Positions 1 to 64,000 of a DNA stretch of 64,000 nucleotides are shown piece after piece. This stretch comes from Asanoa ferruginea. GTDB taxonomy: Bacteria; Actinomycetota; Actinomycetes; Mycobacteriales; Micromonosporaceae. The position numbers and the translations under genes were made by a program. Location: positions 4,340,001 to 4,404,000 of the forward strand of contig NZ_QUMQ01000001.1 of the NCBI RefSeq assembly GCF_003387075.1, written 5' to 3'. Below the pieces are notes generated by a model. It ran no database searches, had not been told where the DNA came from, and was given only the letters and a program-made list of their open reading frames with translations. Each line of letters opens with the position of its first letter. Position 1 is the stretch's first letter.

Positions 1-1011
1 CACTGGGACCTGCCGCAGGAACTCGAAGACGCGGGCGGCTGGCCCAGTCGCGACACCGCGCGCCGGTTCGCCGACTACGCGGCGCTCGCCCACGAGGCGC
101 TCGGCGACCGGGTCAACTTCTGGACCACGTTCAACGAGCCGTGGTGCTCGGCCTTCCTGGGCTACGGGTCGGGCGCGCACGCGCCGGGCCGCTCCGACCC
201 GGGCGACTCGGTGCGGGCGGCGCACCACCTGATGCTGGGGCACGGGCTGGCGACGCAGGCGATGGGCGCGGCCGGGATCACGCTCAACCTCTACGCGATC
301 TCGCCGGCATCGTCGTCGGAGGTCGACCTCGACGCCGCCCGGCGGATCGACGGCCTGGCCAACCGGATCTTCCTCGACCCGCTGCTGCGCGGTGCGTATC
401 CCGATGACGTGGTCGCCGACCTGGCCGGCGTGACCGATATGTCCCACGTACGCGATGGGGATCTGGCGGTTATCTCGACGCCGTTGTCCGTGTTGGGGGT
501 CAACTACTACAGCCGCCACGTGGTCGCGGGCCCGGTCGAGGGTGTCGAACCGGAGCCCTACTGGCGCAAGCAGACCTGTTGGCCGGGCAGCGAGGATGTC
601 CGGTTCGTCACCCGAGGGTTCCCGGTCACCGATATGAACTGGGAAATCGATGCGCCGGGCCTGGTGGAGACGCTGACCCGGCTGCACGCCGAATACCCGG
701 CGGTTCCGCTCTACGTGACCGAAAACGGCGCCGCGTTCGTCGACGAGGTGGTCGACGGCGAGGTCCCGGATCCCCAACGGGTCGCCTATTTCGACGCCCA
801 CCTGCGCGCCTGCCACGAGGCGATCGCGGCCGGAGTGCCCCTGCGCGGCTACTTCGCCTGGTCGCTGATGGATAATTTCGAATGGGCGTGGGGCTACACG
901 AAGCGCTTCGGCATGATCCATGTCGACTACGCGACCCAGCTCCGCACCCCGAAGACCAGCGCCAGGTGGTACGCCGACGTGATCCGACGTAACGGACTGG
1001 CCGCAGAATAA
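1..1011 (+). CDS. GH1 family beta-glucosidase, C-terminal part (cut by window edge)
   Basis: Family 1 glycoside hydrolase that removes terminal beta-linked glucose or related sugars by a retaining mechanism. The reading frame is open from base 1, so the start is outside the window; 336 residues are present and about 120 are missing compared with the usual 440-480. The acid/base motif TFNEPW is seen (catalytic Glu codon 136-138), as is the nucleophile motif VTENGA (Glu codon 721-723). Their spacing of about 195 residues is normal for the family. The C-terminal SLMDNFEWAWGY segment is the GH1 aglycone-site signature. No signal peptide can be judged. A LacI regulator follows after 23 bp, the usual arrangement for a sugar-induced glucosidase at the end of an ABC-transporter operon; this is inference because the upstream genes are not visible. 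Confidence 0.95.
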   Translation, partial: HWDLPQELEDAGGWPSRDTARRFADYAALAHEALGDRVNFWTTFNEPWCSAFLGYGSGAHAPGRSDPGDSVRAAHHLMLGHGLATQAMGAAGITLNLYAISPASSSEVDLDAARRIDGLANRIFLDPLLRGAYPDDVVADLAGVTDMSHVRDGDLAVISTPLSVLGVNYYSRHVVAGPVEGVEPEPYWRKQTCWPGSEDVRFVTRGFPVTDMNWEIDAPGLVETLTRLHAEYPAVPLYVTENGAAFVDEVVDGEVPDPQRVAYFDAHLRACHEAIAAGVPLRGYFAWSLMDNFEWAWGYTKRFGMIHVDYATQLRTPKTSARWYADVIRRNGLAAE

Positions 1012-1034
1012 GGCCGCCTGCGGAGGAGTAAACG

Positions 1035-2078
1035 ATGACGACCCAGCGCACCCGGTCCCTAGGCCGACCGACCCTCGACGCGGTGGCGGCGCGGGCCGGG
1101 GTCGGCCGGGGCACCGTCTCCCGGGTCGTCAACGGCTCGCCACAGGTCAGCCCGGAAGCCCGGGCGGCGGTGCAGGCGGCGATCGCCGAACTCGGCTACG
1201 TGCCCAACCGCGCCGCCCGGGCCCTGGTCACCCAGCGCACCGACTCGGTCGCCCTGGTCGTCTCGGAGTCCGAAGAGCGGGTCTTCGGTGAGCCGTTCTT
1301 CGCCGCGATCGTGCGAGGGGTCAGCTCCGGCCTGCTCGACACCTCGATGCAGCTCTGGCTGGCCATGGCGCAGTCACCGGCCGAGCGCGAGCGCATCGAG
1401 CACCACCTGACCAACCAGCACATCGACGGCGTCCTGCTGCTCTCGCTGCACGACGCCGACCCCCTGCCCACCCTGCTCGAGCAACGCGGCCTGCCGGCGG
1501 TGCTCGGCGGCCGCCCGGCCCGGATGCTCCAGCCCGGCGCGCAAGAGGCCTACTACGTCGACGTCGACAACGCCGGCGGCGCCCGCCAGGCGGTCGAGTA
1601 TCTGTTCGGGCGCGGCCGCCGCCGCATCGCGACGATCGCCGGCCCGCAGGACATGGGCGTCGGCGCGACCCGGCTGTCCGGCTACCGCGAGGCGGTCGCC
1701 GCGCTGGGCGCCGCGGTCGACGAGAAGCTGATCGCCTACGGCGACTTCAGCGAGGCCAGCGGCACGGCGGCGATGCGCGACCTGCTCGCCGACAACCCCG
1801 ACCTCGACGCGGTGTTCGCGGCCAGCGACCTGATGGCCTACGGCGCGCTGCGGGCGTTGCAGGAGGCCGGCCGCAGCGTGCCGGGCGAGGTCTCGGTGGT
1901 CGGCTTCGACGACGCCCAGATCGCCCGCCAGGCCAACCCGCCGCTGACCACGGTGCACCAGCCGATCGAGGAAATGGGCCGCGAGATGGCCCGGCTGCTG
2001 GTCGCCCGCATCCGCCGCGAAAACCCCAACCCCCACGTTCTGCTCGACACGTCACTGGTCGAGCGCGAAAGCGCGTAG
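1035..2078 (+). CDS. LacI family transcriptional regulator
   Basis: DNA-binding repressor of the LacI/GalR family, 347 aa. The N-terminal helix-turn-helix is at about residues 13-35 (TLDAVAARAGVGRGTVSRVV) and is followed by the hinge motif YVPNRAARALV. A type I periplasmic-binding-like sugar-sensing domain fills the rest and ends in the common LVERESA tail. A strong ribosome site (GGAGGAG) precedes the ATG at a good distance. It lies 23 bp behind the beta-glucosidase and probably controls that operon, with a glucoside or its product as inducer. The gene ends 1 bp from the convergent ureohydrolase gene. Confidence 0.93.
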   Translation: MTTQRTRSLGRPTLDAVAARAGVGRGTVSRVVNGSPQVSPEARAAVQAAIAELGYVPNRAARALVTQRTDSVALVVSESEERVFGEPFFAAIVRGVSSGLLDTSMQLWLAMAQSPAERERIEHHLTNQHIDGVLLLSLHDADPLPTLLEQRGLPAVLGGRPARMLQPGAQEAYYVDVDNAGGARQAVEYLFGRGRRRIATIAGPQDMGVGATRLSGYREAVAALGAAVDEKLIAYGDFSEASGTAAMRDLLADNPDLDAVFAASDLMAYGALRALQEAGRSVPGEVSVVGFDDAQIARQANPPLTTVHQPIEEMGREMARLLVARIRRENPNPHVLLDTSLVERESA

Positions 2079-2079
2079 C

Positions 2080-2880
2080 TCAGCGCGCGCTACCGACGAG
2101 GGCCGTCGCGAGGGTTCGGATGATCTCGGTTTCGGCGGGGTCGGGATCGCCCTCGGGCGGGGCGTGCTCGGTGATGGCGGCGCCGACCACGTTGTCGATC
2201 CGGGACAGCAGCGCGGCCAGGCGGTCGGGCGCGACGCCGTTCGGCTCGGGGTAGCCGACCGAGGCGAACGCCGCCGGGTCGAGGACGTCGAGGTCGACGT
2301 GCACGTAGACCGGGCCCGACAGGCCGTCGACCGCGCGATCGAGGTCGTCGACGCCGAACGCACGGATGCCGGACTCGCCGAGGTAGGCGTATTCGGTCGG
2401 ATCGCCGGCCCGGACACCCGCGATGATCACCTGCTCGGGACGCAGCGGCTCGGCCGGCACCAGCGGGGCCGCGCCGTCGCCGAGCAGGGTGCGCAGCACC
2501 ATGCCGTGGAACGAGCCCGACGGCAGGGTGGTCGGTGTGTAGAGGTCGGGGTGGGCGTCGAACCAGAGCACGGTGAGGTCGTCGCCGTAGTGGGCCCGCG
2601 CGGCGGCGATCGGCGCCAGGTCGACGCCACACTCGCCGCCCGCGGTGACGACCGGGCCGTCGAGGCCGGCCAGCGCCCGCCGGGTGATTTTCAGGTTGGC
2701 GATCAGCACGTCGAGGGCGCGTACACCCTGGTCGAAGGTCCCTTGATCGTCGAGGACCGGGACGGTGACCACCGCGTCGGCGGGGATCAGCGCGGCCGTC
2801 TGCCGGGCGCCCGCCGCCAGCCGCCGGGCGTTGCCCGCCAGGGAGCCCTGCCACTGCGGAACGCACAGCGCCGTCGTCAT
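2080..2880 (-). CDS. Arginase/agmatinase family ureohydrolase
   Basis: Manganese-dependent ureohydrolase fold, 266 aa. The metal-binding motifs are visible: WFDAHPDLYTP (DAHxD), HVDLDVLDP (DxDxxDP), and GGECGVDL at the site that in classical arginases reads GGDHS. The Cys in place of the first metal-ligand His is shared by a bacterial subgroup, so the exact substrate (arginine, agmatine, formiminoglutamate or another guanidino compound) cannot be assigned. The start ATG overlaps the stop of the upstream acetyltransferase gene by 4 bp (ATGA), so the two are translationally coupled. The gene is the last of a minus-strand run that begins at 5364. Confidence 0.88.
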   Translation of the reverse strand: MTTALCVPQWQGSLAGNARRLAAGARQTAALIPADAVVTVPVLDDQGTFDQGVRALDVLIANLKITRRALAGLDGPVVTAGGECGVDLAPIAAARAHYGDDLTVLWFDAHPDLYTPTTLPSGSFHGMVLRTLLGDGAAPLVPAEPLRPEQVIIAGVRAGDPTEYAYLGESGIRAFGVDDLDRAVDGLSGPVYVHVDLDVLDPAAFASVGYPEPNGVAPDRLAALLSRIDNVVGAAITEHAPPEGDPDPAETEIIRTLATALVGSAR

Positions 2881-3452
2881 TGCTGGGCGCGCCACTCCTC
2901 GGCGAGCATGGCGAAGTCGAGTTCGGTGCTCCACTCGCCCTTGAACAGCTCGTTGTGCACCAGCCTGGCCTCCTGGCGCAGGCCGAGCCGGCGCAGGACC
3001 TTGGCCGACGGCTCGTTGCGCTCGTCGATGCGGCCGATGATGCGGTGCAGGCCGAGGTCGTCGAAGCCGAGCCGGAGCATCGCCCGGGCCGCCTCGGTCG
3101 CGTAGCCGTTGCCCTCGAACGACGGGTTGACCACGTAGCCGATCTCGCCGCCGAGGTGGGTCAGGCTGTGGAAGAACAGGATGACGTCGCCGACCAGTTC
3201 GCCGGTCTCGGCCAGCTCGATGCCGAGCGTCAGCGACTGCCCCTCGTCGGTCAGGGCGGTGGTGGCCCAGTGTGTGGCGAGGCGCTGGGCGATGACGTCT
3301 TTGTCCATCGGCTCGAACGGCACGTAGCGGCACACGTCGGCCCGGCTGCGGTAGGCCAGCAGGGCGTCGGTGTCGGCCGCGGTCAGCGGGCGCAACCGCA
3401 GGCGTTCGGTCTGGACGGGATACGTGGGGTGGAGTTCTGGCACGCCGCCCAT
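2877..3452 (-). CDS. GNAT family N-acetyltransferase (RimJ/RimL type)
   Basis: Acetyl-CoA dependent N-acetyltransferase, 191 aa, of the RimJ/RimL-like group: it opens with ERLRLRPLTAADTDALLAY and carries the acetyl-CoA loop region GNGYATEAARAML followed by LHRIIGRIDERNEPSAKVLRRLGL. Substrate unknown; members act on ribosomal protein N-termini or small amines. The start ATG lies 6 bp after the stop of the methyltransferase gene, and the stop overlaps the ureohydrolase start, so it is inside one operon. Its product is probably cytoplasmic. Confidence 0.9.
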   Translation of the reverse strand: MGGVPELHPTYPVQTERLRLRPLTAADTDALLAYRSRADVCRYVPFEPMDKDVIAQRLATHWATTALTDEGQSLTLGIELAETGELVGDVILFFHSLTHLGGEIGYVVNPSFEGNGYATEAARAMLRLGFDDLGLHRIIGRIDERNEPSAKVLRRLGLRQEARLVHNELFKGEWSTELDFAMLAEEWRAQQ

Positions 3453-3458
3453 CGTGCC

Positions 3459-4100
3459 CTACGGCAGCCGCCACACCGAAGTGCGTTTCACGGTCATGCT
3501 TTCCAGAGCCATTGTCGTGGGTACGTCGTAGGCCGCCACCTGCGTGCCCGCGCCGCCGGGGCGGAACGCGCGGCCCGGGTCACCGGCGTAGGCGTCGGCA
3601 CCGGCCTTGCGGGCCCGGCGCAGGAACGCGAACATCCGCTTCGCGAACTGCTCGCTGTAGAACACGTCGCCGGCCAGGACGACGTCGGCGTCGGCCTCGC
3701 CGTCGAGGATGTCGGCCCGCTCGGCCGTCACCGTGACGCCGTTGGCGGTCGCGTTGGCACCGACCGCGGCGATCGCCAGCGGGTCGATGTCGACCGCGCG
3801 CACCGAGGCCGCGCCCGCGCGGGCCGCGGCGATCGCCACCAGGCCCGAGCCGCAGGCCACGTCGAGCACCCGGCGGCCGGCCACCACCGACGGGTTGTCG
3901 AGCACGTAGCGGGCCAGCGCCTGCCCGCCCGCCCAGGCGAACGCCCAGAACGGCGGTGGCTGCTCGCTGCGGAACTCGCCCTCGGTCAGCTCCCAGAGCC
4001 CGATCGGCTCGTCGGCCTGGTGCAGCGAGATCTCTGGCGTCAGCGGCACCGGCTCCAGCCGGGCGTGCAGCTTGACGAACGCGTCGATGAGGTCGGTCAT
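3459..4100 (-). CDS. Class I SAM-dependent methyltransferase (ETFB-lysine methyltransferase-like)
   Basis: Protein of 213 aa with the Rossmann SAM-binding motif I VLDVACGSGLVAIAAA followed by an acidic strand-2 end (VRAVDIDP). It resembles the small nicotinamide-N-methylase/ETF-beta lysine methyltransferase-like group of bacteria by its N-terminal PPFWAFAWAGGQALARYVLDN block, where the tryptophan-rich segment precedes motif I. The target is not predictable. A longer open frame extends upstream but the ATG at 4098-4100 is preferred: it overlaps the bioD stop by one base (TGATG), a standard coupling arrangement, and it gives the normal family length. Confidence 0.85.
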   Translation of the reverse strand: MTDLIDAFVKLHARLEPVPLTPEISLHQADEPIGLWELTEGEFRSEQPPPFWAFAWAGGQALARYVLDNPSVVAGRRVLDVACGSGLVAIAAARAGAASVRAVDIDPLAIAAVGANATANGVTVTAERADILDGEADADVVLAGDVFYSEQFAKRMFAFLRRARKAGADAYAGDPGRAFRPGGAGTQVAAYDVPTTMALESMTVKRTSVWRLP

Positions 4101-4816
4101 CAGTTGATGTCTTCCGCCCAGGCCCGCCAGTCGTCGAGCACGCCGTAGAGAGAGGGGGTCAGCCAGCCCGGCGCCGAGCGGCCGAACACGCCGGGCTCCA
4201 TCGCACCGGCGCCGTCGGGCAGCACGCCGACCAGGTTGTCGACCAGGTCGGTCAGGTTGGACCAGTGCACCAGTTCCGGCTCGGCCGGCCAGGCGCCGAG
4301 CACCACGCCGGCCGACACCGCCCGCCGGGCCAGCGCTTCCAGGGTGAGCGCGATGTGGTTGAGCGTGCCGCGGCCGGCGCGGGCCACCACCACGGCCGGC
4401 GCGCCCAGCGACACCGCCAGGTCGGCCATCGTCCACGCCTCACCCGACGGGCGCAGGCCCATCGGCACGAGCAGGCCGCCGGCGCCCTCGATCAGGACCA
4501 CGTCGTGCTTGTCGACCTCAGCGCGGACGGCGTCGACGACGGTGTAGAGCTCGAGCGGCTCGACGTCGGCGATCCGCGCGGCGGTCAGCGGCGACAGGGG
4601 TTCCGGGTAGGCCGCCAGGTTGCGAACCGTCTCCGGGGCCGCGAGCAGCCGGACAATGTCCACGTCGGAGGGTTCGCCGGTCTGTGCGGGCTTGACCACC
4701 GCCACCCGCAGCCCGGCGGCCTGGGCCGCGACGGCGATCGCCGCGGTCGCGATGGTCTTGCCGACCCCGGCGTCGGTGCCGGTGACCACGATCGGCCCGG
4801 TCCACGCGTCGCTCAC
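4100..4816 (-). CDS. bioD: Dethiobiotin synthase
   Basis: ATP-dependent dethiobiotin synthetase, 238 aa, which closes the ureido ring of dethiobiotin from 7,8-diaminopelargonate and CO2 in the third-last to last steps of biotin synthesis. The P-loop VTGTDAGVGKT lies at residues 11-21, the switch lysine region VAVVKPAQTG at 39-48, and the EGAGGLLVPM substrate/ATP loop near residue 110. Other bio genes (bioA, bioB, bioF) are absent from the window, so this copy is orphaned, downstream of a GNAT gene (47-bp gap) and coupled to a methyltransferase. Fold and motifs are clear; a role in biotin synthesis depends on bioA/bioB existing elsewhere. Confidence 0.92.
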   Translation of the reverse strand: MSDAWTGPIVVTGTDAGVGKTIATAAIAVAAQAAGLRVAVVKPAQTGEPSDVDIVRLLAAPETVRNLAAYPEPLSPLTAARIADVEPLELYTVVDAVRAEVDKHDVVLIEGAGGLLVPMGLRPSGEAWTMADLAVSLGAPAVVVARAGRGTLNHIALTLEALARRAVSAGVVLGAWPAEPELVHWSNLTDLVDNLVGVLPDGAGAMEPGVFGRSAPGWLTPSLYGVLDDWRAWAEDIN

Positions 4817-4863
4817 GGCGGGAACTCCACCACAACCGGCCGGGCCCGGTCAAAGTCGTTCAC

Positions 4864-5364
4864 CTAGTCGATCAGGTCTTCGGGGAGGAGGTCGAGCAGT
4901 AGGCCGTCGTGGAACGTGCCGTCGGGGCCGCGCTCGTAGCGGCGCAGCACACCGACCCGGCGGAAACCGACCCGCTCGTAGGCGCTGATCGCGGCCGCGT
5001 TGGCCGCCGCCGGGTCGATCACCAGCCGGTGGTGGCCGACCGTGTGGAACAGGTGCTTGGCCATCGTGCGGATCGCGTCGGTGCCGATGCCCTTGTTGTG
5101 CGCATGCGGGTCGAGGTAGATGTCCATGCCGGCGTGCCGGTACATCGGGTCGGCTTCCTCGTAGGTCTGCACGGCGCCGACCATGCGGCCGTCGACCTCC
5201 ACGACGTAGGTGCGGTCGAGGTCGTCGGCCACCGCCGCGGGGTAGTCCTCCTCGTCACCCCACCAGTGGGTGACCTCGGGGGACGAGCGGATCAGGGCGA
5301 GCGGTGCGATGTCGGCATCGGTCGCCGGGCGGAGAAGCACCATAGCGCCGGTCAACGTCGTCAT
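4864..5364 (-). CDS. GNAT acetyltransferase, AAC(6')-like
   Basis: N-acetyltransferase of 166 aa that resembles aminoglycoside 6'-N-acetyltransferases: N-terminal LLRPATDADI, a WWGDEEDYPAAVADDL segment, and the acetyl-CoA region YLDPHAHNKGIGTDAIRTM followed by HHRLVIDPAAANAAAISAYE. Real aminoglycoside activity is not implied, because chromosomal relatives act on many amines. The open frame runs 26 codons further upstream, but that extension is Arg-rich and unconserved in look; ATG at 5362-5364 is preceded by an AAGA purine stretch. First gene of the minus-strand run that ends with the ureohydrolase. Confidence 0.86.
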   Translation of the reverse strand: MTTLTGAMVLLRPATDADIAPLALIRSSPEVTHWWGDEEDYPAAVADDLDRTYVVEVDGRMVGAVQTYEEADPMYRHAGMDIYLDPHAHNKGIGTDAIRTMAKHLFHTVGHHRLVIDPAAANAAAISAYERVGFRRVGVLRRYERGPDGTFHDGLLLDLLPEDLID

Positions 5365-5622
5365 TCTTGGAAGGCTAATCCGCGAGTGGGCGATGGCGCG
5401 CCGGATTTCTGCCCGACTGGGTTCGGTGGGTGTTTGTCGCATGCGGTACCAGCGCGCGGAGCAAGGTCCGGTACGGCGATCGTGCCCGCCACACCGGCCG
5501 TCGCCGCCACACGGTGGTACCAGCGCCTTTGGCCTTTCGGCCGGGACGCATAGGTGTTATCGGGCATTAAACTCGGAGCTGTCCGTGGAGCCGCGCGCGA
5601 CTACGCGCAGCGGAGGACACGA

Positions 5623-5657
5623 GGGGGCGGATGTGGGCGCATCCGCCCCCTTTTTTT
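5623..5657 (+). terminator. Rho-independent terminator, + strand
   Basis: A perfect 10-bp stem (GGGGGCGGAT at 5623-5632 with ATCCGCCCCC at 5641-5650) closes an 8-base loop and is followed directly by seven T residues (5651-5657). This is the best intrinsic terminator in the window. No + strand gene precedes it. Confidence 0.9.
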
Positions 5658-5670
5658 ATGCCCGTAAATA

Positions 5671-5711
5671 CATCGCGGGCGCGATGCCGAACCGGCATCA
5701 CGCCCGCGATG
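5671..5711 (-). terminator. Long stem-loop, probable 3' end of the ACT-GNAT transcript
   Basis: An 11-bp outer stem (5671-5681 with 5701-5711) and a 7-bp inner stem (GATGCCG/CGGCATC) separated by one mismatch close a 3-base loop. Reading the minus strand, the stem is followed by TATTTA. A second hairpin with a 9-bp stem (5717-5725 with 5734-5742) lies just upstream of it on the same transcript. Confidence 0.6.
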
Positions 5712-5816
5712 AGGGCCCCTTCCCGCCGTCCCACGGGAAGGGACCCGGACCCATCCCCTACCCCCGGCGACCCGGTCCTGTTGCCAGGACTCGTTCCGTC
5801 GGAGCCTTGCTCGGCG

Positions 5817-6836
5817 TCAGGTCGACGCCGAAGTCTTGAGTGGCACGGTCACGCTGGCGACCGCTCCGTCGCGCTGCGTGGGCACCGTGTGCCCGAGCCG
5901 CCGCAGCGTGCGCTCCATGCCCGGGTTGTCGACACCCGTGTGCGCCAGCACCGCCGCACAGCCGAGCCGTTCGGCCCGGGCGAAGGCCCGGCGGACCAGC
6001 GCGGTGCCGATGCCCTTGCGCTGCCAGCCGTCTTCGACGACCACCGCCAGCTCCGCCAGTGAGCCTTCCATGACCAGGTTGGCCATGGCGACGACGGTAT
6101 CCACGGAGGTGATCCCCGGCACGGTCGCGAGCAGCGTGCGGACCCGCGCCGGGTCGAGCAGCCGGGCGAGCTGAGCGGGTTCCGGCACCTTCACGTAGCG
6201 CTGCCCGCGGGTGGCCGGCGAGCAGCGTTCGTGCATCGCCATCAGGGCCGCCAGGTCGTCGGGCAGCGCCGGCCGGAGCACGATCTCGGCGCCGTCCGGC
6301 AGCAGCAGGGTCGCCGAGTCGGTCGAGGCGGCCGCCGCGACGTCGACCAGGGCCTGTGCGCGGGCATATTCGGCGGGGGTGAAATCAGGAGCCGCTCGGC
6401 GTACGTCGTAGCGCCCGCCGGTCGGGTCCGGCAGCGCCATGGCGTCGGCGCGCATGCCCGGCCGGGTGGGGCTGTCGGGTCGCCAGGTGACCTCGTCGGC
6501 ACCGAGCAGCGAGCGCAGCGCGTCGCCGAGCGCGTCGGGGTCGCGGACCAGCCGGGTGGCCAGCGAGAGCGCTCGCGTCGGCTGGTCGGCCAGGCCCTCC
6601 GCCTCGGCCGGCGCGATCCAGCTGTTGCGGCCGCGGCCCCGCTCGACCGCCACCCGCAGGTCGGCCTCGGTCATCGTGTGCGGTGCGTCGACCAGGAACT
6701 CGTCGACGGCGCCGACCTCGGTGGTGTGCACCTGGACAGCGAGGATGTTGACCGCCTTGAGCGCGAGGCTCGCGGTCAACACGGATAGGAAGCCCGGACG
6801 GTCGTCGACCGTCGCGCGGATCCGCCAGAGAGTCAT
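5817..6836 (-). CDS. ACT domain - GNAT acetyltransferase fusion protein
   Basis: A 339-aa two-domain protein. Residues 1-75 form an ACT-type ligand-binding domain (LWRIRATVDDRPGFLSVLTA, the typical first strand and glycine turn); after a variable middle, residues about 170-330 form a GNAT fold with the acetyl-CoA loop VVEDGWQRKGIGTALVRRAF. ACT-GNAT fusions in actinobacteria include lysine acetyltransferases whose activity is controlled by amino-acid binding to the ACT part, which suggests regulation of acetylation by a free amino acid; this is inference from family knowledge. It follows another ACT protein gene after 45 bp on the same strand. Confidence 0.85.
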   Translation of the reverse strand: MTLWRIRATVDDRPGFLSVLTASLALKAVNILAVQVHTTEVGAVDEFLVDAPHTMTEADLRVAVERGRGRNSWIAPAEAEGLADQPTRALSLATRLVRDPDALGDALRSLLGADEVTWRPDSPTRPGMRADAMALPDPTGGRYDVRRAAPDFTPAEYARAQALVDVAAAASTDSATLLLPDGAEIVLRPALPDDLAALMAMHERCSPATRGQRYVKVPEPAQLARLLDPARVRTLLATVPGITSVDTVVAMANLVMEGSLAELAVVVEDGWQRKGIGTALVRRAFARAERLGCAAVLAHTGVDNPGMERTLRRLGHTVPTQRDGAVASVTVPLKTSAST

Positions 6837-6881
6837 ACCGTCCCTCCTTCACATCGTTAGAGCGGCTGGGGCCAGTGGGGC

Positions 6882-7589
6882 TCAGGCCGCCGGGACCGGC
6901 GGCGCGGTGACCAGGTCGAGCCGGTCGCCGAGGATCACCGCGGCGGCGCGGACCAACTGCGCCATCCGGTCGACCTCGCTGATATGGAACGCGGCGGCCG
7001 GGAACTCCTCGCCGGCGCCACGGGCGACCACCAGCACCAGGCCGGCCCGGCCGAACGGCGCGGCCGCGTACCTGATGCCATCGGCGCTGTCGAGGGGTCG
7101 CGCCCGCAGTGGCGTGACCTCCGGAAGCCGCAGCGGTGCCGGCGCCCGCCAACTCGCGGTGGCGACCGCCGGGGTCGAACCCGATGCCGAACCAGCACGG
7201 GCCGCCCAATCGGCGGGTACGACCGCGGCGGCCGCCCAGTCCGCGGCGAGCAACCCCGGGATGGCGTCGACCAGGGTGGCCAGGCCATCGGCGGGGTTGG
7301 CGGCGAGTTGGCCGAGCAGCTCCGCGTCGTGGCCGCTGGTGGTGGGCGCGCCGATCGCCCGCCAGATGCCGTCGACGTGCACGCCCGGAATCGCACCGAG
7401 CCCAGCGCGCAGCCGCTCCAGCCGGTTGCTGCCCGGCCATACGACGGTGAAGTCGTCGACGGCCCGGCCACCCAGCCGTTCCAGCACGACCACCTGGACG
7501 ATGTCGGCACCGGCGACGCCTAGCGTGCGCGCCACCTGACCGAGCGCCCCGGGCCGGTCGGGAAGGGTTACCCGAACCCGTAACAACAT
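6882..7589 (-). CDS. ACT domain-containing protein
   Basis: Protein of 235 aa starting with an ACT domain (LLRVRVTLPDRPGALGQVAR), followed by an Ala-rich region without a recognised second domain. No GNAT motifs are present, unlike the next gene. The chosen ATG (7587-7589) has GGGAGACGGG just upstream and starts exactly at the first ACT strand; a longer frame to 7706 exists but would overlap the divergent gene's promoter. It forms a two-gene unit with the ACT-GNAT gene and probably senses an amino acid. Confidence 0.75.
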   Translation of the reverse strand: MLLRVRVTLPDRPGALGQVARTLGVAGADIVQVVVLERLGGRAVDDFTVVWPGSNRLERLRAGLGAIPGVHVDGIWRAIGAPTTSGHDAELLGQLAANPADGLATLVDAIPGLLAADWAAAAVVPADWAARAGSASGSTPAVATASWRAPAPLRLPEVTPLRARPLDSADGIRYAAAPFGRAGLVLVVARGAGEEFPAAAFHISEVDRMAQLVRAAAVILGDRLDLVTAPPVPAA

Positions 7590-7679
7590 CCCGTCTCCCT
7601 CGCTCGCGTTGGCAACAGCCTGCCGGTTGACCATTTCGTCCCTGTTGCCGAGCCATGTCTCGCCAGGAACAAGCTTGGC

Positions 7680-7715
7680 TTGACACCGTGAACCGCGTGC
7701 CCTCAACTGTTCAGA
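7680..7715 (+). promoter_or_regulatory. Leaderless promoter for the phosphotransferase gene
   Basis: A consensus -35 TTGACA (7680-7685), a 17-bp spacer and a weak -10 TCAACT (7703-7708) place the transcription start on the ATG at 7715, 6 bases after the -10. No ribosome site precedes either possible ATG. Confidence 0.5.
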
Positions 7716-8743
7716 TGACCGAGGAGGGGCCGGCTGGGCTCGATCTGCGTAGTCTGTCCGGCTACCTGGGCGTGCCGGTTTCCGCCACTTTGATCCCGGG
7801 CGGGCGCTCCAACCTCACCTATCACGTGGTCGCCGGCGGCGAAGACCTCGTGCTGCGCCGGCCGCCGCTGGGCCACGTGCTGGCCACCGCACACGACATG
7901 GGCCGCGAGTTCCGGGTGCTCTCCGCGCTGGCGCCGACCCCCGTACCCGTGCCGGAAACGATCCGGTTCTGTTCTGACGACTCGGTGATCGGCGCGCCGT
8001 TCTATCTCATGCGCCGGGTCGAGGGCGCGGTCATGCGCAGCACGACGCAGACCGACCCGCTCGGTGCCGACCGCCGCCGTTCGCTCGCGTTCGCGATGAT
8101 GGACACGCTCGCCGCCCTGCACGCCGTCAAACCCGACGACGTGGGCCTCGGCGACTTCGGCCGCCCGGACGGTTTCGTCGCGCGGCAGGTCAAGCGCTGG
8201 AGCGGCCAGCTCGACAAGTCGCGCAGCCGCCCGTTGCCAGACGTCGACGCGTTGCGCGACCGGCTTGTTGCGACCATCCCCTCGTCCCTGGGACAGGGTG
8301 CTGTCGTGCACGGCGACTACCGGCTCGACAACCTGATCGTCGCACCCGACGGCAGCGAGATCCGCGCGGTGCTCGACTGGGAGATGGCCACCCTGGGTGA
8401 CCCGCTCACCGACCTCGGGCTGCTGATGACCTACTGGGACGTGCTCGGCGGCCCGGCCGCGGCCGGTGCAGCGGGTGTGGTGGCCGACGGGATCGGCCCG
8501 CGCGCGGGGTTCCCGACCGGCGCCGAGTTGATCGACCGGTATGTGGCCAGCGGCGGCGTCGACGTCGGCCCGCTCGACTGGCACGTGGCGCTCGGCTGTT
8601 TCAAGCTGGCCGTGATCGCCGAAGGGATCTACTACCGATACACGCTCGGCCAGACCGTTGGCGAGGGCTTCGAGCGGTTCGCCGACATGGCCGGCCCGCT
8701 CACCGCGCACGGGCTCGCCGCACTCGCACCCGTGGAGGGCTGA
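7715..8743 (+). CDS. Phosphotransferase family protein (APH/ACAD10-11 N-domain type)
   Basis: Kinase-like protein of 342 aa of the APH fold: ATP-binding N-lobe with [14 protein letters not shown] and the lysine-equivalent LVLRRPP, then the catalytic loop [13 protein letters not shown] (HGDxxxxN) and the metal motif [17 protein letters not shown] (DxD). Families with this signature next to acyl-CoA dehydrogenases (like human ACAD10/ACAD11) phosphorylate 4-hydroxyacyl-CoAs. The stop overlaps the start of the acyl-CoA dehydrogenase gene (TGATG), supporting a joint role in hydroxy fatty acid breakdown. An upstream in-frame ATG at 7655 is possible, but the -35/-10 pair at 7680-7708 lies inside it, so 7715 is chosen. 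Confidence 0.87.
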
Positions 8744-9957
8744 TGGACTTCGGCTTCGACCAGCGCACCGGCGAACTGCACGAGGCGGTCAACGACTTCC
8801 TCATCGAACAGGTGTATCCGGCCGAGCCGGTGTTCACGGCCCAGATGGAACAAGCTTCGAATAAGTGGACCCGTCCGCCGATCATCGACGATCTCAAGAC
8901 CGAGGCCCGCCGGCGCGGTCTGTGGAACCTGTTCCTGCCCGGGGCACACGGCGCCGGCCTGTCCAACCTGCAATACGCCCCGCTGGCCGAGCTGCTGGGC
9001 CGCAGCCCGCACCTGGCACCCGAGGCCCTCAACTGCGCCGCGCCCGACACGGGCAACATGGAGTTGCTGGCCGAGTTCGGCTCGCCGGAGCAGCAGGCGC
9101 GCTGGCTGTCCCCACTGCTGGAGGGCACGATCCGCTCGGCGTTCTGCATGACCGAGCCCGAGGTGGCGTCGTCCGACGCGACCAACATCGCGACCACCAT
9201 CCGCCGCGACGGCGACGACTATGTGATCGACGGTCGCAAGTGGTGGTCGTCGGGCGCGATGGACCCGCGCTGCGAGATCTTCATCGTGATGGGCAAGACC
9301 GACCCGTCGGCCGAACGCCACAAGCAGCAGAGCATGATCCTCGTGCCGCGCGACACGCCGGGTGTTTCGGTCCTGCGGGGCATGACGGTGTTCGGTTTCA
9401 CCGACGGCTCGCACGGCGGACATGCGGAGATCACATTCGACGGTGTACGCGTTCCAGCTTCTTCTTTGATTGCCATGGAAGGTGACGGCTTCGGGATCGC
9501 CCAGGCGCGGCTAGGCCCGGGGCGGATTCACCACTGCATGCGGCTGATCGGCATGGCCGAGCGAGCCCTGGAGTTGCTGTGCGCGCGAACGGCGTCGCGG
9601 GCGGCGTTCGGCAAGCCGCTGTCGGAGCAGGGCGTGGTGCGCGACTGGATCGCCGAGTCGCGGGTCCGGATCGAGCAGGCCCGGCTGCTGGTGCTCAAGA
9701 CCGCGTGGCTGATGGACACGGTCGGCAACAAGGGCGCACACACCGAGATCCAGGCGATCAAGATCGCGACGCCGTCGATGGCCGAGTGGGTCATCGACAA
9801 GGCGATCCAGGCCCATGGTGCGGCCGGCGTCAGCCAGGACACCCCACTGGCGGCACTGTGGACCTCGGCCCGCACGCTGCGCCTGGCCGACGGCCCCGAC
9901 GAGGTGCACCGCGCCTCGCTGGCCCGCCGCGAACTGCGGAAGTGGTCGCTGAGCTGA
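8743..9957 (+). CDS. Acyl-CoA dehydrogenase family protein
   Basis: FAD-dependent acyl-CoA dehydrogenase, 404 aa, of the ACAD10/11-like branch. The FAD/substrate motif [18 protein letters not shown] and the downstream [12 protein letters not shown] are visible, as is the C-terminal [16 protein letters not shown] block with the flavin contact QxHGxxG. Start ATG overlaps the phosphotransferase stop by one base. With that kinase it probably converts a phosphorylated 4-hydroxyacyl-CoA, eliminating phosphate so the chain can enter beta-oxidation (family knowledge). The nearby gene at 10014 has its own promoter. Confidence 0.92.
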
Positions 9958-9976
9958 GCTGCTGTTGTCGGCTCGC

Positions 9977-10015
9977 TTGACCTCTTTGGCTGCACGTGCC
10001 AATAATAGTTGGCAT
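9977..10015 (+). promoter_or_regulatory. Promoter with palindromic operator TGCCAA-N6-TTGGCA
   Basis: A -35 TTGACC (9977-9982), 18-bp spacer and -10 AATAAT (10001-10006) put the start of transcription at the ATG 10014. A perfect palindrome TGCCAATAATAGTTGGCA (9998-10015) covers the -10 and reaches the start codon, so binding would block transcription. The first gene encodes a winged-helix regulator, which makes autoregulation the simplest reading. Confidence 0.65.
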
Positions 10016-10346
10016 GAGCCAAGATTCGCTGACCGGCGACGAGCTCGTGCGGGTCCTGGCCACCCTGGGCAGCCCGCACCGGGTTCGGGTGCTGGCGGCG
10101 CTCTCGCAGGGTCGGGCCTACGTCTCGCAGCTCGCCCGCGACCTGGGCATCAGCCGCGCCCTGCTCCAGGTTCACCTCAAGAAGCTCGAGCGCGCCGGCC
10201 TGGTGACCGCGCACCTCGAGCTCTCCGACGACGGCAAGGCGCTCAAGTTCTACGAGATCGCGCCGTTCTCGCTGCACCTCACCCCGGCGGCGATGGCTGC
10301 CGCCGCCGCTTCGCTCACCGACGACGCATTGAAAGGACCTGAATAG
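10014..10346 (+). CDS. ArsR-like winged-helix transcriptional regulator
   Basis: DNA-binding protein of 110 aa. It has the ArsR-type winged helix: LVRVLATLGSPHRVRVLAAL, then the recognition helix region VSQLARDLGISRALLQVHLKKLE and a wing (LVTAHLELSDDGKALKFYEI). No metal-binding cysteines are present, so it is not a classical metal sensor. A GTG six codons upstream is possible, but the promoter geometry supports a leaderless ATG. The next gene begins directly after its stop (TAG ATG), and the two form a unit often seen in actinomycetes, where the partner is a small membrane protein. Confidence 0.85.
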   Translation: MSQDSLTGDELVRVLATLGSPHRVRVLAALSQGRAYVSQLARDLGISRALLQVHLKKLERAGLVTAHLELSDDGKALKFYEIAPFSLHLTPAAMAAAAASLTDDALKGPE

Positions 10347-10553
10347 ATGGACATCACCGCTGCGGTATTCCTCGTTGTCGTGGGTGCGCTCGCGATCGCC
10401 GTCCTCTGGTATGCCGCTTCGCGACACCGCACGGCCGTGCTCGCCGGCGCCGCGACGGACACGTCCCGCCAACTCGCCGGAATCAGCGAGCAACTCGACG
10501 CCGTCAACGCCCGGGTGGCCCAGGTCGAACGCATCCTCAAAGACGCCGAATGA
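10347..10553 (+). CDS. Small single-pass membrane protein with coiled-coil tail
   Basis: A 68-aa protein with one N-terminal transmembrane helix (about residues 4-25, AAVFLVVVGALAIAVLWYAA) followed by a polar heptad-rich helix ending QLDAVNARVAQVERILKDAE, which looks like a short coiled coil. Function unknown. It starts without a gap after the regulator gene and overlaps the next gene by 4 bp (ATGA), so it belongs to the same operon and could tether or signal to the regulator; that is inference. Confidence 0.75.
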   Translation: MDITAAVFLVVVGALAIAVLWYAASRHRTAVLAGAATDTSRQLAGISEQLDAVNARVAQVERILKDAE

Positions 10554-11146
10554 CCGCCGCCGCGGCGGCCGACCTGTCGCAGGCCCGCGCGGCGTGGCTC
10601 ACCGCGCCCAACGCGATCACCCTGGTCCGAACCGTCGCGGCGATCGCGCTGGCCCTCCCGGCACTGGTGCAGCGGAGCTGGCCGCTGCTGGTCGCCGCCT
10701 ACCTCTGCTACTGGCTGGGCGACATCCTCGACGGCGCGGTCGCCCGTTGGCTGTGCCAGGAGACGCGGGTAGGCGCGGTCTTCGACATCGTCGCCGACCG
10801 GGCGTGCACGTCGCTGTGCGCGGCCGCGCTGGTCACCCTGGAACCCTCGATGGCCCTGCCGATCGGCATCTTCCTGGCCCAGTTCATGGTCCTCGACTGC
10901 GGCCTGAGCCTGACGTTCCTACGCTGGCCCTTGCTGAGCCCGAACTACTTCGCCCAGGTGCACCGCGCGGTCTACCTGTGGAACTGGTCGCCGGTGGCCA
11001 AGGCAGTCAACACGGGCGCGCTCGTCGTGCTGGTCCTTTTGGCACCGTCCCCGGCCTGGCCGGCGCTGTTCGCCGTCGCGGTAGCGGCGGTAAAGGCCAT
11101 CTCCCTGGTCGCGGTCGCCCGCCTCGCGCCGCCGCCATCTCGATGA
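10550..11146 (+). CDS. CDP-alcohol phosphatidyltransferase family protein
   Basis: Integral membrane enzyme of 198 aa that transfers a phosphatidyl group from CDP-diacylglycerol to an alcohol acceptor. The complete family signature D(x2)DG(x2)AR(x8)G(x3)D(x3)D is present, beginning GDILDGAVARWL and ending VFDIVADR, with all catalytic Asp residues in place. Several hydrophobic helices surround it. The acceptor (glycerol-3-phosphate, inositol phosphate or other) cannot be told. It overlaps both neighbours by 4 bp and is the third gene of the operon. Confidence 0.88.
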   Translation: MTAAAAADLSQARAAWLTAPNAITLVRTVAAIALALPALVQRSWPLLVAAYLCYWLGDILDGAVARWLCQETRVGAVFDIVADRACTSLCAAALVTLEPSMALPIGIFLAQFMVLDCGLSLTFLRWPLLSPNYFAQVHRAVYLWNWSPVAKAVNTGALVVLVLLAPSPAWPALFAVAVAAVKAISLVAVARLAPPPSR

Positions 11147-11616
11147 TCACCTACTTGACGGTCGCCCTGGTCGGCTTCGCGTCGGCATTCCAACCGTTCC
11201 TACCGGCGGAGGCATACCTGGTCGGGGTGACAGCCACCACCGGCGCGGTGCCGGTGCTGGTCGGCCTGGCAGCCGCGGCGGGCCAGACGGTCGGCAAGGT
11301 GGTCGTCTTCCTGGCGAGCCGGGGCCTGGTCCGCTGGTCTTTCGTCCGCCGCCTGATCGACCGCCCTCCGTCGCCGAAACCCCCGTCAGCTCTCCGCCGC
11401 CGGATGACCGCCCTGGTCGCACGCCTGGACGAACCACGCTGGTCGGCGGCGATGCTCCTACTGAGCGCGGTGGTGGGCATCCCACCTTTGATCGCAACCA
11501 CGATCTACGCCGCCCGCACCCCAATGCGCCTACCAGTCTTCGCGGCGCTGACGTTTGCGGGCCGCTCAGTCCGCTTCGTCATCCTTGCCCTGGCGCCAGC
11601 CCTGGTCATGACCTGA
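11143..11616 (+). CDS. Small DedA/VTT-like integral membrane protein
   Basis: Protein of 157 aa with about four hydrophobic segments (YLTVALVGFASAF, then GLAAAAGQTVGKVVVFLAS, AAMLLLSAVVGIPPLIATTI and a C-terminal helix). The pattern of a glycine-rich re-entrant segment, a polar loop and a second hydrophobic hairpin is similar to VTT/DedA (SNARE-associated) proteins, which act in lipid scrambling, but the family's Arg/Glu signature is not clear. The ATG at 11143 overlaps the upstream stop by 4 bp. Last gene of the operon behind the palindromic operator at 9998. Confidence 0.7.
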   Translation: MITYLTVALVGFASAFQPFLPAEAYLVGVTATTGAVPVLVGLAAAAGQTVGKVVVFLASRGLVRWSFVRRLIDRPPSPKPPSALRRRMTALVARLDEPRWSAAMLLLSAVVGIPPLIATTIYAARTPMRLPVFAALTFAGRSVRFVILALAPALVMT

Positions 11617-11699
11617 ACAATCGGTCCTGGCCTCGTAACCGCCATTCGGACAGATCGGGGCCCGCCGCCTTGCACGCTCGCTGCCAGGCCGATCTCGCC

Positions 11700-12030
11700 C
11701 GTCGTTATCCGGCGAGTCGCGAAGGTGCGTTCCCGCCGCTCCGGGTGGGTGGGTGTTTGTTGTTTGCGGGCCGTGAGGGTCTGTTTGCTGCCGGTCCGGG
11801 TGGGTGGGGGTTGTTGTGCGGGCCGTGAGGCTGCGTTTTGCTGCCGGTCCGGGTGGGTCTTTGTTGTTGTGCGGGCCGTGAGGCTGCGTTTTGCTGCGGT
11901 CCGGGTGGGTGTTTGTTGTTGTGCGGGCCGTGAGGGTGCGTTCCCCGCCGGCCGGGTGGGTGTTTGTTGTTGTGCGGGCGTGAGGGTGCGTTCCCCGCCG
12001 GTCCGGGTGGGTGCATGTCGTTGTCCGGTG
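11700..12030. repeat. Tandem repeat array, unit about 52 bp, near-identical part
   Basis: About six to seven head-to-tail copies. Each contains GTTGTTGTGCGGGCCGTGAG, then a TGCGTT core, a CCCGCCG or TTGCTGC variant, and GGTCCGGGTGGGT. Consecutive units measured by eye are 52, 52 and 50 bp. Because 52 and 50 are not multiples of three, successive copies are read in different frames by any ORF across them. Confidence 0.85.
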
Positions 12031-13273
12031 GACTCTGAAGGTGCGTTCGTTGCCTGGCCGCGGAATGCCGGTTGTTCTTGGGCGGGCCGTCAAGGTGTGC
12101 TCGCCGCCGGACTGCGGTAAGGCCGCAACGTTGTCTGGCGGACTGCACCGCGCGCCTCCAAGCCGGGAGGAGTGTGTCGTTGTCGGGCGGGCCGCGAAGG
12201 TGTCGCTCGCGGTTGGACCGCGGAGAGCGCGTCGTCGTCGGGCGACCGTGAAGGTGCGCTCGCGGCCACGCCGCGGTGACGCACTCTCCATCGGCCGGGG
12301 ATAGTGCAGTTCCGCGGTGGGCCGCCACAGTGCGATTCTCCGAGGGGCTGGCAAGGTGTATTTCCCAGGGACTGGCACGTGCAGTAGCTCGGGGGCTGGC
12401 CGCCGCCGCGACCAGCCCGACCGTCGCCCGCACTGGGCCGCGCTGCGCACCGTGGCGACCGGCCGCGGCCCTAAGGGGCTGGTAGGTGCGGCAGGGTGCG
12501 GTTCCCCGGTTCGCGGCAGGGTGCAGTCCCGCTCGGTCGCGCTGGCTCGTTTGCCACCCGGCTGCCGTGGCGCACTTGCCGTCGCGTCGCAGTGGTGCAG
12601 TTCCCGCCGGGTCGCGACAGGGGACTTCCTGTGGAGTCGGGGTCGTAGAGGCGTTCTTTCGCGCGGTCGGGATGGTGGCACCTTGGGCGCAAAGGTGCGC
12701 TTCCGGTTTGAGACGATGCGCCTTTCCCACTCGGCCCCGTGATGCATTGTCGCTGATTTGGGAGGCGGCGCCGCTTGGCGGTTTGGCACCCTTCCCAATT
12801 GGCGCATCCGGTGCGCTAAGCGCTGGGAGCCGAGGTGCAATTCGTGCTGGATGCGACGGCGCCTTTTCTGCCCGTGGCGATGGTGTGCGCTCGGCCGGAA
12901 TGCTCGCGGCCGGCCTGATCGGTCCCTCTCCCCGTTGCCCCAGTTGATCGGTAGGGCTCTTTGCACCGGGGTCCTGGCGGGCTGCCGGGCGCACGGCCCG
13001 GTCGGGCGGTGTTGAACCCGCGGAGACCGAAGGGGAAGCCGGGTTAGGGCCGGGCCGCTCCGGATGCATCCCGGCCGTGGTCAGGGTGTGAGGCGCGCAG
13101 CCGTCGCCGCGCAAGCGGCGCAGACGCTCAGCGTGCCGTCGGGTCAGGCCCCAGGCGCGATGGCGCTCATGCTCCCGGCGGAATTCCTCACCCGCGGGCG
13201 AATAACTGCGGGAGGCACTGCGATCGCGCATGGCAGCCAGCTCTGTCGTGTTGAACAATTGGAGCTGCCGCAT
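11705..13273 (-). CDS. ORF with conserved N-terminal module and repeat-derived tail; function unknown
   Basis: Open frame of 522 codons. The first 53 residues (MRQLQLFNTTELAAMRDR..., then [20 protein letters not shown] and WGLTRRHAERLRR) match a second locus at 36946 at 43 of 53 positions, and weak similarity (TAG..PE..P.PASP) continues to about residue 95. That part is Arg/Glu/His-rich and looks like a real small basic protein. The remaining ~420 codons run antisense through the 52-bp repeat field and give a Pro/His/Asn/Arg-rich sequence that changes frame with each repeat, so they are probably not under protein selection, or the real gene is shorter or broken. No known domain was recognised. 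The leader sequence is also conserved (see 13274-13332). Confidence 0.45.
   Translation of the reverse strand: MRQLQLFNTTELAAMRDRSASRSYSPAGEEFRREHERHRAWGLTRRHAERLRRLRGDGCAPHTLTTAGMHPERPGPNPASPSVSAGSTPPDRAVRPAARQDPGAKSPTDQLGQRGEGPIRPAASIPAERTPSPRAEKAPSHPARIAPRLPALSAPDAPIGKGAKPPSGAASQISDNASRGRVGKAHRLKPEAHLCAQGATIPTARKNASTTPTPQEVPCRDPAGTAPLRRDGKCATAAGWQTSQRDRAGLHPAANRGTAPCRTYQPLRAAAGRHGAQRGPVRATVGLVAAAASPRATARASPWEIHLASPSENRTVAAHRGTALSPADGECVTAAWPRAHLHGRPTTTRSPRSNRERHLRGPPDNDTLLPAWRRAVQSARQRCGLTAVRRRAHLDGPPKNNRHSAARQRTHLQSPPDNDMHPPGPAGNAPSRPHNNKHPPGRRGTHPHGPHNNKHPPGPQQNAASRPAQQQRPTRTGSKTQPHGPHNNPHPPGPAANRPSRPANNKHPPTRSGGNAPSRLAG
12030..12990. repeat. Degenerate continuation of the tandem repeat field
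   Basis: The same elements (GTTGTCnGGCGG, GAAGGTGCG(T/C)TCG, CGCGG) recur at 50-60 bp intervals to about 12300 and then, more diverged as GGTGCAGTTCCCGC and CGGGTCGCG variants, to about 12990. The gradient from near-perfect copies at the low-coordinate end to decayed copies toward 13 kb suggests expansion or homogenisation at one end. Confidence 0.6.
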
Positions 13274-13332
13274 ACATCAATTGTCCCCTATTCCAGTCCA
13301 GAAATCCGCCCCGCCCAAGGCTTTCGATTATG
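13274..13332 (-). promoter_or_regulatory. Conserved leader/promoter of the repeat locus, copy 1
   Basis: On the minus strand a CATAAT hexamer (13327-13332) is followed by CGAAAGCCTT, GGATTTCTGG and GACAATTGA before the ATG, 59 bp from hexamer to start. The same elements in the same order and spacing (58 bp) precede the paralogous ORF at 36946. CATAAT fits a -10 box; no clear -35 is seen. Confidence 0.6.
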
Positions 13333-13507
13333 CAAAATCTAGACGCACGATCCCGGAAGTGCGCGGCCGCCGGCGCAGCAACGCATTCGACCGTAGAGGA
13401 GAAATGGACGTTGAGCCATCCCAGTGGGAGAATCTGCCGCCGCGAGGGGCTGCGACCGCGAACAGCGACGCCCAAACCAACCACGCAAAGGGTGGCGCGG
13501 CCGAGCG

Positions 13508-14572
13508 CTAGTCGCCTGCTGCGCGGGGGCGGATTAGGCGGATGCCGTTGACCGGTGCGCGGACCATTGAGATCAGGGCGGCCGGGGCCTCGTCGAGGGT
13601 CAGGTCGTCGGTGACCAGCTCGTCGGGGCGTAGCTTGCCTGCCTCTATCAGCCGCAGCATTTCTGGGAACGCGTGTGCCGGCAGGCCGTGGCTGCCGCGT
13701 AGCTCCAGCTCGTAGGCGATCACCCGGTCCATCGGCAGCGCTGGGCGACCGGTCACCGCCGGCAACAGGCCCACCTGGATGTGCCGGCCGCGGCGGCGCA
13801 GGCATTCGATTGACGTTACGCAGGTGACCGACGAACCCAGGGCGTCGAGCGACAGATGTGCCCCGCCGTCCGTGCGGTCGCGGACCGCCGCCGCCACCTC
13901 GGCCGGGCCGCCGGGGATTGACGACGCGTCCAGCACCTCGGCCGCCCCGGCCAGCGCGGCCAGTTCCAAAGCGCGGGGGGCGATGTCGACCGCGATGACC
14001 CGGGCGCCGGCCGCCGCGGCCACCATTACCGCCGACAGGCCGACGCCGCCGCAGCCGTGCACCGCCACCCACTCGCCCGGCGCTACCCGGCCCTGGTGGA
14101 CAACAGCGCGGAAGGCGGTGCCGAAACGGCAGCCGAGGCTGACCGCCGCCGTGTCGCTGACCGAGTCGGGCAGGCGCACCAGGTTGACGTCGGCGTGTTC
14201 GACCGCCACCAGTTCGGCGAACGAGCCCCAGCGGGTGAAGCCGGGCTGGCTCTGGTTGGAACAGACCTGTTGGTCGCCGGCCAGGCAGCTCGGGCAGTGG
14301 CCGCAGGCGCAGATGAACGGCACCGTGACCCGGTCGCCGGGGCGCCAGCGGGCGACACCTGTGCCGACCGCGGTGACCACGCCGGCGAACTCGTGGCCGG
14401 GCACGTGTGGCACGACGATGTCCGGGTCGTGGCCCCGCCAGCCGTGCCAGTCGCTGCGGCATAGGCCGGTCACCGACACGCTGATCACGGCGCCACCTGG
14501 TGGCGGTGTCGGGTCGGGCAGCTCGCGAACCTCGGGTGGCGACCCGAAAGCCTCGTAGTAGACGGCGCGCAC
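13508..14572 (-). CDS. Zinc-dependent alcohol dehydrogenase family protein
   Basis: Medium-chain dehydrogenase/reductase, 354 aa, NAD(P)-dependent. Catalytic zinc ligands are visible in GLCRSDWHGW and GHEFAGVV, and the structural-zinc cysteines in CACGHCPSCLAGDQQVC. The Rossmann motif is VAVHGCGGVGLSAV. The substrate is not evident; it looks like the threonine/sorbitol/alcohol dehydrogenase branch. The GTG start gives a normal N-terminus (MRAVYYEAFG). It ends a minus-strand run that begins at 17279 (hypothetical, MFS, DinB-like, this gene). Confidence 0.9.
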   Translation of the reverse strand: MRAVYYEAFGSPPEVRELPDPTPPPGGAVISVSVTGLCRSDWHGWRGHDPDIVVPHVPGHEFAGVVTAVGTGVARWRPGDRVTVPFICACGHCPSCLAGDQQVCSNQSQPGFTRWGSFAELVAVEHADVNLVRLPDSVSDTAAVSLGCRFGTAFRAVVHQGRVAPGEWVAVHGCGGVGLSAVMVAAAAGARVIAVDIAPRALELAALAGAAEVLDASSIPGGPAEVAAAVRDRTDGGAHLSLDALGSSVTCVTSIECLRRRGRHIQVGLLPAVTGRPALPMDRVIAYELELRGSHGLPAHAFPEMLRLIEAGKLRPDELVTDDLTLDEAPAALISMVRAPVNGIRLIRPRAAGD

Positions 14573-14581
14573 GCGGTCAGG

Positions 14582-15163
14582 TTACGCCGCGCCGGTCCAC
14601 CTCGGGTCACGACCGAATGCCGCTATCAAACGGTCCTGCGTACGAGCGTCCGCCGGCACCTCGACCCGCGCCGCGATGGCCCCGCCCGCCCGGTAGCCCT
14701 CCTCGTTCGCCGGGAACCAGACGGCCACCTCGTCGACCAGGCCGTCGTCGAGGTCGCGGTCGGCGTCGATCGCCGAGGCCAGGTCCCAACCGTGCACCAG
14801 GTGGTCGGCGAGCAGTTGCCGCACGTACTCCGGAGCGGGTGTCATCCCGAACGACAACTCGACCGTGCGCGAAAGGGCGCCCGGCGCGCTCACCGCCGCG
14901 GCCGCCTCGGCCAGCGCGTCGCGGGTCGCGGCCACCGGGTCGTCGCCGAGCAGGTCGCCCTCGAAGCGGTTGCCGACCGAGCCCAGGCTGGCGCCGTTGA
15001 TCAGCGGTACGGTCCAGCGGTCCTCGTACACGATGTGGTTGACCAACTGCCGCACTGTCCACGCCTCGCAGGGCGTCGGCGCCGCCCACTGGTCGGGGCG
15101 GACCTGCGCGACCAGGTCGCCGAACCCGCTGAGGGCGCGCCGATATGCGGCGATGAGCTCCAT
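14582..15163 (-). CDS. DinB/maleylpyruvate isomerase-fold protein (TIGR03086-like)
   Basis: Four-helix-bundle metal-binding protein of 193 aa. The family pattern is present: WAAPTPCEAWTVRQLVNHIV with the first metal His, an acidic central helix, and LADHLVHGWDLASAI carrying the HxxDH-like second site. Actinobacterial members of this group include mycothiol-dependent isomerases, but most have unknown substrates. ATG at 15161-15163 begins the first helix (MELIAAYRRAL). It lies 50 bp behind the MFS gene and 9 bp ahead of the alcohol dehydrogenase on the same strand. Confidence 0.83.
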   Translation of the reverse strand: MELIAAYRRALSGFGDLVAQVRPDQWAAPTPCEAWTVRQLVNHIVYEDRWTVPLINGASLGSVGNRFEGDLLGDDPVAATRDALAEAAAAVSAPGALSRTVELSFGMTPAPEYVRQLLADHLVHGWDLASAIDADRDLDDGLVDEVAVWFPANEEGYRAGGAIAARVEVPADARTQDRLIAAFGRDPRWTGAA

Positions 15164-15213
15164 ATGCCGATTGTGCGCCGGGACCGCCGAACAAGAGCGC
15201 GGATCGCGCCAAG

Positions 15214-16413
15214 TCAACCCCGCAGGGCGCCGCGGAACGTCCAGGCCAGCACCGCGCCGAGCGCGACCACGCCGACCGCGCAGGCGCCGGCGATGGTCAG
15301 CCCGTCGGCCTTGCCGAGCACCGGCGACAGCGCCGTGCCGGCCAGCGCCGAGCCGGCCGCGAAGCCGAGATAGACGGCGGTGTTGGCCCAGGTGAAGGCC
15401 TCGGTCCGGGTGGTGTCCGGCGACAGCTGGGCGACCAGCGTGAACTCGACCGTGGTGGTGGGCGCGATGAACAGGCCGGCGAAGAGCAGCAGCACGCCGA
15501 GCGTCCACAGGTTCTGCTGTAGCAGGATCACGCCGAAGCCGAGCACGTTGCCGACCATCAGGATCCCGTACTGCTGCCAGGGTGGGGTCCGGAACGACCG
15601 GCCGGCGTACCAGAGGCCGCCGGCGATCGAACCGACGCTCCACACCGCGATCAGGATCCCGGCCTGGTCGGCGTGGCCCTCGAACGCCGCGTGGGCCGGA
15701 ATCGCCACCTCCATGAGGCCATAAGCGACGGAGGCCAGCCCGGCGACCGCCAGCACGACGAGCATCCCGGGGGAGCGGACCGGGCTCACCCTGCGCTGGC
15801 GGGCCGGAGGAGCGGGCCAGCCGCGGCGCACCGCCGGCGCCGTCGCGAGGCCGACGGAACCGACAAAAGTGACCACGGCGGCAACAACCGTCGCGGCGTA
15901 TGCGTCGAACACAGCGGTGATCACGCCGACCACCAGCGGACCGACCACATAGGTCAACTCGACCGCGATCGCGTCCAAGGCGTAGGCCGTGTGGACGTGC
16001 GCCGGTGCGATCCGCGGCAGCACCGCCCGGGTGACCGGGTCGATCGGCGGGTTGACCGCGCCGGCGAGGCCAGCGAGCACCACGGCCGCCCACGACGGCG
16101 CGCCGGACCGCAGTGCCACCACGAGGGCGACCAGCAGCGCGGCCTGGGCCAGCCCGCACCAGACCAGCACGCCGACCGCGCGACCCCGGTCGGCCAGCCG
16201 GCCGAGCACCGGACCGAACGCCGCGGTCAGCGCCGAGTTGGCCGCCGTCGCCAGCCCGGCGGCGCCGTATGACCCGGTGCCGGCCGCGACGACCAGCACG
16301 AACAGCAGCGTGAGCATGCCGAACGGCAGGCGGCCGACCAGCGACGGCACGGCGACCCGCAGGACCCCGGGCGTGCGCAGCAGGTCGCCATAGCGACGCA
16401 GCGCCCGAGGCAC
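15214..16413 (-). CDS. MFS transporter
   Basis: Major facilitator superfamily permease of 399 aa with about twelve hydrophobic segments. The conserved loop between helices 2 and 3 is present in altered form (GPVLGRLADRGRAVGVL), and the N-terminal half begins VPSLVGRLPFGMLTLLFVLV. It probably exports a drug-like compound or metabolite, but the substrate cannot be predicted. GTG start, 2 bp after the stop of the upstream hypothetical gene, so the two are almost surely cotranscribed. Confidence 0.9.
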   Translation of the reverse strand: MPRALRRYGDLLRTPGVLRVAVPSLVGRLPFGMLTLLFVLVVAAGTGSYGAAGLATAANSALTAAFGPVLGRLADRGRAVGVLVWCGLAQAALLVALVVALRSGAPSWAAVVLAGLAGAVNPPIDPVTRAVLPRIAPAHVHTAYALDAIAVELTYVVGPLVVGVITAVFDAYAATVVAAVVTFVGSVGLATAPAVRRGWPAPPARQRRVSPVRSPGMLVVLAVAGLASVAYGLMEVAIPAHAAFEGHADQAGILIAVWSVGSIAGGLWYAGRSFRTPPWQQYGILMVGNVLGFGVILLQQNLWTLGVLLLFAGLFIAPTTTVEFTLVAQLSPDTTRTEAFTWANTAVYLGFAAGSALAGTALSPVLGKADGLTIAGACAVGVVALGAVLAWTFRGALRG

Positions 16414-16415
16414 CG

Positions 16416-17279
16416 TCAGCCGGCGAGGTTACGCAGTTGGAGCAGCTCGTCGACGGTGGTGTCGAGGAGGTCACCGGGGTGGTCGCGGAGGATCCGCGGT
16501 GTGGCCAGCAACGTGTCCTGCCGGCCGGGCGGGCCGGCGAGCACCGGCCACAGGCCGACGTTGGCGCAGCTCTCCACGGCCTCGGCGGCCCAGCCGGGCG
16601 GGTCGACCATCGACACGAACGAGCCGCCGTCGATCGACAGGATCAGGTGGCTGGCGACCAGCGCGGTGGTCAGCGCGACCTCGTCGCCGTCGGCGCCGGC
16701 CCGGGTGCGGTTCTCCACCCAGACGCGCAGCCGCCGCGCCGGGCGGGCGGCCAGCACCGGCTGGGCGCTGACGTTGACCATCGCGCACAGCGGCCGCCGG
16801 TGGCGGACCACCTGACCGACCAGCGTGCCGCGGGCGTCGTGCAGTTCGGTGCGGTCGAAGCCGCCCGGCACCCGCACCGTGTGCCGCGCGGGGCTGCCGC
16901 GCAGCGTCGCGTCGTCGACCTCGAAGAGGATCTCGTGCTCGACCGCCTCGTCGCAGGAGGCCAGCGGACCGCCGTCGACGTCTAGCGAGCCGACCGGCTT
17001 GAACCGGCCGCGCTCCGGCAGCCAGCGGTAGACCACCCGGCGCTGCACCTGAAGGAAGCGCAGCAGCACGCAGAGCCGGAAGCCGTCACGGGCCTCCACC
17101 AGGCATTCGGTCTGCGCGGTCGCGGAGAGCGACTCGTTGGCGGCGGCGATGTCGGCCGGCATCAGCACGCCGAACTGCCATCGGCTCGGGTCGCGGTGAC
17201 CCGCTGCGCGGTAGGGGCGGAGCACCGGTCCGGCGCACAGGACGGTGTCGGCTATGGTCCGCGCCGCATCGATGTTCAT
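16416..17279 (-). CDS. Conserved protein resembling one encoded in actinobacterial [NiFe]-hydrogenase loci
   Basis: A 287-aa soluble protein. The segment LCAGPVLRPYRAAGHRDPSR followed by WQFGVLMP, and later TECLVEA, LRFLQVQRR and a C-terminal LATPRILRDHPGDLLDTTVDELL, match by memory a protein family of unknown function found in uptake-hydrogenase gene clusters of Frankia and other actinomycetes. No hydrogenase structural or maturation genes are present in the window. The ATG at 17277-17279 was chosen because it opens the family's first helix; an upstream frame extension looks non-coding. First gene of the minus-strand operon with the MFS transporter. Confidence 0.6.
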   Translation of the reverse strand: MNIDAARTIADTVLCAGPVLRPYRAAGHRDPSRWQFGVLMPADIAAANESLSATAQTECLVEARDGFRLCVLLRFLQVQRRVVYRWLPERGRFKPVGSLDVDGGPLASCDEAVEHEILFEVDDATLRGSPARHTVRVPGGFDRTELHDARGTLVGQVVRHRRPLCAMVNVSAQPVLAARPARRLRVWVENRTRAGADGDEVALTTALVASHLILSIDGGSFVSMVDPPGWAAEAVESCANVGLWPVLAGPPGRQDTLLATPRILRDHPGDLLDTTVDELLQLRNLAG

Positions 17280-17551
17280 GAGCGCTGCTGCACCTCGGCT
17301 TCTTTGCTGGGCCTGAACGGGACGGCGGATCCCACGGGGCAGCGCGTGGCAGTGGCGGTTGAACAGGTCAAAAGCGATCATGTCGACCGTTTTGGCCAGC
17401 ATAAGCCCGCTGTGGCGCATCGCTCAAGACCGTTGTCCCGTGTCGCCCAGACGGCCGTTCACCCGCATGGATGACCAGTGCGGGGACTGGTTGCGGCACT
17501 CCGAGATCGGGCGAACACTGGGTCGTCCCGTTGTGGAAGGCGGCGATTGCC

Positions 17552-17857
17552 GTGAGCGCGCCGGACGACTTGTCGAGCGACCGCACCGCCGAGCGTCAGT
17601 GGATCTGCGCCCGCCGGATCCGCGAGCGCCGGCGACAGCTCGACCTGACCCAGGCCGACCTCGCCGACCTGCTGACCCGGCGCGGGGTGCTGCTCACCAA
17701 CCGCACGGTGAGCGCGATGGAAAACGGCCGCCGGCTCGACCTGGGCAAGCTGCCCGACCTCGCGGCGGCGTTGACCTGCTCGGTGACCTACCTGCTGGGG
17801 ATGACCCGCGACCCGTCGCGGTGGGAACCCGACGACTGGCAGCCGATCACAGGATGA
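17552..17857 (+). CDS. XRE family transcriptional regulator
   Basis: Small DNA-binding protein of about 101 aa with a single helix-turn-helix of the Cro/CI type: IRERRRQLDLTQADLADLLT, then the recognition helix LTNRTVSAMENGRRLDLGKL and a closing LAAALTCSVTYLLGMT. No sensor domain. GTG at 17552 is preceded by GGAAGG at a fair distance and avoids an unconserved upstream extension. Its 3' end overlaps the convergent alcohol dehydrogenase gene by 11 bp. Target unknown. Confidence 0.82.
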   Translation: MSAPDDLSSDRTAERQWICARRIRERRRQLDLTQADLADLLTRRGVLLTNRTVSAMENGRRLDLGKLPDLAAALTCSVTYLLGMTRDPSRWEPDDWQPITG

Positions 17858-18980
17858 CCACTTGGCGGGCGGTCGTCGCGGCGGCCAGCGCGTCGAAGCC
17901 CTCGTTGATCTCGTCGAGCCGCAGCCGGCCGCCGAGGAGCAGGTCCGCCGGCAGCGATCCGGCCTGATAAAGCGCGATATAGCGCGGGATATCCCGGCGG
18001 GGCACCGCACCGCCCAAATAGGAGCCGCGCAGCGTACGTTCCTCGGCGACCAGCGACACGGCCGGGATCGACAGCAGCTGACGCGGATCCGGGAGGCCGA
18101 CCGTGACGGTCGTGCCGCCCCGCCGGGTGGCGGCGTAGGCCGCGGCGAGCACGGCCGCGCTGCCGACCGCCTCGATCGCGACGTCGGCGCCGCCGCCGGT
18201 CAGGTCGCGCACCGCGGCCACGGTGTCGGGACCGCCGTCGAGCGTTTGCGTCGCACCGGCCTGCCGAGCCAGCGGATGCTTCAAACCGACCGGGTCGACG
18301 GCGACGATCGGATGGCAACCGGCGACGCGGGCGCCCATCACGGCGGCCAGACCGACGCCGCCGAGGCCGAACACCACCGCGGCGGTCCCCGGCCTGGGCC
18401 GGGCGGTGTTGACCACCGCACCCACGCCGGTCAACAGGGCGCAACCGAAGAGCGCCGCGCGGTCGAGCGGCACCGACCGGTCCACCGGCACCAGTGACTC
18501 CGCCGCCACGACCGTGTACTCGCTGAACGCCGAGACGCCGAGATGCTGGTGCAGTTCGAGGCCGCCCCGCCGGAACGGCCGGTGACCGCTGAGCAGCGAA
18601 CCAACGGTGTTCGCGGCCGCGCCGGGTTCGCACAGCGCCGGCCGGCCGGACTGGCAGGGTGCGCAACCGCCGCAGGCCGGGACGAACGCGCAGACCACGT
18701 GGTCGTCGACGCGCAGGCCGCGTACGCCCGGCCCGACCTCGACCACCACACCGGCCGCCTCGTGGCCCAGCACCATCGGCAGCGGCCGCGGCCGGGAGCC
18801 GTCGATGACCGACAGGTCCGAGTGGCACAGCCCAGCGGCGGCGACCCGGACCAGAACCTCGCCCGCGCCGGGCGGGCGCAGCTCAACCGAATCCACGGTC
18901 AGCGGGCGGCTGTCGCCATAGGGCGCCGGTCGCCCGCTCTCCTCGAGCACTGCCGCTCGGGTCGTGATCACGGTGGGCAC
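17847..18980 (-). CDS. Zinc-dependent alcohol dehydrogenase (class III/AdhC-like)
   Basis: MDR-family dehydrogenase of about 377 aa. Zinc ligands: GLCHSDLSVIDG, GHEAAGVV and the structural site CGGCAPCQSGRPALC. The nucleotide fold is AAVVFGLGGVGLAAVMGARV, close to class III/mycothiol-dependent formaldehyde dehydrogenases, with the GCALLTGVGAV substrate-site block. A longer frame begins with TTG at 19004, but the promoter TTGACA...TAGCGT lies inside it, so the leaderless GTG at 18980 is preferred. Convergent with the XRE gene. Confidence 0.87.
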   Translation of the reverse strand: MPTVITTRAAVLEESGRPAPYGDSRPLTVDSVELRPPGAGEVLVRVAAAGLCHSDLSVIDGSRPRPLPMVLGHEAAGVVVEVGPGVRGLRVDDHVVCAFVPACGGCAPCQSGRPALCEPGAAANTVGSLLSGHRPFRRGGLELHQHLGVSAFSEYTVVAAESLVPVDRSVPLDRAALFGCALLTGVGAVVNTARPRPGTAAVVFGLGGVGLAAVMGARVAGCHPIVAVDPVGLKHPLARQAGATQTLDGGPDTVAAVRDLTGGGADVAIEAVGSAAVLAAAYAATRRGGTTVTVGLPDPRQLLSIPAVSLVAEERTLRGSYLGGAVPRRDIPRYIALYQAGSLPADLLLGGRLRLDEINEGFDALAAATTARQVVIL

Positions 18981-18988
18981 GGCCACGG

Positions 18989-19017
18989 ACGCTAAGCAGG
19001 GCAACGTTCCATGTCAA
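18989..19017 (-). promoter_or_regulatory. Promoter of the alcohol dehydrogenase gene
   Basis: On the minus strand a consensus -35 TTGACA (19017-19012), exactly 17 bp spacer and -10 TAGCGT (18994-18989). The GTG at 18980 starts 8 bases after the -10, so the transcript is probably leaderless. Confidence 0.6.
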
Positions 19018-19085
19018 CGAGTCGGAGGATTCCTCACGTGTGTCGTGCGGCGAGCGATGTGCGCCGCCCACCGATACTTGGGTCC

Positions 19086-19919
19086 ATGATGGGCAAGTCG
19101 CACGCGCTCTCCGGAGCGGTTGGTTGGTTGGGCGGATGCGCGGGGCTGGTCGCGGCCGGGCACCCGGTCGGGCCGGTGGCGGTGGTCGCCGGCGCCGTCG
19201 TCTCGTCCGGCTTCGCGTTGCTGCCCGACATCGACCACCCCGGCTCGACCGTTTCCCGCACCCTCGGGCCGGTCACCCGGCTGATCTCGCGGAGCGTCTC
19301 CGACGCGGCCGGCGCGTTCGGCAAGGCCACCTGTGACCACTGTGACCGCCGGCCCGGGCAGGGCGGCCACCGGCTGATCACCCACACCGTGCCGTTCGCG
19401 CTCGCGGTGTTCGCCATCGCGGCCCTGGCCGGGCGGGTCTGGGGCGTCACGACCAGCGTCGTCATCGTGGGCTTCGCGGTCTGGCTGGCGACGCACACCG
19501 CCCTGCGCCCCAACACCCGCGCCGAGATCATCGACGCGCTGATCCCCGGCCAGGTGCGCGGCAAGCGGGCCCGCAAATACGCCGCGGCGCTGGGCTCGCT
19601 GGTCGCCGCCGCCGTCGTGGCGCTCGCCGTGCGCGAGGTCGCCGAGCCGGGCGCGAGCTGGTGGTGGGTCGGCCTGGCCGCCGGCTGGGGCACGCTGGCC
19701 CACTCGCTCGGCGACTCGCTCACCCACTGGGGCAGCCCGCTGTTCTGGCCGGCCCGGATCCGCGGCTGCACCTGGCGCACCGTCGGCACACCGCGGTGGA
19801 TGCGCTTCCGGGCGGGCGGCGCGGTCGAGCGCTGGCTGGTCGCACCGGCGATGGGGCTGTTCGGCCTGGGTGCCGCCTATCTGCTGCTGGCGCCGTTCGC
19901 CCGCACCTATCTCGGGTAG
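19086..19919 (+). CDS. Metal-dependent hydrolase of the YdjM family (DUF457), membrane protein
   Basis: Integral membrane protein of 277 aa. The YdjM/DUF457 hallmarks are visible: N-terminal MMGKSHALSGAVGWL, the LLPDIDHPGSTVSR motif, HRLITHTVPFALAVF, and a C-terminal AHSLGDSLTHWGSP with the conserved His/Asp pattern. E. coli YdjM is SOS-induced; no LexA box was seen here. The ATG pair at 19086/19089 is preferred over a longer frame from 19011 that has an Arg-rich, atypical start. Its 3' end overlaps the convergent SMP-30 gene by 13 bp. Confidence 0.85.
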   Translation: MMGKSHALSGAVGWLGGCAGLVAAGHPVGPVAVVAGAVVSSGFALLPDIDHPGSTVSRTLGPVTRLISRSVSDAAGAFGKATCDHCDRRPGQGGHRLITHTVPFALAVFAIAALAGRVWGVTTSVVIVGFAVWLATHTALRPNTRAEIIDALIPGQVRGKRARKYAAALGSLVAAAVVALAVREVAEPGASWWWVGLAAGWGTLAHSLGDSLTHWGSPLFWPARIRGCTWRTVGTPRWMRFRAGGAVERWLVAPAMGLFGLGAAYLLLAPFARTYLG

Positions 19920-20836
19920 CGCACGCCGCTGAAGTTGACCCGCAGCGTGTAGACCGAGGTGGTCGCCGTGATGAACAGGTGGTTGAGCTGCGGCCCGCCG
20001 AAGGTCAGGTTGCTCACGATCTCGGGCACCAGCAGCTTGCCGAGCAGCGTGCCGTCGGGCGCGAAGCAGTGCAGCCCGTCGTGGGCGGCGGCCCAGATCC
20101 GGCCCATGGCGTCGAGCCGCAGCCCGTCGAACGAGCCCGCGTCGCAGGTCGCGATCACCTCGCCGCCGGTCAGGTTGTCGCTCTCGGCGACGTTGAACCG
20201 GCGGATGTGCTTGCGCCGCGTGTCAGCGATGTAGAGCGTCTCCTCGTCGGCGCTGAACGCCAGCCCGTTGGGGCGCTCGAACTCGTCGGAGACCATCCGC
20301 ACCTCGCCGGAGTGCGGGTCGATCCGGTAGACGTGGCAGCCGTCGAGCTCCGGCTCGGCCGCGTGGCCCTCGTAGTCGGTGGTGATGCCATAGCTCGGGT
20401 CGGTGAACCACACCGAGCCGTCGGCCCGCTCGACCACGTCGTTGGGGCTGTTGAACTGCTTGCCGCGGTAGCGGTCGGCCAGCACGGTGATGCTGCCGTC
20501 GTGCTCGGTGCGGGTCACCCGCCGGTTGCCCTGCTCGCAGCTCACCAGCCGGCCGGCGCGGTCGACGGTGTGCCCGTTGGTGAAGCCCGCCGGCTGCCGC
20601 AACGCGCCGACCGCACCGGTCGCCTCGTCCCACCGCAGCAGGCGGTCGTTGGGGATGTCGCTGAAGACCAGGTAGCGCCCGGCCGGGAAGTAGGCCGGGC
20701 CCTCGGTCCAGCGCCCGTTGCCGAACAGCCGCTCCAGGTGGGCGTCGCCGTCAGTGCGGCCGAACCGCTCGTCGACCGAGACGAACCGGGCGGGCACCCG
20801 ATCGACCTCACGTCGAACGTCATATGGCGTTAGCAT
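19907..20836 (-). CDS. SMP-30/gluconolactonase family protein
   Basis: Calcium-dependent six-bladed beta-propeller lactonase of 309 aa. Typical blades: WTEGPAYFPAGRYLVFSDIP (metal Glu), TNGHTVDRAGRLVSCEQGNR, FNSPNDVVERADGSVWFTDP (metal Asn), FERPNGLAFSADEETLYIAD (metal Asn/Asp) and FDGLRLDAMGRIW. Hydrolyses sugar lactones such as gluconolactone in the family; exact substrate unknown. The ATG at 20834-20836 fits a leaderless promoter. A further upstream frame extension (to 20986) would cover that promoter and the divergent Lrp gene and is rejected. Confidence 0.9.
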   Translation of the reverse strand: MLTPYDVRREVDRVPARFVSVDERFGRTDGDAHLERLFGNGRWTEGPAYFPAGRYLVFSDIPNDRLLRWDEATGAVGALRQPAGFTNGHTVDRAGRLVSCEQGNRRVTRTEHDGSITVLADRYRGKQFNSPNDVVERADGSVWFTDPSYGITTDYEGHAAEPELDGCHVYRIDPHSGEVRMVSDEFERPNGLAFSADEETLYIADTRRKHIRRFNVAESDNLTGGEVIATCDAGSFDGLRLDAMGRIWAAAHDGLHCFAPDGTLLGKLLVPEIVSNLTFGGPQLNHLFITATTSVYTLRVNFSGVRYPR

Positions 20837-20842
20837 GGAAAG

Positions 20843-20871
20843 ACTGTATCCTGTTCGGTGTTGGATGTGAA
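20843..20871 (-). promoter_or_regulatory. Leaderless promoter of the SMP-30 gene
   Basis: Minus strand -35 TTCACA (20871-20866), 17-bp spacer, -10 TACAGT (20848-20843), then 6 bases to the ATG at 20836. It sits just in front of the divergent Lrp regulator gene, whose product may bind here. Confidence 0.6.
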
Positions 20872-20895
20872 CGGCGGATGGGAGTCGGTCTCGGG

Positions 20896-21336
20896 ATGGA
20901 CCACGCGGATGCGATTCTGATCGCCGAGCTGCAACGCGACGCGACCCAGCCCTACACGGCCCTGGCCGCTGCTGCCGGGTTGTCAACGGCGGCGGCCCAT
21001 GATCGGGTACGCAAGCTGCGCGACCGTGGCGTCATCCGGCGGACCACGATCGAGGTCGACCCGGCGGCAGTGGGTGCGCCGGTGCTCGCGTTCGTGCTGA
21101 TCCGCAGCGAGCATTGGGTCGGCGACGACGCCACCCGCGAGCGACTGGCGGCGATCCCCGAGGTCGAAGAGGCGCACGTGGTCGCCGGCACCGCGTCGCT
21201 GCTACTCAAGATCCGCGCTGCCGGCACCGCCGAGCTGCAAGACGTGTTGCGCCGGCTGCACGGTGTGGGCAGCACCGAGACGATTGTCGTGCTCGAATCG
21301 TTCTTCGATCGCCCCGTCCACATCACCGGTCCCTAG
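20896..21336 (+). CDS. Lrp/AsnC family transcriptional regulator
   Basis: Regulator of 146 aa with an N-terminal AsnC-type helix-turn-helix (ILIAELQRDATQPYTALAAA followed by GLSTAAAHDRVRKLRDRGVI) and a C-terminal RAM/Lrp effector domain (VAGTASLLLKIRAAGTAELQ). The ATG at 20896 gives the standard start MDHADAILIAEL; an in-frame ATG at 20878 would add six residues. It is divergent to the SMP-30 lactonase gene over a 59-bp gap and is the obvious candidate to control it. Confidence 0.85.
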   Translation: MDHADAILIAELQRDATQPYTALAAAAGLSTAAAHDRVRKLRDRGVIRRTTIEVDPAAVGAPVLAFVLIRSEHWVGDDATRERLAAIPEVEEAHVVAGTASLLLKIRAAGTAELQDVLRRLHGVGSTETIVVLESFFDRPVHITGP

Positions 21337-21374
21337 CTGGCCGAAGCGCGCGTGCCCGGGGGTCGATCCCTGAA

Positions 21375-22613
21375 ATGCTCGAAAACATGGCAGAAAATGG
21401 GGTACGTCCGCCGAATCCGCCGCCCAACGGCCACCACCACGATGGCCAGCACAACGGGCACCGGGATACGCCCATCGCCCGCCAGGACGACGTGTTCCTC
21501 GACATCCCCAAGCTTCAGGTCGACAAGATCGAGTTGGATGTCGCCAACCTGCGGGCCCGGGTCTCCCTCAACGCCGAGGTGCTGAGCCTGTTGCGGCTCA
21601 ACGTCGGCGTCGACGCGGCGATCGATCAGGTCCATCTGGGCATCGCGGGTGTCGACGCGCAGGCCCAGCTCAAGGTCAGGCTGGAAAACGTCGCGCACAT
21701 CATCGACAGCGTGCTCGGCACGATCGACGAGCACCCGGAGATCATCGCGCCGCTGGTGGAGAACGCCGGAAAGGCGATCGGTGCGGCCGGCCGGGGCATC
21801 GAGTCGGCCGTGACCGACACCGGCCGCGGCGCCGGCCAGGCGGTGCGCGAGATCGGCGGCGGCACCGGCCACGCGGTCCGCGACGTCGGCGGCGGCGCCG
21901 GTGAAGCCGTGCGCGACGTCGGCAGCGGCGCGGGCGGAGCGGTGCGCGACGTCGGCGGTGGAGCCGGCCAGGCCACCCGCGACGTGGGCGGGGCGGCGGG
22001 CGAGGTGGTCAACGGCGCTGGCCAGGCGACCGGTGAGGTGGTCAACGGTGCAGGTCAGGCGACGGGGGCTGCGGTGAACGGCGCTGGCCAGGCGGTCAAC
22101 GGTGCCGGCCAGGCGACCGGGGCTGCGGTGAACGGTGCCGGCCAGGCGGTCAACGGTGCCGGCCAGGCGACCGGGGCTGCGGTAAACGGTGCCGGCCAGG
22201 CGACCGGCGAGGTGGTCGACAGCGCGGGCCCGGCGACCGGCGAAGTCGTCGACGGTGCGGGCCGAGCGACGGGCGAGGTGGTCGACAGCTCTGGCCCGGC
22301 GACGGGCGAGGTCGTCGACGGAGCAGGCCGGGCGGTCGGCGATGCCGCGCCCAAGGCCGGTGCGGCGAACACCGACGTCGGCGACACCATGGGTGGTGCC
22401 ACCGACGCCGGTGTGAATGATGTCCCCGCGCGGGCCACGGGAGCCGGTAAGCAGGTGACCGACCACGCCGCGGAGGCCGAGACGGAAGGCGGCGACCAGC
22501 CGGACATCTCGGCACAGTCGACCGTCGCCGCCGACCGCGAAGAGAAGCGCGACAACGTCGAGAGCCCGCCCCGCCACACGGGCCTGCCGAGGCGTAAGCC
22601 CCGGACCTGGTAG
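21375..22613 (+). CDS. Protein with conserved N-domain and Gly/Ala-rich repeat tail
   Basis: 412 aa. Residues about 30-125 form a conserved amphipathic domain (VFLDIPKLQVDKIELDVANL, then LNAEVLSLLRLNVGVDA and LKVRLENVAHIIDSVLGTID) seen, from memory, in many actinobacterial proteins of unknown role. From residue ~140 to ~320 the chain consists of about 25 copies of an 11-residue-like unit, first G(A/T)GxAVRDVGGG and then NGAGQATGAAV. The repeats are nearly identical at DNA level (about 21900-22350). A charged tail follows. Start could also be the ATG at 21387. Convergent with two genes resembling gas-vesicle accessory genes, suggesting a surface or granule structural role; this is inference. 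Confidence 0.7.
   Translation: MLENMAENGVRPPNPPPNGHHHDGQHNGHRDTPIARQDDVFLDIPKLQVDKIELDVANLRARVSLNAEVLSLLRLNVGVDAAIDQVHLGIAGVDAQAQLKVRLENVAHIIDSVLGTIDEHPEIIAPLVENAGKAIGAAGRGIESAVTDTGRGAGQAVREIGGGTGHAVRDVGGGAGEAVRDVGSGAGGAVRDVGGGAGQATRDVGGAAGEVVNGAGQATGEVVNGAGQATGAAVNGAGQAVNGAGQATGAAVNGAGQAVNGAGQATGAAVNGAGQATGEVVDSAGPATGEVVDGAGRATGEVVDSSGPATGEVVDGAGRAVGDAAPKAGAANTDVGDTMGGATDAGVNDVPARATGAGKQVTDHAAEAETEGGDQPDISAQSTVAADREEKRDNVESPPRHTGLPRRKPRTW
21830..22350. repeat. In-gene tandem repeats coding for Gly/Ala-rich units
   Basis: About 24-33-bp units encoding GAGxAVRDVGG in the first half and GGCCAGGCGACC-containing units (AGQATG, AGQAVN) in the second. Two longer copies around 22080-22200 are almost identical. 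Unit lengths are multiples of three, so the repeats are kept in frame, in contrast with the array at 11.7 kb. Confidence 0.8.
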
Positions 22614-22636
22614 AAGAGGAGGCGGGTCGGTGCCGA

Positions 22637-23605
22637 CTACGCGTCAGCGCCGACCTTCTCCTCATCCTTCTTCGTCTCGGACTCGTCCTTCTTCTCTTCG
22701 GGCTTGCCCTCGTCGGACTGGTCCTTGGCCTGCTCGTCGCCCTTGTCAGCCGCAGCCTTGTCCTCGGGCTGCTCCGCGCCCTCGTCCCCGCGCTCGTCCT
22801 CCTGGACGACCTCGCCGTCGCGGATCTCGCCGCGCCAGCCCTTGACGTCGTCGGGGTTGAGGATGGTCTCGCGCATCACGTGCCGCACGAAGTGCTTGAG
22901 CTCCAGCCGGGCCCGGCGCCCGGGTGCGCGCCACAGGTTGCCGGTCTGCTCCATGAAGCCCTGCGGGTGATACTCCAGCACCACCAGGATGCGGGTGAGG
23001 TCCTGGGTGACCTCGTGGAAGGTGACGGTGCCGTCGACCGAGCCCTTCTCGCCCTTCGAGGTCCAGACGATCCGCTCGTCGGGCACCTGCTCGGTGATCG
23101 TCGACTCCCACGTGCGGTGCGACCAGAAGACCTGGGCCTTCCACTTCATCTTCTCGGAAGACTCCTGGTCGATGTCTTCGACCTTCTTCATGAAGCTGGG
23201 GAAGCTCTTGAACTCGGTCCACTGGTTGTAGGCGACCGAAACCGGCACACCTACCTCGATCGACTCGACGATGTTGGTGACCTTGAGCGAGTTTTTACCG
23301 CCGCTCTTCTTGTTGCCACCGCCGAACGCCTGCTTGACCCCCTCCTTGCCGCCGGCCACGCCCGCTCCGGCGAGCGCCTTCACGGGCGAGTCGCCCTGCT
23401 GGAGGCCCTCCATGCCCTTCGCGATCGCCGTCTTGCCGGCGCCGTCGCCGCCGCCCGCAAACTCGGTGAGGCGGTCGGTCAGGTCTCCTACCTTGTCGTT
23501 GACCGACGCCATGGCCTTGTCGGCCACCGCTCCGGCAATGCTTTGCAGTCCTTCCAGCAGTTTCCCGGTGACCGGGCCGCCGGATCCGTTACTACCGTTA
23601 CTCAC
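22637..23605 (-). CDS. SRPBCC family protein (GvpZ-like) with charged C-terminal tail
   Basis: 322 aa. A disordered N-terminal third (Gly/Lys-rich, FGGGNKKSGGKNSLKV) precedes an SRPBCC/polyketide-cyclase-like ligand-binding domain (about residues 108-255): IEVGVPVSVAYNQWTEFKSF, MKKVEDIDQ, SHRTWESTITEQVPDERIVW. The C-terminal 65 residues are a highly charged Glu/Lys/Asp run. Similar SRPBCC proteins are encoded in actinobacterial gas-vesicle clusters beside a small membrane protein like the one upstream (family knowledge from memory). The gene overlaps that upstream gene by 4 bp. No gvpA or other gas-vesicle gene is in the window. Confidence 0.75.
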   Translation of the reverse strand: MSNGSNGSGGPVTGKLLEGLQSIAGAVADKAMASVNDKVGDLTDRLTEFAGGGDGAGKTAIAKGMEGLQQGDSPVKALAGAGVAGGKEGVKQAFGGGNKKSGGKNSLKVTNIVESIEVGVPVSVAYNQWTEFKSFPSFMKKVEDIDQESSEKMKWKAQVFWSHRTWESTITEQVPDERIVWTSKGEKGSVDGTVTFHEVTQDLTRILVVLEYHPQGFMEQTGNLWRAPGRRARLELKHFVRHVMRETILNPDDVKGWRGEIRDGEVVQEDERGDEGAEQPEDKAAADKGDEQAKDQSDEGKPEEKKDESETKKDEEKVGADA

Positions 23606-23946
23606 TTGTCTTCCTCTCCGGAGTCGGAGTCGGAGTCGGAGTCGCCCTGGCGCATCGCCATCGCCCGCTCGGTGAGTCGCTCACCGATCCGGTCGGCGGA
23701 GCGCACGAAGGCGGAAACGGCGGCCGTCTTTCCGGCACCGCCGAGCTTGCTCACCAGGCCCGAACCGTGGTGGTTGCCCTGGTTGTCCTGCCCCTTGCCA
23801 TTGCCGCCACCGCCGCCGGCGTTGCGGGCCGCCATCCGGCCGCCCGCGGCCGCGGCGCCGACCATCAGCGCCGTGCGAAGTTTGTGTTGCCGGCCGAGCA
23901 CGTATCCGACGCCGACCGCCAGCGCGGCACCCCCACCAGGCTTCAT
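23602..23946 (-). CDS. Small membrane-associated protein (GvpY-like)
   Basis: 114 aa. Starts with a glycine-rich hydrophobic helix (AALAVGVGYVLGRQHKLRTA) and a second hydrophobic stretch (LMVGAAAAGGRMAARNA), then a Gly/Asn-rich linker, a helix around LVSKLGGAGKTAAVSAFVRS and ADRIGERLTERAMAMR, and an acidic Asp/Ser tail. The GYxLGR pattern near the start resembles small proteins in actinobacterial gas-vesicle loci that are often mis-annotated as DNA primase. Translationally coupled to the SRPBCC gene (ATGA overlap). Confidence 0.65.
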   Translation of the reverse strand: MKPGGGAALAVGVGYVLGRQHKLRTALMVGAAAAGGRMAARNAGGGGGNGKGQDNQGNHHGSGLVSKLGGAGKTAAVSAFVRSADRIGERLTERAMAMRQGDSDSDSDSGEEDK

Positions 23947-24075
23947 GATGGCTCCCTCCGTTGTCCGGCCATCCTTGTTGCCCTACCCGTAGCCGCCACG
24001 GCAAAACGTGAATAAGGACATATAATCCGATTTGGTCTGGTACGAGAGCGCGACCCCAGCCGGTACGGTGCCGCT

Positions 24076-24735
24076 GTGCCGCGAACCGCCGTCGTCTTCG
24101 ACCTGTTCAACACCCTCGTTCCCGGCGCTGACGCCGCTCGCGACCGGGTGCTCGAGGAGATGGCGGCGGTCGTCGGCGTCGACCCGGCCGCCTTCGTCCG
24201 CGCCCACCACGAGAGCTGGCCCGACCGGCTGGTCCGCTGGGGCGCGGCGGAAACCGTGCGGATCCTCTCCGGCCGCCTCGGCGCGCGGCCCTCGGACGCC
24301 GCGGTGGCGCGTGCCTTGCGGCTCCGGTTCGACCTGGGCGCGCGGCTGCTCGCCGACGTCACGCCAGCCACCCTGGACGCGCTCGACACGTTGCGGGCCG
24401 GCGGCTACCGGCTCGCGCTAATCAGCAACACCACCGCCGAGACCGCCGAGCTGTGGCCGGCGACCGCCCTGGCCCGGCGGTTCGACGCCGCGGTGTTCTC
24501 GCCGCAGGCCGGTGCGGCCAAGCCGGACCCACCGATCTACCGGGCCGCCGCCGACCGCATCGGCGTGCGCCCGGAGGGGTGCTGGTTCGTCGGTGACGGT
24601 GCCGACCGCGAGCTGGCCGGCGCGGCGGCCGTCGGTATGGCGGTGATCCGCACGACCGAGTTCCAGGACACCGACCCGGCGTGGCCGGGCGAGTCCGTCG
24701 CGTCGCTGGCGGAGCTGGTCACCCGCCTGACCTGA
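24076..24735 (+). CDS. HAD superfamily hydrolase, class IA
   Basis: 219-aa haloacid dehalogenase-like hydrolase. Motif I reads FDLFNTLV: the nucleophile Asp is present, but the second Asp of the phosphatase DxD is Phe, a pattern met in haloacid-dehalogenase-like members and some others. Motif II is LISNTT, motif III region AAKPDPPIY with the catalytic Lys, and motif IV FVGDGADREL. Substrate unknown. The GTG start is 6 bases after a TACGGT -10-like box, so it may be leaderless. Confidence 0.87.
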   Translation: MPRTAVVFDLFNTLVPGADAARDRVLEEMAAVVGVDPAAFVRAHHESWPDRLVRWGAAETVRILSGRLGARPSDAAVARALRLRFDLGARLLADVTPATLDALDTLRAGGYRLALISNTTAETAELWPATALARRFDAAVFSPQAGAAKPDPPIYRAAADRIGVRPEGCWFVGDGADRELAGAAAVGMAVIRTTEFQDTDPAWPGESVASLAELVTRLT

Positions 24736-24739
24736 GGCC

Positions 24740-24776
24740 TTGACTCCCTTTTCTCCTATCGGCAAGATGGGAAATA
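24740..24776 (+). promoter_or_regulatory. Probable leaderless promoter of the ABC ATPase gene
   Basis: -35 TTGACT (24740-24745), 17-bp spacer, weak -10 CAAGAT (24763-24768), ATG at 24776 seven bases later. This decides against the earlier in-frame ATG at 24767, which overlaps the -10. Confidence 0.45.
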
Positions 24777-25531
24777 TGGGCGCGGCGATCGGCCTCGACG
24801 GTGTCGACAAGGCCTACCTCGACCGCGACACCGGCACCACCCGCCACGTGCTGCACGACTTCTCGCTGCGGGTCGAGCCGGGCGAGCTGGTGGCCGTGGT
24901 CGGCGCGTCCGGCACCGGCAAGAGCACCCTGCTGCACCTGGTCGCCGGCCTCGAACAGCCCGACCGCGGCACGGTGACCGCCGGCACCGGGCAACCCCGC
25001 TTCGGCGTGGTCTTCCAGCAGCCCCGGCTGCTCGACTGGATCCCGGTCGAGCGCAACGTCGACCTGGCCGCGGGCGTCGCCGGCGCGACGCCCGACGACG
25101 TGCGGCAGGTGCTCGACGACGTCGGGTTGACCGCCGTCAAGGGCGCCTACCCGCCGGCGCTCACCGGTGGCCAGCGCCAGCGGGTCGCGGTGGCCCGGGC
25201 GTTCGTCGTGCGGCCCGAGATCGTGTTGCTCGACGAGCCGTTCGGCGCGCTCGACGAGGTGACCGCGCGCCGGCTGCGGCTGCTGCTCCAGGACCTGTGG
25301 CTGCGCGAGCCACGGACCGGCCTGCTGGTCACCCGCAATGTGCTGGAGGCGGCCTTCCTCGCCGACCGGGTGATCGTGCTGGCCGACCAGCCGGCTCGGA
25401 TCGTTCGGGAATACCGGATCGTGCGGCCGCGGCCGCGTACCCCCGATGACCCGGCGCTCTTCGACCTGCACCGGGAAATTGTCGCGGACCGTCAGCGGGG
25501 GAGCGGATCGGCCGCCAGGTGGTCGAGGTAG
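24776..25531 (+). CDS. ABC transporter ATP-binding protein (NitT/TauT type), H-loop His replaced
   Basis: 251-aa ATPase of the nitrate/sulfonate/taurine importer group. Walker A VVGASGTGKSTLL, Q-loop VVFQQPRLLDW, signature LTGGQRQRVAVARAF (Thr in place of the usual Ser), Walker B IVLLDEPFGALDE. In the H-loop the sequence is LLVTRNVLEAAFLADRV, where the family normally has VTHD: the switch histidine is Arg, which would be expected to impair ATP hydrolysis. There is no permease or binding-protein gene next to it, so it is an orphan. Its end overlaps the convergent NUDIX gene by 40 bp. Confidence 0.87.
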   Translation: MGAAIGLDGVDKAYLDRDTGTTRHVLHDFSLRVEPGELVAVVGASGTGKSTLLHLVAGLEQPDRGTVTAGTGQPRFGVVFQQPRLLDWIPVERNVDLAAGVAGATPDDVRQVLDDVGLTAVKGAYPPALTGGQRQRVAVARAFVVRPEIVLLDEPFGALDEVTARRLRLLLQDLWLREPRTGLLVTRNVLEAAFLADRVIVLADQPARIVREYRIVRPRPRTPDDPALFDLHREIVADRQRGSGSAARWSR

Positions 25532-25953
25532 CGCGACTGGTCGAGCCAGCTCGTGCGCAGCAACGGGCCAGCCGAAGCCAGCGGCACGAACCGGCAGGCG
25601 ACCGGCAGGCCGGTGTCCCAGGCGGCCGGGTCGCCGATCATCGTGTGCGTCCAGGCATCCCGCGGCTCGTCGCTGAGTAGGTGGAAGTAGAGGCCGATGA
25701 ACGGGTTGCCGTTGGTGTAGCGGCCGAGATCGGCGCCGAGCAGGCCACCGTGCGTCAGCGTGCCGGCGATCCCGGTCTCCTCGACGGTTTCCCGGACGGC
25801 GGCGTGGTCGGGGCGCTCGCCGGGGTCGACCCCGCCGCCCGGCACGTGGTGACCCTCGCGCGGCTTGGTCGGATAGTGGAAGACCAGCAACTCGGTCCCG
25901 CCGGGGCCGGAACGGGTCACATAGGACGATGCCCTCACGCGCGGTTGCTTCAC
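25492..25953 (-). CDS. NUDIX hydrolase
   Basis: 153-aa pyrophosphohydrolase. The Nudix box is complete: the first Gly in GGGVDPGERPDHAAV, Glu at the x5 position, and REVxEExGU as RETVEETGI. It probably acts on a nucleoside diphosphate derivative; the substrate is not predictable. ATG start at 25951-25953 gives the usual short strand before the domain. Convergent overlap of 40 bp with the ABC ATPase gene. Confidence 0.88.
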   Translation of the reverse strand: MKQPRVRASSYVTRSGPGGTELLVFHYPTKPREGHHVPGGGVDPGERPDHAAVRETVEETGIAGTLTHGGLLGADLGRYTNGNPFIGLYFHLLSDEPRDAWTHTMIGDPAAWDTGLPVACRFVPLASAGPLLRTSWLDQSRYLDHLAADPLPR

Positions 25954-26008
25954 CGCTCGGGTCTACCCGCTGCCGGTGATCATGGCAAGGCGGTTTCGCT
26001 GTCGAAGG

Positions 26009-26042
26009 GGTCTGGACAGGAACAGTTAACAGTCTTAATAAT
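26009..26042 (+). promoter_or_regulatory. Chitinase promoter with DasR-like operator half
   Basis: GGTCTGGACA (26009-26018) resembles the core GGTCTAGACC of actinobacterial chitinase operators bound by the GntR regulator DasR. Its last six bases TGGACA also serve as a -35 (one mismatch), with an 18-bp spacer to AATAAT (26037-26042). Thus an operator would overlap the -35. Confidence 0.45.
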
Positions 26043-26072
26043 TGGGCATCCATCGATATGTGGAGGCCCGGA

Positions 26073-27830
26073 ATGCGTCGTACCCGATCGGTTCTCATGG
26101 GGTTGGTCGCCGTTGTGGTGGCCGCCGTCGGCGCGGTCGCGGTCGCCGGCAGCGCCGCGGCCGCCGGCCCGACCGCCACCTTCACCAAGGTCTCCGACTG
26201 GGGCTCGGGCTGGGAAGGCAAATACACCGTCAACAATGGCGGCACGACGGCGCTGACCTCCTGGGCGGTCGCCTTCGACCTGCCGGCCGGCGCCACCATC
26301 ACCACCTTCTGGGACGCTGATATGACCCGGTCGGGTCAGCGGTTCACGTTCCGCAACAAGTCCTGGAACGGCACGGTCGCGCCGGGCGCGTCGGTCTCCT
26401 TCGGATTCAACGGGTCGGGTGCCGCGACGCCGGCCAACTGCACGCTCAACGGAGCCTCCTGCGGCGGCGGCGGCCCGACCACGCCACCGACGACCAACCC
26501 GCCGACGAGCAACCCACCAAACCCGACGGTGCCGGGTGCGCCCACCGCGCTGCGGGTCACCGGCACCACCAGCTCGTCGATCTCGCTCGCCTGGGGCGCC
26601 GCGTCGGGCACCGTCACCGGCTACCGGGTCTACGAGGGCAGCACGCTGCGGGCGACCGTGACCGGCACCAGCGCCACCGTGAGCGGGCTCGGCGCCAACA
26701 CCACGCACACCTACGCCGTGGCGGCGTACAACACTGTTGGTGAAGGTCCGCGCAGCGCGACCGTGACCGGCACGACCGGCACGACCACGCCGCCGACCAG
26801 TGGCCTGCCGAAGCACGCGCTGATCGGCTATCTGCACGCGAGCTTCGCCAACGGTTCCGGCTATCTGCGAATGGCCGACGTGCCCGCCGACTGGGACATC
26901 ATCAACCTCGCGTTCGGCGAGCCGACGTCCGTCACCTCCGGTGACATCCGCTTCCAGCTCTGCCCGGTCGCCGAGTGCCCAGGTGTCGAGAGCGAGGCCG
27001 ATTTCATCGCCGCGATCCGGGCCAAGCAGGCCGCCGGCAAGAAGGTGCTCATCTCGATCGGTGGCCAGAACGGGCAGGTGCAGCTCACCACGACCGCCGC
27101 CCGCGACCGGTTCGTCAGCTCGGTCGCCGCGATCATCGACCGCTACGGCCTCGACGGGCTCGACATCGACTTCGAGGGCCACTCGCTGACGCTCAACACG
27201 GGCGACACCGACTTCCGTAACCCGACGACGCCGGTGGTCGTCAACCTCATCTCGGCAGTGCGGACCCTCAAGCAGCGGTACGGGTCGCGCTTCGTGCTCA
27301 CCATGGCCCCGGAGACGTTTTTCGTGCAGCTCGGCTACCAGTTCTACGGTTCCGGGCCGTTCGGCGGGCAGGACCCGCGCGCCGGCTCCTACCTGCCGGT
27401 CATCAACGCGCTGCGCGACGACATCACGGTGCTGCACGTGCAGGACTACAACTCGGGGCCGATCATGGGCCTCGACAACCAGTACCACACGATGGGCGGC
27501 GCCGACTTCCACATCGCGATGACCGACATGCTGCTGGCCGGGTTCCCGGTCGCCGGCAACACCGCCAACGTCTTCGCACCGCTGCGCGAAGACCAGGTCG
27601 CGTTCGGCACACCGTCGTCAGTCACCGCCGGCAATGGCTACGTCGCACCGGCCGGTGTGCAACAGGCGGTCAACTGCCTGGTCAAGGGCCAGAACTGCGG
27701 TGGCTACACGCCGCGCAGCGGCACCAACCCGTCGTTCCGAGGCCTCATGACCTGGTCGATCAACTGGGACCGGTTCTACAACTGGGAGTTCCGCAACAGC
27801 CACGAGCCGTTCCTCAACGCGTTGCCTTAG
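26073..27830 (+). CDS. Secreted chitinase: CBM2 - FnIII - GH18
   Basis: 585 aa. Sec signal peptide at residues 1-32 (MRRTRSVLMGLVAVVVAAVG, cleavage near AAAAG). A CBM2-type cellulose/chitin-binding module follows (FTKVSDWGSGWEGKYTVNN with exposed Trp, NKSWNGTVAPG, and a C-terminal Cys pair). Then come a Thr/Pro linker, a fibronectin type III domain (PTALRVTGTTSSSISLAWGA...) and a GH18 catalytic domain with the motif LDGLDIDFE (catalytic Glu) and ISIGGQNG. Cleaves chitin by the substrate-assisted mechanism outside the cell. ATG 26073 is chosen over 26058 because GGAGG (26062-26066) is 6 bases away. Monocistronic. Confidence 0.95.
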   Translation: MRRTRSVLMGLVAVVVAAVGAVAVAGSAAAAGPTATFTKVSDWGSGWEGKYTVNNGGTTALTSWAVAFDLPAGATITTFWDADMTRSGQRFTFRNKSWNGTVAPGASVSFGFNGSGAATPANCTLNGASCGGGGPTTPPTTNPPTSNPPNPTVPGAPTALRVTGTTSSSISLAWGAASGTVTGYRVYEGSTLRATVTGTSATVSGLGANTTHTYAVAAYNTVGEGPRSATVTGTTGTTTPPTSGLPKHALIGYLHASFANGSGYLRMADVPADWDIINLAFGEPTSVTSGDIRFQLCPVAECPGVESEADFIAAIRAKQAAGKKVLISIGGQNGQVQLTTTAARDRFVSSVAAIIDRYGLDGLDIDFEGHSLTLNTGDTDFRNPTTPVVVNLISAVRTLKQRYGSRFVLTMAPETFFVQLGYQFYGSGPFGGQDPRAGSYLPVINALRDDITVLHVQDYNSGPIMGLDNQYHTMGGADFHIAMTDMLLAGFPVAGNTANVFAPLREDQVAFGTPSSVTAGNGYVAPAGVQQAVNCLVKGQNCGGYTPRSGTNPSFRGLMTWSINWDRFYNWEFRNSHEPFLNALP

Positions 27831-27936
27831 CAGCAGACCCTATTCGAACGTTCACGTAAGGAGCGCTCAGGCAACACCCGCTGTTCGCCGCCCTCCGTGA
27901 TGTTGGCCGACGGCACGCCATTCATCAGGAGGACAC

Positions 27937-29667
27937 ATGGGCCACGGCCATGGGCACCACCACCACCACGACGAGGTCGGGATCGGCGGAGGCAGCGACC
28001 TGCCCGCCGCTCTCGACCTGTCGACCCCGGACGACGAGCTCCGCCCCGAGGACCGCAGCCGGCGGGCGTTCCTGCGCCGCGCCGGCCTGCTCGGTGCCGG
28101 CGTAGCCGCCGCGGGTGCGCTGGGTGCCGGTGTCGGCGGGGGCGCCGAGCCGGCGTCCGCGCACGGCAAGGACGACGAGCACGACCATGCCAGCTTCAAC
28201 GGCGGCGGCAGCTTCAAATGGCTCGCCGGTGACCACCACATCCACACGCACTACAGCAGCGACGGCATGTACCGGGTGATCGACCAGGTGCAGCACGGCC
28301 GGGCGCACGGTCTGGACTGGATGGTCATCACCGACCACGGCAGCGAGGCGCACGCCAAGATCGGTGTGGACAAGGTCAACCCGGAGATCCTCGCCGCCCG
28401 CGAGGCGCTCAAGGACACCCTGGTCTTCCAGGGTCTTGAGTGGAACATCCCGGCCGCCGAGCACGGCACCGTGTTCGTCAACCCGGGCAAGAACGAGCTG
28501 TCGGTCCTCAAGCAGTTCGAGAACAACTTCGACTCGAGCGTCAAGGCGGCCGGCGACTCGACGCCCGCCAACGAGGCGCTGGCCATCTCCGGCCTCAACT
28601 TCCTCGCCGACGCCGTCAAGCGCGGCAAGGTCGAGCACGCGCTGTTCCTGGCCAACCACCCGGCCCGCAACGGCATCGACTCGCCGCACGAGATCCGTGG
28701 CTGGCGCGACGCGGCCCCGGGCATCGCGATCGGCATGGAGGGTGCCCCCGGCCACCAGGCTGGCGGCCTGTCCAAGGCCAAGGGCGGCCCGGGCGCGGCC
28801 CGCGGCGCCTACGGCAACAGCCCGTCGGCCAACTCGTTCCCGTACCCGCTGGAGAGCTACCGCACCTGGGGTGGCTTCGACTGGTTCACCGCGACGGTCG
28901 GTGGCCTCTGGGACAGCCTGCTCGCCGAGGGCAAGCCGTGGTGGATCACCGCGAACTCGGACGCGCACACCATCTTCCTGGAGACCGCGGTCCGCGGTAA
29001 CAGCGACTTCAACGAGCTCGGCTACTACCTCGACCCGGTGCACGGCGGCACGGTCAACACGACCAACGTCGACTTCTGGCCCGGCTACTACAGCAAGACC
29101 CACGTGGGTGCCACCACCGACTCCTACCTCGCGGTGATGGACGGCCTGCGCCTGGGCCGCATCTGGGTCGACCACGGTGGTCTGCTCGCGGGTCTCGACA
29201 TGCGGGTCCGCAAGGCCGGCGACCGTTCGAAGGACGGCGGCACCCCGCTCGGCGGCACCGTCTCGGTCAAGAAGGGCACCGCGCTCGAGCTGGTCATCTC
29301 GATCGACCTGGCCGTGCTGCCCAACTGGGCCGAGTTCGTGCCGAAGCTGGCCCGGGTCGACGTGATCCGCGGCAAGGTGACCGGCAAGCCGGCCGACAAG
29401 GACGCCTTCACCACCCCGAACACCCGGGTCGAGAAGTCGTTCGAGGTCGGCACCGGACAGAAGAAGGTCTCCTTCACGTACGCGCTGGGCCGCGCCGAGC
29501 AGTCCTACTACGTGCGGGTCCGGGGCACCGACGGCAACCGCAAGGGCCCGGGCTACCTGGGCGTCTCGGTTGACGCCGAGGGCCCGGCGATCGACGTCGT
29601 CGGCGACGCCGACCCGTGGGCCGACCTGTGGTTCTACACGAACCCGATCTGGGTCGAGACCCACTAG
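27937..29667 (+). CDS. Tat-exported PHP-domain phosphoesterase with His-rich N-terminus
   Basis: 576 aa. Begins with MGHGHGHHHHHDE, a metal-binding-looking His tail placed in front of a Tat signal (SRRAFLRRAGLLGAGVAAA, cleavage near ASA, residue ~75). The mature part has a PHP domain: DHHIHTHYSSDG and WMVITDHGSEAHAK provide metal-binding His/Asp, with later ANHPARNGID and TANSDAHT. A C-terminal beta-rich portion follows. Tat export fits a protein that folds around metals before secretion. Family members hydrolyse phosphoesters. AGGAGG (27927-27932) sets the ATG start. Confidence 0.85.
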   Translation: MGHGHGHHHHHDEVGIGGGSDLPAALDLSTPDDELRPEDRSRRAFLRRAGLLGAGVAAAGALGAGVGGGAEPASAHGKDDEHDHASFNGGGSFKWLAGDHHIHTHYSSDGMYRVIDQVQHGRAHGLDWMVITDHGSEAHAKIGVDKVNPEILAAREALKDTLVFQGLEWNIPAAEHGTVFVNPGKNELSVLKQFENNFDSSVKAAGDSTPANEALAISGLNFLADAVKRGKVEHALFLANHPARNGIDSPHEIRGWRDAAPGIAIGMEGAPGHQAGGLSKAKGGPGAARGAYGNSPSANSFPYPLESYRTWGGFDWFTATVGGLWDSLLAEGKPWWITANSDAHTIFLETAVRGNSDFNELGYYLDPVHGGTVNTTNVDFWPGYYSKTHVGATTDSYLAVMDGLRLGRIWVDHGGLLAGLDMRVRKAGDRSKDGGTPLGGTVSVKKGTALELVISIDLAVLPNWAEFVPKLARVDVIRGKVTGKPADKDAFTTPNTRVEKSFEVGTGQKKVSFTYALGRAEQSYYVRVRGTDGNRKGPGYLGVSVDAEGPAIDVVGDADPWADLWFYTNPIWVETH

Positions 29668-29671
29668 TTCG

Positions 29672-30181
29672 ATGACCGTCCACGTAGGATTCGACCGCGC
29701 CGATAAGGATGTAAGGGCGGCGGAGCACTGGTTCGTCGAGTTGCTCGGCGACCAACGGGACCGCGTCGTCGCCTGCACCCACCTGTTGCGCGTGCCGAGC
29801 TCGCACGTGGCGTTCAGCATCGCGTTGCCGTCGGGGGTTTCGGTGGAGTTGCCACCGGTCCCCGACGGCCTCGCGGCCGCGGCTGCCCTGGCCCGGGAGG
29901 AACACCTCTCGGGCCAGGGTGGCCGGGCCTTCGCCTACCCGGGTCGGGACGCCTTGGTCGGCACGCTGAGCGTCGCGGACATCCTGTCGCTCAGCGCCAT
30001 CGAGCGCGTCACGGTGATGGGCGGCGCCCCCGCGACGCCGGACACGCTGGTCGAGACCCGGGACCATGTCCGGCCGCTCTGGATGGCCGGCCACCTCACC
30101 CTGGTCACCCTGCCGCACGTCGATGGCCGGATCGCTCCGTTCGAGATGCCGGAAGAGATCCCCTGCTGCTCCCTGCACTAG
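29672..30181 (+). CDS. Hypothetical protein
   Basis: 169-aa protein starting 4 bp after the PHP gene, so it is probably cotranscribed with it. No known domain recognised. It has a mixed alpha/beta look (MTVHVGFDRADKDVRAAEHW at the start), a central Ala-rich helix, and ends with a Cys pair (EEIPCCSLH). No signal peptide or membrane segment. There is no ribosome site before ATG 29672, in keeping with translational coupling to the gene upstream. Confidence 0.6.
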   Translation: MTVHVGFDRADKDVRAAEHWFVELLGDQRDRVVACTHLLRVPSSHVAFSIALPSGVSVELPPVPDGLAAAAALAREEHLSGQGGRAFAYPGRDALVGTLSVADILSLSAIERVTVMGGAPATPDTLVETRDHVRPLWMAGHLTLVTLPHVDGRIAPFEMPEEIPCCSLH

Positions 30182-30284
30182 CCCGATCCACCAATCGGTT
30201 GATCGCCGGAATCCACCGCGACCGGCCTTCGGACCGCTAGCTGGTCGGTGCCCGCCGAGCGCTCCGGCGCCGAGGCTTATTGGC

Positions 30285-31028
30285 ATGACAGCGGTTATCG
30301 AAGTGCGGGAACTGCACAAGAAGTACGGCGCCAAGGTCGCCGTCGAGGATGTGTCGTTCACCGTCGACGAAGGCGAGATCTTCGGGATTCTCGGGCCGAA
30401 CGGTGCCGGGAAGACGACGACGGTGGAATGTGTCGAAGGGCTGCGCAAGCCCGACGGCGGGTCGATCCGGGTGCTCGGGCTCGACCCCGGGCGCGACCGG
30501 GCCGAGCTGACCCAGCGGGTCGGCGTGCAACTCCAGGACGCGCAGCTTCCCGAGAAGCTGAAGGTGGGCGAGGCGCTCGATCTTTACCGGTCCTTCTACC
30601 CGGAGCCGGCCGACGCCGAATCGCTGATCGCGGCGCTCGGGCTGGACGCGGTGCGGCGTACCCGATTCGGGAAGCTCTCCGGAGGCCAGAAGCAGCGCCT
30701 GTCTATCGCGCTCGCGCTCGTCGGCAATCCGCGCATCGCGGTGCTCGACGAGTTGACCACCGGGCTCGACCCGCGGGCCCGCCGGGAGACCTGGAAGCTG
30801 ATCGCCGACGTGCGCGCCCGCGGCGTCACGATCGTGCTGGTCACCCACTTCATGGAAGAGGCCGAGCGGCTCTGCGACCGGGTCGCGGTGATCGACTCGG
30901 GCCGGGTGGTGACCGTCGACACGCCGGCCGCGCTCGCCAAGCGGGCGGCCGCGCAACTGGGCCTCGAGCGGGCCAGCCTTGAAGACGCTTTCGTCGCACT
31001 GACCGGGGAGAACGCTGATGTCAACTGA
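30285..31028 (+). CDS. ABC-2 type transporter, ATP-binding subunit
   Basis: 247-aa ATPase of the DrrA/CcmA-like exporter group. Walker A ILGPNGAGKTTTVE, Q-loop QLQDAQLPEK, signature LSGGQKQRLSIAL, Walker B IAVLDELTTGLDP, H-loop VTHFMEEAE; all catalytic residues are present. It overlaps the permease gene by 11 bp. The ATPase, permease, histidine kinase and response regulator genes follow without gaps, so the exporter is probably controlled by the two-component system. Likely exports an antibiotic or lipid-like compound. Confidence 0.92.
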   Translation: MTAVIEVRELHKKYGAKVAVEDVSFTVDEGEIFGILGPNGAGKTTTVECVEGLRKPDGGSIRVLGLDPGRDRAELTQRVGVQLQDAQLPEKLKVGEALDLYRSFYPEPADAESLIAALGLDAVRRTRFGKLSGGQKQRLSIALALVGNPRIAVLDELTTGLDPRARRETWKLIADVRARGVTIVLVTHFMEEAERLCDRVAVIDSGRVVTVDTPAALAKRAAAQLGLERASLEDAFVALTGENADVN

Positions 31029-31764
31029 GGCCTTGCGGCAACTGACCGCCACCGAGTTCACGCTTTTCCTGCGCGACAAGATCGGCCCGATCTTCGGGGT
31101 GCTGTTCCCGGTCGCCCTGCTATCTGTGTTCGGCAACCTCGACTTCTTCACCGACCCGGTCAACGGCTTCGACGGGCAACCCCTGCTCGTCACGTTCGTG
31201 CCGATTCTGGTCGCGTTCGTCATCGCCATGCTGGCCCTCAACACGTTGCCGCCGACGCTCGCCGGCTATCGGGAGCAGGGTGTGCTGCGCCGGATGCGGA
31301 CCACCCCGGTCGGCCCGGCGCGAGTGCTCGCCGCCCAGTTGACGATCTGCTTCGGCACCGCCGTGGTGGCGGTCGTGGTCCTGCTCGCCGTGGCCCGGCT
31401 GGCGTTCGACGTGCCACTGCCCCGGCAGCCGGGTGCCTTCGCGCTCACCGCGGTTCTCGCCGCGCTCGCCGTGATCGGCATCGCCGTGCTGATCGCCGCG
31501 GTCGCACCGACCGGGAAGGCGGCCAACGCGACCGGCTCGATCCTGTTCTACGTCTTCACCTTCTTCGCCGGGCTGTGGCTACCCCTCCAGGCGATGCCGC
31601 CGGTGCTGCGGCACGTGAGCGAGGCCACACCACTGGGCGCCGCGGTCACCGCGTTGACCGACGCCAGCCAGGGCCACTGGCCGGCGGCCTGGCGGTTGGC
31701 GCTGCTGGCCGGGTACGCACTGGTCAGCGCTCTGCTCGGGGTCAAATTGTTTCGGTGGGAGTAG
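31018..31764 (+). CDS. ABC-2 type transporter, permease subunit
   Basis: 248-aa membrane protein with six predicted helices, e.g. LLVTFVPILVAFVIAMLALN, ALTAVLAALAVIGIAVLIAA and ATGSILFYVFTFFAGLWLPL (the conserved YxxxFxxGxxLP-like region of ABC-2 permeases, just after helix 5). Partner of the ATPase immediately upstream, forming an exporter of unknown substrate. The histidine kinase gene follows after 10 bp. Confidence 0.9.
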   Translation: MSTEALRQLTATEFTLFLRDKIGPIFGVLFPVALLSVFGNLDFFTDPVNGFDGQPLLVTFVPILVAFVIAMLALNTLPPTLAGYREQGVLRRMRTTPVGPARVLAAQLTICFGTAVVAVVVLLAVARLAFDVPLPRQPGAFALTAVLAALAVIGIAVLIAAVAPTGKAANATGSILFYVFTFFAGLWLPLQAMPPVLRHVSEATPLGAAVTALTDASQGHWPAAWRLALLAGYALVSALLGVKLFRWE

Positions 31765-31774
31765 GTTGCCTTCC

Positions 31775-33034
31775 ATGCGGAACGCGATGCCGCTGGCAGT
31801 CGACGCCGGCACGGAGCGGTGGGTGCGATTCGCCCACCGCGCCGTGTACGGCCTGCTGGCCGTCATGGCCGGCGTCACCGTGCTGCTGAACCCGGGACTC
31901 GACGGTGACACCCCGCTGCTGCTCGGGCTGATCCTGTTGATGGGCCTGTGGATCCTGTGCCTGTTCACGCTGCGGCCGGCCGCGCGTACCCGGGCGCTGC
32001 CGATGTCGATCTTCTTCGTCGGCCTCTACGCGATCCTGCTGCTCCTGGTGCTCGAGGAGCCCTATTTCGGGTTCCTCACGCCGATCGGCTACTTCTTCGC
32101 CTTCGGCGTGCTGCCCTGGCCGTGGCGGATCCCGGGCGTGATCGGGGTGGCCGCGGCGGCCGGCATCGCCCAGGCCGCGGGCATCCCGCTGGCGACGGCC
32201 GAGGGGCTGCTGCTGCACCTCGCGATCATCCTGATCAACGCGGCGCCGATGACGGCGTTCGCCTGGATCGACTGGCATGGCGACAAGGAACGCGAGGAGC
32301 GGGCCCGGACGATGGTGGAGTTGCGCGCGGCCAACGAGCGGCTGGAGACGACCCTCGCCGAGAACGCCAGCCTGCACGAGCGGCTGCTGGGGCAGGCGCG
32401 CGAGGCCGGCATCCACGAGGAACGGCAGCGGATGGCCCGGGAGATCCACGACACCCTGGCGCAGGGCCTCACCGGCATCGTCACCCAGCTACAGGCCGCC
32501 GAGCAGGCGGCCACCGAGCCCGACCGGTGGCGGCGGCACCTCGGTGCGGCGACCGACCTGGCCCGGGAGAGCCTCCAGGAGGCCCGGCGCTCGGTGCACG
32601 CGCTGCGCCCCGAGCCGTTGCGCGGCGCGCGGCTGGGCGACGCGGTCGCCGGCGTCGCACAGCGGTGGTCGGCCCGGCACGGCATCCCGGTCGAGGTGAC
32701 CACGACCGGCACCGAGCGGCCGATGGCGGCGGAGGCCGAGTTGGCGTTGCTGCGCACCGCGCAGGAGGCGCTGGCCAACGTCGCGGCGCACGCCGGTGCC
32801 ACCCGGGTCGGCGTCACATTGTCCTACCTGGACGGTGAGGTGGCCCTCGACGTCCGCGACGACGGCCGCGGCTTCGACCCGGCCAAGCCGCCCGTGTCGA
32901 AAACCGGCGGCGGCTTCGGCCTGCTCGCCATGCGGCAGCGGATCGAGCAGGTCGCCGGGACACTCCAGGTCGAGTCCGAGCCGAGCGCCGGCACCGCGAT
33001 CTCGGCCTCGATCCCGGCGGGAGCAGCGGCATGA
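31775..33034 (+). CDS. Sensor histidine kinase (HisKA_3, NarL/DesK type)
   Basis: 419-aa membrane kinase. Residues 1-155 hold about five hydrophobic helices without a large periplasmic domain, as in kinases that sense the membrane or an associated ABC exporter. A short coiled coil leads to the HisKA_3 dimerisation box REIHDTLAQGLTGI, where His is the phosphorylation site, and then to the HATPase with DDGRGFDP (G1) and GGGFGLLAMRQR (G2). The stop overlaps the response-regulator start by 4 bp. ATG at 31775 is preferred to TTG at 31766. Confidence 0.92.
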   Translation: MRNAMPLAVDAGTERWVRFAHRAVYGLLAVMAGVTVLLNPGLDGDTPLLLGLILLMGLWILCLFTLRPAARTRALPMSIFFVGLYAILLLLVLEEPYFGFLTPIGYFFAFGVLPWPWRIPGVIGVAAAAGIAQAAGIPLATAEGLLLHLAIILINAAPMTAFAWIDWHGDKEREERARTMVELRAANERLETTLAENASLHERLLGQAREAGIHEERQRMAREIHDTLAQGLTGIVTQLQAAEQAATEPDRWRRHLGAATDLARESLQEARRSVHALRPEPLRGARLGDAVAGVAQRWSARHGIPVEVTTTGTERPMAAEAELALLRTAQEALANVAAHAGATRVGVTLSYLDGEVALDVRDDGRGFDPAKPPVSKTGGGFGLLAMRQRIEQVAGTLQVESEPSAGTAISASIPAGAAA

Positions 33035-33660
33035 TCACTCTGCTGGTGGTCGACGACCACCCGATCGTCCGCGACGGCCTCAGCGGGATGTTCGCCCGCG
33101 ACCCCGATTTCGAGGTGCTCGGCCAGGCGGCCGACGGCGCCGAGGCGGTGCGGCTGGCCCGCGCGCTGCGCCCCGACGTGATCCTGATGGACCTGCGGAT
33201 GCCGGGCGTCGACGGGGTCACCGCCATCGGCCAGTTGGCCAAGCACGGCGTCGAGAGCAAGGTGCTGGTGCTGACGACGTACGACACCGACAGCTACGTG
33301 GTGCCGGCCATCGAGGCGGGTGCGACCGGCTACCTGTTGAAGGACGCACCTCGCGACGAGTTGCTCCGGGCGGTGCGGTCGGCGGCCCGCGGCGAGGCGG
33401 TGCTCGCGCCATCGGTGGCCAGCCGGCTGATGCACCAGGTCCGCCAGCCCAGCGCCGGCCCGCTCAGCGAGCGGGAGTTGCAGGTGCTGACCCTGGTCGC
33501 CGACGGCAAGAACAACCGCGAGGCCGCCGCGACGCTGTTCATCAGCGAGGCGACGGTCAAGACCCACCTGCTCAACATCTACGCCAAGCTCGGCGTCAGC
33601 GACCGCGCCGCCGCCGTGGCCGAGGCGTTTCACCGAGGGCTGCTCACACCCGGCCGATAA
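33031..33660 (+). CDS. NarL/LuxR-type response regulator
   Basis: 209-aa cytoplasmic regulator. Receiver domain at residues 1-120: acidic pair in LLVVDDHPIV, phospho-Asp in DVILMDLRMPGVDG, switch Thr in VLTTYDTDS, Lys in YLLKDAP. C-terminal LuxR HTH: LSERELQVLTLVADGKNNRE and ATLFISEATVKTHLLNIYAK. It is the cognate partner of the kinase it overlaps, and probably activates the exporter operon. The convergent DsrE gene lies beyond a hairpin at 33665. Confidence 0.93.
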   Translation: MITLLVVDDHPIVRDGLSGMFARDPDFEVLGQAADGAEAVRLARALRPDVILMDLRMPGVDGVTAIGQLAKHGVESKVLVLTTYDTDSYVVPAIEAGATGYLLKDAPRDELLRAVRSAARGEAVLAPSVASRLMHQVRQPSAGPLSERELQVLTLVADGKNNREAAATLFISEATVKTHLLNIYAKLGVSDRAAAVAEAFHRGLLTPGR

Positions 33661-33664
33661 GGGA

Positions 33665-33700
33665 TGTGCCGCCGCACCTTGGGGGTGACGCGGCGGCACA
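33665..33700. terminator. GC-rich hairpin between convergent transcripts
   Basis: An 11-bp perfect stem (TGTGCCGCCGC at 33665-33675 with GCGGCGGCACA at 33690-33700) with a 14-base loop, 5 bp after the response regulator stop. No T-run, so a factor-dependent or U-less actinobacterial terminator is likely. Confidence 0.55.
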
Positions 33701-33804
33701 CCGCCGGGTCTGCTGACGTTCGTGTTTGGCCCGGCCCTGCGGTCGCTCGGCTTTGCGGAGAGAAGCGACCGCATTCATGGGTACGCGCCGGCGGTGCCGA
33801 CGGT

Positions 33805-34170
33805 TCAGTAGCTGAAGGTCGTCGCGCCTTCGTCGCCGATCCACTGCCACATCGGCACCGTTCCGCCGATCTCGGCGTTGCCGACCAGGTCGCCCTTGTC
33901 GAGCCTCCGGGCGTCGAAGCAGATCGGGCAGACCAGCAGCGCACCGCCGGCCGCGGCGTAGCGGCGGGTCAGGTCGGCCAGCGGCGGGCAACCTTCGCAG
34001 GCCACCCCGGTGGCAACGCCGTTGACGGCGAGCCGGGTGGCCTCCTTGGTCAGGAACATCAGGGTCGGCCGGCCCTGCTCGGCGGCACCGACCGCGACCA
34101 GGAAGGCGACGGTCACCTTCTCCGGGTCTTCGAGGCCGGTGGTCAGGCTGACGACGGCTTTTCCGGGCAT
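33805..34170 (-). CDS. DsrE family protein
   Basis: 121-aa protein of the DsrE/DsrF-like fold (small sulfur-transfer-related proteins): AVVSLTTGLEDPEKVTVAFL at the N-terminus, TLMFLTKEATRLAVNG, and two cysteine sites ACEGCPPL and VCPICFDAR, either of which could carry persulfide. Role in the cell unknown; some relatives act in sulfur relay or as peroxiredoxin-like oxidoreductases. GAGAAGAA precedes the ATG. It follows the LAL regulator gene after 38 bp on the same strand. Confidence 0.85.
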   Translation of the reverse strand: MPGKAVVSLTTGLEDPEKVTVAFLVAVGAAEQGRPTLMFLTKEATRLAVNGVATGVACEGCPPLADLTRRYAAAGGALLVCPICFDARRLDKGDLVGNAEIGGTVPMWQWIGDEGATTFSY

Positions 34171-34208
34171 TTCTCTTCTCCCCCTCGGGTTTGGATTCTG
34201 GCTCCACG

Positions 34209-36797
34209 CTAGGAAGCCGGACCCTCCGGGGAATGGGGAGAAATCCCTAACTTGCGCGCGCGGGCCGCCGCCTGCCCGCGGCTGGTCACGCCGAGCCGGG
34301 CGAGCACGGCGGAGACGTGGTGATCGACGGTCTTGGGCGCGAGCCGCAGCCGGTCGGCGATGTCGGCGTTGGAGAGGCCGTCGACGAGCAGGCCGAGCAC
34401 CTCGGCCTGCCGCGGGGTGAGCCCGGCCGGGTGGGAGACGGTCGTGCGGCGCGGACCGCGCGGCACCCCACGCAGGCCGCGCCTTCGGAGGTCGCCGCGC
34501 AGCCACTGTGCCGCGTGGGTGGCGCCGAGCGCGTCCAGGCCGCGGACAGCCTCGGTGACGGCGTCGAGGTCGCCGAGGGCCAGCGCTTCGAGGCGGAGGA
34601 AGTGGCCGCCGCGCTGGTGCCAGTCGTTGGCTGCCTGGCGCCAGTCGCCGTCGACCATCCAGCGGTAGGGAGCGAGGGCGCCTTCCGGCGCCGAGGTGCG
34701 GCCATCGGCCTGCCAGAGCCGCAAGGCCAACTCGCCGCTGTGCGGCGCGGCGCGCTGACCGGCCGCCCGGGCCAGTGCCGGGCGCACTTCGGCGGCCGCT
34801 CGCTCCGGGTCGCCGTACCAGCGGAAATGCTCCGCCCGGGCGCTCTTGGTGGGCCCCACCCACTGCATTTCGCGGGCCGGACCCGCGTGCCGGTCGGCCT
34901 CGTCCAGATAGGACAGCGCGAGGCTTTGGTCGCCGCGGGCGCCGTGGATGCGACCGAGTGCGACCAGCGCGGGCACCCGGCCGATGCCGCCCTGCGCGGG
35001 CAGCCGCAGCGACTCGTCGGCGTCGGTGATGGCACCGGCCCAGTCGCCCGCTTGCAGCTTGACGCCGGCCCGGGTTCCGAGCAGACACTGGAGATAGCCG
35101 TCGAGATCCTGCTCCCGGGCGTAGCCCACCGCCCGGTCGAGGGCCGGCGCGGCCGCCGTGAACCGGGCCTGCTCGGCCAGCCCACCGGCGATGTTGAGCA
35201 ACGCCCGGGTCGCATGGTCGACGTGGCCGGCAGCGGCCGCAGCCGCGTACGCCGCCTCCAGCGTGTCCTGGCCGCCGGGCAGCTCGAGCTGCATCTGCGA
35301 GGAGCCGACGTTGATGGCGGCGTGGATGGCGGTCTCGCCGTCACCGAACTCCTCGGCGAGGGCGCGGGCCTTCTCGCCCAGCTCGATCGCCTCGGCGAAC
35401 TCGTAGTCGAGCATCAGGAGTTGGGAGAGGTTGCTGTAGGCCATCGCCAGTTCCCGGCCTGGCGGCAGCGCCGCCAACACCGTGACGGCCCGGTCGGCCG
35501 CGCTGCGGGATTCCGCCGAGTCGCCGGCCCACCAGGCGATCCGCGACAGCCAGCGCCAGCTCGCGCCGAGCGCTTCCAGCTCACCGAGCCGCTCCCGGAT
35601 GGCGATGGCGGCCCGCCGCGGCACCAGCCCGTCGGCGGCGGTCCCGGCCAGGTAGGCCGCAGCCGAGTAGCGCTCCAGCAGGTCGGCCTGCTCCGCCAGC
35701 GGCAACCGGTCAGCATGGGCCGCGGCGGCCCGGTAGTGGTCGGCCGCCTCGCGCCGGGCACCCTGCCGGGCGGCAGCCGCGGCGGCGATCCGACCCCAAC
35801 GCAGCACCGAGTCGGCGTCGCCCGCACCCCGCGCGTGGTGCACCAGCCGGCCAGGGTCGACGCCGCCGGTGCCGATCAGCGCGTCGAGTGCGGTCGCGTG
35901 CAGGGCGGTCCGTTGCCTTGGCGTGAGGGAGTCTTCGACGGCTGTGCGGAGCAGTTCGTGTCGGTAGGCGACGCCGTCGTCGGTCGGGACCAGGACGCCG
36001 CCGGCTATGCAGGCTTCGATCTGGTCGTCGCGGCCCGCCAGGAGCGCCTGGTCGCAGCGGCCCGGCGCGACGGCGACGAGCCGGGCCAGTTCGCGGGCCG
36101 CCGCCGGAAGTGCGCGGATCCGGTCCAGGATCAGGCCGCGCACGCTCTCCGGCGCGCGGTCGCCGGCCGCGCCGAGCAACTCCGTCAGCAGCAGTGGGTT
36201 GCCGCCGGTCAGAGCGAGCACGGTGGCCGCGTCGCGCCCGGTCCGCGCGGCCTCGGCGGCGACGCGCTCGGGCGACAGCGGTGCGAGCGGGATCCGGGTG
36301 CCGCGCAGCGCGGCGAGCGCCCGGTGCAGGGGATGGCCGGCGCCCACCTCGTCGTCGCGGTAGGTGACCACCAGCAGGGCGTGTTGCCGGCCGATCCGGC
36401 GGCCGAGCAGCACCAGCAGGTCGAGGGTGGCCTCGTCGGCCCAGTGGATGTCTTCGACGACCAGCACCGGCCGGGCCGCCGGGTGGTCGAGCTGGTCCAG
36501 CAGCGCCGCGAGGATCTCCTCGGGCGCGGCGCCGGCCGCGAGCCGCTCGGCGAGTGCGCCGCTGCTGTGCCGGGCGATGTCGTGCACGGGGCCGAGCGCG
36601 CGCGGGGTGACCAGCGGGTCGCACCATCCCCAGTGGAACCGCGCACGCCGGTCGGCGCGGCGGGCGAACTCGCCCATCAGCACGGACTTGCCGACGCCGG
36701 CCTCGCCCGCGACGAGCGCCACCCGGCCGCCGGTCGCGCAGGATCGCAGCAGCTCGTCGAGCACCCTCAGCGGCGCCGCCCGCTCCCACAGCTCCAC
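34209..36797 (-). CDS. LAL-type LuxR family transcriptional regulator (AAA ATPase)
   Basis: 862-aa large ATP-binding regulator of the LuxR family. N-terminal AAA/STAND ATPase: Walker A VALVAGEAGVGKSVLMG, Walker B VLVVEDIHWAD; a long helical repeat (TPR-like) middle; C-terminal LuxR HTH from about residue 790 (LTPRQAEVLGLLVDGLSNAD and RLRLAPKTVDHHVSAVLARL). Such proteins activate target operons on binding an inducer and ATP. GTG start. The neighbouring DsrE gene downstream may be a target. Most of the antisense frames in this region are shadows. Confidence 0.92.
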   Translation of the reverse strand: MELWERAAPLRVLDELLRSCATGGRVALVAGEAGVGKSVLMGEFARRADRRARFHWGWCDPLVTPRALGPVHDIARHSSGALAERLAAGAAPEEILAALLDQLDHPAARPVLVVEDIHWADEATLDLLVLLGRRIGRQHALLVVTYRDDEVGAGHPLHRALAALRGTRIPLAPLSPERVAAEAARTGRDAATVLALTGGNPLLLTELLGAAGDRAPESVRGLILDRIRALPAAARELARLVAVAPGRCDQALLAGRDDQIEACIAGGVLVPTDDGVAYRHELLRTAVEDSLTPRQRTALHATALDALIGTGGVDPGRLVHHARGAGDADSVLRWGRIAAAAAARQGARREAADHYRAAAAHADRLPLAEQADLLERYSAAAYLAGTAADGLVPRRAAIAIRERLGELEALGASWRWLSRIAWWAGDSAESRSAADRAVTVLAALPPGRELAMAYSNLSQLLMLDYEFAEAIELGEKARALAEEFGDGETAIHAAINVGSSQMQLELPGGQDTLEAAYAAAAAAGHVDHATRALLNIAGGLAEQARFTAAAPALDRAVGYAREQDLDGYLQCLLGTRAGVKLQAGDWAGAITDADESLRLPAQGGIGRVPALVALGRIHGARGDQSLALSYLDEADRHAGPAREMQWVGPTKSARAEHFRWYGDPERAAAEVRPALARAAGQRAAPHSGELALRLWQADGRTSAPEGALAPYRWMVDGDWRQAANDWHQRGGHFLRLEALALGDLDAVTEAVRGLDALGATHAAQWLRGDLRRRGLRGVPRGPRRTTVSHPAGLTPRQAEVLGLLVDGLSNADIADRLRLAPKTVDHHVSAVLARLGVTSRGQAAARARKLGISPHSPEGPAS

Positions 36798-36887
36798 CAG
36801 CCGATGGTCTCACCGCGTGACGGGCGCACACACCTCAAATAGGCCCTGCGCACCGGGACACGGTCCGTCGTGTCCCAGGCCATTGGC

Positions 36888-36945
36888 CATAATCGAAAGC
36901 CTTTTCGGGGCAGATTTCTGGTCAGAGATGGGAGACAATTGACGC
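36888..36945 (+). promoter_or_regulatory. Conserved leader/promoter of the repeat locus, copy 2
   Basis: CATAAT (36888-36893), then CGAAAGCCTTTTCGGGGC, GATTTCTGG, GGGAGACAATTGA and the ATG at 36946. Order and spacing match the leader at 13274-13332 on the other strand, and GGGAG can serve as ribosome site. Confidence 0.6.
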
Positions 36946-38523
36946 ATGCGGCAGCTCCAGTTCTTTACCACGAAAGAGCTAGCCGTCATGCGCGACCGCA
37001 CCGCTGCCCGCAGCTATTCGCCCGCGGGTGAGCAGTTCCGTCGCGAGCATCAGCGCCATCGCGCCTGGGGGCTGACCCAACGCCATTCCGAGCGTCTTCG
37101 CCGCACGCGTGGCGCTGACCGCGATCCCCGCATTCCAACTGCCGGCGGAAACCGTCCAGAACAACGAGCGCCCATTCCGCCTGCCTCGCCGACAACGTCT
37201 TCGGGCCAACCAGTCGCCGCACGTCAGGACCACGCCCGTGGCACGGCGCCGACAAGCGGAACGTTACAACCAGCCGCGCGGCCACCGACAACTTCGACGG
37301 GAAATGCGCCCTCGCGGCCAGTGGGAAATACACCGAAGGCCAAAGCGACGGACGTCGCCGACCAACCCGACACACCGGCGACAAGAACATCACAGCTAGC
37401 GGCGTGGGCACCGAGGAAAGATGCACTCTCGCGCCAGCGAGAAATGCGCCGACGCTTCAACCAGATATGCGCTATCGCGGCAAAAGCGCGCCTTCGCGGT
37501 CCGCCGGACAACGACTGCAAAGACAGTTTCGACGAGGACACGCCGCCCTGGCCGACGCGCGGCCGCGTCGGGCGGGTGACGCCGGCTCGGCGCACGATGA
37601 CCGATGGTCGCGGTCTACTCGACGAGTTGGAGCAGGCCGTGGGTGAACCAGAGGCGGTGGCCGGCGGTCTCGACCAGCCAGCGGCTGGCGACGTCGGGGT
37701 TGACCTGGTGGGCGTCGGGCCAGCGGGCCAGGGTGTCGGCGACCACGCAGGACCATGGTGTGAGGTCGGGTGGCTCCGGCAGCACCGGCGCGGGCGTGTC
37801 CGGCGTGCGGACCAAGGTTCCGTCGATCACCACGTTGGCCGCGCCGATGATGGCCTGCCAGCGCAGGTCCGGCCAGAGTGGCAGGCGCCAGTGGCAGACG
37901 GTCGCGGTGACGTCGCCGAGGCGCAGTGGGTGCAGGTGGTCTTCCGGGCCGAGCACCGCGTGCAGGAGGTCGAGGCCCTGCGGTGCGCGGCGCGAGCGCA
38001 GCATGGTCTGCCAGCGGTTGAACGCGGCCAGGTAGTCGGCCTTGCGGGCGCCCAGCCGGGTGTAGGCCTCGACCACCAGATCCGGCTGGTAGTCGGCCAT
38101 CCGGCGGAGCAGCATCAGGGTGAACTCCCGGCGCGCGAAACCGTGCACCCCGCCGACGTTACCGCCGCTCGGCACGGCCGGCTCGCACGCGGCGACGGCC
38201 CGTCGTGCGAGGGCCGCACCAGGGCGATGTCACCGAACCAGCGTGGCCGGGTCGGGCGGCGCGGCCAACCGGCGCACGACGGCGTGCAGCGCGTAGAGGG
38301 CGTAGCCGACCAGGCAGGCCGCCAGGATCGGGTGGACCAGCACCGCCAGGAGCGCGGCCAGCGCGACCACGCCGGCGGCCGCTGCGACGGTCGCCGGGCG
38401 GGCCGCTGCCGCCACCCACACCGCCGACCGCCACCCCCCGTCGGGTCGGGCGCCGAGCGCGACCACGGTCAGCGCGGCGTAGCCGGCCGCCGCCGTCGCG
38501 ATCAGCACCGTCGCCGCGAGTAG
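36946..38523 (+). CDS. Second copy of the MRQLQ-module ORF; only the first ~90 codons are supported
   Basis: The frame opens with [38 protein letters not shown] and [11 protein letters not shown], 43 of 53 positions identical with the locus at 13273, including its leader. Beyond about residue 95 the sequence changes into the same kind of Pro/Arg/Asn-rich, repeat-related text, e.g. [10 protein letters not shown] at ~37500 against LRGPPDND in the other locus. The open frame continues to 38523, but from 37615 it lies antisense to better-supported minus-strand genes, so the real product almost certainly ends earlier or the gene is degenerate. Function unknown; basic, helix-prone N-terminus. Confidence 0.4.
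37230..37540. repeat. Degenerate repeat elements shared with the 11.7-13 kb field
   Basis: In + orientation, elements like GAAATGCGCCCTCGCGGCC (about 37299), a GATGCACTCTCGCGCC variant (about 37420) and GCGCCTTCGCGGTCCGCC followed by GGACAACGAC (about 37488-37515) match the minus-strand sense of the repeat field at 12 kb. There are few copies and they are strongly diverged. Confidence 0.5.
37615..38175 (-). CDS. Hypothetical protein, conserved-looking
   Basis: 186-aa soluble protein without a recognised domain. The central part ([60 protein letters not shown]) has strong third-position GC bias in this frame and a compact mixed composition, unlike the opposite frame. GTG start at 38175; a GTG or ATG further in cannot be excluded because the first 15 residues look unconserved. 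It follows the DUF624 gene after 54 bp on the same strand, at the end of the sugar ABC transporter operon. Confidence 0.6.
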
Positions 38524-38823
38524 CAGGGCGCCGCCCGGCACCCGGCCGCCGGATACGCCGGCCACGTCGATGACGACCAGCGCCGCCGCCGCCGCGACCG
38601 CCGCGGTCGCCAGCGCGCCGGGCAGCAGCGTGCGCCGGAAGACCTGCCAATTGGTGCGCCACGGTGGCCAGCGGTCGTGGGTCAGGAAGTGGTGCACCGC
38701 CGCGCTGGCGGTGGCGAACGCCGCGCCGGTCGTCACGACCGGCAGCGACGCCGCCACCATCAGCAGGCCGAGGACGGCGACGTCGCTCGCGACGCGTACG
38801 GTGTCGCGCCAATCGGTTTTCAT
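38230..38823 (-). CDS. DUF624 (YesL-like) membrane protein
   Basis: 197-aa membrane protein with about five hydrophobic helices (VAVLGLLMVAASLPVVTTGA at the N-terminus, then AAAVHHFLTHDRWPPWRTNW). The TxG..A..TA..AV motif before a charged loop is typical of DUF624/YesL proteins, which are regularly encoded beside carbohydrate ABC importers in Gram-positive bacteria and whose role is unknown. ATG overlaps the permease stop by 4 bp, so it is part of the transporter operon. Confidence 0.8.
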   Translation of the reverse strand: MKTDWRDTVRVASDVAVLGLLMVAASLPVVTTGAAFATASAAVHHFLTHDRWPPWRTNWQVFRRTLLPGALATAAVAAAAALVVIDVAGVSGGRVPGGALLLAATVLIATAAAGYAALTVVALGARPDGGWRSAVWVAAAARPATVAAAAGVVALAALLAVLVHPILAACLVGYALYALHAVVRRLAAPPDPATLVR

Positions 38824-39656
38824 CCCTTGATTCCGCTCGTGTTGATGCCCTCCACCAAGAGTCGCTGGAACGCGACGAAGAACAGGAAGACCGGCACCAG
38901 GGACAGCAGCGACATCGCGAACATCGGGCCGACCGCGCTCTCGCTGGTCGAGTCGATGAACAGGGTCAGCGCCACCGGGACGGTGTAGTCCTGCAAATCT
39001 GACAGGAACACGAGTTGGCGGAAGAAGTCGTTCCAGGCCCAGATGAACGAGAAGATCGCGGTGGTCACCAGAGCAGGGCGGCTCAGGGGCACGATCACAT
39101 GACGGAAGACGGTGTAGGGCGACGCGCCGTCGATCTTCGCCGCCTCGTCGAGCTCGACCGGGATGCCGCGCATGAACTGGACCATCAGGAAGACGAAGAA
39201 CGCTTCCGTGGCCAGGAACTGCGGCACCAGCAGCGGCAGGTAGGGCCACGGTTCGCCGACCCAGCCGAGCTGCTTGAACAGCACATACTGCGGGATGATC
39301 AGCACGTGGCCGGGCAGCAGCAGCGTGCCGATCATGATGGCGAACCAGATCTTCCGCATCCGGAACCGCAGGCGGGCGAACGCGTACGCGGCCAGCAGGC
39401 AGGACACCGCGTTGCCGACCACGGTCAACACCGCCACCATCGCGCTGTTGACGAAGAACCGGCCGAAGCTGACGTCGAAGTTCTGCCAGCCGTCGCGGAA
39501 GTTGCCCGGCGTGAACACGTCGGGCCACAGGCCGATGTTGGTGGCGATCTCCTCGCGTGACTTGACCGACGTGCCCAGCATCCACAGCAGCGGATAGAGC
39601 ACGATCGCCAGGATCACGATCAAGATCAACAGTCGCACCAGGGTACGGCCGCGCAT
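38820..39656 (-). CDS. Carbohydrate ABC transporter permease, MalG type
   Basis: 278-aa inner-membrane permease with six helices (LLILIVILAIVLYPLLWMLG first). The EAA loop that contacts the ATPase is DEAAKIDGASPYTVFRHVIV. Second permease of a sugar importer. No ATPase gene is in the operon, which is usual for actinomycete CUT1 systems that share an MsiK-type ATPase encoded elsewhere (family knowledge). Start ATG overlaps the stop of the MalF-type gene by one base. Confidence 0.93.
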   Translation of the reverse strand: MRGRTLVRLLILIVILAIVLYPLLWMLGTSVKSREEIATNIGLWPDVFTPGNFRDGWQNFDVSFGRFFVNSAMVAVLTVVGNAVSCLLAAYAFARLRFRMRKIWFAIMIGTLLLPGHVLIIPQYVLFKQLGWVGEPWPYLPLLVPQFLATEAFFVFLMVQFMRGIPVELDEAAKIDGASPYTVFRHVIVPLSRPALVTTAIFSFIWAWNDFFRQLVFLSDLQDYTVPVALTLFIDSTSESAVGPMFAMSLLSLVPVFLFFVAFQRLLVEGINTSGIKG

Positions 39657-40630
39657 CAGCGCTCCTCCCCGTCGGCGTAGTGGACCCAGAACCGGCCGGT
39701 GCTGAACAGCACGACGGTGATCAGCGCGATCGCCACCAGGAACACCCATGCCATCGCGGACGCGTACCCCATCTGAAGTTCGGTAAAGCCCTTGATGTAG
39801 AGGTTGAGCGAGTACATCAGCGTCGAGTCGACCGGCCCGCCGGTGCCGTTGCTGAGCACGAACGCCGACGTGAAGCCCTGGAATCCGTTGATCGTCTCCA
39901 GCACCAGGTTGAAGAAGATGACCGGCGAGAGCATCGGCAGCGTGACCGCGCGGAACTGGCGCCAGGCGTTGGCGCCGTCGACGGACGCGGCCTCGTAGAG
40001 CTCCACCGGGATCTGCTTGAGCCCGGCCAGGAAGATCACCATCGGCGCGCCGAACTGCCAGATCGCCAGCACCATCAGGGTTTCCAGCGCCCAGTCAGGG
40101 TCGTTGACCCACGGCTTGCCGTGGATGCCGAAGACGCTCAGCAGCGAGTTGAACGCGCCTTCGCGGTTGAACATGTTGACCCAGACGATGGCCAGCGCGA
40201 CGCTGCCGCCGAGCAGCGAGGGCAGGTAGAACAGCCCCCGGAACAGGCCGACGCCCTTGAACGCCTTGTTGAGCAGCAGTGCGACGCCGAGCGCGGTGGC
40301 CAGCTTGAGCGGCACGGCGATCAGCGCGAACTCCACCGTCACCCGGACCGCGTGCCAGTAGGACGGGTCGGCGGTGAACATCTTGCGGTAGTTGTCGAAG
40401 CCGACCCACTCCACGGCGGAGAAGTCGGTGAGCGCGTCGTAGTTGGTGAAGCTCAGGTAGAGCGACAAAAGCATCGGGATGGCGGTGATGCCCAGCAACC
40501 CGAGCAGCCACGGTGACAGGAAGACGTAGCCGGCGATGTTCTCGCGGCGGCGCGGGCCACCCCGGCCCCGCCGACTGGCGGGACCGGGTGCGGCGGGAAC
40601 TTCCGCCGGTGGCGCGATGCTTACGGCCAA
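39656..40630 (-). CDS. Carbohydrate ABC transporter permease, MalF type
   Basis: 324-aa permease with six helices and a polar Pro/Arg-rich N-terminus. The EAA loop is LYEAASVDGANAWRQFRAVT. Other family features: YVFLSPWLLGLLGITAIPML and NYDALTDFSAVEWVGFDNYR. First permease of the CUT1 importer for, presumably, uronate oligosaccharides. The start codon at 40630 is TTG, 2 bp after the binding-protein stop; an alternative start further in would remove only disordered residues. Confidence 0.92.
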   Translation of the reverse strand: MAVSIAPPAEVPAAPGPASRRGRGGPRRRENIAGYVFLSPWLLGLLGITAIPMLLSLYLSFTNYDALTDFSAVEWVGFDNYRKMFTADPSYWHAVRVTVEFALIAVPLKLATALGVALLLNKAFKGVGLFRGLFYLPSLLGGSVALAIVWVNMFNREGAFNSLLSVFGIHGKPWVNDPDWALETLMVLAIWQFGAPMVIFLAGLKQIPVELYEAASVDGANAWRQFRAVTLPMLSPVIFFNLVLETINGFQGFTSAFVLSNGTGGPVDSTLMYSLNLYIKGFTELQMGYASAMAWVFLVAIALITVVLFSTGRFWVHYADGEER

Positions 40631-40632
40631 CG

Positions 40633-41994
40633 TCAGGCCTGACCGATGGCGGTCTTGCAGGCCGCGTAGAACGCCTTCGCGGCATCAGCCGGCGTCTGGC
40701 GGCCGTACTGCACCTCTTCGGCCGCCTTGATCAGCTCGGACCGCACCTTGCTGTGCCCCTTGAGCGGAACCTGCGGCGACGGGCCGAACTTGGCGCCCAG
40801 CTCGTTTTCGACGGCGATGGACTGCTTCATGTTGGCGTCCGTCACGCTTTCCGAGACCGCCTTGCGGATGTCCATGTTGGACGGCAGGCCGCGGTCGGTG
40901 CCGAGCACCTTGCCGGCCTCGGGGTCGTTGGCGAGGAAGTTGATGACGTCGACGGCGATGTCTTTCTTGTCGCTGCCGCGGAACACCGAGAAATACATGG
41001 ACGCGCGGGCCCACTGCGCGCTCGTGTCACCCGGGTAGGCGATGACGCCGAGCTCGTCCTTGGTGTTCTTCTTCAGCTCGGGCATCTGGTTGGCCCACAC
41101 CCAGCTCGTGCCGGCCTTGCCCGTCACGACGAGCTGCTTGCTGATGTCGGTGACGTTGCCCTCGTGGATGACGTCGGCGGTCGGGGTGGCACCGCGGTCG
41201 CGGGCGCCCTTCCACAGCTCGAACCAGCCGGTCACGTCCTGCTCAGTGAATCCGAGCGCCTTGTCCTTGTAGAGGTCTTTGCCCTGCTGGCGCAGCCAGA
41301 CCCAGAAGGCCTTGTAGTCGGCGCTCGGGTCCTGGGTGCCGGGGACCTTGGCGGTCTTCGACACGTTTTCCGCCCAGGTGATGAAGTCGGCCCAGCTCAT
41401 CCCGGTCGTCGGCGCGGGCAGCTTGTTCTTGTCGAGCAGCGTCTTGTTGAAGACCAGGCCCTGGGTGTTCTCACCGAACGCGACGCCGGCCAGCTTGCCG
41501 TCGACCACGCCGTATTTCCAGAGGCTCTCGGGGAACTTCGTCACGTCGAGCTTGCCACCGTCCTTGTAGGACGTGAGATCGAGGGTGACGTTGCGGGACG
41601 CGTACTCGGTGAGGTAGTTGTCGTCGATCTGGAAGATGTCCGGTGCGTCTCCGCCGGCGGTCAGCGTGGCCAGCTTGTCGAAGTAGCCCTGGTTGGCTTG
41701 CCACGTCTTCTTGAACGTGACGTTGGGGTGCTTCTTGGTGTAGAGCGCGAGCGCGTCTTCGGTCAGCTTCGCGCGACCCTCCGCGCCCCACCAGAAGATG
41801 GACAGCTCGACCGGCTTGTTGGGGTCGGCGGCGGCGCTGCCGCCGTCGTCGTCACCGCAGGCCGCGGCGGCCAGCGCGAGCGGGATCACGACCAGGGCGG
41901 CCAGCAGTCGTCGCCGCAGGCCAGACCCCGGAGAGGCGGTACGGTGGTGGCGCGTGGTCGGCTCGACCGCACGCGGGGATGGTGCGCGGTGCAT
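40633..41994 (-). CDS. Extracellular sugar-binding lipoprotein of the ABC transporter
   Basis: 453-aa solute-binding protein. Basic N-terminus (GLRRRLLAALVVIPLALA) and lipobox LAAAACG: Cys at residue ~46 would be lipidated and anchored outside the membrane. Family-1-type binding fold: VELSIFWWGAEGRAKLTEDA, then LTAGGDAPDIFQIDD, and later FRGSDKKDIAVDVINFLAND. The signal region is unusually long, about 25 residues precede the charged stretch. It starts 6 bp after the lacI stop. Ligand inferred to be pectin/uronate fragments from the gene neighbours. Confidence 0.93.
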   Translation of the reverse strand: MHRAPSPRAVEPTTRHHRTASPGSGLRRRLLAALVVIPLALAAAACGDDDGGSAAADPNKPVELSIFWWGAEGRAKLTEDALALYTKKHPNVTFKKTWQANQGYFDKLATLTAGGDAPDIFQIDDNYLTEYASRNVTLDLTSYKDGGKLDVTKFPESLWKYGVVDGKLAGVAFGENTQGLVFNKTLLDKNKLPAPTTGMSWADFITWAENVSKTAKVPGTQDPSADYKAFWVWLRQQGKDLYKDKALGFTEQDVTGWFELWKGARDRGATPTADVIHEGNVTDISKQLVVTGKAGTSWVWANQMPELKKNTKDELGVIAYPGDTSAQWARASMYFSVFRGSDKKDIAVDVINFLANDPEAGKVLGTDRGLPSNMDIRKAVSESVTDANMKQSIAVENELGAKFGPSPQVPLKGHSKVRSELIKAAEEVQYGRQTPADAAKAFYAACKTAIGQA

Positions 41995-42000
41995 GTGCGC

Positions 42001-43053
42001 TCACTCCTTGGCGTAGGAGGCGACATCTCCGAGGGCGGCGGCAACCACGCCGCCCGGGTCCGCATGGCTGTGCGGACCCGGGCCCGGCCCCGTCGAGTCG
42101 CGGATGACCAGTTCGGTCTGAAGGGTTACCTGTGCGGTGGTGCGGCGGTCGTCGCCGTGCGAGAGGAGCATGTCGACGGCCGCCCGTCCGGCGGCGGCGG
42201 TTGGGGTCGCCACCGTCGTCAGCTTGGGGCGGGTGAGGCGGCTCAGCGCGATGTCGTCGATGCCGACGACACTGATGTCTTCCGGGCACCGTTGGCCGAG
42301 TTCGTGCAGGCCTTCGATCAGGCCGATGGCCATGAGGTCGTTGTAGGCGAGAACGGCCGTGACGCCGGACCGCATGATCTGGTCGGCGACGGCCATGCCG
42401 CCGGTCTCGGTGGGCTGGTTGGGCCCGATGACGGTGAGGTCGGCCTCGCTCGCGCGCGCCGCCGACATCGCCGAGCGGCGGATCTCCCGGCTGGTCCACG
42501 ACCCGCGTGGGCCGGCGACCAGCGCGATCTGGGTGTGGCCGAGCCCGCGCAGGTGTTCGATGGCGAGCCTGGCTCCCTGCGCCACGTCCATCACCACCGT
42601 CGGCAGGCCGGTGAGCTGGCGGTTGACCACCACCAGCGGCACCTCGCGGCTGAGCTGCTCGATCAGGCTGTTGCTCATCCGCGGGCTGCAGAGCAGAACC
42701 CCGTCGACCTGTTTGGCCAGGGCGCGGACCAGACCCTCCTCGACGTTGGCGTCTTCGTTGGTGTCGGTCACGAAGATGTGGTAATCCCGCTGCCGGGCCT
42801 GGCTTTCGGCCGCCTTGATCAGCGGTGGGAAGAACGGGTTGGCGATGTCGGCCACGATCAGGCCGATGTTGTGGGTGCGCCCGGTGATCAGCGCCCGGGC
42901 GGCCCGGTTGGGGCGATAGCCGAGGTGTTCGGCACAGGCCAGCACCCGGCTGCGGGTCTCCGGGTTGACCAGATGCGGCGCCGAGAACGTGCGCGAGACC
43001 GTGGAGATGTGCACTCCGGACTCGCGCGCGACGTCGCGGATGGTGGCTGGCAC
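42001..43053 (-). CDS. LacI family regulator of the uronate/pectin gene island
   Basis: 350-aa repressor. HTH: TIRDVARESGVHISTVSRTF, hinge YRPNRAARALITG, then the sugar-sensing domain (HNIGLIVADIANPFFPPLIK). GTG at 43053 is chosen because the longer TTG start at 43110 lies within the gene's own -10 box. First gene of the ABC importer operon and divergent to the uronate catabolic operon. Two operator-like palindromes lie in between (43115-43128 and 43241-43258), so it probably represses both directions and itself; the inducer is likely a uronate or its derivative. Confidence 0.92.
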   Translation of the reverse strand: MPATIRDVARESGVHISTVSRTFSAPHLVNPETRSRVLACAEHLGYRPNRAARALITGRTHNIGLIVADIANPFFPPLIKAAESQARQRDYHIFVTDTNEDANVEEGLVRALAKQVDGVLLCSPRMSNSLIEQLSREVPLVVVNRQLTGLPTVVMDVAQGARLAIEHLRGLGHTQIALVAGPRGSWTSREIRRSAMSAARASEADLTVIGPNQPTETGGMAVADQIMRSGVTAVLAYNDLMAIGLIEGLHELGQRCPEDISVVGIDDIALSRLTRPKLTTVATPTAAAGRAAVDMLLSHGDDRRTTAQVTLQTELVIRDSTGPGPGPHSHADPGGVVAAALGDVASYAKE

Positions 43054-43109
43054 GCGGGACCCCTCGTCTGTGGCCTTCGGGTTGTGGTGGCCGTCACTCA
43101 AGTGCGCCA

Positions 43110-43138
43110 ATTAATGCAAACGGTTGTGTGACTGTCAA
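43110..43138 (-). promoter_or_regulatory. lacI/ABC operon promoter with operator in the spacer
   Basis: Minus strand -35 TTGACA (43138-43133), 17-bp spacer, -10 ATTAAT (43115-43110). The spacer holds TGCAAACGGTTGTG (43115-43128 on the + strand), a diverged copy of the perfect operator at 43241, giving autorepression. Confidence 0.65.
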
Positions 43139-43209
43139 CGGTCTGTTGTTTCGAATAGGTTGCGGACGGCCCACTATGTTTGGTGATAACGGGAATAACG
43201 GGCAAGACA

Positions 43210-43258
43210 TTGACGGACTCGGCGACGTCATGGTTAGTTTCCTGCAAACGTTTGCAGG
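43210..43258 (+). promoter_or_regulatory. Catabolic operon promoter and LacI operator
   Basis: TTGACG (43210-43215) is a good -35; the -10 is weak (TAGTTT, 43235-43240). Right after it lies the perfect 18-bp palindrome CCTGCAAACGTTTGCAGG (43241-43258), with the central CG typical of LacI-family operators, placed at the expected transcription start. Confidence 0.75.
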
Positions 43259-43276
43259 CCGTGAAGGGGTGGATCG

Positions 43277-44584
43277 ATGCGTCGCTACGCCTTGGTCGGC
43301 GCTGGTGCCCGGGCCGGCATGTTCCTGCGCGCGCTCGCCGTCGACCACGCCGACCGCGCCGTCGTGGTCGCGCTCGCCGACACCAACCAGACCCGGATGG
43401 CGGCGCACAACCGCTGGCTCGCCGACCTCGGCGCCGGCCCGGTGCCGACCTACTTTGCTTCTGACTTCGGCGCGATGCTGGCCGCTGAGCGGGTCGACGA
43501 GGTGCTGGTCACCAGCGTCGACCGCACGCACGCCGACTACATCGTGGCCGCGCTGCACGCCGGTTGCGACGTGGTGACCGAGAAGCCGATGACGACCGAC
43601 GTCGAGGGTTGCCGGCGGATCCTGGACGCGGTCGCGGTGACCGGCCGGCGCGTTCAGGTGGCCTTCAACTATCGCTTCAACCCGCTGCACGAGGCGTTCC
43701 GCTCCCTGCTCGCGAGCGGCGAGATCGGTGAGATCGGCTCGGTCCACTTCGAGTGGTTGCTCGATGTGCGGCACGGCGCCGACTACTTCCGCCGCTGGCA
43801 CCGCGACGCGGCCAACTCCGGCGGGCTGCTCGTGCACAAGTCCGGTCACCACTTCGACCTGGTCAACTGGTGGCTGGACGCGACGCCGGTGACCGTGTTC
43901 GCCCTGGGTCGCCAGTTCTTCTACGGCGTCTCCGGCGCGCGACACGGATATGCCCGCTCCTATGACCGGGTGCACGGCGCCCCCGAAGCCAAGGGTGACC
44001 CGTTCGCCCTGCAACTGGCTGACAACCCGCAACTGCGGGCGCTCTATCTCGACGCCGAAGACGAAGACGGCTACCTGCGCGACCAGAACGTGTTCGCGCC
44101 CGGGGTGACCATCGACGACGACATGGCCGTGCTGGTGCGCTATTCGACCGGGGCGACGATGACCTACCACCTCACGGCGTACGCGCCCTGGGAGGGTTAT
44201 CGCGTGATGGTGAACGGCAGCCGGGGCCGGCTCGAACTCGAGGTGGTCGAGAGCGACCACGTCAGCCCGGCCGGCGCCGGCGAGGTCAAGGGCGCCGCCG
44301 TGCACGGCGAGGTCGCCGCGGCCGAACGCGGCAACGCGCGGTTGACCGTCCATCCCTACTGGGCTCCGCCCCGGGAGGTGCCGGTGCCGGGCTATTCGCG
44401 CGGCGGACACGGTGGCGCCGACCGCCGGATGACCGACGTGCTGTTCGGCGCCACGACCGACCCGATGGAGCGCTCCGCCACCGCCCGCGACGGCGCCCTC
44501 GCCCTGCTGACCGGCCTGGCCGCCAACCGCTCGATGGCGACCGGCGCCCCGGTGACCGCCACCGACCTGCTCGATCCGATCTGA
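43277..44584 (+). CDS. Gfo/Idh/MocA family oxidoreductase
   Basis: 435-aa NAD(P)-dependent sugar dehydrogenase. N-terminal Rossmann fold (ALVGAGARAGMFLRALAVDH) and the family motif VTEKPMTTDVEGCRRILDAV, with EKP carrying the catalytic Lys. A C-terminal alpha/beta domain follows with HKSGHHFDLVNWWLD (GxHxxD). It begins the + strand catabolic operon; AAGGGGTGG precedes the ATG. Substrate probably an acidic sugar or an inositol, inferred from position only. Confidence 0.92.
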   Translation: MRRYALVGAGARAGMFLRALAVDHADRAVVVALADTNQTRMAAHNRWLADLGAGPVPTYFASDFGAMLAAERVDEVLVTSVDRTHADYIVAALHAGCDVVTEKPMTTDVEGCRRILDAVAVTGRRVQVAFNYRFNPLHEAFRSLLASGEIGEIGSVHFEWLLDVRHGADYFRRWHRDAANSGGLLVHKSGHHFDLVNWWLDATPVTVFALGRQFFYGVSGARHGYARSYDRVHGAPEAKGDPFALQLADNPQLRALYLDAEDEDGYLRDQNVFAPGVTIDDDMAVLVRYSTGATMTYHLTAYAPWEGYRVMVNGSRGRLELEVVESDHVSPAGAGEVKGAAVHGEVAAAERGNARLTVHPYWAPPREVPVPGYSRGGHGGADRRMTDVLFGATTDPMERSATARDGALALLTGLAANRSMATGAPVTATDLLDPI

Positions 44585-44598
44585 CCGCGAGGAAGTGC

Positions 44599-46005
44599 AT
44601 GTCCGACCTGCTGTTTCCGGCCGAGCCGGGTCAACGGTCGATCGCCCGCGAGCTCTACGGGCTCGCCCGCGACCAGCCGCTGATCTCGCCACACGGCCAT
44701 GTCGACCCGGCCCTGCTGGCCGACGACGAGCCGTTCCCCGACCCGGCCCGGCTGATCATCGTGCCGGACCACTACCTGACCCGGATGCTGCTCAGCCAGG
44801 GGATCCCGCCGGGCCGGCTCGGCGTACCCAGCCGCGACGGTTCGCCGGTCGAGGCCGACGGCCGGGCGATCTGGCGGCTGTTCGCCGAGCACTGGCACCT
44901 GTTCCGCGGCACACCGTCGCGGCTGTGGCTCGAGCAGAGTCTCTCGTCTGTCTTCGGCGTGACCACGCGGCTGTCTCCGGCGACGGCCGACTCCGTCTAC
45001 GACGAGGTGGCCGCCCGGCTCGCCGAACCCGCCTTCCGGCCGCGCGCTCTGTTTGAGCGGTTCAACATCGAGGTGCTGGCGACCACCGAGTCGCCGCTGG
45101 ACGACCTGGCCGCGCACGCCAAGCTGGCCGCCGACGGCTGGGGCGGCCGAGTCATCTCGACTTTCCGGCCCGACGACGTGGTCGACATGGAGTTCGAGGG
45201 CTGGGCTTCGCGCGTCGGCCAGCTCGGAGAGCTGACCGGCGAGGACACCGGTACCTACAAGGGCTACCTGGCCGCGCTACGCTCCCGCCGCGAGGCGTTC
45301 ATCGCCGCCGGCGCGACGTCCAGCGACCACGGCCACCCGACCGCCCGCACGCTGTGCCTGAGCCCGGTCGAGGCCGCGTCCCTGTTCGCCCGCGGCCTGC
45401 GCGGCGAGGCCGATGCCGCCGACGCGGAGACGTTCCGCGCGCACATGCTGGTCGAGTTCGCCCGGATGTCCATCGAGGACGGTCTGGTGATGCAGCTGCA
45501 CCCGGGCGCGGTGCGCAACCACAACCGGTGGCTGCACGCGGCACACGGCCGCGACGTGGGCGGCGACCTGCCCCAGGCGACCGAATACCTGCACGCGCTC
45601 ACCCCGTTGCTCGACGCCTACGGCAACGACCCGCGGCTGCGGGTGGTCGTCTACACGCTCGACGAATACACCTTCAGCCGCGAGTTGGCCCCGATCGCCG
45701 GCGGCTACGCCGCGATCTACCTAGGTGCACCGTGGTGGTTCCTCGACTCGCCGGAGGTGCTGCGCCGCTTCCGTGAGGCGGTCACCGAGAGCGCCGGCTT
45801 CTACAACACCGCCGGCTTCGTCGACGACACCCGGGCGTTCTGCTCGATCCCGGTGCGGCACGACGTCGCCCGCCGGGTCGACGCCGGTTTCCTCGCGCGG
45901 CTGGTCGCCGAGCACCGGCTGCCCTTCGACGAGGCCGCCGAGACGATCGTCGACCTCGCCTACCGCCTGCCGAAACGAGTCTTCCGCCTGGGGGATGCCG
46001 CATGA
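44599..46005 (+). CDS. uxaC: Uronate isomerase
   Basis: 468-aa glucuronate/galacturonate isomerase of the amidohydrolase superfamily, converting D-galacturonate to tagaturonate and D-glucuronate to fructuronate. The metal motif SPHGHVDP is at residues 29-36, and the family blocks ALFERFNIEVLATTESPLDD and MQLHPGAVRNHN (catalytic HxG region) are clear, as is the C-terminal LGAPWWFLDSPEVLRRFREA. Normal length. GAGGAAG ribosome site; 14 bp after the oxidoreductase gene; overlaps the next gene by 4 bp. This is the key gene naming the island as uronate catabolism. Confidence 0.96.
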   Translation: MSDLLFPAEPGQRSIARELYGLARDQPLISPHGHVDPALLADDEPFPDPARLIIVPDHYLTRMLLSQGIPPGRLGVPSRDGSPVEADGRAIWRLFAEHWHLFRGTPSRLWLEQSLSSVFGVTTRLSPATADSVYDEVAARLAEPAFRPRALFERFNIEVLATTESPLDDLAAHAKLAADGWGGRVISTFRPDDVVDMEFEGWASRVGQLGELTGEDTGTYKGYLAALRSRREAFIAAGATSSDHGHPTARTLCLSPVEAASLFARGLRGEADAADAETFRAHMLVEFARMSIEDGLVMQLHPGAVRNHNRWLHAAHGRDVGGDLPQATEYLHALTPLLDAYGNDPRLRVVVYTLDEYTFSRELAPIAGGYAAIYLGAPWWFLDSPEVLRRFREAVTESAGFYNTAGFVDDTRAFCSIPVRHDVARRVDAGFLARLVAEHRLPFDEAAETIVDLAYRLPKRVFRLGDAA

Positions 46006-47288
46006 CCACGATCCTGTCGGTCGACGTGCACGACGTGCGCTTCCCGACCGCCGCCGCCGGTGACGGCTCCGACGCCATCAACCGGGGCGACTATTCGGCG
46101 ACCTATGTGGAGCTTCGAACCGACGGGCCCTTGGTCGGGGCCGGCTTCACGTTCACCAACGGGCGGGGCAACGAGATCACCTGCGCGGCGGTGCGGGCGC
46201 TCGCTCCGGCGGTGATCGGCCGCTCGCTCGAGGAGATCGCGGCGGCGCCGGTCGAGTTCTGGCGGTCGCTCACCGCCGACCCGCAGTTGCGCTGGCTCGG
46301 CCCGGAGAAAGGCGTCATCCACATGGCGACCGGCGCGGTCGTCAACGCCGTCTGGGACCTGCGGGCCAAGGTCGCCGGGGTGCCGCTCTGGCGGCTGCTG
46401 GCCGAGATGCCGACCGACGAACTCGTCGCCAACATCGACTTCCACCACATCACCGACGCGCTCACCCCCGACGAGGCGTCGACAATCCTGGACAAGGGGC
46501 GCCACGGGTACGCCGAGCGGCTCGCGCTGCTGGAACGCGACGGCTTTCCCTCGTACACCACCTCGGTTGGTTGGTTGGGTTATCCCGACGAAAAGGTCCG
46601 GGCGCTGACCCGCGCCGCCTACGCCGAAGGCTGGCGGGCGATGAAGATGAAGGTCGGCGGCGACCTCGACGACGACGTGCGGCGGGCCCGGATCATCCGC
46701 TCGGAGATCGGCCCGGACGCGCTGCTGATGATGGACGCCAACCAGGTGTGGGACGTCGACGAGGCGATCGCCGCGATGGCCCGGCTGGCCGAGGTCGACC
46801 CCTACTGGATCGAGGAGCCGACACACGCCGACGACGTGCTCGGGCACGCCCGCATCCAGCGCGCGGTGGCGCCGATCCGGGTGGCCACCGGCGAGGTCGC
46901 GGCCAACCGGGTGATCTTCAAGCAGCTCCTCCAGGCCGAGGCGATCGGCGTCATGCAGATCGACGCCTGCCGGGTCGGCGGCGTCAACGAGGTGCTCGCC
47001 GAACTGCTGCTGGCGGCCAAGTTCGGCGTGCCGGTCTGCCCACACGCCGGCGGTGTCGGCCTGTGCGAGCTGGTGCAGCACCTGGCGGTCCTCGACTACC
47101 TGCGGATCGGCACGTCGCTCGACGGCCGGATGGTCGAGTACGTCGACCACCTGCACGAGCATTTCGTCGACCCGGTGCGCACCCGCGACGGCCGCTATCT
47201 GCTGCCAACGGCGCCCGGCTACAGCGCGGCGATGAAGCCTTCGTCCGTCTCCGCCTTCTCGTTCCCCGCCGGGCCGGTGTGGCGATGA
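46002..47288 (+). CDS. L-fuconate dehydratase-type enolase superfamily protein
   Basis: 428-aa mandelate-racemase-like enolase member. It is close to L-fuconate dehydratase and human ENOSF1 by the blocks INRGDYSATYVELRTDG, LRWLGPEKGVIHMATGAVVN, GWLGYPDEKV, MKMKVGGDLDDD (KxK catalytic lysine), LMMDANQVWD and YWIEEPTHADD (metal Asp/Glu), and CPHAGGVGLCELVQHLA (catalytic His). It dehydrates acid sugars to 2-keto-3-deoxy sugars. In this operon it may replace the usual altronate/mannonate dehydratase, which is not seen; that is inference. Coupled on both sides by ATGA overlaps. Confidence 0.93.
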   Translation: MTTILSVDVHDVRFPTAAAGDGSDAINRGDYSATYVELRTDGPLVGAGFTFTNGRGNEITCAAVRALAPAVIGRSLEEIAAAPVEFWRSLTADPQLRWLGPEKGVIHMATGAVVNAVWDLRAKVAGVPLWRLLAEMPTDELVANIDFHHITDALTPDEASTILDKGRHGYAERLALLERDGFPSYTTSVGWLGYPDEKVRALTRAAYAEGWRAMKMKVGGDLDDDVRRARIIRSEIGPDALLMMDANQVWDVDEAIAAMARLAEVDPYWIEEPTHADDVLGHARIQRAVAPIRVATGEVAANRVIFKQLLQAEAIGVMQIDACRVGGVNEVLAELLLAAKFGVPVCPHAGGVGLCELVQHLAVLDYLRIGTSLDGRMVEYVDHLHEHFVDPVRTRDGRYLLPTAPGYSAAMKPSSVSAFSFPAGPVWR

Positions 47289-48751
47289 CGTCGCTTCTGG
47301 GCCTCGGCGCGCTGCGCCGGCTTCCCGTCGAGAGCCGACCGCTGATCCGGCCCGGCACGGTGCCGGCCGGCATCGTCCACATCGGTCTCGGCGCGTTCTT
47401 CCGGGCGCATCAGGCGGTCTACACCGAGGCGGCGCTCGCGGCCGCGGGTGGCGACTGGGGCATCGTGGGGGTGGCGCCGCGTTCTACCTCCGTCGTCGAG
47501 GCGCTCGCTTCGCAGGACCAGCTCTACAGCGTCACCTCGCTGTCGGCCAACGACGCGCAGACCCGCGTGGTCGGCGCGCTGGCCGCGTCGCACGTCGCCG
47601 CGCTGGATCCGGCCCGGGTGGTGGCCCTGCTCGCCGATCCGGCGATCCGGGTCGTGACGCTGACCGTCACGGAGAAGGGCTACCGGCTCGACCCGGCCAC
47701 CGGGCGGCTCCTGTCGGATCAGGCGCTCGACGCCGACCTGGCCGGTGACCGGCCACCGACCACCGTGCCCGGAATGCTGGTGCAGGGCCTGCTCGCCCGT
47801 GCTCGCGCCGACGCCGGCCCGATCGCGATCGTGAGCTGCGACAACCTGCCGGCCAACGGCCGCCGGGTGCAGGGCATGCTCGACGCGGCGTTCGCGCGGG
47901 CGGGTCACGACGACACCTGGGTACGCGCCAACGTCCGCTGCCCCGGCACGATGGTCGACCGGATCGTGCCGGCGTCGACATCGGCCACCCTTTCGTTGGC
48001 AGCGGCGGCGCTGGGCGTCGTGGATCAGGTGGCGCTCAGCGGCGAGCCCTACATGCAGTGGGTCATCGAAGACGACTTCCCGGGCGGCCGTCCCGCGTGG
48101 GAGGCGGCCGGGGCCGTGCTCACGTCCGACGCGGGCCCGTGGGAGCGGTTGAAGCTGCGCAGCCTCAACGGCGTCCACTCGGCGATGGCCTATCTCGGCG
48201 CGCTCGCCGGCCGTTCGACGATCGCGGAGGCCTTCGAGATGCCCGGCCTGGCCGAGGCGATGCGCCTGTTCGTGGCCGAAGACGTAGCGCCCAGCTTCAC
48301 GCCGCCGGCCGGGGTATCCGTTGTCTCCTATGGCGCGTCGGTCCTCTCGCGGTTCGCCAATCCCGCGATCCTGCACCGCACGACGCAGATCGCGATGGAC
48401 GGCTCGCAGAAGCTGCCGCAACGGGTGCTGGAGACGATCAGTGACCGCCGGTCGGCCGGCGCGGTGCCGCGCTGGGGCGCGCTCGTCGTGGCGGCGTGGA
48501 TGCGTTACTGCCGGGGGGTTGCCGACGACGGGAGCACGTTGGGCCTCGACGACCCGTTGGCTGACACCATCCGCGCGGCGATCAAGGCCGCGCCGGCCAC
48601 GCCGGAAGGTCTGGCCGGGGCGTTGTTCGGCCTGACCGCGGTCTTCCCGCCGTCGCTGGCCCAGGACGAGGTCGTTCGGTCGTTGGTGGTCGAGTGGTTG
48701 ACCGAGTTCGAGAAGCACGGAGTCGAGTCGACGCTGGCCGGTGTGTCATGA
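47285..48751 (+). CDS. Mannitol dehydrogenase family protein (fructuronate/tagaturonate reductase)
   Basis: 488-aa NAD-dependent polyol/uronate dehydrogenase. N-terminal IVHIGLGAFFRAHQAVY is the Rossmann start of the family; TVTEKGYRLD and LSCDNLPANG-like IVSCDNLPANGRRVQ follow, with the catalytic Lys block LRSLNGVHSAMAYLG (KxxxxNxxH). Placed after uxaC it most likely reduces fructuronate or tagaturonate (UxuB/UxaB activity). The ATG overlaps the previous stop by 4 bp. Its own stop overlaps the start of a 48-codon ORF. Confidence 0.93.
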   Translation: MTSLLGLGALRRLPVESRPLIRPGTVPAGIVHIGLGAFFRAHQAVYTEAALAAAGGDWGIVGVAPRSTSVVEALASQDQLYSVTSLSANDAQTRVVGALAASHVAALDPARVVALLADPAIRVVTLTVTEKGYRLDPATGRLLSDQALDADLAGDRPPTTVPGMLVQGLLARARADAGPIAIVSCDNLPANGRRVQGMLDAAFARAGHDDTWVRANVRCPGTMVDRIVPASTSATLSLAAAALGVVDQVALSGEPYMQWVIEDDFPGGRPAWEAAGAVLTSDAGPWERLKLRSLNGVHSAMAYLGALAGRSTIAEAFEMPGLAEAMRLFVAEDVAPSFTPPAGVSVVSYGASVLSRFANPAILHRTTQIAMDGSQKLPQRVLETISDRRSAGAVPRWGALVVAAWMRYCRGVADDGSTLGLDDPLADTIRAAIKAAPATPEGLAGALFGLTAVFPPSLAQDEVVRSLVVEWLTEFEKHGVESTLAGVS

Positions 48752-48894
48752 CCCGCCGCACGTCGGTGACCGCCGGTGTGTCGGTCAGCGGCGGTCCGTC
48801 GGTAGGCGGTGGCATGTCTTCAGGTGGCGGTGCGTCGGTTGGCGGCGGTCTGGCCGTAAACGACGGTCCGTCGGTGAGCGGCGGTGTGTCGTGA
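48748..48894 (+). CDS. 48-aa Gly/Ser/Val-rich small ORF coupled between two catabolic genes
   Basis: ATG at 48748 overlaps the dehydrogenase stop (ATGA) and its TGA overlaps the next gene's GTG (GTGA), so ribosomes could pass through all three. After MTRRTS the product is built from short units such as VSVSGGPSVGGG and MSSGGGASVGGG, encoded by a GGCGGT-rich imperfect repeat. No homolog recognised, no membrane segment. It may be a real microprotein, a translational spacer, or an expanded repeat between genes that were once directly coupled. Confidence in a functional peptide is low, while the reading frame itself is clear. Confidence 0.4.
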   Translation: MTRRTSVTAGVSVSGGPSVGGGMSSGGGASVGGGLAVNDGPSVSGGVS

Positions 48895-50177
48895 GCGGCG
48901 GCTTGCCGCGGGTCGCGCTGATCGGTGCCAACGGCCACGGTCGTTGGCACCGGCGGCGGCTCGCGGCCGGCCCGTTCTCCTTCGTCGGCATCGCCGAGCC
49001 GAACCCGGTCGACGCCGACCCGCCGGTGCCGGCCGCCACGCCGGTGTTCCGGGACCATCGCGCGCTGCTGGCCGCGACCCGGCCCGACGTGGTGATCATC
49101 TGCACGCCGCCGGGTACCCATCTGCCGATCGCCCTCGACGCCCTGGAAGCGGGCTGTGACCTGCTGCTGGAGAAGCCGCCGGTGCTGTCGCTGGCCGACC
49201 ACGCCCGGCTGGCGACCGAGTTGGCTTCGACCGGCCGCGTGTGCCAGGTCGGCTTCCAAGCGCTCGGCGCGGCCGCGTTCGACGAGCTGAGCGCAGCGAT
49301 CGCCGGCGGCGCACTCGGCACGGTGACCGGCGTCGCGGCGGTGGCGTCGTGGCATCGGGACGACGCTTACTACGCCCGGTCGCCCTGGGCGGGCCGCCGC
49401 GCGGTGGATGGTGCGCTGATCAACGCACAGGGCCACGCGGTGATGGAGGCCCTGGCTCTTGCTGATCTCTCCTTGCTCTGCACCCCTATAGGCAGCACCG
49501 GTCGCCAGACGACGCGTTCGCAAATGGGCTCAAAGCGGGCGGATCGCATAGGTAGCGACCCAACACGTGCTGCCTATAGGGGTGCAGAGCAAAGCCTGTC
49601 GACGCCACCCGCCCGGCCGCGGCTCGAGGTCGAGCGCTACCGGACCAGGCCGATCGAAAGCGACGACACCGCCGTGCTGCGGTTGACCCTCCAGGGTGGA
49701 CTTCCGGTCGTCGTCGCGGTCACGCTGGCCGGCGAAGAGTTCATCCCCGGTGAGGTCACCGTCACCGGGACGCGGGGGAGTGCCACCCTGGAATACCCGA
49801 CCGACCGCCTCCGGCTGCCCGGCGAACCGGGCCTGCGTGAGGTGTCCGGCCGGATCGACCTGCTCGACAACCTGCTCGCCCACCGCGCCGACCCGACCGG
49901 TGTGCCGCTGCGGGCACCACTGGCGGCCACCGCCGGCTTCACCGCGGTGGTCGAGGCGCTCGGCGCGGCGCCGGTTCCGGTGTTGCTCGACGACGACCTC
50001 GTCGATGACCTCGGCGCCGGGCCGCAGCGGGTCCGCTCCATCCCCGGCATCAACGACGTGCTCCGCCGGGCCGCCGACGGGCTCGCGCTGCCGTCCGAGC
50101 TCGGCGTGCCGTGGGCCGAACCGCCCTACACGGAAAACAGCTTGCAAACAACGGGGTCAGTCGCCCGGCAGGAATAG
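48891..50177 (+). CDS. Gfo/Idh/MocA oxidoreductase interrupted in frame by a 120-bp palindromic insert
   Basis: 428-aa NAD(P)-dependent oxidoreductase. N-terminal ALIGANGHGRWHRRRLAAGP Rossmann fold, LLEKPPVLSLADHARLA with the EKP motif, and C-terminal beta-sheet domain (VERYRTRPIESDDTAVLRL). Between residues ~195 and ~234 the protein contains a foreign stretch beginning LLCTPIGSTGRQ, coded by an element with 25-bp perfect terminal inverted repeats (49473-49592). The insert is 120 bp, 40 codons with no stop, so the frame is kept. Whether the enzyme still works is unknown; the insert falls in the substrate domain after INAQGHAVMEAL, in place of a short loop. GTG start coupled to the small ORF. 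Confidence 0.85.
   Translation: MSGGLPRVALIGANGHGRWHRRRLAAGPFSFVGIAEPNPVDADPPVPAATPVFRDHRALLAATRPDVVIICTPPGTHLPIALDALEAGCDLLLEKPPVLSLADHARLATELASTGRVCQVGFQALGAAAFDELSAAIAGGALGTVTGVAAVASWHRDDAYYARSPWAGRRAVDGALINAQGHAVMEALALADLSLLCTPIGSTGRQTTRSQMGSKRADRIGSDPTRAAYRGAEQSLSTPPARPRLEVERYRTRPIESDDTAVLRLTLQGGLPVVVAVTLAGEEFIPGEVTVTGTRGSATLEYPTDRLRLPGEPGLREVSGRIDLLDNLLAHRADPTGVPLRAPLAATAGFTAVVEALGAAPVPVLLDDDLVDDLGAGPQRVRSIPGINDVLRRAADGLALPSELGVPWAEPPYTENSLQTTGSVARQE
49473..49592. mobile_element. Small palindromic element with 25-bp perfect terminal inverted repeats
   Basis: Left arm 49473-49497 (begins TTGCTCTGCACCCC), right arm 49568-49592 (ends GGGGTGCAGAGCAA); the arms are exact reverse complements over 25 bp. 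Inside, GGTCGC (49500-49505) and GCGACC (49555-49560) extend the hairpin. Total 120 bp. No transposase and no clear target duplication (left flank CTCTCC, right flank AGCCTG). It resembles a MITE or REP-like element rather than a coding segment. Confidence 0.8.
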
Positions 50178-50191
50178 GGCTAATAGGAACT

Positions 50192-50219
50192 CCCGACCGG
50201 ATCGGCGGTCGGGCGCTTT
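50192..50219 (+). terminator. Possible terminator of the catabolic operon
   Basis: An 8-bp stem CCCGACCG/CGGTCGGG (50192-50199 with 50206-50213), loop GATCGG, followed by CGCTTT, 15 bp after the stop of the oxidoreductase gene. T-run short. Confidence 0.5.
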
Positions 50220-50262
50220 CCGTTGCCGCGATTGACTGCAACTTATCTGCACATCGATTCCA

Positions 50263-50306
50263 TTGACACTCATAATGACCGATACCTATGTTTCCTAATA
50301 GGTATC
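50263..50306 (+). promoter_or_regulatory. Pectate lyase promoter with palindromic operator
   Basis: -35 TTGACA (50263-50268), 18-bp spacer, -10 TATGTT (50287-50292). A perfect inverted repeat GATACCTAT-N8-ATAGGTATC (50281-50306) covers the -10 and start region, which points to repression by an unidentified dimeric regulator. The sequence differs from the LacI operators in this window. Confidence 0.6.
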
Positions 50307-50329
50307 CAGGTTGCGAACGGAGTGTCTCA

Positions 50330-51652
50330 ATGCGATTTCGAAGTCTCGCCGCCGTCGTTGCCGGCGCGATGCTCGTCGCCCTGGCGGCACCCGCCGCCGC
50401 GGCATCCGCGCCGGCCGCGGGGCTGCTGGCCGAGCAGATCGCCCGTCAGGTGCTGCCCGCCGGCGACGGTTGGGCCGCCGAGGGCGCCGGCACCACCGGC
50501 GGTGCCGCGGCCACGCCGGAAAATGTGTTCTACGTCGACGACCGCGACGAACTCGCGGCCGCCGTCGCCGGCACGACACCGGCGATCGTATTCGTCCGCG
50601 GCACCATCCACGGCAATGCCGACGTGAGCGGTGCGCCGCTTTCCTGCGCGCAGTTCGCCGATCCGGCGTACACCTTGGATGGTTTTCTCGCGGCTTATGA
50701 CCCGGCGGTCTGGGGGCGGGTGGCGCCCAGCGGCCCGCTCGAGGAGGCGCGGGTGCGCTCGGCCGCCAACCAGAGTGCGCGGGTGCGGGTCAACGTCGGC
50801 TCCAACAAGACCATCATCGGCGTGCGCGGTGCCCGCCTCAACGGCGTCTTCCTGCGGCTCGACGGCAGCGCCAACGTGATCATTCGCAACCTCACCCACG
50901 AGGACTCACGCGACTGCTTCCCGGTCTGGTCACCGACCGACGGCGAGACCGGCAACTGGAACGCGGCCTACGACAACATCTGGGTACGCAACTCGCAGCA
51001 CGTCTGGATCGACCACAACACGTTCACCGACGCTGACAACCCGGACTCGGCGCAGCCACTCTACTTCGGCCGGCCCTACCAGGTGCACGACGGGCAGACC
51101 GACATCACCAACGGCAGCAACTTCGTGACGGTGTCCTACAACCGGTTCACCAACCACGACAAGACGATGCTGATCGGCTCGACCAACACCCCGGGTGCCG
51201 ACGTCGGCGCGCTCAAGGTGACCGTGCACCACAACGAGTTCGACGGCTCGGTGCAGCGCGCGCCGCGGGTGCGGTTCGGCCAGGTCGACGTCTACAACAA
51301 CCTCTACCGGGTGCCGGTCGCCGACCCGTTCGAATACAGCTGGGGTGTCGGCGTGCAGTCGGCCATCCACGCGGAGAACAACTACTTCGCGCTGGGTGCC
51401 GGGGTCTCGCCGGACGCGATCGTCTTCGACTGGGGCGGCACGGTGCTCACCGAGAAGGGCACCTGGGTGCGTTCCGGGCGGTCGCTGCCCCGGCCGGCCA
51501 ACCTGCTCGCCGCCTACAACGAGACGCATGACCCCGACATCGCCGGCGACGCGGGCTGGACACCCACGCTGCGCGCCGGTCCTGTCCTGCCCGCACCGGC
51601 GGCCGCGCTCGTCGTCGAGTTGTGCGCGGGCGCCAAGCGGTTGCCGATCTAA
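50330..51652 (+). CDS. Secreted pectate lyase, PL1 family
   Basis: 440-aa polysaccharide lyase that cleaves polygalacturonate by beta-elimination outside the cell. Signal peptide: FRSLAAVVAGAMLVALAAPA, cleavage near AAASA. Parallel beta-helix PL1 features: NVGSNKTIIGVRGARLNG, VIIRNLTHEDSRD, HVWIDHNTFTDADN (WIDH, with calcium-binding Asp nearby), FVTVSYNRFTNHDKTMLIGS and APRVRFGQVDVYNNLY (catalytic Arg in VRFG). GGAG at 50319-50322 sets ATG 50330, not the in-frame ATG at 50288, which is within the promoter. No carbohydrate-binding module. Different subfamily from the next two. Confidence 0.93.
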   Translation: MRFRSLAAVVAGAMLVALAAPAAAASAPAAGLLAEQIARQVLPAGDGWAAEGAGTTGGAAATPENVFYVDDRDELAAAVAGTTPAIVFVRGTIHGNADVSGAPLSCAQFADPAYTLDGFLAAYDPAVWGRVAPSGPLEEARVRSAANQSARVRVNVGSNKTIIGVRGARLNGVFLRLDGSANVIIRNLTHEDSRDCFPVWSPTDGETGNWNAAYDNIWVRNSQHVWIDHNTFTDADNPDSAQPLYFGRPYQVHDGQTDITNGSNFVTVSYNRFTNHDKTMLIGSTNTPGADVGALKVTVHHNEFDGSVQRAPRVRFGQVDVYNNLYRVPVADPFEYSWGVGVQSAIHAENNYFALGAGVSPDAIVFDWGGTVLTEKGTWVRSGRSLPRPANLLAAYNETHDPDIAGDAGWTPTLRAGPVLPAPAAALVVELCAGAKRLPI

Positions 51653-51661
51653 CCAAAGCTG

Positions 51662-51688
51662 CGGCGGTCAGAGCGCTCCTGACCGCCG
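51662..51688 (+). terminator. Terminator after the first pectate lyase
   Basis: A 10-bp stem CGGCGGTCAG/CTGACCGCCG (51662-51671 with 51679-51688) with a 7-base loop, 9 bp after the stop codon, followed by TTGGG. A further small palindrome AGATCGA-N6-TCGATCT lies at 51853-51872 before the next gene and could be an operator. Confidence 0.6.
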
Positions 51689-51892
51689 TTGGGCCGGGTG
51701 TGTCCCGGCAAGGTGCCGGCGGGTTGTGATGCCCGGAAGGCGTTGTGCGGCGGCAGTCGCGCGACGCCTGAGGACCTCAAGATCCTGCTCGCCGGCACCG
51801 CGCAACAGGGGTACGGAAGGCAGTTCTCAGCCCGGGTCTTCCGCACCCTCAGAGATCGATAGACGTCGATCTTTAACGGAAGAGGAGGATGC

Positions 51893-53491
51893 GTGTTACC
51901 CAACCAAGCCTGGCGCGCCCCGCTGGTGGCCCTCGCGGCCGCACTGGCCGCCGCGGCACTGGTCCTCGGCGTGACCACTGGAGCCAGCGCGGCCACGCTG
52001 CTCACCGACGACTTCGAAGACGGCAACTCGGCCGGCTGGACGGCCAACGGGGGTAGCTGGGCGGTAGCCACCGACGGCTCCCGCGTGCTCCGCCAGAGCA
52101 GCACCGGCAGCGACGCCCGCTCGCTCGCGGGCACGGCGACCTGGACCGACTATGCCGTGCAGACCCGGGTCAAGCCGGTCAGTTTCAACGGCGCCAACCG
52201 GTTCGTCGCGGTGCTCGCCCGCGTGCAGAGCAGCACCAGCTACTACTACCTGGCACTGCGTTCCAACAACACCGTCGAGCTCAAGCGATTGGTCAACGGC
52301 TCGTCGGCGACCCTGGACACCGCCTCCGTCGGCGTGAGCGCGGGCTCCTTCTACACCCTGCGATTGGAGGTCAACGGCTCAACCCTGCGTGGGTACGTCA
52401 ACGGCGCACTGCTGGCCGAAGCGACCGACACCCGCTGGGCCAGCGGGCGGGTCGGCGTCGCCACCTTCTACACGACCGCCAGTTTCGACGACGTGGCGGT
52501 GACCACCGCCAGTGGCGGCGAGCCGACGCCGACGAGCAGCCCGACGGGCGAACCGACCTCCGGCCCGACGAATCCGCCGCAGCCCAACGTCGCGGACGGT
52601 TGGGCGTCGGTCAACGCCTGGGGCCAGAACGGCACCAGCGGCGGCGCCGGCGGGTCGACCGTGACCGTCACCAGCGCGTCGGCCTTCCTGTCGGCGATCG
52701 CACAGGTCGGTCCGCGGATCATCCAGGTGCAGGGGATGCTGACGCTGCCCGGCCCGATGCACGACGTGACGTCGGACAAGACGATCGTCGGCGTGGGCTC
52801 CGGCTCCGGCCTGACCGGCGGCGGCCTCAACGTCGGCCTGGCGATCGACGACGGCATCACCGCGCCGCCCGCCAACGCCGTGCACAACGTGATCATCCGG
52901 AACCTGAACTTCCGCGGTTGGCCCGACGACGCGATCAACGTGCAGATGTTCAGCCACCACGTGTGGATCGACCACAACACCTGGACGACGGGGGCGGACG
53001 GCGGCGTCGACATCAAGCGCGGCTCCTCCTACGTCACCGTCTCCTACAACCACGCGGACGGCACCAACAAGAACATGCTGCTCGGCCACGACGATTCCAA
53101 CGCGGCGCAGGACGTCGGCCGGCTCAAGGTCTCCTACCACCACAACTGGTTCGACAGCACCACGCAGCGCAACCCGCGGGTCCGCTTCGGCGACCAGGTG
53201 CACGTCTACAACAACTACTACAGCGACACCGGCGACTACGGCGTCGCGTCCACGGAGAACGCCGGCGTGATCGTCGAGGGCAACGCCTTCGTGAACGTCG
53301 ACGACCCGTTCCACCTTGGCGAGGCCGATTCGGGCCCGGGCCGGCTGGTGGCCCGCGACAACTCCTTCACCAACTCCGGCACCGGTCAGACGGGCGGCAG
53401 CGTCTCCGCCGTCTCCTATTCCTATTCCCTCCTTCCGTGCGCCCAGGTCCAGGCGGCTGTGACTGCGCAGGCCGGCACAGGCCGGATCTAA
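51893..53491 (+). CDS. Secreted two-domain pectate lyase: jelly-roll module - PL1
   Basis: 532 aa. Signal peptide WRAPLVALAAALAAAALVLG with cleavage near ASA. Residues ~36-205 are a concanavalin-like/LamG-type module (LLTDDFEDGNSAGWTANGG, then FTVLRLEVNGSTLRGYVNGA-type strands) that probably binds polysaccharide; a Pro/Thr linker (TPTSSPTGEPTSGPTNPP) follows; residues ~233-532 are PL1 (KTIVGVGSGSGLTGGGLNVG, VIIRNLNFRGWPDDAINVQM, HHVWIDHNTWTTGADGGVDI, NPRVRFGDQVHVYNNYY). GAGGAGG precedes the GTG start. Paralog of the gene that follows after 15 bp. Confidence 0.94.
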   Translation: MLPNQAWRAPLVALAAALAAAALVLGVTTGASAATLLTDDFEDGNSAGWTANGGSWAVATDGSRVLRQSSTGSDARSLAGTATWTDYAVQTRVKPVSFNGANRFVAVLARVQSSTSYYYLALRSNNTVELKRLVNGSSATLDTASVGVSAGSFYTLRLEVNGSTLRGYVNGALLAEATDTRWASGRVGVATFYTTASFDDVAVTTASGGEPTPTSSPTGEPTSGPTNPPQPNVADGWASVNAWGQNGTSGGAGGSTVTVTSASAFLSAIAQVGPRIIQVQGMLTLPGPMHDVTSDKTIVGVGSGSGLTGGGLNVGLAIDDGITAPPANAVHNVIIRNLNFRGWPDDAINVQMFSHHVWIDHNTWTTGADGGVDIKRGSSYVTVSYNHADGTNKNMLLGHDDSNAAQDVGRLKVSYHHNWFDSTTQRNPRVRFGDQVHVYNNYYSDTGDYGVASTENAGVIVEGNAFVNVDDPFHLGEADSGPGRLVARDNSFTNSGTGQTGGSVSAVSYSYSLLPCAQVQAAVTAQAGTGRI

Positions 53492-53506
53492 CCCCTAGGA
53501 GACATC

Positions 53507-55051
53507 ATGGGTACGACAAAAAGACGAGGGATCATCGCGGTCCTGGCGGCCGCGCTGGCCGCGGTGATCGTGGCATTCGGGCTCGGCGGGACGGCACAGG
53601 CCGCGACGCTGTTCGCCGACGACTTCAACGACAACTCCGCCGACGGCTGGTCGAAGTCGGGCGGCGACTGGGCCGTGGTCAGTGACGGTTCGCCGACCTT
53701 CACCCAGTCGAAGACCGACAGCGAGTTGGCCCGCGAGTTCGCCGGGTCAACGGGCTGGACGTCCTACTCGGTGCAGGCCCGGGTGAAGCCACTGGGCTTC
53801 AGCGGCAGCAACCGGGTGGTGGCTCTGGCCGCGCGCTCGTCGTCGGCCACCAAGATGTATCGGCTCGCGCTCACCAACGCCAACCGCGCCGAACTCCAGG
53901 CGGTCGACGGCTCATCGGTCACGGTGATCGGCTCGGCGGCGCTGACAGTGTCCGTCGGCACCTGGTACACCCTGCGCATCGACGCCGACGGCAGCACGAT
54001 CTCCGGTTTCGTCAACGGCACCCGGATCGGGTCGGGCAGCAACAGCGCACACAGCGCGGGCCGGATCGGCCTGGTGACCGTGTTCGCCTCGGCGCGGTTC
54101 GACGACGTGGTGGTCAGCACGGCGGGCTCGACACCGCCGACCGGGAACCCGACGAACCCGCCGACGAGCAACCCGCCCACGGGGCCGCCCACCCAGCCGC
54201 AAACTGGTCTGGTCGGCTGGGCGACCCAGGGCGGCGGCACGAACGGCGGCGGCAGCGCTTCGGCAACGACGGTGACGAGCTCGTCGGCGTTGTCCAGCGC
54301 GGTCTCGGGCAGCACGGCGCGGGTGGTCCGGGTCTCGGGCACGATCTCGTGCTCCGGGATGATCACGGTCGGGTCGAACAAGACGATCCTCGGCAACTCG
54401 GGTGCGGTCATCGCCGGCTGCGGCCTCAACGTCTCCAACGCCAGCAACGTGATCATCCGCAACATCTCGTTCCGCGACTGGGACGACGACGCGGTCAACG
54501 TCCAGTACTCCACCCGCGTCTGGGTCGACCACAACAGCTTCACCAACGGCTACGACGGCGCCGTCGACGTCAAGCGGGCGTCCGACTTCGTGACGATCTC
54601 GTGGAACCGGGTCTACGGCCACGACAAGTCGATGCTGCTGGGTCACAGCGACGACAACGCCGGTGAGGATGTCGGGCACCTGCGGGTGACCTACCACCAC
54701 AACTGGTTCGACGGCTCCGGCACCCGGCACCCGCGGGTCCGGTTCGGCAACCCGGTGCACGTCTACAACAACTATTACAACGGCAACGAGTACGGCGTCG
54801 CGTCCACCATGGACGCGGGCGTGCTGGTCGAGGGCAACTACTTCGAGAACGTCGACGACCCGACGCTGGTCGGCTACGCCGACTCGGACCCGGGCGACCT
54901 CGTGCAGCGCAACAACGTGTTCGTCGGCTCCGGCACGCCACAGAGCGCCGGCAGCACGGCGAGCATCCCCTACTCCTACCAACTCGACAACGCCAGCGGC
55001 GTGAAGTCGACCGTCACCGCAGGGGCCGGCGCGGGCCGGATCAACCCCTGA
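53507..55051 (+). CDS. Secreted two-domain pectate lyase, tandem paralog
   Basis: 514 aa with the same architecture as its upstream neighbour: signal peptide (GIIAVLAAALAAVIVAFGLG), jelly-roll module (LFADDFNDNSADGWSKSGGD), Thr/Pro/Asn linker and PL1 domain (GSNKTILGNSGAVIAGCGLN, VIIRNISFRDWDDDAVNVQY, VWVDHNSFTNGYDGAVDVKR, HPRVRFGNPVHVYNNYY). All PL1 calcium Asp and the VRFG Arg are kept. GGAGACATC lies before the ATG, 15 bp after the previous stop, so the two are cotranscribed and arose by tandem duplication. A 14-bp hairpin ends the unit. Confidence 0.94.
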   Translation: MGTTKRRGIIAVLAAALAAVIVAFGLGGTAQAATLFADDFNDNSADGWSKSGGDWAVVSDGSPTFTQSKTDSELAREFAGSTGWTSYSVQARVKPLGFSGSNRVVALAARSSSATKMYRLALTNANRAELQAVDGSSVTVIGSAALTVSVGTWYTLRIDADGSTISGFVNGTRIGSGSNSAHSAGRIGLVTVFASARFDDVVVSTAGSTPPTGNPTNPPTSNPPTGPPTQPQTGLVGWATQGGGTNGGGSASATTVTSSSALSSAVSGSTARVVRVSGTISCSGMITVGSNKTILGNSGAVIAGCGLNVSNASNVIIRNISFRDWDDDAVNVQYSTRVWVDHNSFTNGYDGAVDVKRASDFVTISWNRVYGHDKSMLLGHSDDNAGEDVGHLRVTYHHNWFDGSGTRHPRVRFGNPVHVYNNYYNGNEYGVASTMDAGVLVEGNYFENVDDPTLVGYADSDPGDLVQRNNVFVGSGTPQSAGSTASIPYSYQLDNASGVKSTVTAGAGAGRINP

Positions 55052-55061
55052 TCTGATCGGG

Positions 55062-55094
55062 GTGGCGGGGTGGCCGGCGCGGCCACCCCGCCAC
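55062..55094 (+). terminator. Strong GC hairpin terminator after the lyase pair
   Basis: A 14-bp perfect stem GTGGCGGGGTGGCC/GGCCACCCCGCCAC (55062-55075 with 55081-55094), loop GGCGC, 10 bp after the stop. No T-run. Confidence 0.7.
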
Positions 55095-55114
55095 TGCGTG
55101 TTGGCGGTGCCCGG

Positions 55115-55860
55115 CCGCCGCGCCGGCGGCGCTGGACAGCGTCAGCCACGCGCCGCGGCGCTGGCGGCGCTGGGACCCGCGTCAACGATGGCTCTGCCGC
55201 GGCGCTGCCTGTGGATTCGCCGCCGTGCTGGCGATGGGGGACGGTGTTCGCGGGTGGCTTCGCCGCCGTTGGTCGCGGCGGGGGATGGTGTTGTCGGTGG
55301 CTTCGCTTCCGCGGTGGCGGCGGGGGATGGTGTTGGCGGAGGCTTCGCCTCCGTCGTGGCGGTGCGGATGGCGGTGGCTTCGCCTCCGCGGTGGCGGTGG
55401 GGGATGGTGTTTGCGGGTGGCTTCGCCGCCGTTGGCGGCGACGGCGCGGGATGGTGTTGGCGGTGGCTTCGCCGCCGTGTGGCGGTGGGGGGATGGCGTT
55501 GGCGGGTGGCTTCGCCGCCGTTGGCGGCGACGGCGCGGGATGGTGTTGGCGGTGGCTTCGCCGCCGTGTGGCGGTGGGGGACGGTGTTGGCGGGTGGCTT
55601 CGCCGCCGTTGGTGGCGACGGCCCGGAATGCGGTAAGCGGTGGCTTCGCCGCCGTCGTGGCGGTGCGGATGGCGGTGGCTTCGCCTCCGCGTTGGCGGGC
55701 GGGGGGATGGTGTTGGCGGTGGCTTCGCCGCCGTTGGCGGCGACGGCGGGGGATGGTGTTGGCGGTGGCTTCGCCTCCGCGCTGACGGCGCCGGACGGCC
55801 TCAGCCACCCGCCGCGGCGCTGACAGCGCCGTAGCCGGCAGAGACCCGCAACGATGTGGT
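55115..55860. repeat. Minisatellite of 13 copies, flanked by imperfect direct repeats
   Basis: The unit, 43-48 bp, carries GGTGGCTTCGCCGCCG followed by GTTGGCGGCGACGGCG or GTGTGGCGGTGG variants and GGGATGGTGTTGGC. GGCTTCGC occurs 13 times between about 55255 and 55780, mean period 44 bp. Left (about 55124-55200) and right (about 55785-55855) flanks are similar to each other (CAGCCAC, CGCCGCGGCGCTG, GACCCGC, CAACGATG in the same order). No coding gene is credible here; several frames are open only because of composition. Confidence 0.85.
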
Positions 55861-55893
55861 CGCCGCGGTCGCCGCGGTCGCCGCGGTCGCCGC
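55858..55893. repeat. Short tandem repeat, GGTCGCCGC x4
   Basis: Four exact copies of the nonamer GGTCGCCGC directly after the right flank of the minisatellite. The rest of the gap to 55975 holds no other structure that I can see. Confidence 0.85.
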
Positions 55894-55975
55894 TTGGGCG
55901 CGTTCCTAATAACGCCGCACCGCAGCGGCGGTCCAGCCGTCGTGGCGGCGGGCGGTACCAGCTCCCGGCCGAGTG

Positions 55976-56779
55976 TCAGCGGGGCAGGACCGCGTCTGCC
56001 ACCTCGGCTCGGCTGAGCAGCCGGTCAGAGACCAGCACGGATAGCTGCCGGACCACCGGCGCGGCTGGTGTGACAGTCAGCGGGTGGTCGAAGGCGAGCG
56101 CGGCGCACACCCCGGGATAGATCCCGGTGCGCACGAACCACCGATCGTCGCCGGCGAGACCCCGGAACACCAGCGTGTAGGGGCCCGGGCCGGTCAGTGC
56201 CAGCCACGGCGCCGCACTGCCGTTGACGGCCTCCTCGCCGTCGGCGTCGGCGGTGAAGGTGTGCGTCTCGCCCGGCGCCGCCCGCCAGAAGAACCCGCCG
56301 TAGCCGGCACCGTCGGGCCGGCCGTTGGTTGCCGGGCTGCCCAGCGCGACCGGCCGGTCGGCGCTCAGCGTGAAGCCGAACGACAGCTCCCACCCCAGCG
56401 GGGCGGCAACGGCAGAGAGGTGCCGTTCCTCGCGGAGCAGGACCGCTCCGCCTTTGTCGCGCCACTCGAGGCGCTCGGCGATGCCGTCGTCGGTCGGCAG
56501 CCAGCCGGTGTGCACGATCGCGCCGTGGTCGTCGAGCCAGGTGTAGCCCCGGTCGCGCACGTAGGTGCGACCACCCCACAGGTTGGCCCCGGCCACGTCC
56601 TGCATCGCCACCGAGACGCCGAGGTGCCAGGTGTGGTCGGCGGGCGTGACGTCGGTGACCGGCGTGCCGGCCAGGGTCCGCACCGGGTGCAAATAGGGGC
56701 GGGGCCCGTCGGTCGGCGCGACGTCGGGATGAGCCACATAGGACGCGACGGCGACACCGTCGACGGTCAAGGTCGTCAT
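55976..56779 (-). CDS. DUF6807 (PmoA-like) family protein
   Basis: 267-aa beta-rich protein of the PmoA/DUF6807 group: RPYLHPVRTLAGTPVTDVTP, DHTWHLGVSVAMQDVAG and NLWGGRTYVRD are the family's HxxW/His-rich blocks, and GYGGFFWRAAPGETHTF follows. These proteins are encoded in sugar-acid and polyol catabolic clusters with Gfo/Idh/MocA enzymes and are of unknown function. Last gene of the second LacI-controlled operon; its ATG overlaps the upstream stop by 4 bp. Confidence 0.8.
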   Translation of the reverse strand: MTTLTVDGVAVASYVAHPDVAPTDGPRPYLHPVRTLAGTPVTDVTPADHTWHLGVSVAMQDVAGANLWGGRTYVRDRGYTWLDDHGAIVHTGWLPTDDGIAERLEWRDKGGAVLLREERHLSAVAAPLGWELSFGFTLSADRPVALGSPATNGRPDGAGYGGFFWRAAPGETHTFTADADGEEAVNGSAAPWLALTGPGPYTLVFRGLAGDDRWFVRTGIYPGVCAALAFDHPLTVTPAAPVVRQLSVLVSDRLLSRAEVADAVLPR

Positions 56780-57585
56780 CCGACCACCGTCTCCCGATAG
56801 CCACGCAGCGCCGCGTCGAGCACCTCGTCGCCCGGTCGCGCCCACACCTCGGCCGAGAACACCTCGACCTCGACCGGGCCGGTGTAGCCGGCGGCGTCGA
56901 CTGCGCGGCGGAACCTCCGGTTGTCGACGCAGCCGTCGCCCGGCAGGCCGCGGCCGAGCAGCACCCCGGCGGGCAGCGGGGTGACCCAGTCGGCGACCTG
57001 GAAGCAGGCGATCCGACTCTCCCGGCCGGCGCGCGCGATCTGCGCCCAGACCTGGTCGTCCCACCACAGGTGGTAGGTGTCGACGACCACCCCGGCCGCG
57101 TCGACCGGGTGCGGTGCGACCAAGTCCAAGGCCTGGCCGAGGGTGGAGACCACGCACCGGTCGGCAGCGAACATGGGATGCAAGGGCTCGAGCGCGAGGC
57201 GTACGCCGGCGGATTGGGCATGTGGAACGAGCCGGCCGATCGCGTCGCCGACGTGGGCGCGGGCGCTGTCGAGGTCGCGGCTGCCCGCCGGGAGGCCGCC
57301 GGAGACCAGCACCAGGGCCGGCGCGCCGAGGGTTGCCGCCTCGTCGATGGCGCGGCGGTTGTCGTCGAACCAGCCTTCGTCGGTGAAGAAGCCGCCGCGG
57401 CACAGCGAGGTGACGGCGAGGCCTGCGTCGCGTACTAGAGAAGCGGTTTTGTCCAGACCGAACGCGGCGGTCTCCTCGCGCCAGAGGCCGACGCCGCGCA
57501 CGCCGGCGCGGACGCACCCGGCGACCAGGTCGGGCAGCGGCCAGTGCTTGGTGGTGGCCGAGTTGAGCGCGAACCGGGCGGTCAT
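56776..57585 (-). CDS. Sugar phosphate isomerase/epimerase (xylose isomerase-like TIM barrel)
   Basis: 269-aa TIM-barrel protein of the AP-endonuclease-2/IolE-like family. Typical strands: FALNSATTKHWPLPDLVAGC at the start, GVGLWREETAAFGLD, VRLALEPLHPMFAADRCVV (metal Glu), VVVDTYHLWWDDQV (metal Asp/His), and VEVEVFSAEVWARPGDEVLD at the end (metal Glu). Likely isomerises or dehydrates a keto-inositol or sugar. It overlaps the genes on both sides by 4 bp, so the operon is translated as a block. Confidence 0.87.
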   Translation of the reverse strand: MTARFALNSATTKHWPLPDLVAGCVRAGVRGVGLWREETAAFGLDKTASLVRDAGLAVTSLCRGGFFTDEGWFDDNRRAIDEAATLGAPALVLVSGGLPAGSRDLDSARAHVGDAIGRLVPHAQSAGVRLALEPLHPMFAADRCVVSTLGQALDLVAPHPVDAAGVVVDTYHLWWDDQVWAQIARAGRESRIACFQVADWVTPLPAGVLLGRGLPGDGCVDNRRFRRAVDAAGYTGPVEVEVFSAEVWARPGDEVLDAALRGYRETVVG

Positions 57586-58709
57586 TGCGTCACCCCGACC
57601 GTGGTCAGCCAGGCCCGCGCGCGGAATGCGGCCAGGTCGGCATCGGGCAGCACCCCGGCGGCGTCGGCGAGCCTGATCAGGGTGGCCAGATGTTGCGGCG
57701 AGCGGCCGCTCTGCAACCCGCCGACCATCGTGAAGTGGCTCTGGTGGCCGGCCAGCCAGGCGAGGAAGACGATGCCGGTCTTGTAGTAGAAGGTTGGCGG
57801 GCCGAAGACGTGCCGGGCGAGCGGCACGGTGGGGGCGAAGATGCGGTCGTATTCGCGCTCGTCGCCCGCGTCGAGTGCGCGCAGGGCTGCCGCCGCCGGT
57901 GCCGCGATCGCCGCGAAGATGCCCAGCAGCGCGTCGGAGTAGCCGGCGCTGTCGCCCTTGATGAGCTGCGGATAGTGGAAGTCGTCGCCGGTGTAGAGCC
58001 GGACCGGGGCGGGCAGCCGGTTGCGCAGGTCGACTTCGAACGCCTCATCGAGCAGCGACACCTTGATGCCGTCGATCTTGCCCTGGTGTCCCTCGATCAA
58101 CCGGAGGACCGTCGAAACCGGGTCGGCACCCCAGTAACCCGCCAACGCCGGGTCGAACATCTCGCCGAGCCAGTGCAGCACGACGCGGCCGTCGACCTCG
58201 CGCAACAAGGACGCGTATACGTCGAGATAGTCGTCGGCGTGTCGGGCCGTGGCGGCCAGGTGGCGGCTGCACATCAGCACCGGCGTCGCGCCGGTCGCCT
58301 GCACATCGGCGAGCTGCTCCGCGTAGGCCTTGCGGACCTCGTCGAGGGTGGCCGGGCCGGGCGGGAGCTGGTCGGTGGCGACGCCGGCGACGATCGGCCC
58401 GGTCGCCTCGCGCGCGCTGCGCCGAACCAGCTCCCGGGTCGCGGGGTAATCCAGGCCCATGCCGCGCTGTGCGGTGTCCATCGCCTCGGCGACGCCGAAC
58501 CCGTGTGCCCACAGGTGGTGCCGGAACGCCAGGGTGGCCTCCCAGTCGAGAGCGGCCGGCGCACCCGGCGTGTTGTCGGCCCGCGGGTCGGCGACGACAT
58601 GCGCGGCGGCGTAGGCGATCCGGCTGGTGAACGGCTTGCCGGGCGAGGCATAGGCCGCACCCGCCCCGCTGAACCGGAACTCGCCGTCGGGCAGGACAAC
58701 CGTGCTCAT
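57582..58709 (-). CDS. DUF993 (dihydrodipicolinate synthase-like) family protein
   Basis: 375-aa protein of the DUF993 family, a branch of the DapA-type aldolases: FTSRIAYAAAHVVADPRADN at the N-terminus, the blocks AMDTAQRGMGLDYPATRELV and HLWAHGFGVAE, and KIDGIKVSLLDEAFEVDLRN with the candidate Schiff-base Lys, then LYTGDDFHYPQLIKGDSAGY. Probably an aldolase or lyase on a sugar-derived keto acid. Coupled by 4-bp overlaps to the oxidoreductase upstream and the TIM-barrel gene downstream. Confidence 0.85.
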   Translation of the reverse strand: MSTVVLPDGEFRFSGAGAAYASPGKPFTSRIAYAAAHVVADPRADNTPGAPAALDWEATLAFRHHLWAHGFGVAEAMDTAQRGMGLDYPATRELVRRSAREATGPIVAGVATDQLPPGPATLDEVRKAYAEQLADVQATGATPVLMCSRHLAATARHADDYLDVYASLLREVDGRVVLHWLGEMFDPALAGYWGADPVSTVLRLIEGHQGKIDGIKVSLLDEAFEVDLRNRLPAPVRLYTGDDFHYPQLIKGDSAGYSDALLGIFAAIAAPAAAALRALDAGDEREYDRIFAPTVPLARHVFGPPTFYYKTGIVFLAWLAGHQSHFTMVGGLQSGRSPQHLATLIRLADAAGVLPDADLAAFRARAWLTTVGVTQ

Positions 58710-59857
58710 GCCGCCAGCTCCGGCACTTCGAACCGCCTGCCCTCGCGCGCCGACCGCTGCCCGAGCTCGGCGAGCTGCACGCCGCGGGCGCCGGCCCAGA
58801 GGTCCCAGGTGTAGGGAGTGCCTTCGACCACGTGGCGCAGGAACAGCTCCCACTGCTCGAGGAACCCGTTGCGGAACTCCTCGTTGTCGGGCACGACCTG
58901 CCACTGCTCGCGGAACCGCTCGGTGGCCGGCAGGTCGGGGTTCCACACCGGCTTGGGCGTCATCGACCGGTGCTGCACCCGGCAGTTGCGCAACCCGGCG
59001 ACCGCGCTGCCCTCGGTGCCGTCGACCTGGAACTCGACCAGCTCGTCGCGGTAGACGCGGACCGCCCACGAGGAGTTGACCTGGGCGACGATGCCGCCGT
59101 CGAGCTCGAAGATGCCGTAGGCGGCGTCGTCGGCGGTCGCGTCGTAGGGCTGGCCGGACTCGTCCCAGCGGCGCGGGATGTGGGTGGTCACGTGGGCGGT
59201 GACGGCCCGGACCGGCGCGAAGATCTGCTCCAACACGTAGTGCCAGTGCGGGAACATGTCGACGGTGATGCCGCCGCCGTCGGCCGTGCGGTAGTTCCAG
59301 GACGGGCGCTGGGCGGGCTGCCAGTCGCCCTCGAACACCCAGTAGCCGAACTCGCCCCGGACGCTCAGGATGCGACCGAAGAAACCGCCCTTGACCAGCC
59401 GGTCGAGCTTGCGCAGGCCGGGCAGGAAGAGCTTGTCCTGCACGACGCCGTGCTTGACGCCGGCCGCGTCGGCCAGTCTCGCCAGCTCGACGGCGCCGGC
59501 CAGGTCGCCGGCGGTGGGTTTCTCGGTGTAGATGTGCTTGCCGGCCGCGACCGCCGCCCGGATCGCCTTCTCGCGGGCGTTGGTCACCTGCGCGTCGAAG
59601 TAGATCTCCACGTCGGGCCGGGCCAGCGCAGCGCCCAGGTCGGTGGTCCACTCGGTCAGGCCGTGCCGTTGCGCGATCGCCCGGAGCTTGGCGTCGTCGC
59701 GCCCCACCAGCACCGGCTCGGGCCACAGCAGCGAGCCGTCGCGCAGCGGCAGCCCGCCGGCCTCGCGGATCGCCAGCAACGAGCGGACCAAGTGCTGGCG
59801 GTAGCCCATCCGCCCGGTCACTCCGTTGAGGACGATCCCGATGGTTCTGCGGTCCAC
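58706..59857 (-). CDS. Gfo/Idh/MocA family oxidoreductase, first gene of the second LacI operon
   Basis: 383-aa NAD(P)-dependent dehydrogenase. N-terminal IGIVLNGVTGRMGYRQHLV (a dihydrodipicolinate-reductase-like GxxGRMG nucleotide loop), HIYTEKPTAGDLAGAVELAR with the catalytic Lys, and GGGITVDMFPHWHYVLEQIF. The start was set at GTG 59857 because AGGAGG lies six bases upstream; a TTG at 59863 would overlap that site. It opens the operon oxidoreductase-DUF993-epimerase-DUF6807, all joined by ATGA overlaps. Confidence 0.9.
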   Translation of the reverse strand: MDRRTIGIVLNGVTGRMGYRQHLVRSLLAIREAGGLPLRDGSLLWPEPVLVGRDDAKLRAIAQRHGLTEWTTDLGAALARPDVEIYFDAQVTNAREKAIRAAVAAGKHIYTEKPTAGDLAGAVELARLADAAGVKHGVVQDKLFLPGLRKLDRLVKGGFFGRILSVRGEFGYWVFEGDWQPAQRPSWNYRTADGGGITVDMFPHWHYVLEQIFAPVRAVTAHVTTHIPRRWDESGQPYDATADDAAYGIFELDGGIVAQVNSSWAVRVYRDELVEFQVDGTEGSAVAGLRNCRVQHRSMTPKPVWNPDLPATERFREQWQVVPDNEEFRNGFLEQWELFLRHVVEGTPYTWDLWAGARGVQLAELGQRSAREGRRFEVPELAA

Positions 59858-59871
59858 GACCAACCTCCTCA

Positions 59872-59935
59872 GGTAAGCGCTTTCCTGGGAAGGTAGCGAG
59901 CGGCGTGGATGCAGGCAAGGGCTTTCCCTTATGAT
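59872..59935. promoter_or_regulatory. Divergent promoters with two LacI operators
   Basis: Minus strand: -35 TTGCCT (59918-59913), 17-bp spacer, -10 TACCTT (59895-59890) for the oxidoreductase operon; operator GGTAAGCGCTTTCC (59872-59885) sits at its start point. Plus strand: -10 TATGAT (59930-59935), 6 bases before the leaderless GTG at 59942 of the lacI gene; operator AAGGGCTTTCCCTT (59917-59930) lies between and touches both. Confidence 0.7.
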
Positions 59936-59941
59936 CTAGGG

Positions 59942-60937
59942 GTGGCTACGCTGGACGACGTCGCGCGGCGCGCGGGTGTCTCGACCGCGACCGCCTCCCG
60001 CATCATCAACGGCAGCAGCAAGCCGGTCAGCGCGGCCCTGCGCGACCGCGTCGAGGCGGCGGTCATCGACCTGCACTACGTGCCCAACGCACACGCCCGG
60101 TTGCTGGCCCGCTCCGAACGCACCGCCGTCGGCGTCGTCGTGCACGACGTCTCCGACCCCTACTTCGCCGAGATCACCCGCGGCCTGCAACGGGTCGCCA
60201 CGGCCGACGGCCGGCTGGTCATCATCTGCAACTCCTACCGCGATCCGGCTCGCGAGCTCGACTACGTCGAACTGCTGCGCGGCCACCAGGTGGCGGCGAT
60301 GGTGCTGGCCGGTTCGGGCTACCACGACCCGGTCTTCGCCCGCGACCTACGCGGCACGCTGCGCGCCTACGAACTGGGCGGCGGTCGGGTCGCGGTCATC
60401 GGCCGCCACGCCCGCACCGGCGACGCGGTCGTCCCCGACAACGAGCCGGGCGGCTACCTGGCGGGGGAGCACCTCTACACCCTGGGCCACCGGGAGATCG
60501 CGGTGATCGCCGGCCCGCGCAACCTGACCACCACGACCGACCGCCTGGCCGGCCTGCGCCGGGCCGCCCGCGCCCATCGCCGCCCACCCCCGAAGGTCGT
60601 CTACGCCGACTTCGACCGCGACAGGGGCGAGTCGGCGACGGCGGCGCTGCTGGCGGCCCACCCAAAGGTGACGGCGATCGCGGCACTCAACGACTCGATG
60701 GCGGTCGGCGCGCTGGCCCACCTGCGCGGCGTCGACCGGCGGATCAGCGTGATCGGCTTCGACGACATGCCGATCGCCCGCGATGTCACGCCGGCCCTGA
60801 CCACGATCCGCCTACCCCTGGCCGACATGGGCGCGATGGCCATGTCCCTGGCCTTGTCGCCGCACTCGACCGAGCCACGCGTGGAACGCGTACCCGCACA
60901 GCTTGTCGAACGGGAAAGCACTTTCCCGCCAGAGTGA
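59942..60937 (+). CDS. LacI family transcriptional regulator
   Basis: 331-aa repressor. HTH: TLDDVARRAGVSTATASRII at the very N-terminus, hinge YVPNAHARLLARS, sugar-binding domain (TAVGVVVHDVSDPYFAEITR) and C-terminal tail VERESTFPPE. GTG 59942 is the start set by the TATGAT box, giving a leaderless message. Divergent to the oxidoreductase/DUF993 operon, which it very likely controls. Its last codons contain CGGGAAAGCACTTTCCCG (60911-60928), resembling its upstream operators. It ends 1 bp from the convergent diguanylate cyclase. Confidence 0.92.
   Translation: MATLDDVARRAGVSTATASRIINGSSKPVSAALRDRVEAAVIDLHYVPNAHARLLARSERTAVGVVVHDVSDPYFAEITRGLQRVATADGRLVIICNSYRDPARELDYVELLRGHQVAAMVLAGSGYHDPVFARDLRGTLRAYELGGGRVAVIGRHARTGDAVVPDNEPGGYLAGEHLYTLGHREIAVIAGPRNLTTTTDRLAGLRRAARAHRRPPPKVVYADFDRDRGESATAALLAAHPKVTAIAALNDSMAVGALAHLRGVDRRISVIGFDDMPIARDVTPALTTIRLPLADMGAMAMSLALSPHSTEPRVERVPAQLVERESTFPPE
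60911..60928. promoter_or_regulatory. Palindrome in the lacI 3' end, possible auxiliary operator
   Basis: CGGGAAAGCACTTTCCCG has 8-bp perfect arms around CA and matches the core AAAGC(G/A)CTT of the operator at 59872-59885. About 1 kb separates them, a distance suitable for repression by looping; it could instead be a terminator hairpin. Confidence 0.5.
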
Positions 60938-60938
60938 A

Positions 60939-62387
60939 TCAGGCCAGCGGGCTCAGGTGCGGGTCGAGGCGCCGGACCGTCGCTGTCGCCGCGGGTTCCT
61001 TGTAAGGTGCGACGCCGCCGCCTTGGCGCTTTGCCGCGTACATTGCGATGTCTGCCGTTCGGAGCAGTTCGCCTGATCGTGCGTCGGCCAGGTGCGTGTC
61101 GGTGACGCCGATGCTGACCCCCAGCCGGATCTGGGTGTCGGCGACCCGCGACGGGCAGGTGACTGCCAGGTGGATTCGCCAGGCGAGCTCGACGGCCTCG
61201 GTGAGCGACGCGGACGGGAGCAGGATCGCGAACTCGTCGCCGCCCAGCCGGGCCAGCACCTGGCTCGGGGTGAGCACGTTGCGGATGCGGTCGGCGGTCT
61301 GCACCAGGACCTGGTCGCCCGCGGCGTGGCCGACGCTGTCGTTGACCTCTTTGAAGCCGTCGAGGTCGAGCAGGAGCAGCGACCCCGACGACAGGCCGTC
61401 AAGGTGTTCGTAGAGCGCCCGGCGGTTGGGCAGGCCGGTCAGGTCGTCCGTGCGGGCCTGCTGATAGACGTCGCGCAAGTCGCGTAGCTCCTTGAAAGTA
61501 AGACCAGCCCGGGCGAAAACGGCGAGGACACATGCCGCGGCCAGGGAGCTGCTCAGCGCCGGCAGGTTGCCCGACTGGCCGATGGTCAGCAGGAGCAGGC
61601 TGCTGACCGAGAAGAACGCGGGCACGGCCAGGGTCGGCCAGGCCACGATCGACGGCGTGCTCGGCCGGGCGGCGGTGGGTTCGGGGGTGGGCGCGAACGC
61701 CAGCAGGGTCGGCAGCGCCAGCGACAGCACGACCAGGTAGCCGGCCCCGGCGTAGGGCTGGAGGGCCAGCATGCCCTGGGTGATGCACGCCGCGGCGAAG
61801 GCCGCCACCACGAAGGCCTGCGTGCGGTCCAGGCGCGCGCGTCCCGCGGTGACGAGCAGGATCAGAACGACAAAGACCAGCACACCAGCCAGGTGTACGC
61901 CGATCCGCTCACTGTCCCGGCCGTCTACACAGGCCAGCGCCGTGATGCCCAGGGTGGTGGCGAGACCGTCGAGCCAGTCGGCGCCGTTGAAGACGGATCG
62001 GCGGCCGGAGAGCTCGTGGCCGGCTTGCCGCAGGAGGGCTACGAACAGGTAGAGCAGCAGGAAGCCGACCACGGTCAGGTAGTCGCCGGCGGCGGTGTGG
62101 AACGGTTCGCTCCCCGCTGCCCAGACGTTGCCGGCGAGCAGGGTTGCCATGGCGGCGCCCGCTGCTGTCCACGCGGCGCGTTGCGGGCCGCCGGCGTGCG
62201 CGTGCAGCAGGCAGATGGCCGCGCACGCGGCAAAGGGGACGGTGGTCAGGACCAGCGTGACGGGTCCGGCGCCGAGGGTGCCGGTCGCCGCCATCAGCCC
62301 GAGCAACACCACGACGCCAGCCGCGGACGCGCGAAGTGCCTGTCGCGCGGGGTAGCCGCGCAACTGCGGCGTCCGGGCTTTCGGCAC
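60939..62387 (-). CDS. Membrane-bound GGDEF diguanylate cyclase
   Basis: 482 aa. The N-terminal ~290 residues hold about eight to nine transmembrane helices (ALRASAAGVVVLLGLMAATG first), an uncharacterised membrane sensor of the type common in actinomycetes. A GGDEF domain follows: TDDLTGLPNRRALYEHL, LLLLDLDGFKEVNDSVGHAA and the active-site ARLGGDEFAILL. The inhibitory I-site RxxD before GGDEF is absent (TPSQ), so product inhibition is not expected. Makes cyclic di-GMP. The GTG at 62387 has GGAG nearby; a longer frame to 62441 is possible. A TATATG box (62492-62487, minus) may be its -10. Confidence 0.88.
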   Translation of the reverse strand: MPKARTPQLRGYPARQALRASAAGVVVLLGLMAATGTLGAGPVTLVLTTVPFAACAAICLLHAHAGGPQRAAWTAAGAAMATLLAGNVWAAGSEPFHTAAGDYLTVVGFLLLYLFVALLRQAGHELSGRRSVFNGADWLDGLATTLGITALACVDGRDSERIGVHLAGVLVFVVLILLVTAGRARLDRTQAFVVAAFAAACITQGMLALQPYAGAGYLVVLSLALPTLLAFAPTPEPTAARPSTPSIVAWPTLAVPAFFSVSSLLLLTIGQSGNLPALSSSLAAACVLAVFARAGLTFKELRDLRDVYQQARTDDLTGLPNRRALYEHLDGLSSGSLLLLDLDGFKEVNDSVGHAAGDQVLVQTADRIRNVLTPSQVLARLGGDEFAILLPSASLTEAVELAWRIHLAVTCPSRVADTQIRLGVSIGVTDTHLADARSGELLRTADIAMYAAKRQGGGVAPYKEPAATATVRRLDPHLSPLA

Positions 62388-62531
62388 GGGAACTCCACGT
62401 CGGATCGCAGGCTGGACCTTGGCTGGGCAGGTGGTGCGCACGCGTTGTCCGCCTTACGCGGCCATCAGCCCTTCACCACCGCGGTACATATAGAACATCT
62501 TCCCGGTCTGGGCCCTCGCCTCGCAAGAGCA

Positions 62532-62608
62532 AATGCACGTGCAAATGCGCTGAGCGTACGTGCGTCGTCGCGTACGTGCATCTTCCTGTGAGAATGCACG
62601 TGCATTAG
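62532..62608. promoter_or_regulatory. Cluster of four ACGTGC boxes upstream of the DUF397/XRE pair
   Basis: AATGCACGTGCAAAT (62532-62546), GCGTACGTGC (62554-62563), GCGTACGTGC (62570-62579) and the perfect palindrome AATGCACGTGCATT (62593-62606). Box starts are 16 to 24 bp apart. They lie between the divergent cyclase and DUF397 genes and are a likely multi-site operator. Confidence 0.6.
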
Positions 62609-62658
62609 GCTCCGGCCTGCGGGGGCCGGAGTGTCCTCACCGAACGTCGAAGGTGGAC

Positions 62659-62892
62659 ATGAAGATCGAAAATGGCGTCGCGGCAACCGACCTCGACGGT
62701 GTGACCTGGCAGAAGAGCCGCTACAGCGGGGCACAGGGCGACTGCGTCGAACTGGCCCGGCTGACCGACGGCGAGATTGCGGTGCGTAACTCACGCGACC
62801 CGGGCGGCCCCGCGCTGGTCTTCACCCCGCGCGAGATCACGGCGATGTTCGCCGGCGTACGCGACGGCGAGTTCGACCACTTGGTCGACTAG
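62659..62892 (+). CDS. DUF397 domain-containing protein
   Basis: 77-aa small protein of the DUF397 family: WQKSRYSGAQGDCVELARL (the W.KS.YS....CVE signature), IAVRNSRDPGGPALVFTPRE and a C-terminal FDHLVD. In streptomycetes and relatives such proteins occur in many pairs with an XRE/DUF5753 regulator and influence development or antibiotic production. AAGGTGG sits 5 bases before ATG. The regulator gene follows after 102 bp. Confidence 0.92.
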   Translation: MKIENGVAATDLDGVTWQKSRYSGAQGDCVELARLTDGEIAVRNSRDPGGPALVFTPREITAMFAGVRDGEFDHLVD

Positions 62893-62994
62893 CACCGCCC
62901 GGACGGGACATGGACCGGTAACGGCGCCGTCACGTACGCTAGCCGCCATCCCGTCGATCTCAGCCGCGGACGCTCGCCCAACCCGAGGAACGAT

Positions 62995-63855
62995 ATGACC
63001 TCCCCCGACGTCGGTCCTACGGCACGACGCATCGTCGTGGGCGCGCACCTGCGCCGCCTGCGTGAGGCGGCGGGGGTGTCCAGAGAGGACGCGGGCTACC
63101 ACGTTCGTGGCTCGGCGTCGAAGATCTCCCGGATGGAGCTGGGCCGGGTCAGCTTCAAGGAACGCGACGTAGCCGACCTGCTCACCCTCTACGGCGTCGC
63201 CGAGGAGTCCCAGCGCGAGCCGTTGCTGTCACTGGCGCGTGATTCGCGGTCCGACGGCTGGTGGCACCGTTACGACGACGTGCTGGAGAGCTGGTTCGGC
63301 ACCTACGTCGGTCTCGAGGAGGCGGCGTCGACGATCCGGGCGTACCAGGTGCAATTCGTTCCTGGTTTGCTCCAGACGGCCGACTACACGCGCGGTGTCG
63401 TGGTGTCCGGGCTGCCCGACACGCCGGCAGCCGAAGTGGACCGGCGGGTGAAGCTGCGGCTCGAACGGCAGCGGATCCTCGAGCGGACGCCGCCGGCGAC
63501 CTACTGGGTCGTGATGGACGAGGCGGCGCTGCGGCGGCCGGTCGGTGGGCGTGCCGCCATGCAGGGGCAGCTCAAGCACCTGCTCGAGGTGGGGCAGCGC
63601 CCGAACATCACCATTCAGGTGATGCCGCTGCGGCGGGGGACGCACACCGCAGATGGTGGTGCGTTCAGCATGCTGCGGTTCGCTGATCCCGATATTCCCG
63701 ACATCGTGTATGTGGAGCAGCTGGTGAGCGCCCTCTACATGGACAAGCCGGAACATGTGGAACGCTACCGCCAGGCGATGGAACGGTTGACGGTGGCTGC
63801 GTTGTCACCCGCCGACACCACCGACTTCTTCTCGAAGCTCCTCAAGGCCACCTGA
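62995..63855 (+). CDS. XRE family regulator with DUF5753 domain
   Basis: 286 aa. N-terminal HTH (LRRLREAAGVSREDAGYHVR, then GSASKISRMELGRVSFKERD) and C-terminal DUF5753/Scr1-type domain from residue ~90 (YVGLEEAASTIRAYQVQFVP, GLLQTADYTRGVV, and IQVMPLRRGTHTADGGAFSM). Probable partner of the DUF397 protein, whose small size suggests an antagonist or co-factor role. GAGGAACG lies just before the ATG. May bind the ACGTGC boxes at 62532-62608; this is inference. Confidence 0.92.
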   Translation: MTSPDVGPTARRIVVGAHLRRLREAAGVSREDAGYHVRGSASKISRMELGRVSFKERDVADLLTLYGVAEESQREPLLSLARDSRSDGWWHRYDDVLESWFGTYVGLEEAASTIRAYQVQFVPGLLQTADYTRGVVVSGLPDTPAAEVDRRVKLRLERQRILERTPPATYWVVMDEAALRRPVGGRAAMQGQLKHLLEVGQRPNITIQVMPLRRGTHTADGGAFSMLRFADPDIPDIVYVEQLVSALYMDKPEHVERYRQAMERLTVAALSPADTTDFFSKLLKAT

Positions 63856-63896
63856 GCGACTCCCCGGCCGGGCACCGGAACAGGCATCCTTGCCAC

Positions 63897-64000
63897 GTGC
63901 CGCCACTGCTGACCGAGGCCGAATACAAGGCGACGATGGGATCCCAGCCGATCAGCTTGGGTCTTGACGAAGAACCGCCCTTCGACTTCTGGCCCTACTG
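63897..64000 (+). CDS. 5' end of an unrecognised gene (cut by window edge)
   Basis: A GTG at 63897 opens a frame to the window end: VPPLLTEAEYKATMGSQPIS, then LGLDEEPPFDFWPY, 34 codons. The Glu/Asp/Phe/Trp-rich start does not resemble a family I know. The 41-bp gap after the XRE gene contains no clear ribosome site, so the start is provisional. Confidence 0.5.
   Translation, partial: MPPLLTEAEYKATMGSQPISLGLDEEPPFDFWPY

Follow-up and report, generated by a model that had tools for sequence, protein, structure and literature searches.

A dispersed gene family of Micromonosporaceae with a conserved basic module and a fast-changing open tail

Two open reading frames in a 64,000-nucleotide stretch of the Asanoa ferruginea genome (hereafter the window) begin with closely similar basic modules and are members of a dispersed gene family, here called MRQLQ, that we find in Asanoa and other Micromonosporaceae. 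The likeness of the two frames was pointed out in an earlier note on this DNA and stands as claimed: over the first 53 residues, the copies at 13273 (minus strand) and 36946 (plus strand) are identical at 43. With nine further copies elsewhere in the genome in addition to the two in the window, the likeness is far beyond chance. The observation is therefore confirmed and is larger than first stated, and the interpretation that accompanied it is supported in part. The reading that we prefer, with a confidence that falls slightly short of even, is that MRQLQ is a lineage-restricted, dispersed family of functional genes, each with its own promoter, a basic helical module and an open tail, that would form a regulon and act as scaffolds on nucleic acid or ribonucleoprotein.

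Families in which promoter and N-terminus are constrained, the C-terminus is free and the sites are new in every species compared are rare in bacterial genomes. The copies provide a natural series for the rebuilding of tails of disordered type by minisatellites under a frame constraint, and allow one to ask by what route small genes can spread when no transposase is evident, and what purpose a promoter box devoted to one family serves. The hosts include Actinoplanes, Catenuloplanes and Asanoa, genera of industrial and developmental interest.

Copies and distribution of the family

Copy 1 (WA) is a minus-strand frame of 522 aa that runs from 13273 to 11705, and copy 2 (WB) is a plus-strand frame of 525 aa that starts at 36946. 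The features of the two copies are:

13323..13335, minus strand: upstream promoter box TTGCATAATCGAA of copy 1, from the genome-wide box search
13301..13312, minus strand: conserved GGGGCRGATTTC block of copy 1 at the expected place of the -35 region, from the alignment of 11 promoters
13280..13285, minus strand: -10-like element GACAAT of copy 1, 6 nt 5' of the ATG, which predicts a leaderless mRNA
13109..13273, minus strand: conserved basic module of copy 1, 55 aa, with its ATG at 13273
11705..13108, minus strand: hypervariable tail of copy 1, with frame 0 open until the stop at 11705
11747..12028, minus strand: tandem array in the tail of copy 1, with a unit of 51-52 bp, 5.5 units and 88% match
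36818..37606, plus strand: inserted DNA around copy 2, 789 bp, absent at the matching site in five sister Asanoa genomes
36884..36897, plus strand: variant upstream box TGGCCATAATCGAA of copy 2, from the alignment; absent from the matches of the TTGCATAATCGAA search
36934..36939, plus strand: -10-like element GACAAT of copy 2, 6 nt 5' of the ATG
36946..37110, plus strand: conserved module of copy 2, 55 aa
37111..37606, plus strand: tail of copy 2, to the edge of the inserted DNA

The genome (9,071,909 bases in one contig) contains 11 copies of the module at E 0.01 or better. Their open frames are 232-526 codons long, and no stop or frame break lies inside any of the matches. Homologs outside this genome, which the earlier note had proposed to look for, are present in the same bacterial family: 73 of 300 Micromonosporaceae genomes (own genome included) match a longer query at 1e-4, with 1 to at least 17 copies per matching genome. 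A smaller sample of 101 genomes gave 15 with a match at E 0.01; the weak matches of G015 and G023 (E 0.004 and 0.01) were not counted as members, leaving 13 of 101. Five of six Asanoa genomes carry the module, with 11, 2, 2, 2 and 12 copies, and one (G018) has none. A search with a single peptide pattern gave 43 loci, whose named hosts are Asanoa, Actinoplanes, Amorphoplanes, Paractinoplanes, Catenuloplanes, Pseudosporangium and two Micromonospora species. Three copies in relatives have frame breaks (L061, L086 and L107) and one is without the usual start (L066), as judged by eye.

Outside Micromonosporaceae no homologs were found among 394 genomes of the class and 396 of the phylum, the single match in each search being the own genome; because scoring was limited to at most 16 and 15 candidates per genome, distant relatives could be missed, and among the genomes listed the own family is represented by only two further genomes in the class sample and one in the phylum sample. 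The module has no match in 50,697 phage records, 72,556 plasmid records or viral contigs, and an origin from any of these was dropped for that reason. The two window proteins match nothing in Pfam, PHROGs, NCBIfam or PADLOC (the last searched with the window proteins only), and 35 family modules have only weak matches in the first three, the best being DDX23-like, in 5 of the 35 members at E 0.0005. This absence of a convincing family model agrees with the earlier remark that no known system could be recognised, and the MRQLQ family is not described in the accessible portions of the literature on repeats and gene families of Asanoa, Actinoplanes and Micromonosporaceae. The genes adjoining the own copies, where the maturation enzymes of a RiPP precursor with conserved leader and variable core would be expected, vary between sites, and no partner gene was found for the modules.

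Selection on the module and its predicted structure

As the earlier note had proposed, the module is small and basic, with a pI of 11.7 and a net charge of +7. Pooled over the 11 own copies, it shows pS 0.49, pN 0.085 and a dN/dS of 0.11; reading this DNA in the two shifted frames raises the ratio to 2.4 and 2.5. Low ratios recur in the eight closest own pairs (0.06-0.28), in seven copies of genome G088 (0.14) and in four young copies of genome G057 (0.23); in five G057 copies, the variable module sites divide 4, 5 and 14 over the codon positions (p 0.006). These ratios indicate that the module is under purifying selection as a protein, a point that the earlier note had left to be examined and that favors a real gene family. 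They also speak against its suggestion of a degenerate selfish unit, as does the intactness of all 11 own matches.

The AlphaFold2 model of the module contains helices only (residues 3-6, 9-23 and 26-58), with a mean pLDDT of 77 and a pTM of 0.34. No PDB chain matches the module by sequence, and a fold search was likewise without a match.

Probable promoter and upstream box

Aligned on the start codon and averaged over bins of 10, identity among the 11 own copies is 0.25-0.38 upstream of -60, 0.54-0.83 in -60 to -1, 0.72-0.98 in 0 to +159 and 0.31-0.45 from +180 onward. Conservation begins near -75 and declines past about +170. Both the stretch before the start codon and the N-terminus are hence constrained, as had been claimed from the two window copies, and the conserved order and spacing seen in those two also holds: the 57-bp leader of copy 1 finds its best match in the window at the leader of copy 2 (36 of 57 positions, ungapped, compared with 29 of 57 for the next match).

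Most own copies have a -10-like element, GAYAAT, 6 nt upstream of the start codon. Among 71 family copies, the distance from the hexamer [GC]ANAAT to the start codon is 6 nt (34 copies), 7 nt (8), 9 nt (4) or 5 nt (1); the other 24 have no such hexamer within 25 bp of the start. In copies of genome G029, a TGACA- or TTACA-like -35 region can be seen by eye about 18 nt further upstream. Promoters mapped in Actinoplanes sp. SE50/110 have a -10 element TAnnnT and a -35 element nTGACn, with 1179 transcription start sites assigned to leaderless transcripts (PMC7682106). Given these promoters and the position of the hexamer in the MRQLQ copies, a leaderless mRNA is the natural reading, and we infer that transcription begins at or close to the start codon. 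What the earlier note took for a 59-bp transcribed leader is, judging from the hexamer, most likely promoter DNA. A structured transcribed leader was dropped as a candidate, since a -10-like element 6 nt before the start leaves hardly any leader to fold.

A further box lies directly upstream. Allowing at most one mismatch, TTGCATAATCGAA has eight matches genome-wide, and all eight are located 49-62 bp before the start of a module; the reversed control has none. The remaining three of the 11 own copies (WB, L045 and L047) carry variants of the box only. A related box, TGGCATGATCNA, has seven matches in G029, six of which are its six module genes, and the matches at module copies number 5 of 7 in G057, 1 of 4 in G052 and 1 of 3 in G072. 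Over the four genomes, this amounts to 21 matches compared with 4 for the reversed control, and the remaining 8 of the 21 have no module nearby. By these searches, the box is exclusive to the module family in the own genome and almost exclusive to it in G029, though not in all genomes. The forms of the upstream box can be written TTGGCATGATCGA/TTGCATAATCGAA.

Insertion sites and dispersal

In order to compare sites, a chimeric query of 22 flanking segments was searched against the five other Asanoa genomes, followed by DNA alignment. Eight of the 11 own sites were compared; WA, L041 and L046 were left out, their flanks not being paired in relatives among the matches listed. Among those matches, the module is absent in all 29 site-by-genome comparisons, and tblastn found no module in any of the fetched site loci. 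The gap between the flanks in relatives is 30 bp or less in 20 of the 29 comparisons and holds 71-1703 bp of other sequence in 9. At the site of copy 2, the five sister genomes have 21, 26, 71, 181 and 1666 bp of other sequence, and at L044 the flanking genes abut in L180 (0 bp) and are 1211 bp apart in the own genome. In the comparison used for each of the eight sites, homology ends at -97 to -395 and returns at +564 to +1453. Flanks of 29 copies in five genomes show no similarity across Asanoa species at 1e-20, and four flank segments of G088 copies are present in the own genome, at least 20 kb from any module copy. A conserved promoter region and N-terminus, a wildly changing tail and absence from close relatives at the comparable sites together suggest an undescribed gene family that reshuffles fast, and not junk or an RNA.

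With a simple gene finder, 30 of the 61 copies that have both neighbors called lie in gaps between convergent genes, compared with 13 of 69 other gaps, and 7 of the 11 own copies do so. At the eight mapped insertions, the longest words shared by the two edges are 4-5 bp direct and 4-7 bp inverted, lengths that stand without a chance control, and the edges have no end sequence in common. At one insertion (L043), CTAGG occurs at each edge and, as a single copy, in the empty site of L187; it may be a target duplication or merely reflect the stop codons of the two adjoining genes. The mapped insertions showed neither inverted ends nor consistent target duplications, and the edges were rejected as candidate transposon ends because nothing about them is consistent.

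These sites raise the alternative of a non-autonomous mobile element: the module would act in cis or as a signal for recruiting transposition or recombination machinery, the tail and the upstream block would be passengers, and convergent gene ends would be the target. Species-specific sites that are clean when empty, the preference for convergent gaps, a separate radiation in each genome (described below), a self-contained unit with its own promoter and the possible target duplication at L043 would all fit. The resemblance extends to MITE-type elements, which are likewise short, dispersed, intergenic and, at the sites compared, absent from sister species. Unlike these, however, MRQLQ units show no terminal inverted repeats or consistent target duplications at the mapped edges, they carry a selected open frame with a promoter, and the resident copies are not decaying. 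The short and dissimilar edge words, the lack of a recognised transposase in the two window copies and the lack of matches in the phage, plasmid and viral-contig sets count against such an element. So does selection on the module that continues after copying, with no own copy broken, as elements that are dead on arrival would not show. We consider a mobile element unlikely: the dispersal is like that of mobile elements in its outcome and unlike it in the known marks.

Divergence of the copies

A FastTree phylogeny was computed for 70 modules of 14 genomes, without an assessment of support and with three broken copies excluded. Of the 69 copies in genomes that have at least two, 56 have their nearest neighbor within the genome they come from. 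All own copies except L045 form one group of ten. Among own pairs, dS is 0.37-0.46 for the eight closest and has a median of 0.70. Orthologs of neighboring genes between Asanoa species give a dS of 0.35-0.42 in seven of eight comparisons and 0.71 in the eighth. At face value, most duplications would therefore be as old as the species or older, a poor fit to duplication after speciation. That such old dS values go with unshared sites could reflect faster synonymous change in these genes, loss followed by new insertion, or acquisition from a lineage outside the sample.

An open tail rebuilt by tandem arrays

Downstream of the module, the 11 own tails contain no in-frame stop in frame 0, and 29 and 28 in frames +1 and +2, with tail ends set at mapped edges, at homology limits or by hand, those of WA and L047 falling near the stop of frame 0; taken singly, the copy 1 tail has none in frame 0 and 1 and 4 in the others. 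An unbiased test is given by a fixed window, +165 to +405, in 59 other copies, which holds 8, 60 and 84 stops in frames 0, +1 and +2, respectively (p 4e-17).

Tandem arrays with a TRF score of at least 100 occur in 38 of 70 stretches from +165 to +900, and the period is a multiple of three (3n) in 33 of the 38. The controls have fewer, 16 of 68 upstream (6 of the 16 being 3n) and 8 of 70 downstream (3 of the 8). At a score of 60, arrays are found in 42 tails (36 of them 3n), in 18 upstream controls (7) and in 13 downstream controls (8, so that this control itself leans to 3n), and at a score of 40 they appear in about half of the controls (32 of 68 and 32 of 70). The stop counts indicate that the tail is coding sequence under frame selection. 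Its sequence appears nearly neutral and rebuilt by minisatellites: two G057 pairs have tail dN/dS values of 0.72 and 0.81, and the units vary among copies, for example APAQIPTSAPALAAVP, EPATP, PSGTA and SP.

The earlier claim that the 3' part expands is borne out by these arrays, and the accompanying claim that each copy is followed by repeats of one family holds in part. A 28-bp core of the copy 1 array is found, at 20 or more of 28 positions, in 5 of the 11 own tails (WA, WB, L040, L044 and L046), with a single match in the tail of copy 2, but other own tails have other segments in common. The own tails are piecewise related at about 65-80%, and tails of different genera have no common sequence by eye. 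Near L043, a match to the core falls outside the tail.

An alternative is that the module alone is the working protein and that the tail is non-functional read-through, kept open by a T-poor base composition. The tail dN/dS values fit this idea, as does the base composition: T in the own tails is low at all three codon positions (0.10-0.12), and in frame 0, where 14% of residues are P, 17% A and 12% R, the hydrophobic fraction is 0.141, compared with 0.161 and 0.143 in the other frames. Hydrophobic residues being scarce in every frame, the disordered type of the tail may stem from base composition. T-depletion, which is seen in many tails, was also considered as a property of an RNA and set aside, because every codon position is low and the depletion is not separable from tail composition. 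In favor of read-through, too, successive 52-bp units of L040 fall in each of the three frames in turn, and two relatives, L068 (60 aa) and L106 (95 aa), consist of little but the module. However, this T-poor DNA does hold stops when read in the other frames, with counts of 29 and 28 against 0 for frame 0 in the own tails and of 60 and 84 against 8 in the other copies, and the array periods are biased to 3n. We regard read-through as improbable, on a par with the mobile element. The frame-0 stop lies outside the inserted DNA in six of eight own copies, which is odd for an ordinary gene, and the open frame of copy 2 continues to 38523, across the antisense of the next gene.

A working model

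A useful protein is suggested by the combination of selection that persists after copying, a box specific to the family and a tail that is open but free in sequence. Sequence comparison establishes the family itself, purifying selection on the module, the open tail, the box and the empty sites of sister species; leaderless transcription, tail disorder, an activator common to the copies and the function are predictions. On the reading that we prefer, each copy would be a stand-alone gene with an upstream box, a -35 region and, in most own copies, GAYAAT 6 nt before the start codon, and its mRNA would begin at or beside that codon. The first 55 residues would form a strongly basic, helical module kept as protein. 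The long tail, rich in proline, alanine, arginine and serine, would need merely to stay open, and tandem arrays, mostly of 3n period, would rebuild it fast. Copies would multiply inside each species, favoring gaps between convergent genes, and all copies would be expressed together as a regulon, presumably through one shared activator.

With a selected module and a sequence-free tail, the front end would do the specific work and the tail would work by bulk. The module may bind a common partner, likeliest nucleic acid or a ribonucleoprotein, and the tail could be a sequence-insensitive disordered bristle or a condensate-forming scaffold. An anchor of this kind, a basic helical module that holds a bristle or scaffold on nucleic acid or ribonucleoprotein, is our guess. 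A more specific version, which we put forward as a rather doubtful possibility, is a private regulon of a self-spreading, host-useful family: in each species, disordered proteins that are anchored and hypervariable would have radiated under an activator box of their own, with gene and promoter copied together into convergent gene ends in a manner that leaves no inverted repeats or consistent target duplications.

Comparison with known systems

The PE/PPE families carry the motif Y-x3-[DE] as a secretion signal, and their N-terminal domains are larger than the 55-aa module. In these families, numerous paralogs are strongly conserved in the N-terminal domain and GC-rich and repetitive in the rest of the protein (PMC4770551), and those of mycobacteria are polymorphic (PMC3319526). 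MRQLQ could accordingly be a secreted or surface family of PE/PPE type, with a conserved N-terminal targeting part and a variable repeat tail. The architecture is the same as that described (PMC4770551), and like PE_PGRS and PPE-MPTR proteins the MRQLQ paralogs join a conserved N-terminus to a hypervariable, repetitive C-terminus. However, the module is unrelated by Pfam, whose PE/PPE models match neither the window proteins nor the 35 family modules; Y-x3-[DE] is absent, with D or E four residues past the conserved tyrosine in none of 35 aligned rows (by eye); and no hydrophobic signal peptide is visible by eye. Unlike PE/PPE genes, MRQLQ copies each have their own box and leaderless-type promoter, and their sites are unshared between species. 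We judge this explanation quite improbable.

The earlier proposal, in which a small basic protein has a 3' region that works as RNA or the locus is a degenerate selfish unit, would suit repeats that expand and diverge and the broken copies found elsewhere, but it is very hard to sustain when the tail is, by its stop counts, frame-selected coding sequence, Rfam gives no match in 11000-14000 at E 1, tails across genera share no sequence by eye and the own modules are under pooled purifying selection.

For the promoter, the closest parallel is with the leaderless actinobacterial promoters of SE50/110. The -10-like element of 42 of the 71 MRQLQ copies lies, as in those promoters, 6-7 nt before the start. 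The MRQLQ promoters differ in that the hexamer usually begins with G and in the extra box directly upstream.

Relatives with a short C-terminal part, and subgroups with apparently extended conservation

Two relatives, L215 in genome G067 and L216 in genome G084, have no repeat tail, are 81% identical over the match, and end at 95 and 101 aa. Their C-terminal part is short and conserved (MLRW...GGVRWLFP...VARRIVA.KGG). Inspection by eye also indicates that in two subgroups, copies L055-L059 (G088) and copies L099-L105 (G084 and G067), conservation apparently runs ~25 residues beyond the module, the extended stretches being YGHVPDDAEVLAAW... and CGYSYVEAVAAVDGV..., so these subgroups may have a longer folded part. 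A Pfam scan of five proteins of this kind gave UreF as its sole match, in one protein (E 0.04).

Genomic surroundings of the copies

Several sites in sister Asanoa genomes at which the own genome carries a module copy are occupied by module-free inserts of 0.6-1.7 kb, as if the same intergenic sites accepted many kinds of DNA.

Inserts without the module at sister Asanoa sites (locus: positions)
L200: 894-1934
L203: 801-2468
L204: 921-1564
L205: 891-2595
L208: 906-1534

The five young copies of genome G057 (L082-L086) share a common stretch from about -350 to +640..+910 relative to the module start codon. Likeness to the other G057 copies ends at ~+716 in L085 and at ~+640 in L086, and the DNA where it ends resembles, by eye, that of insertion sequences. 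In several draft genomes a contig end lies ~280-720 bp from the module, on its upstream side (L145, L147, L153, L164, L166 and L175). Copy 2, the module gene with its module at 36946..37110 (+), is adjoined by a regulator:

34209-36797 of the window, minus strand: 862 aa, AAA_16 ATPase part and LuxR-type (GerE) DNA-binding end

TTA codons

In streptomycetes, the TTA leucine codon is often a mark of developmental genes. By raw count over the modules only, it is present in 11 of the 73 module copies and makes up 11/336 leucine codons.
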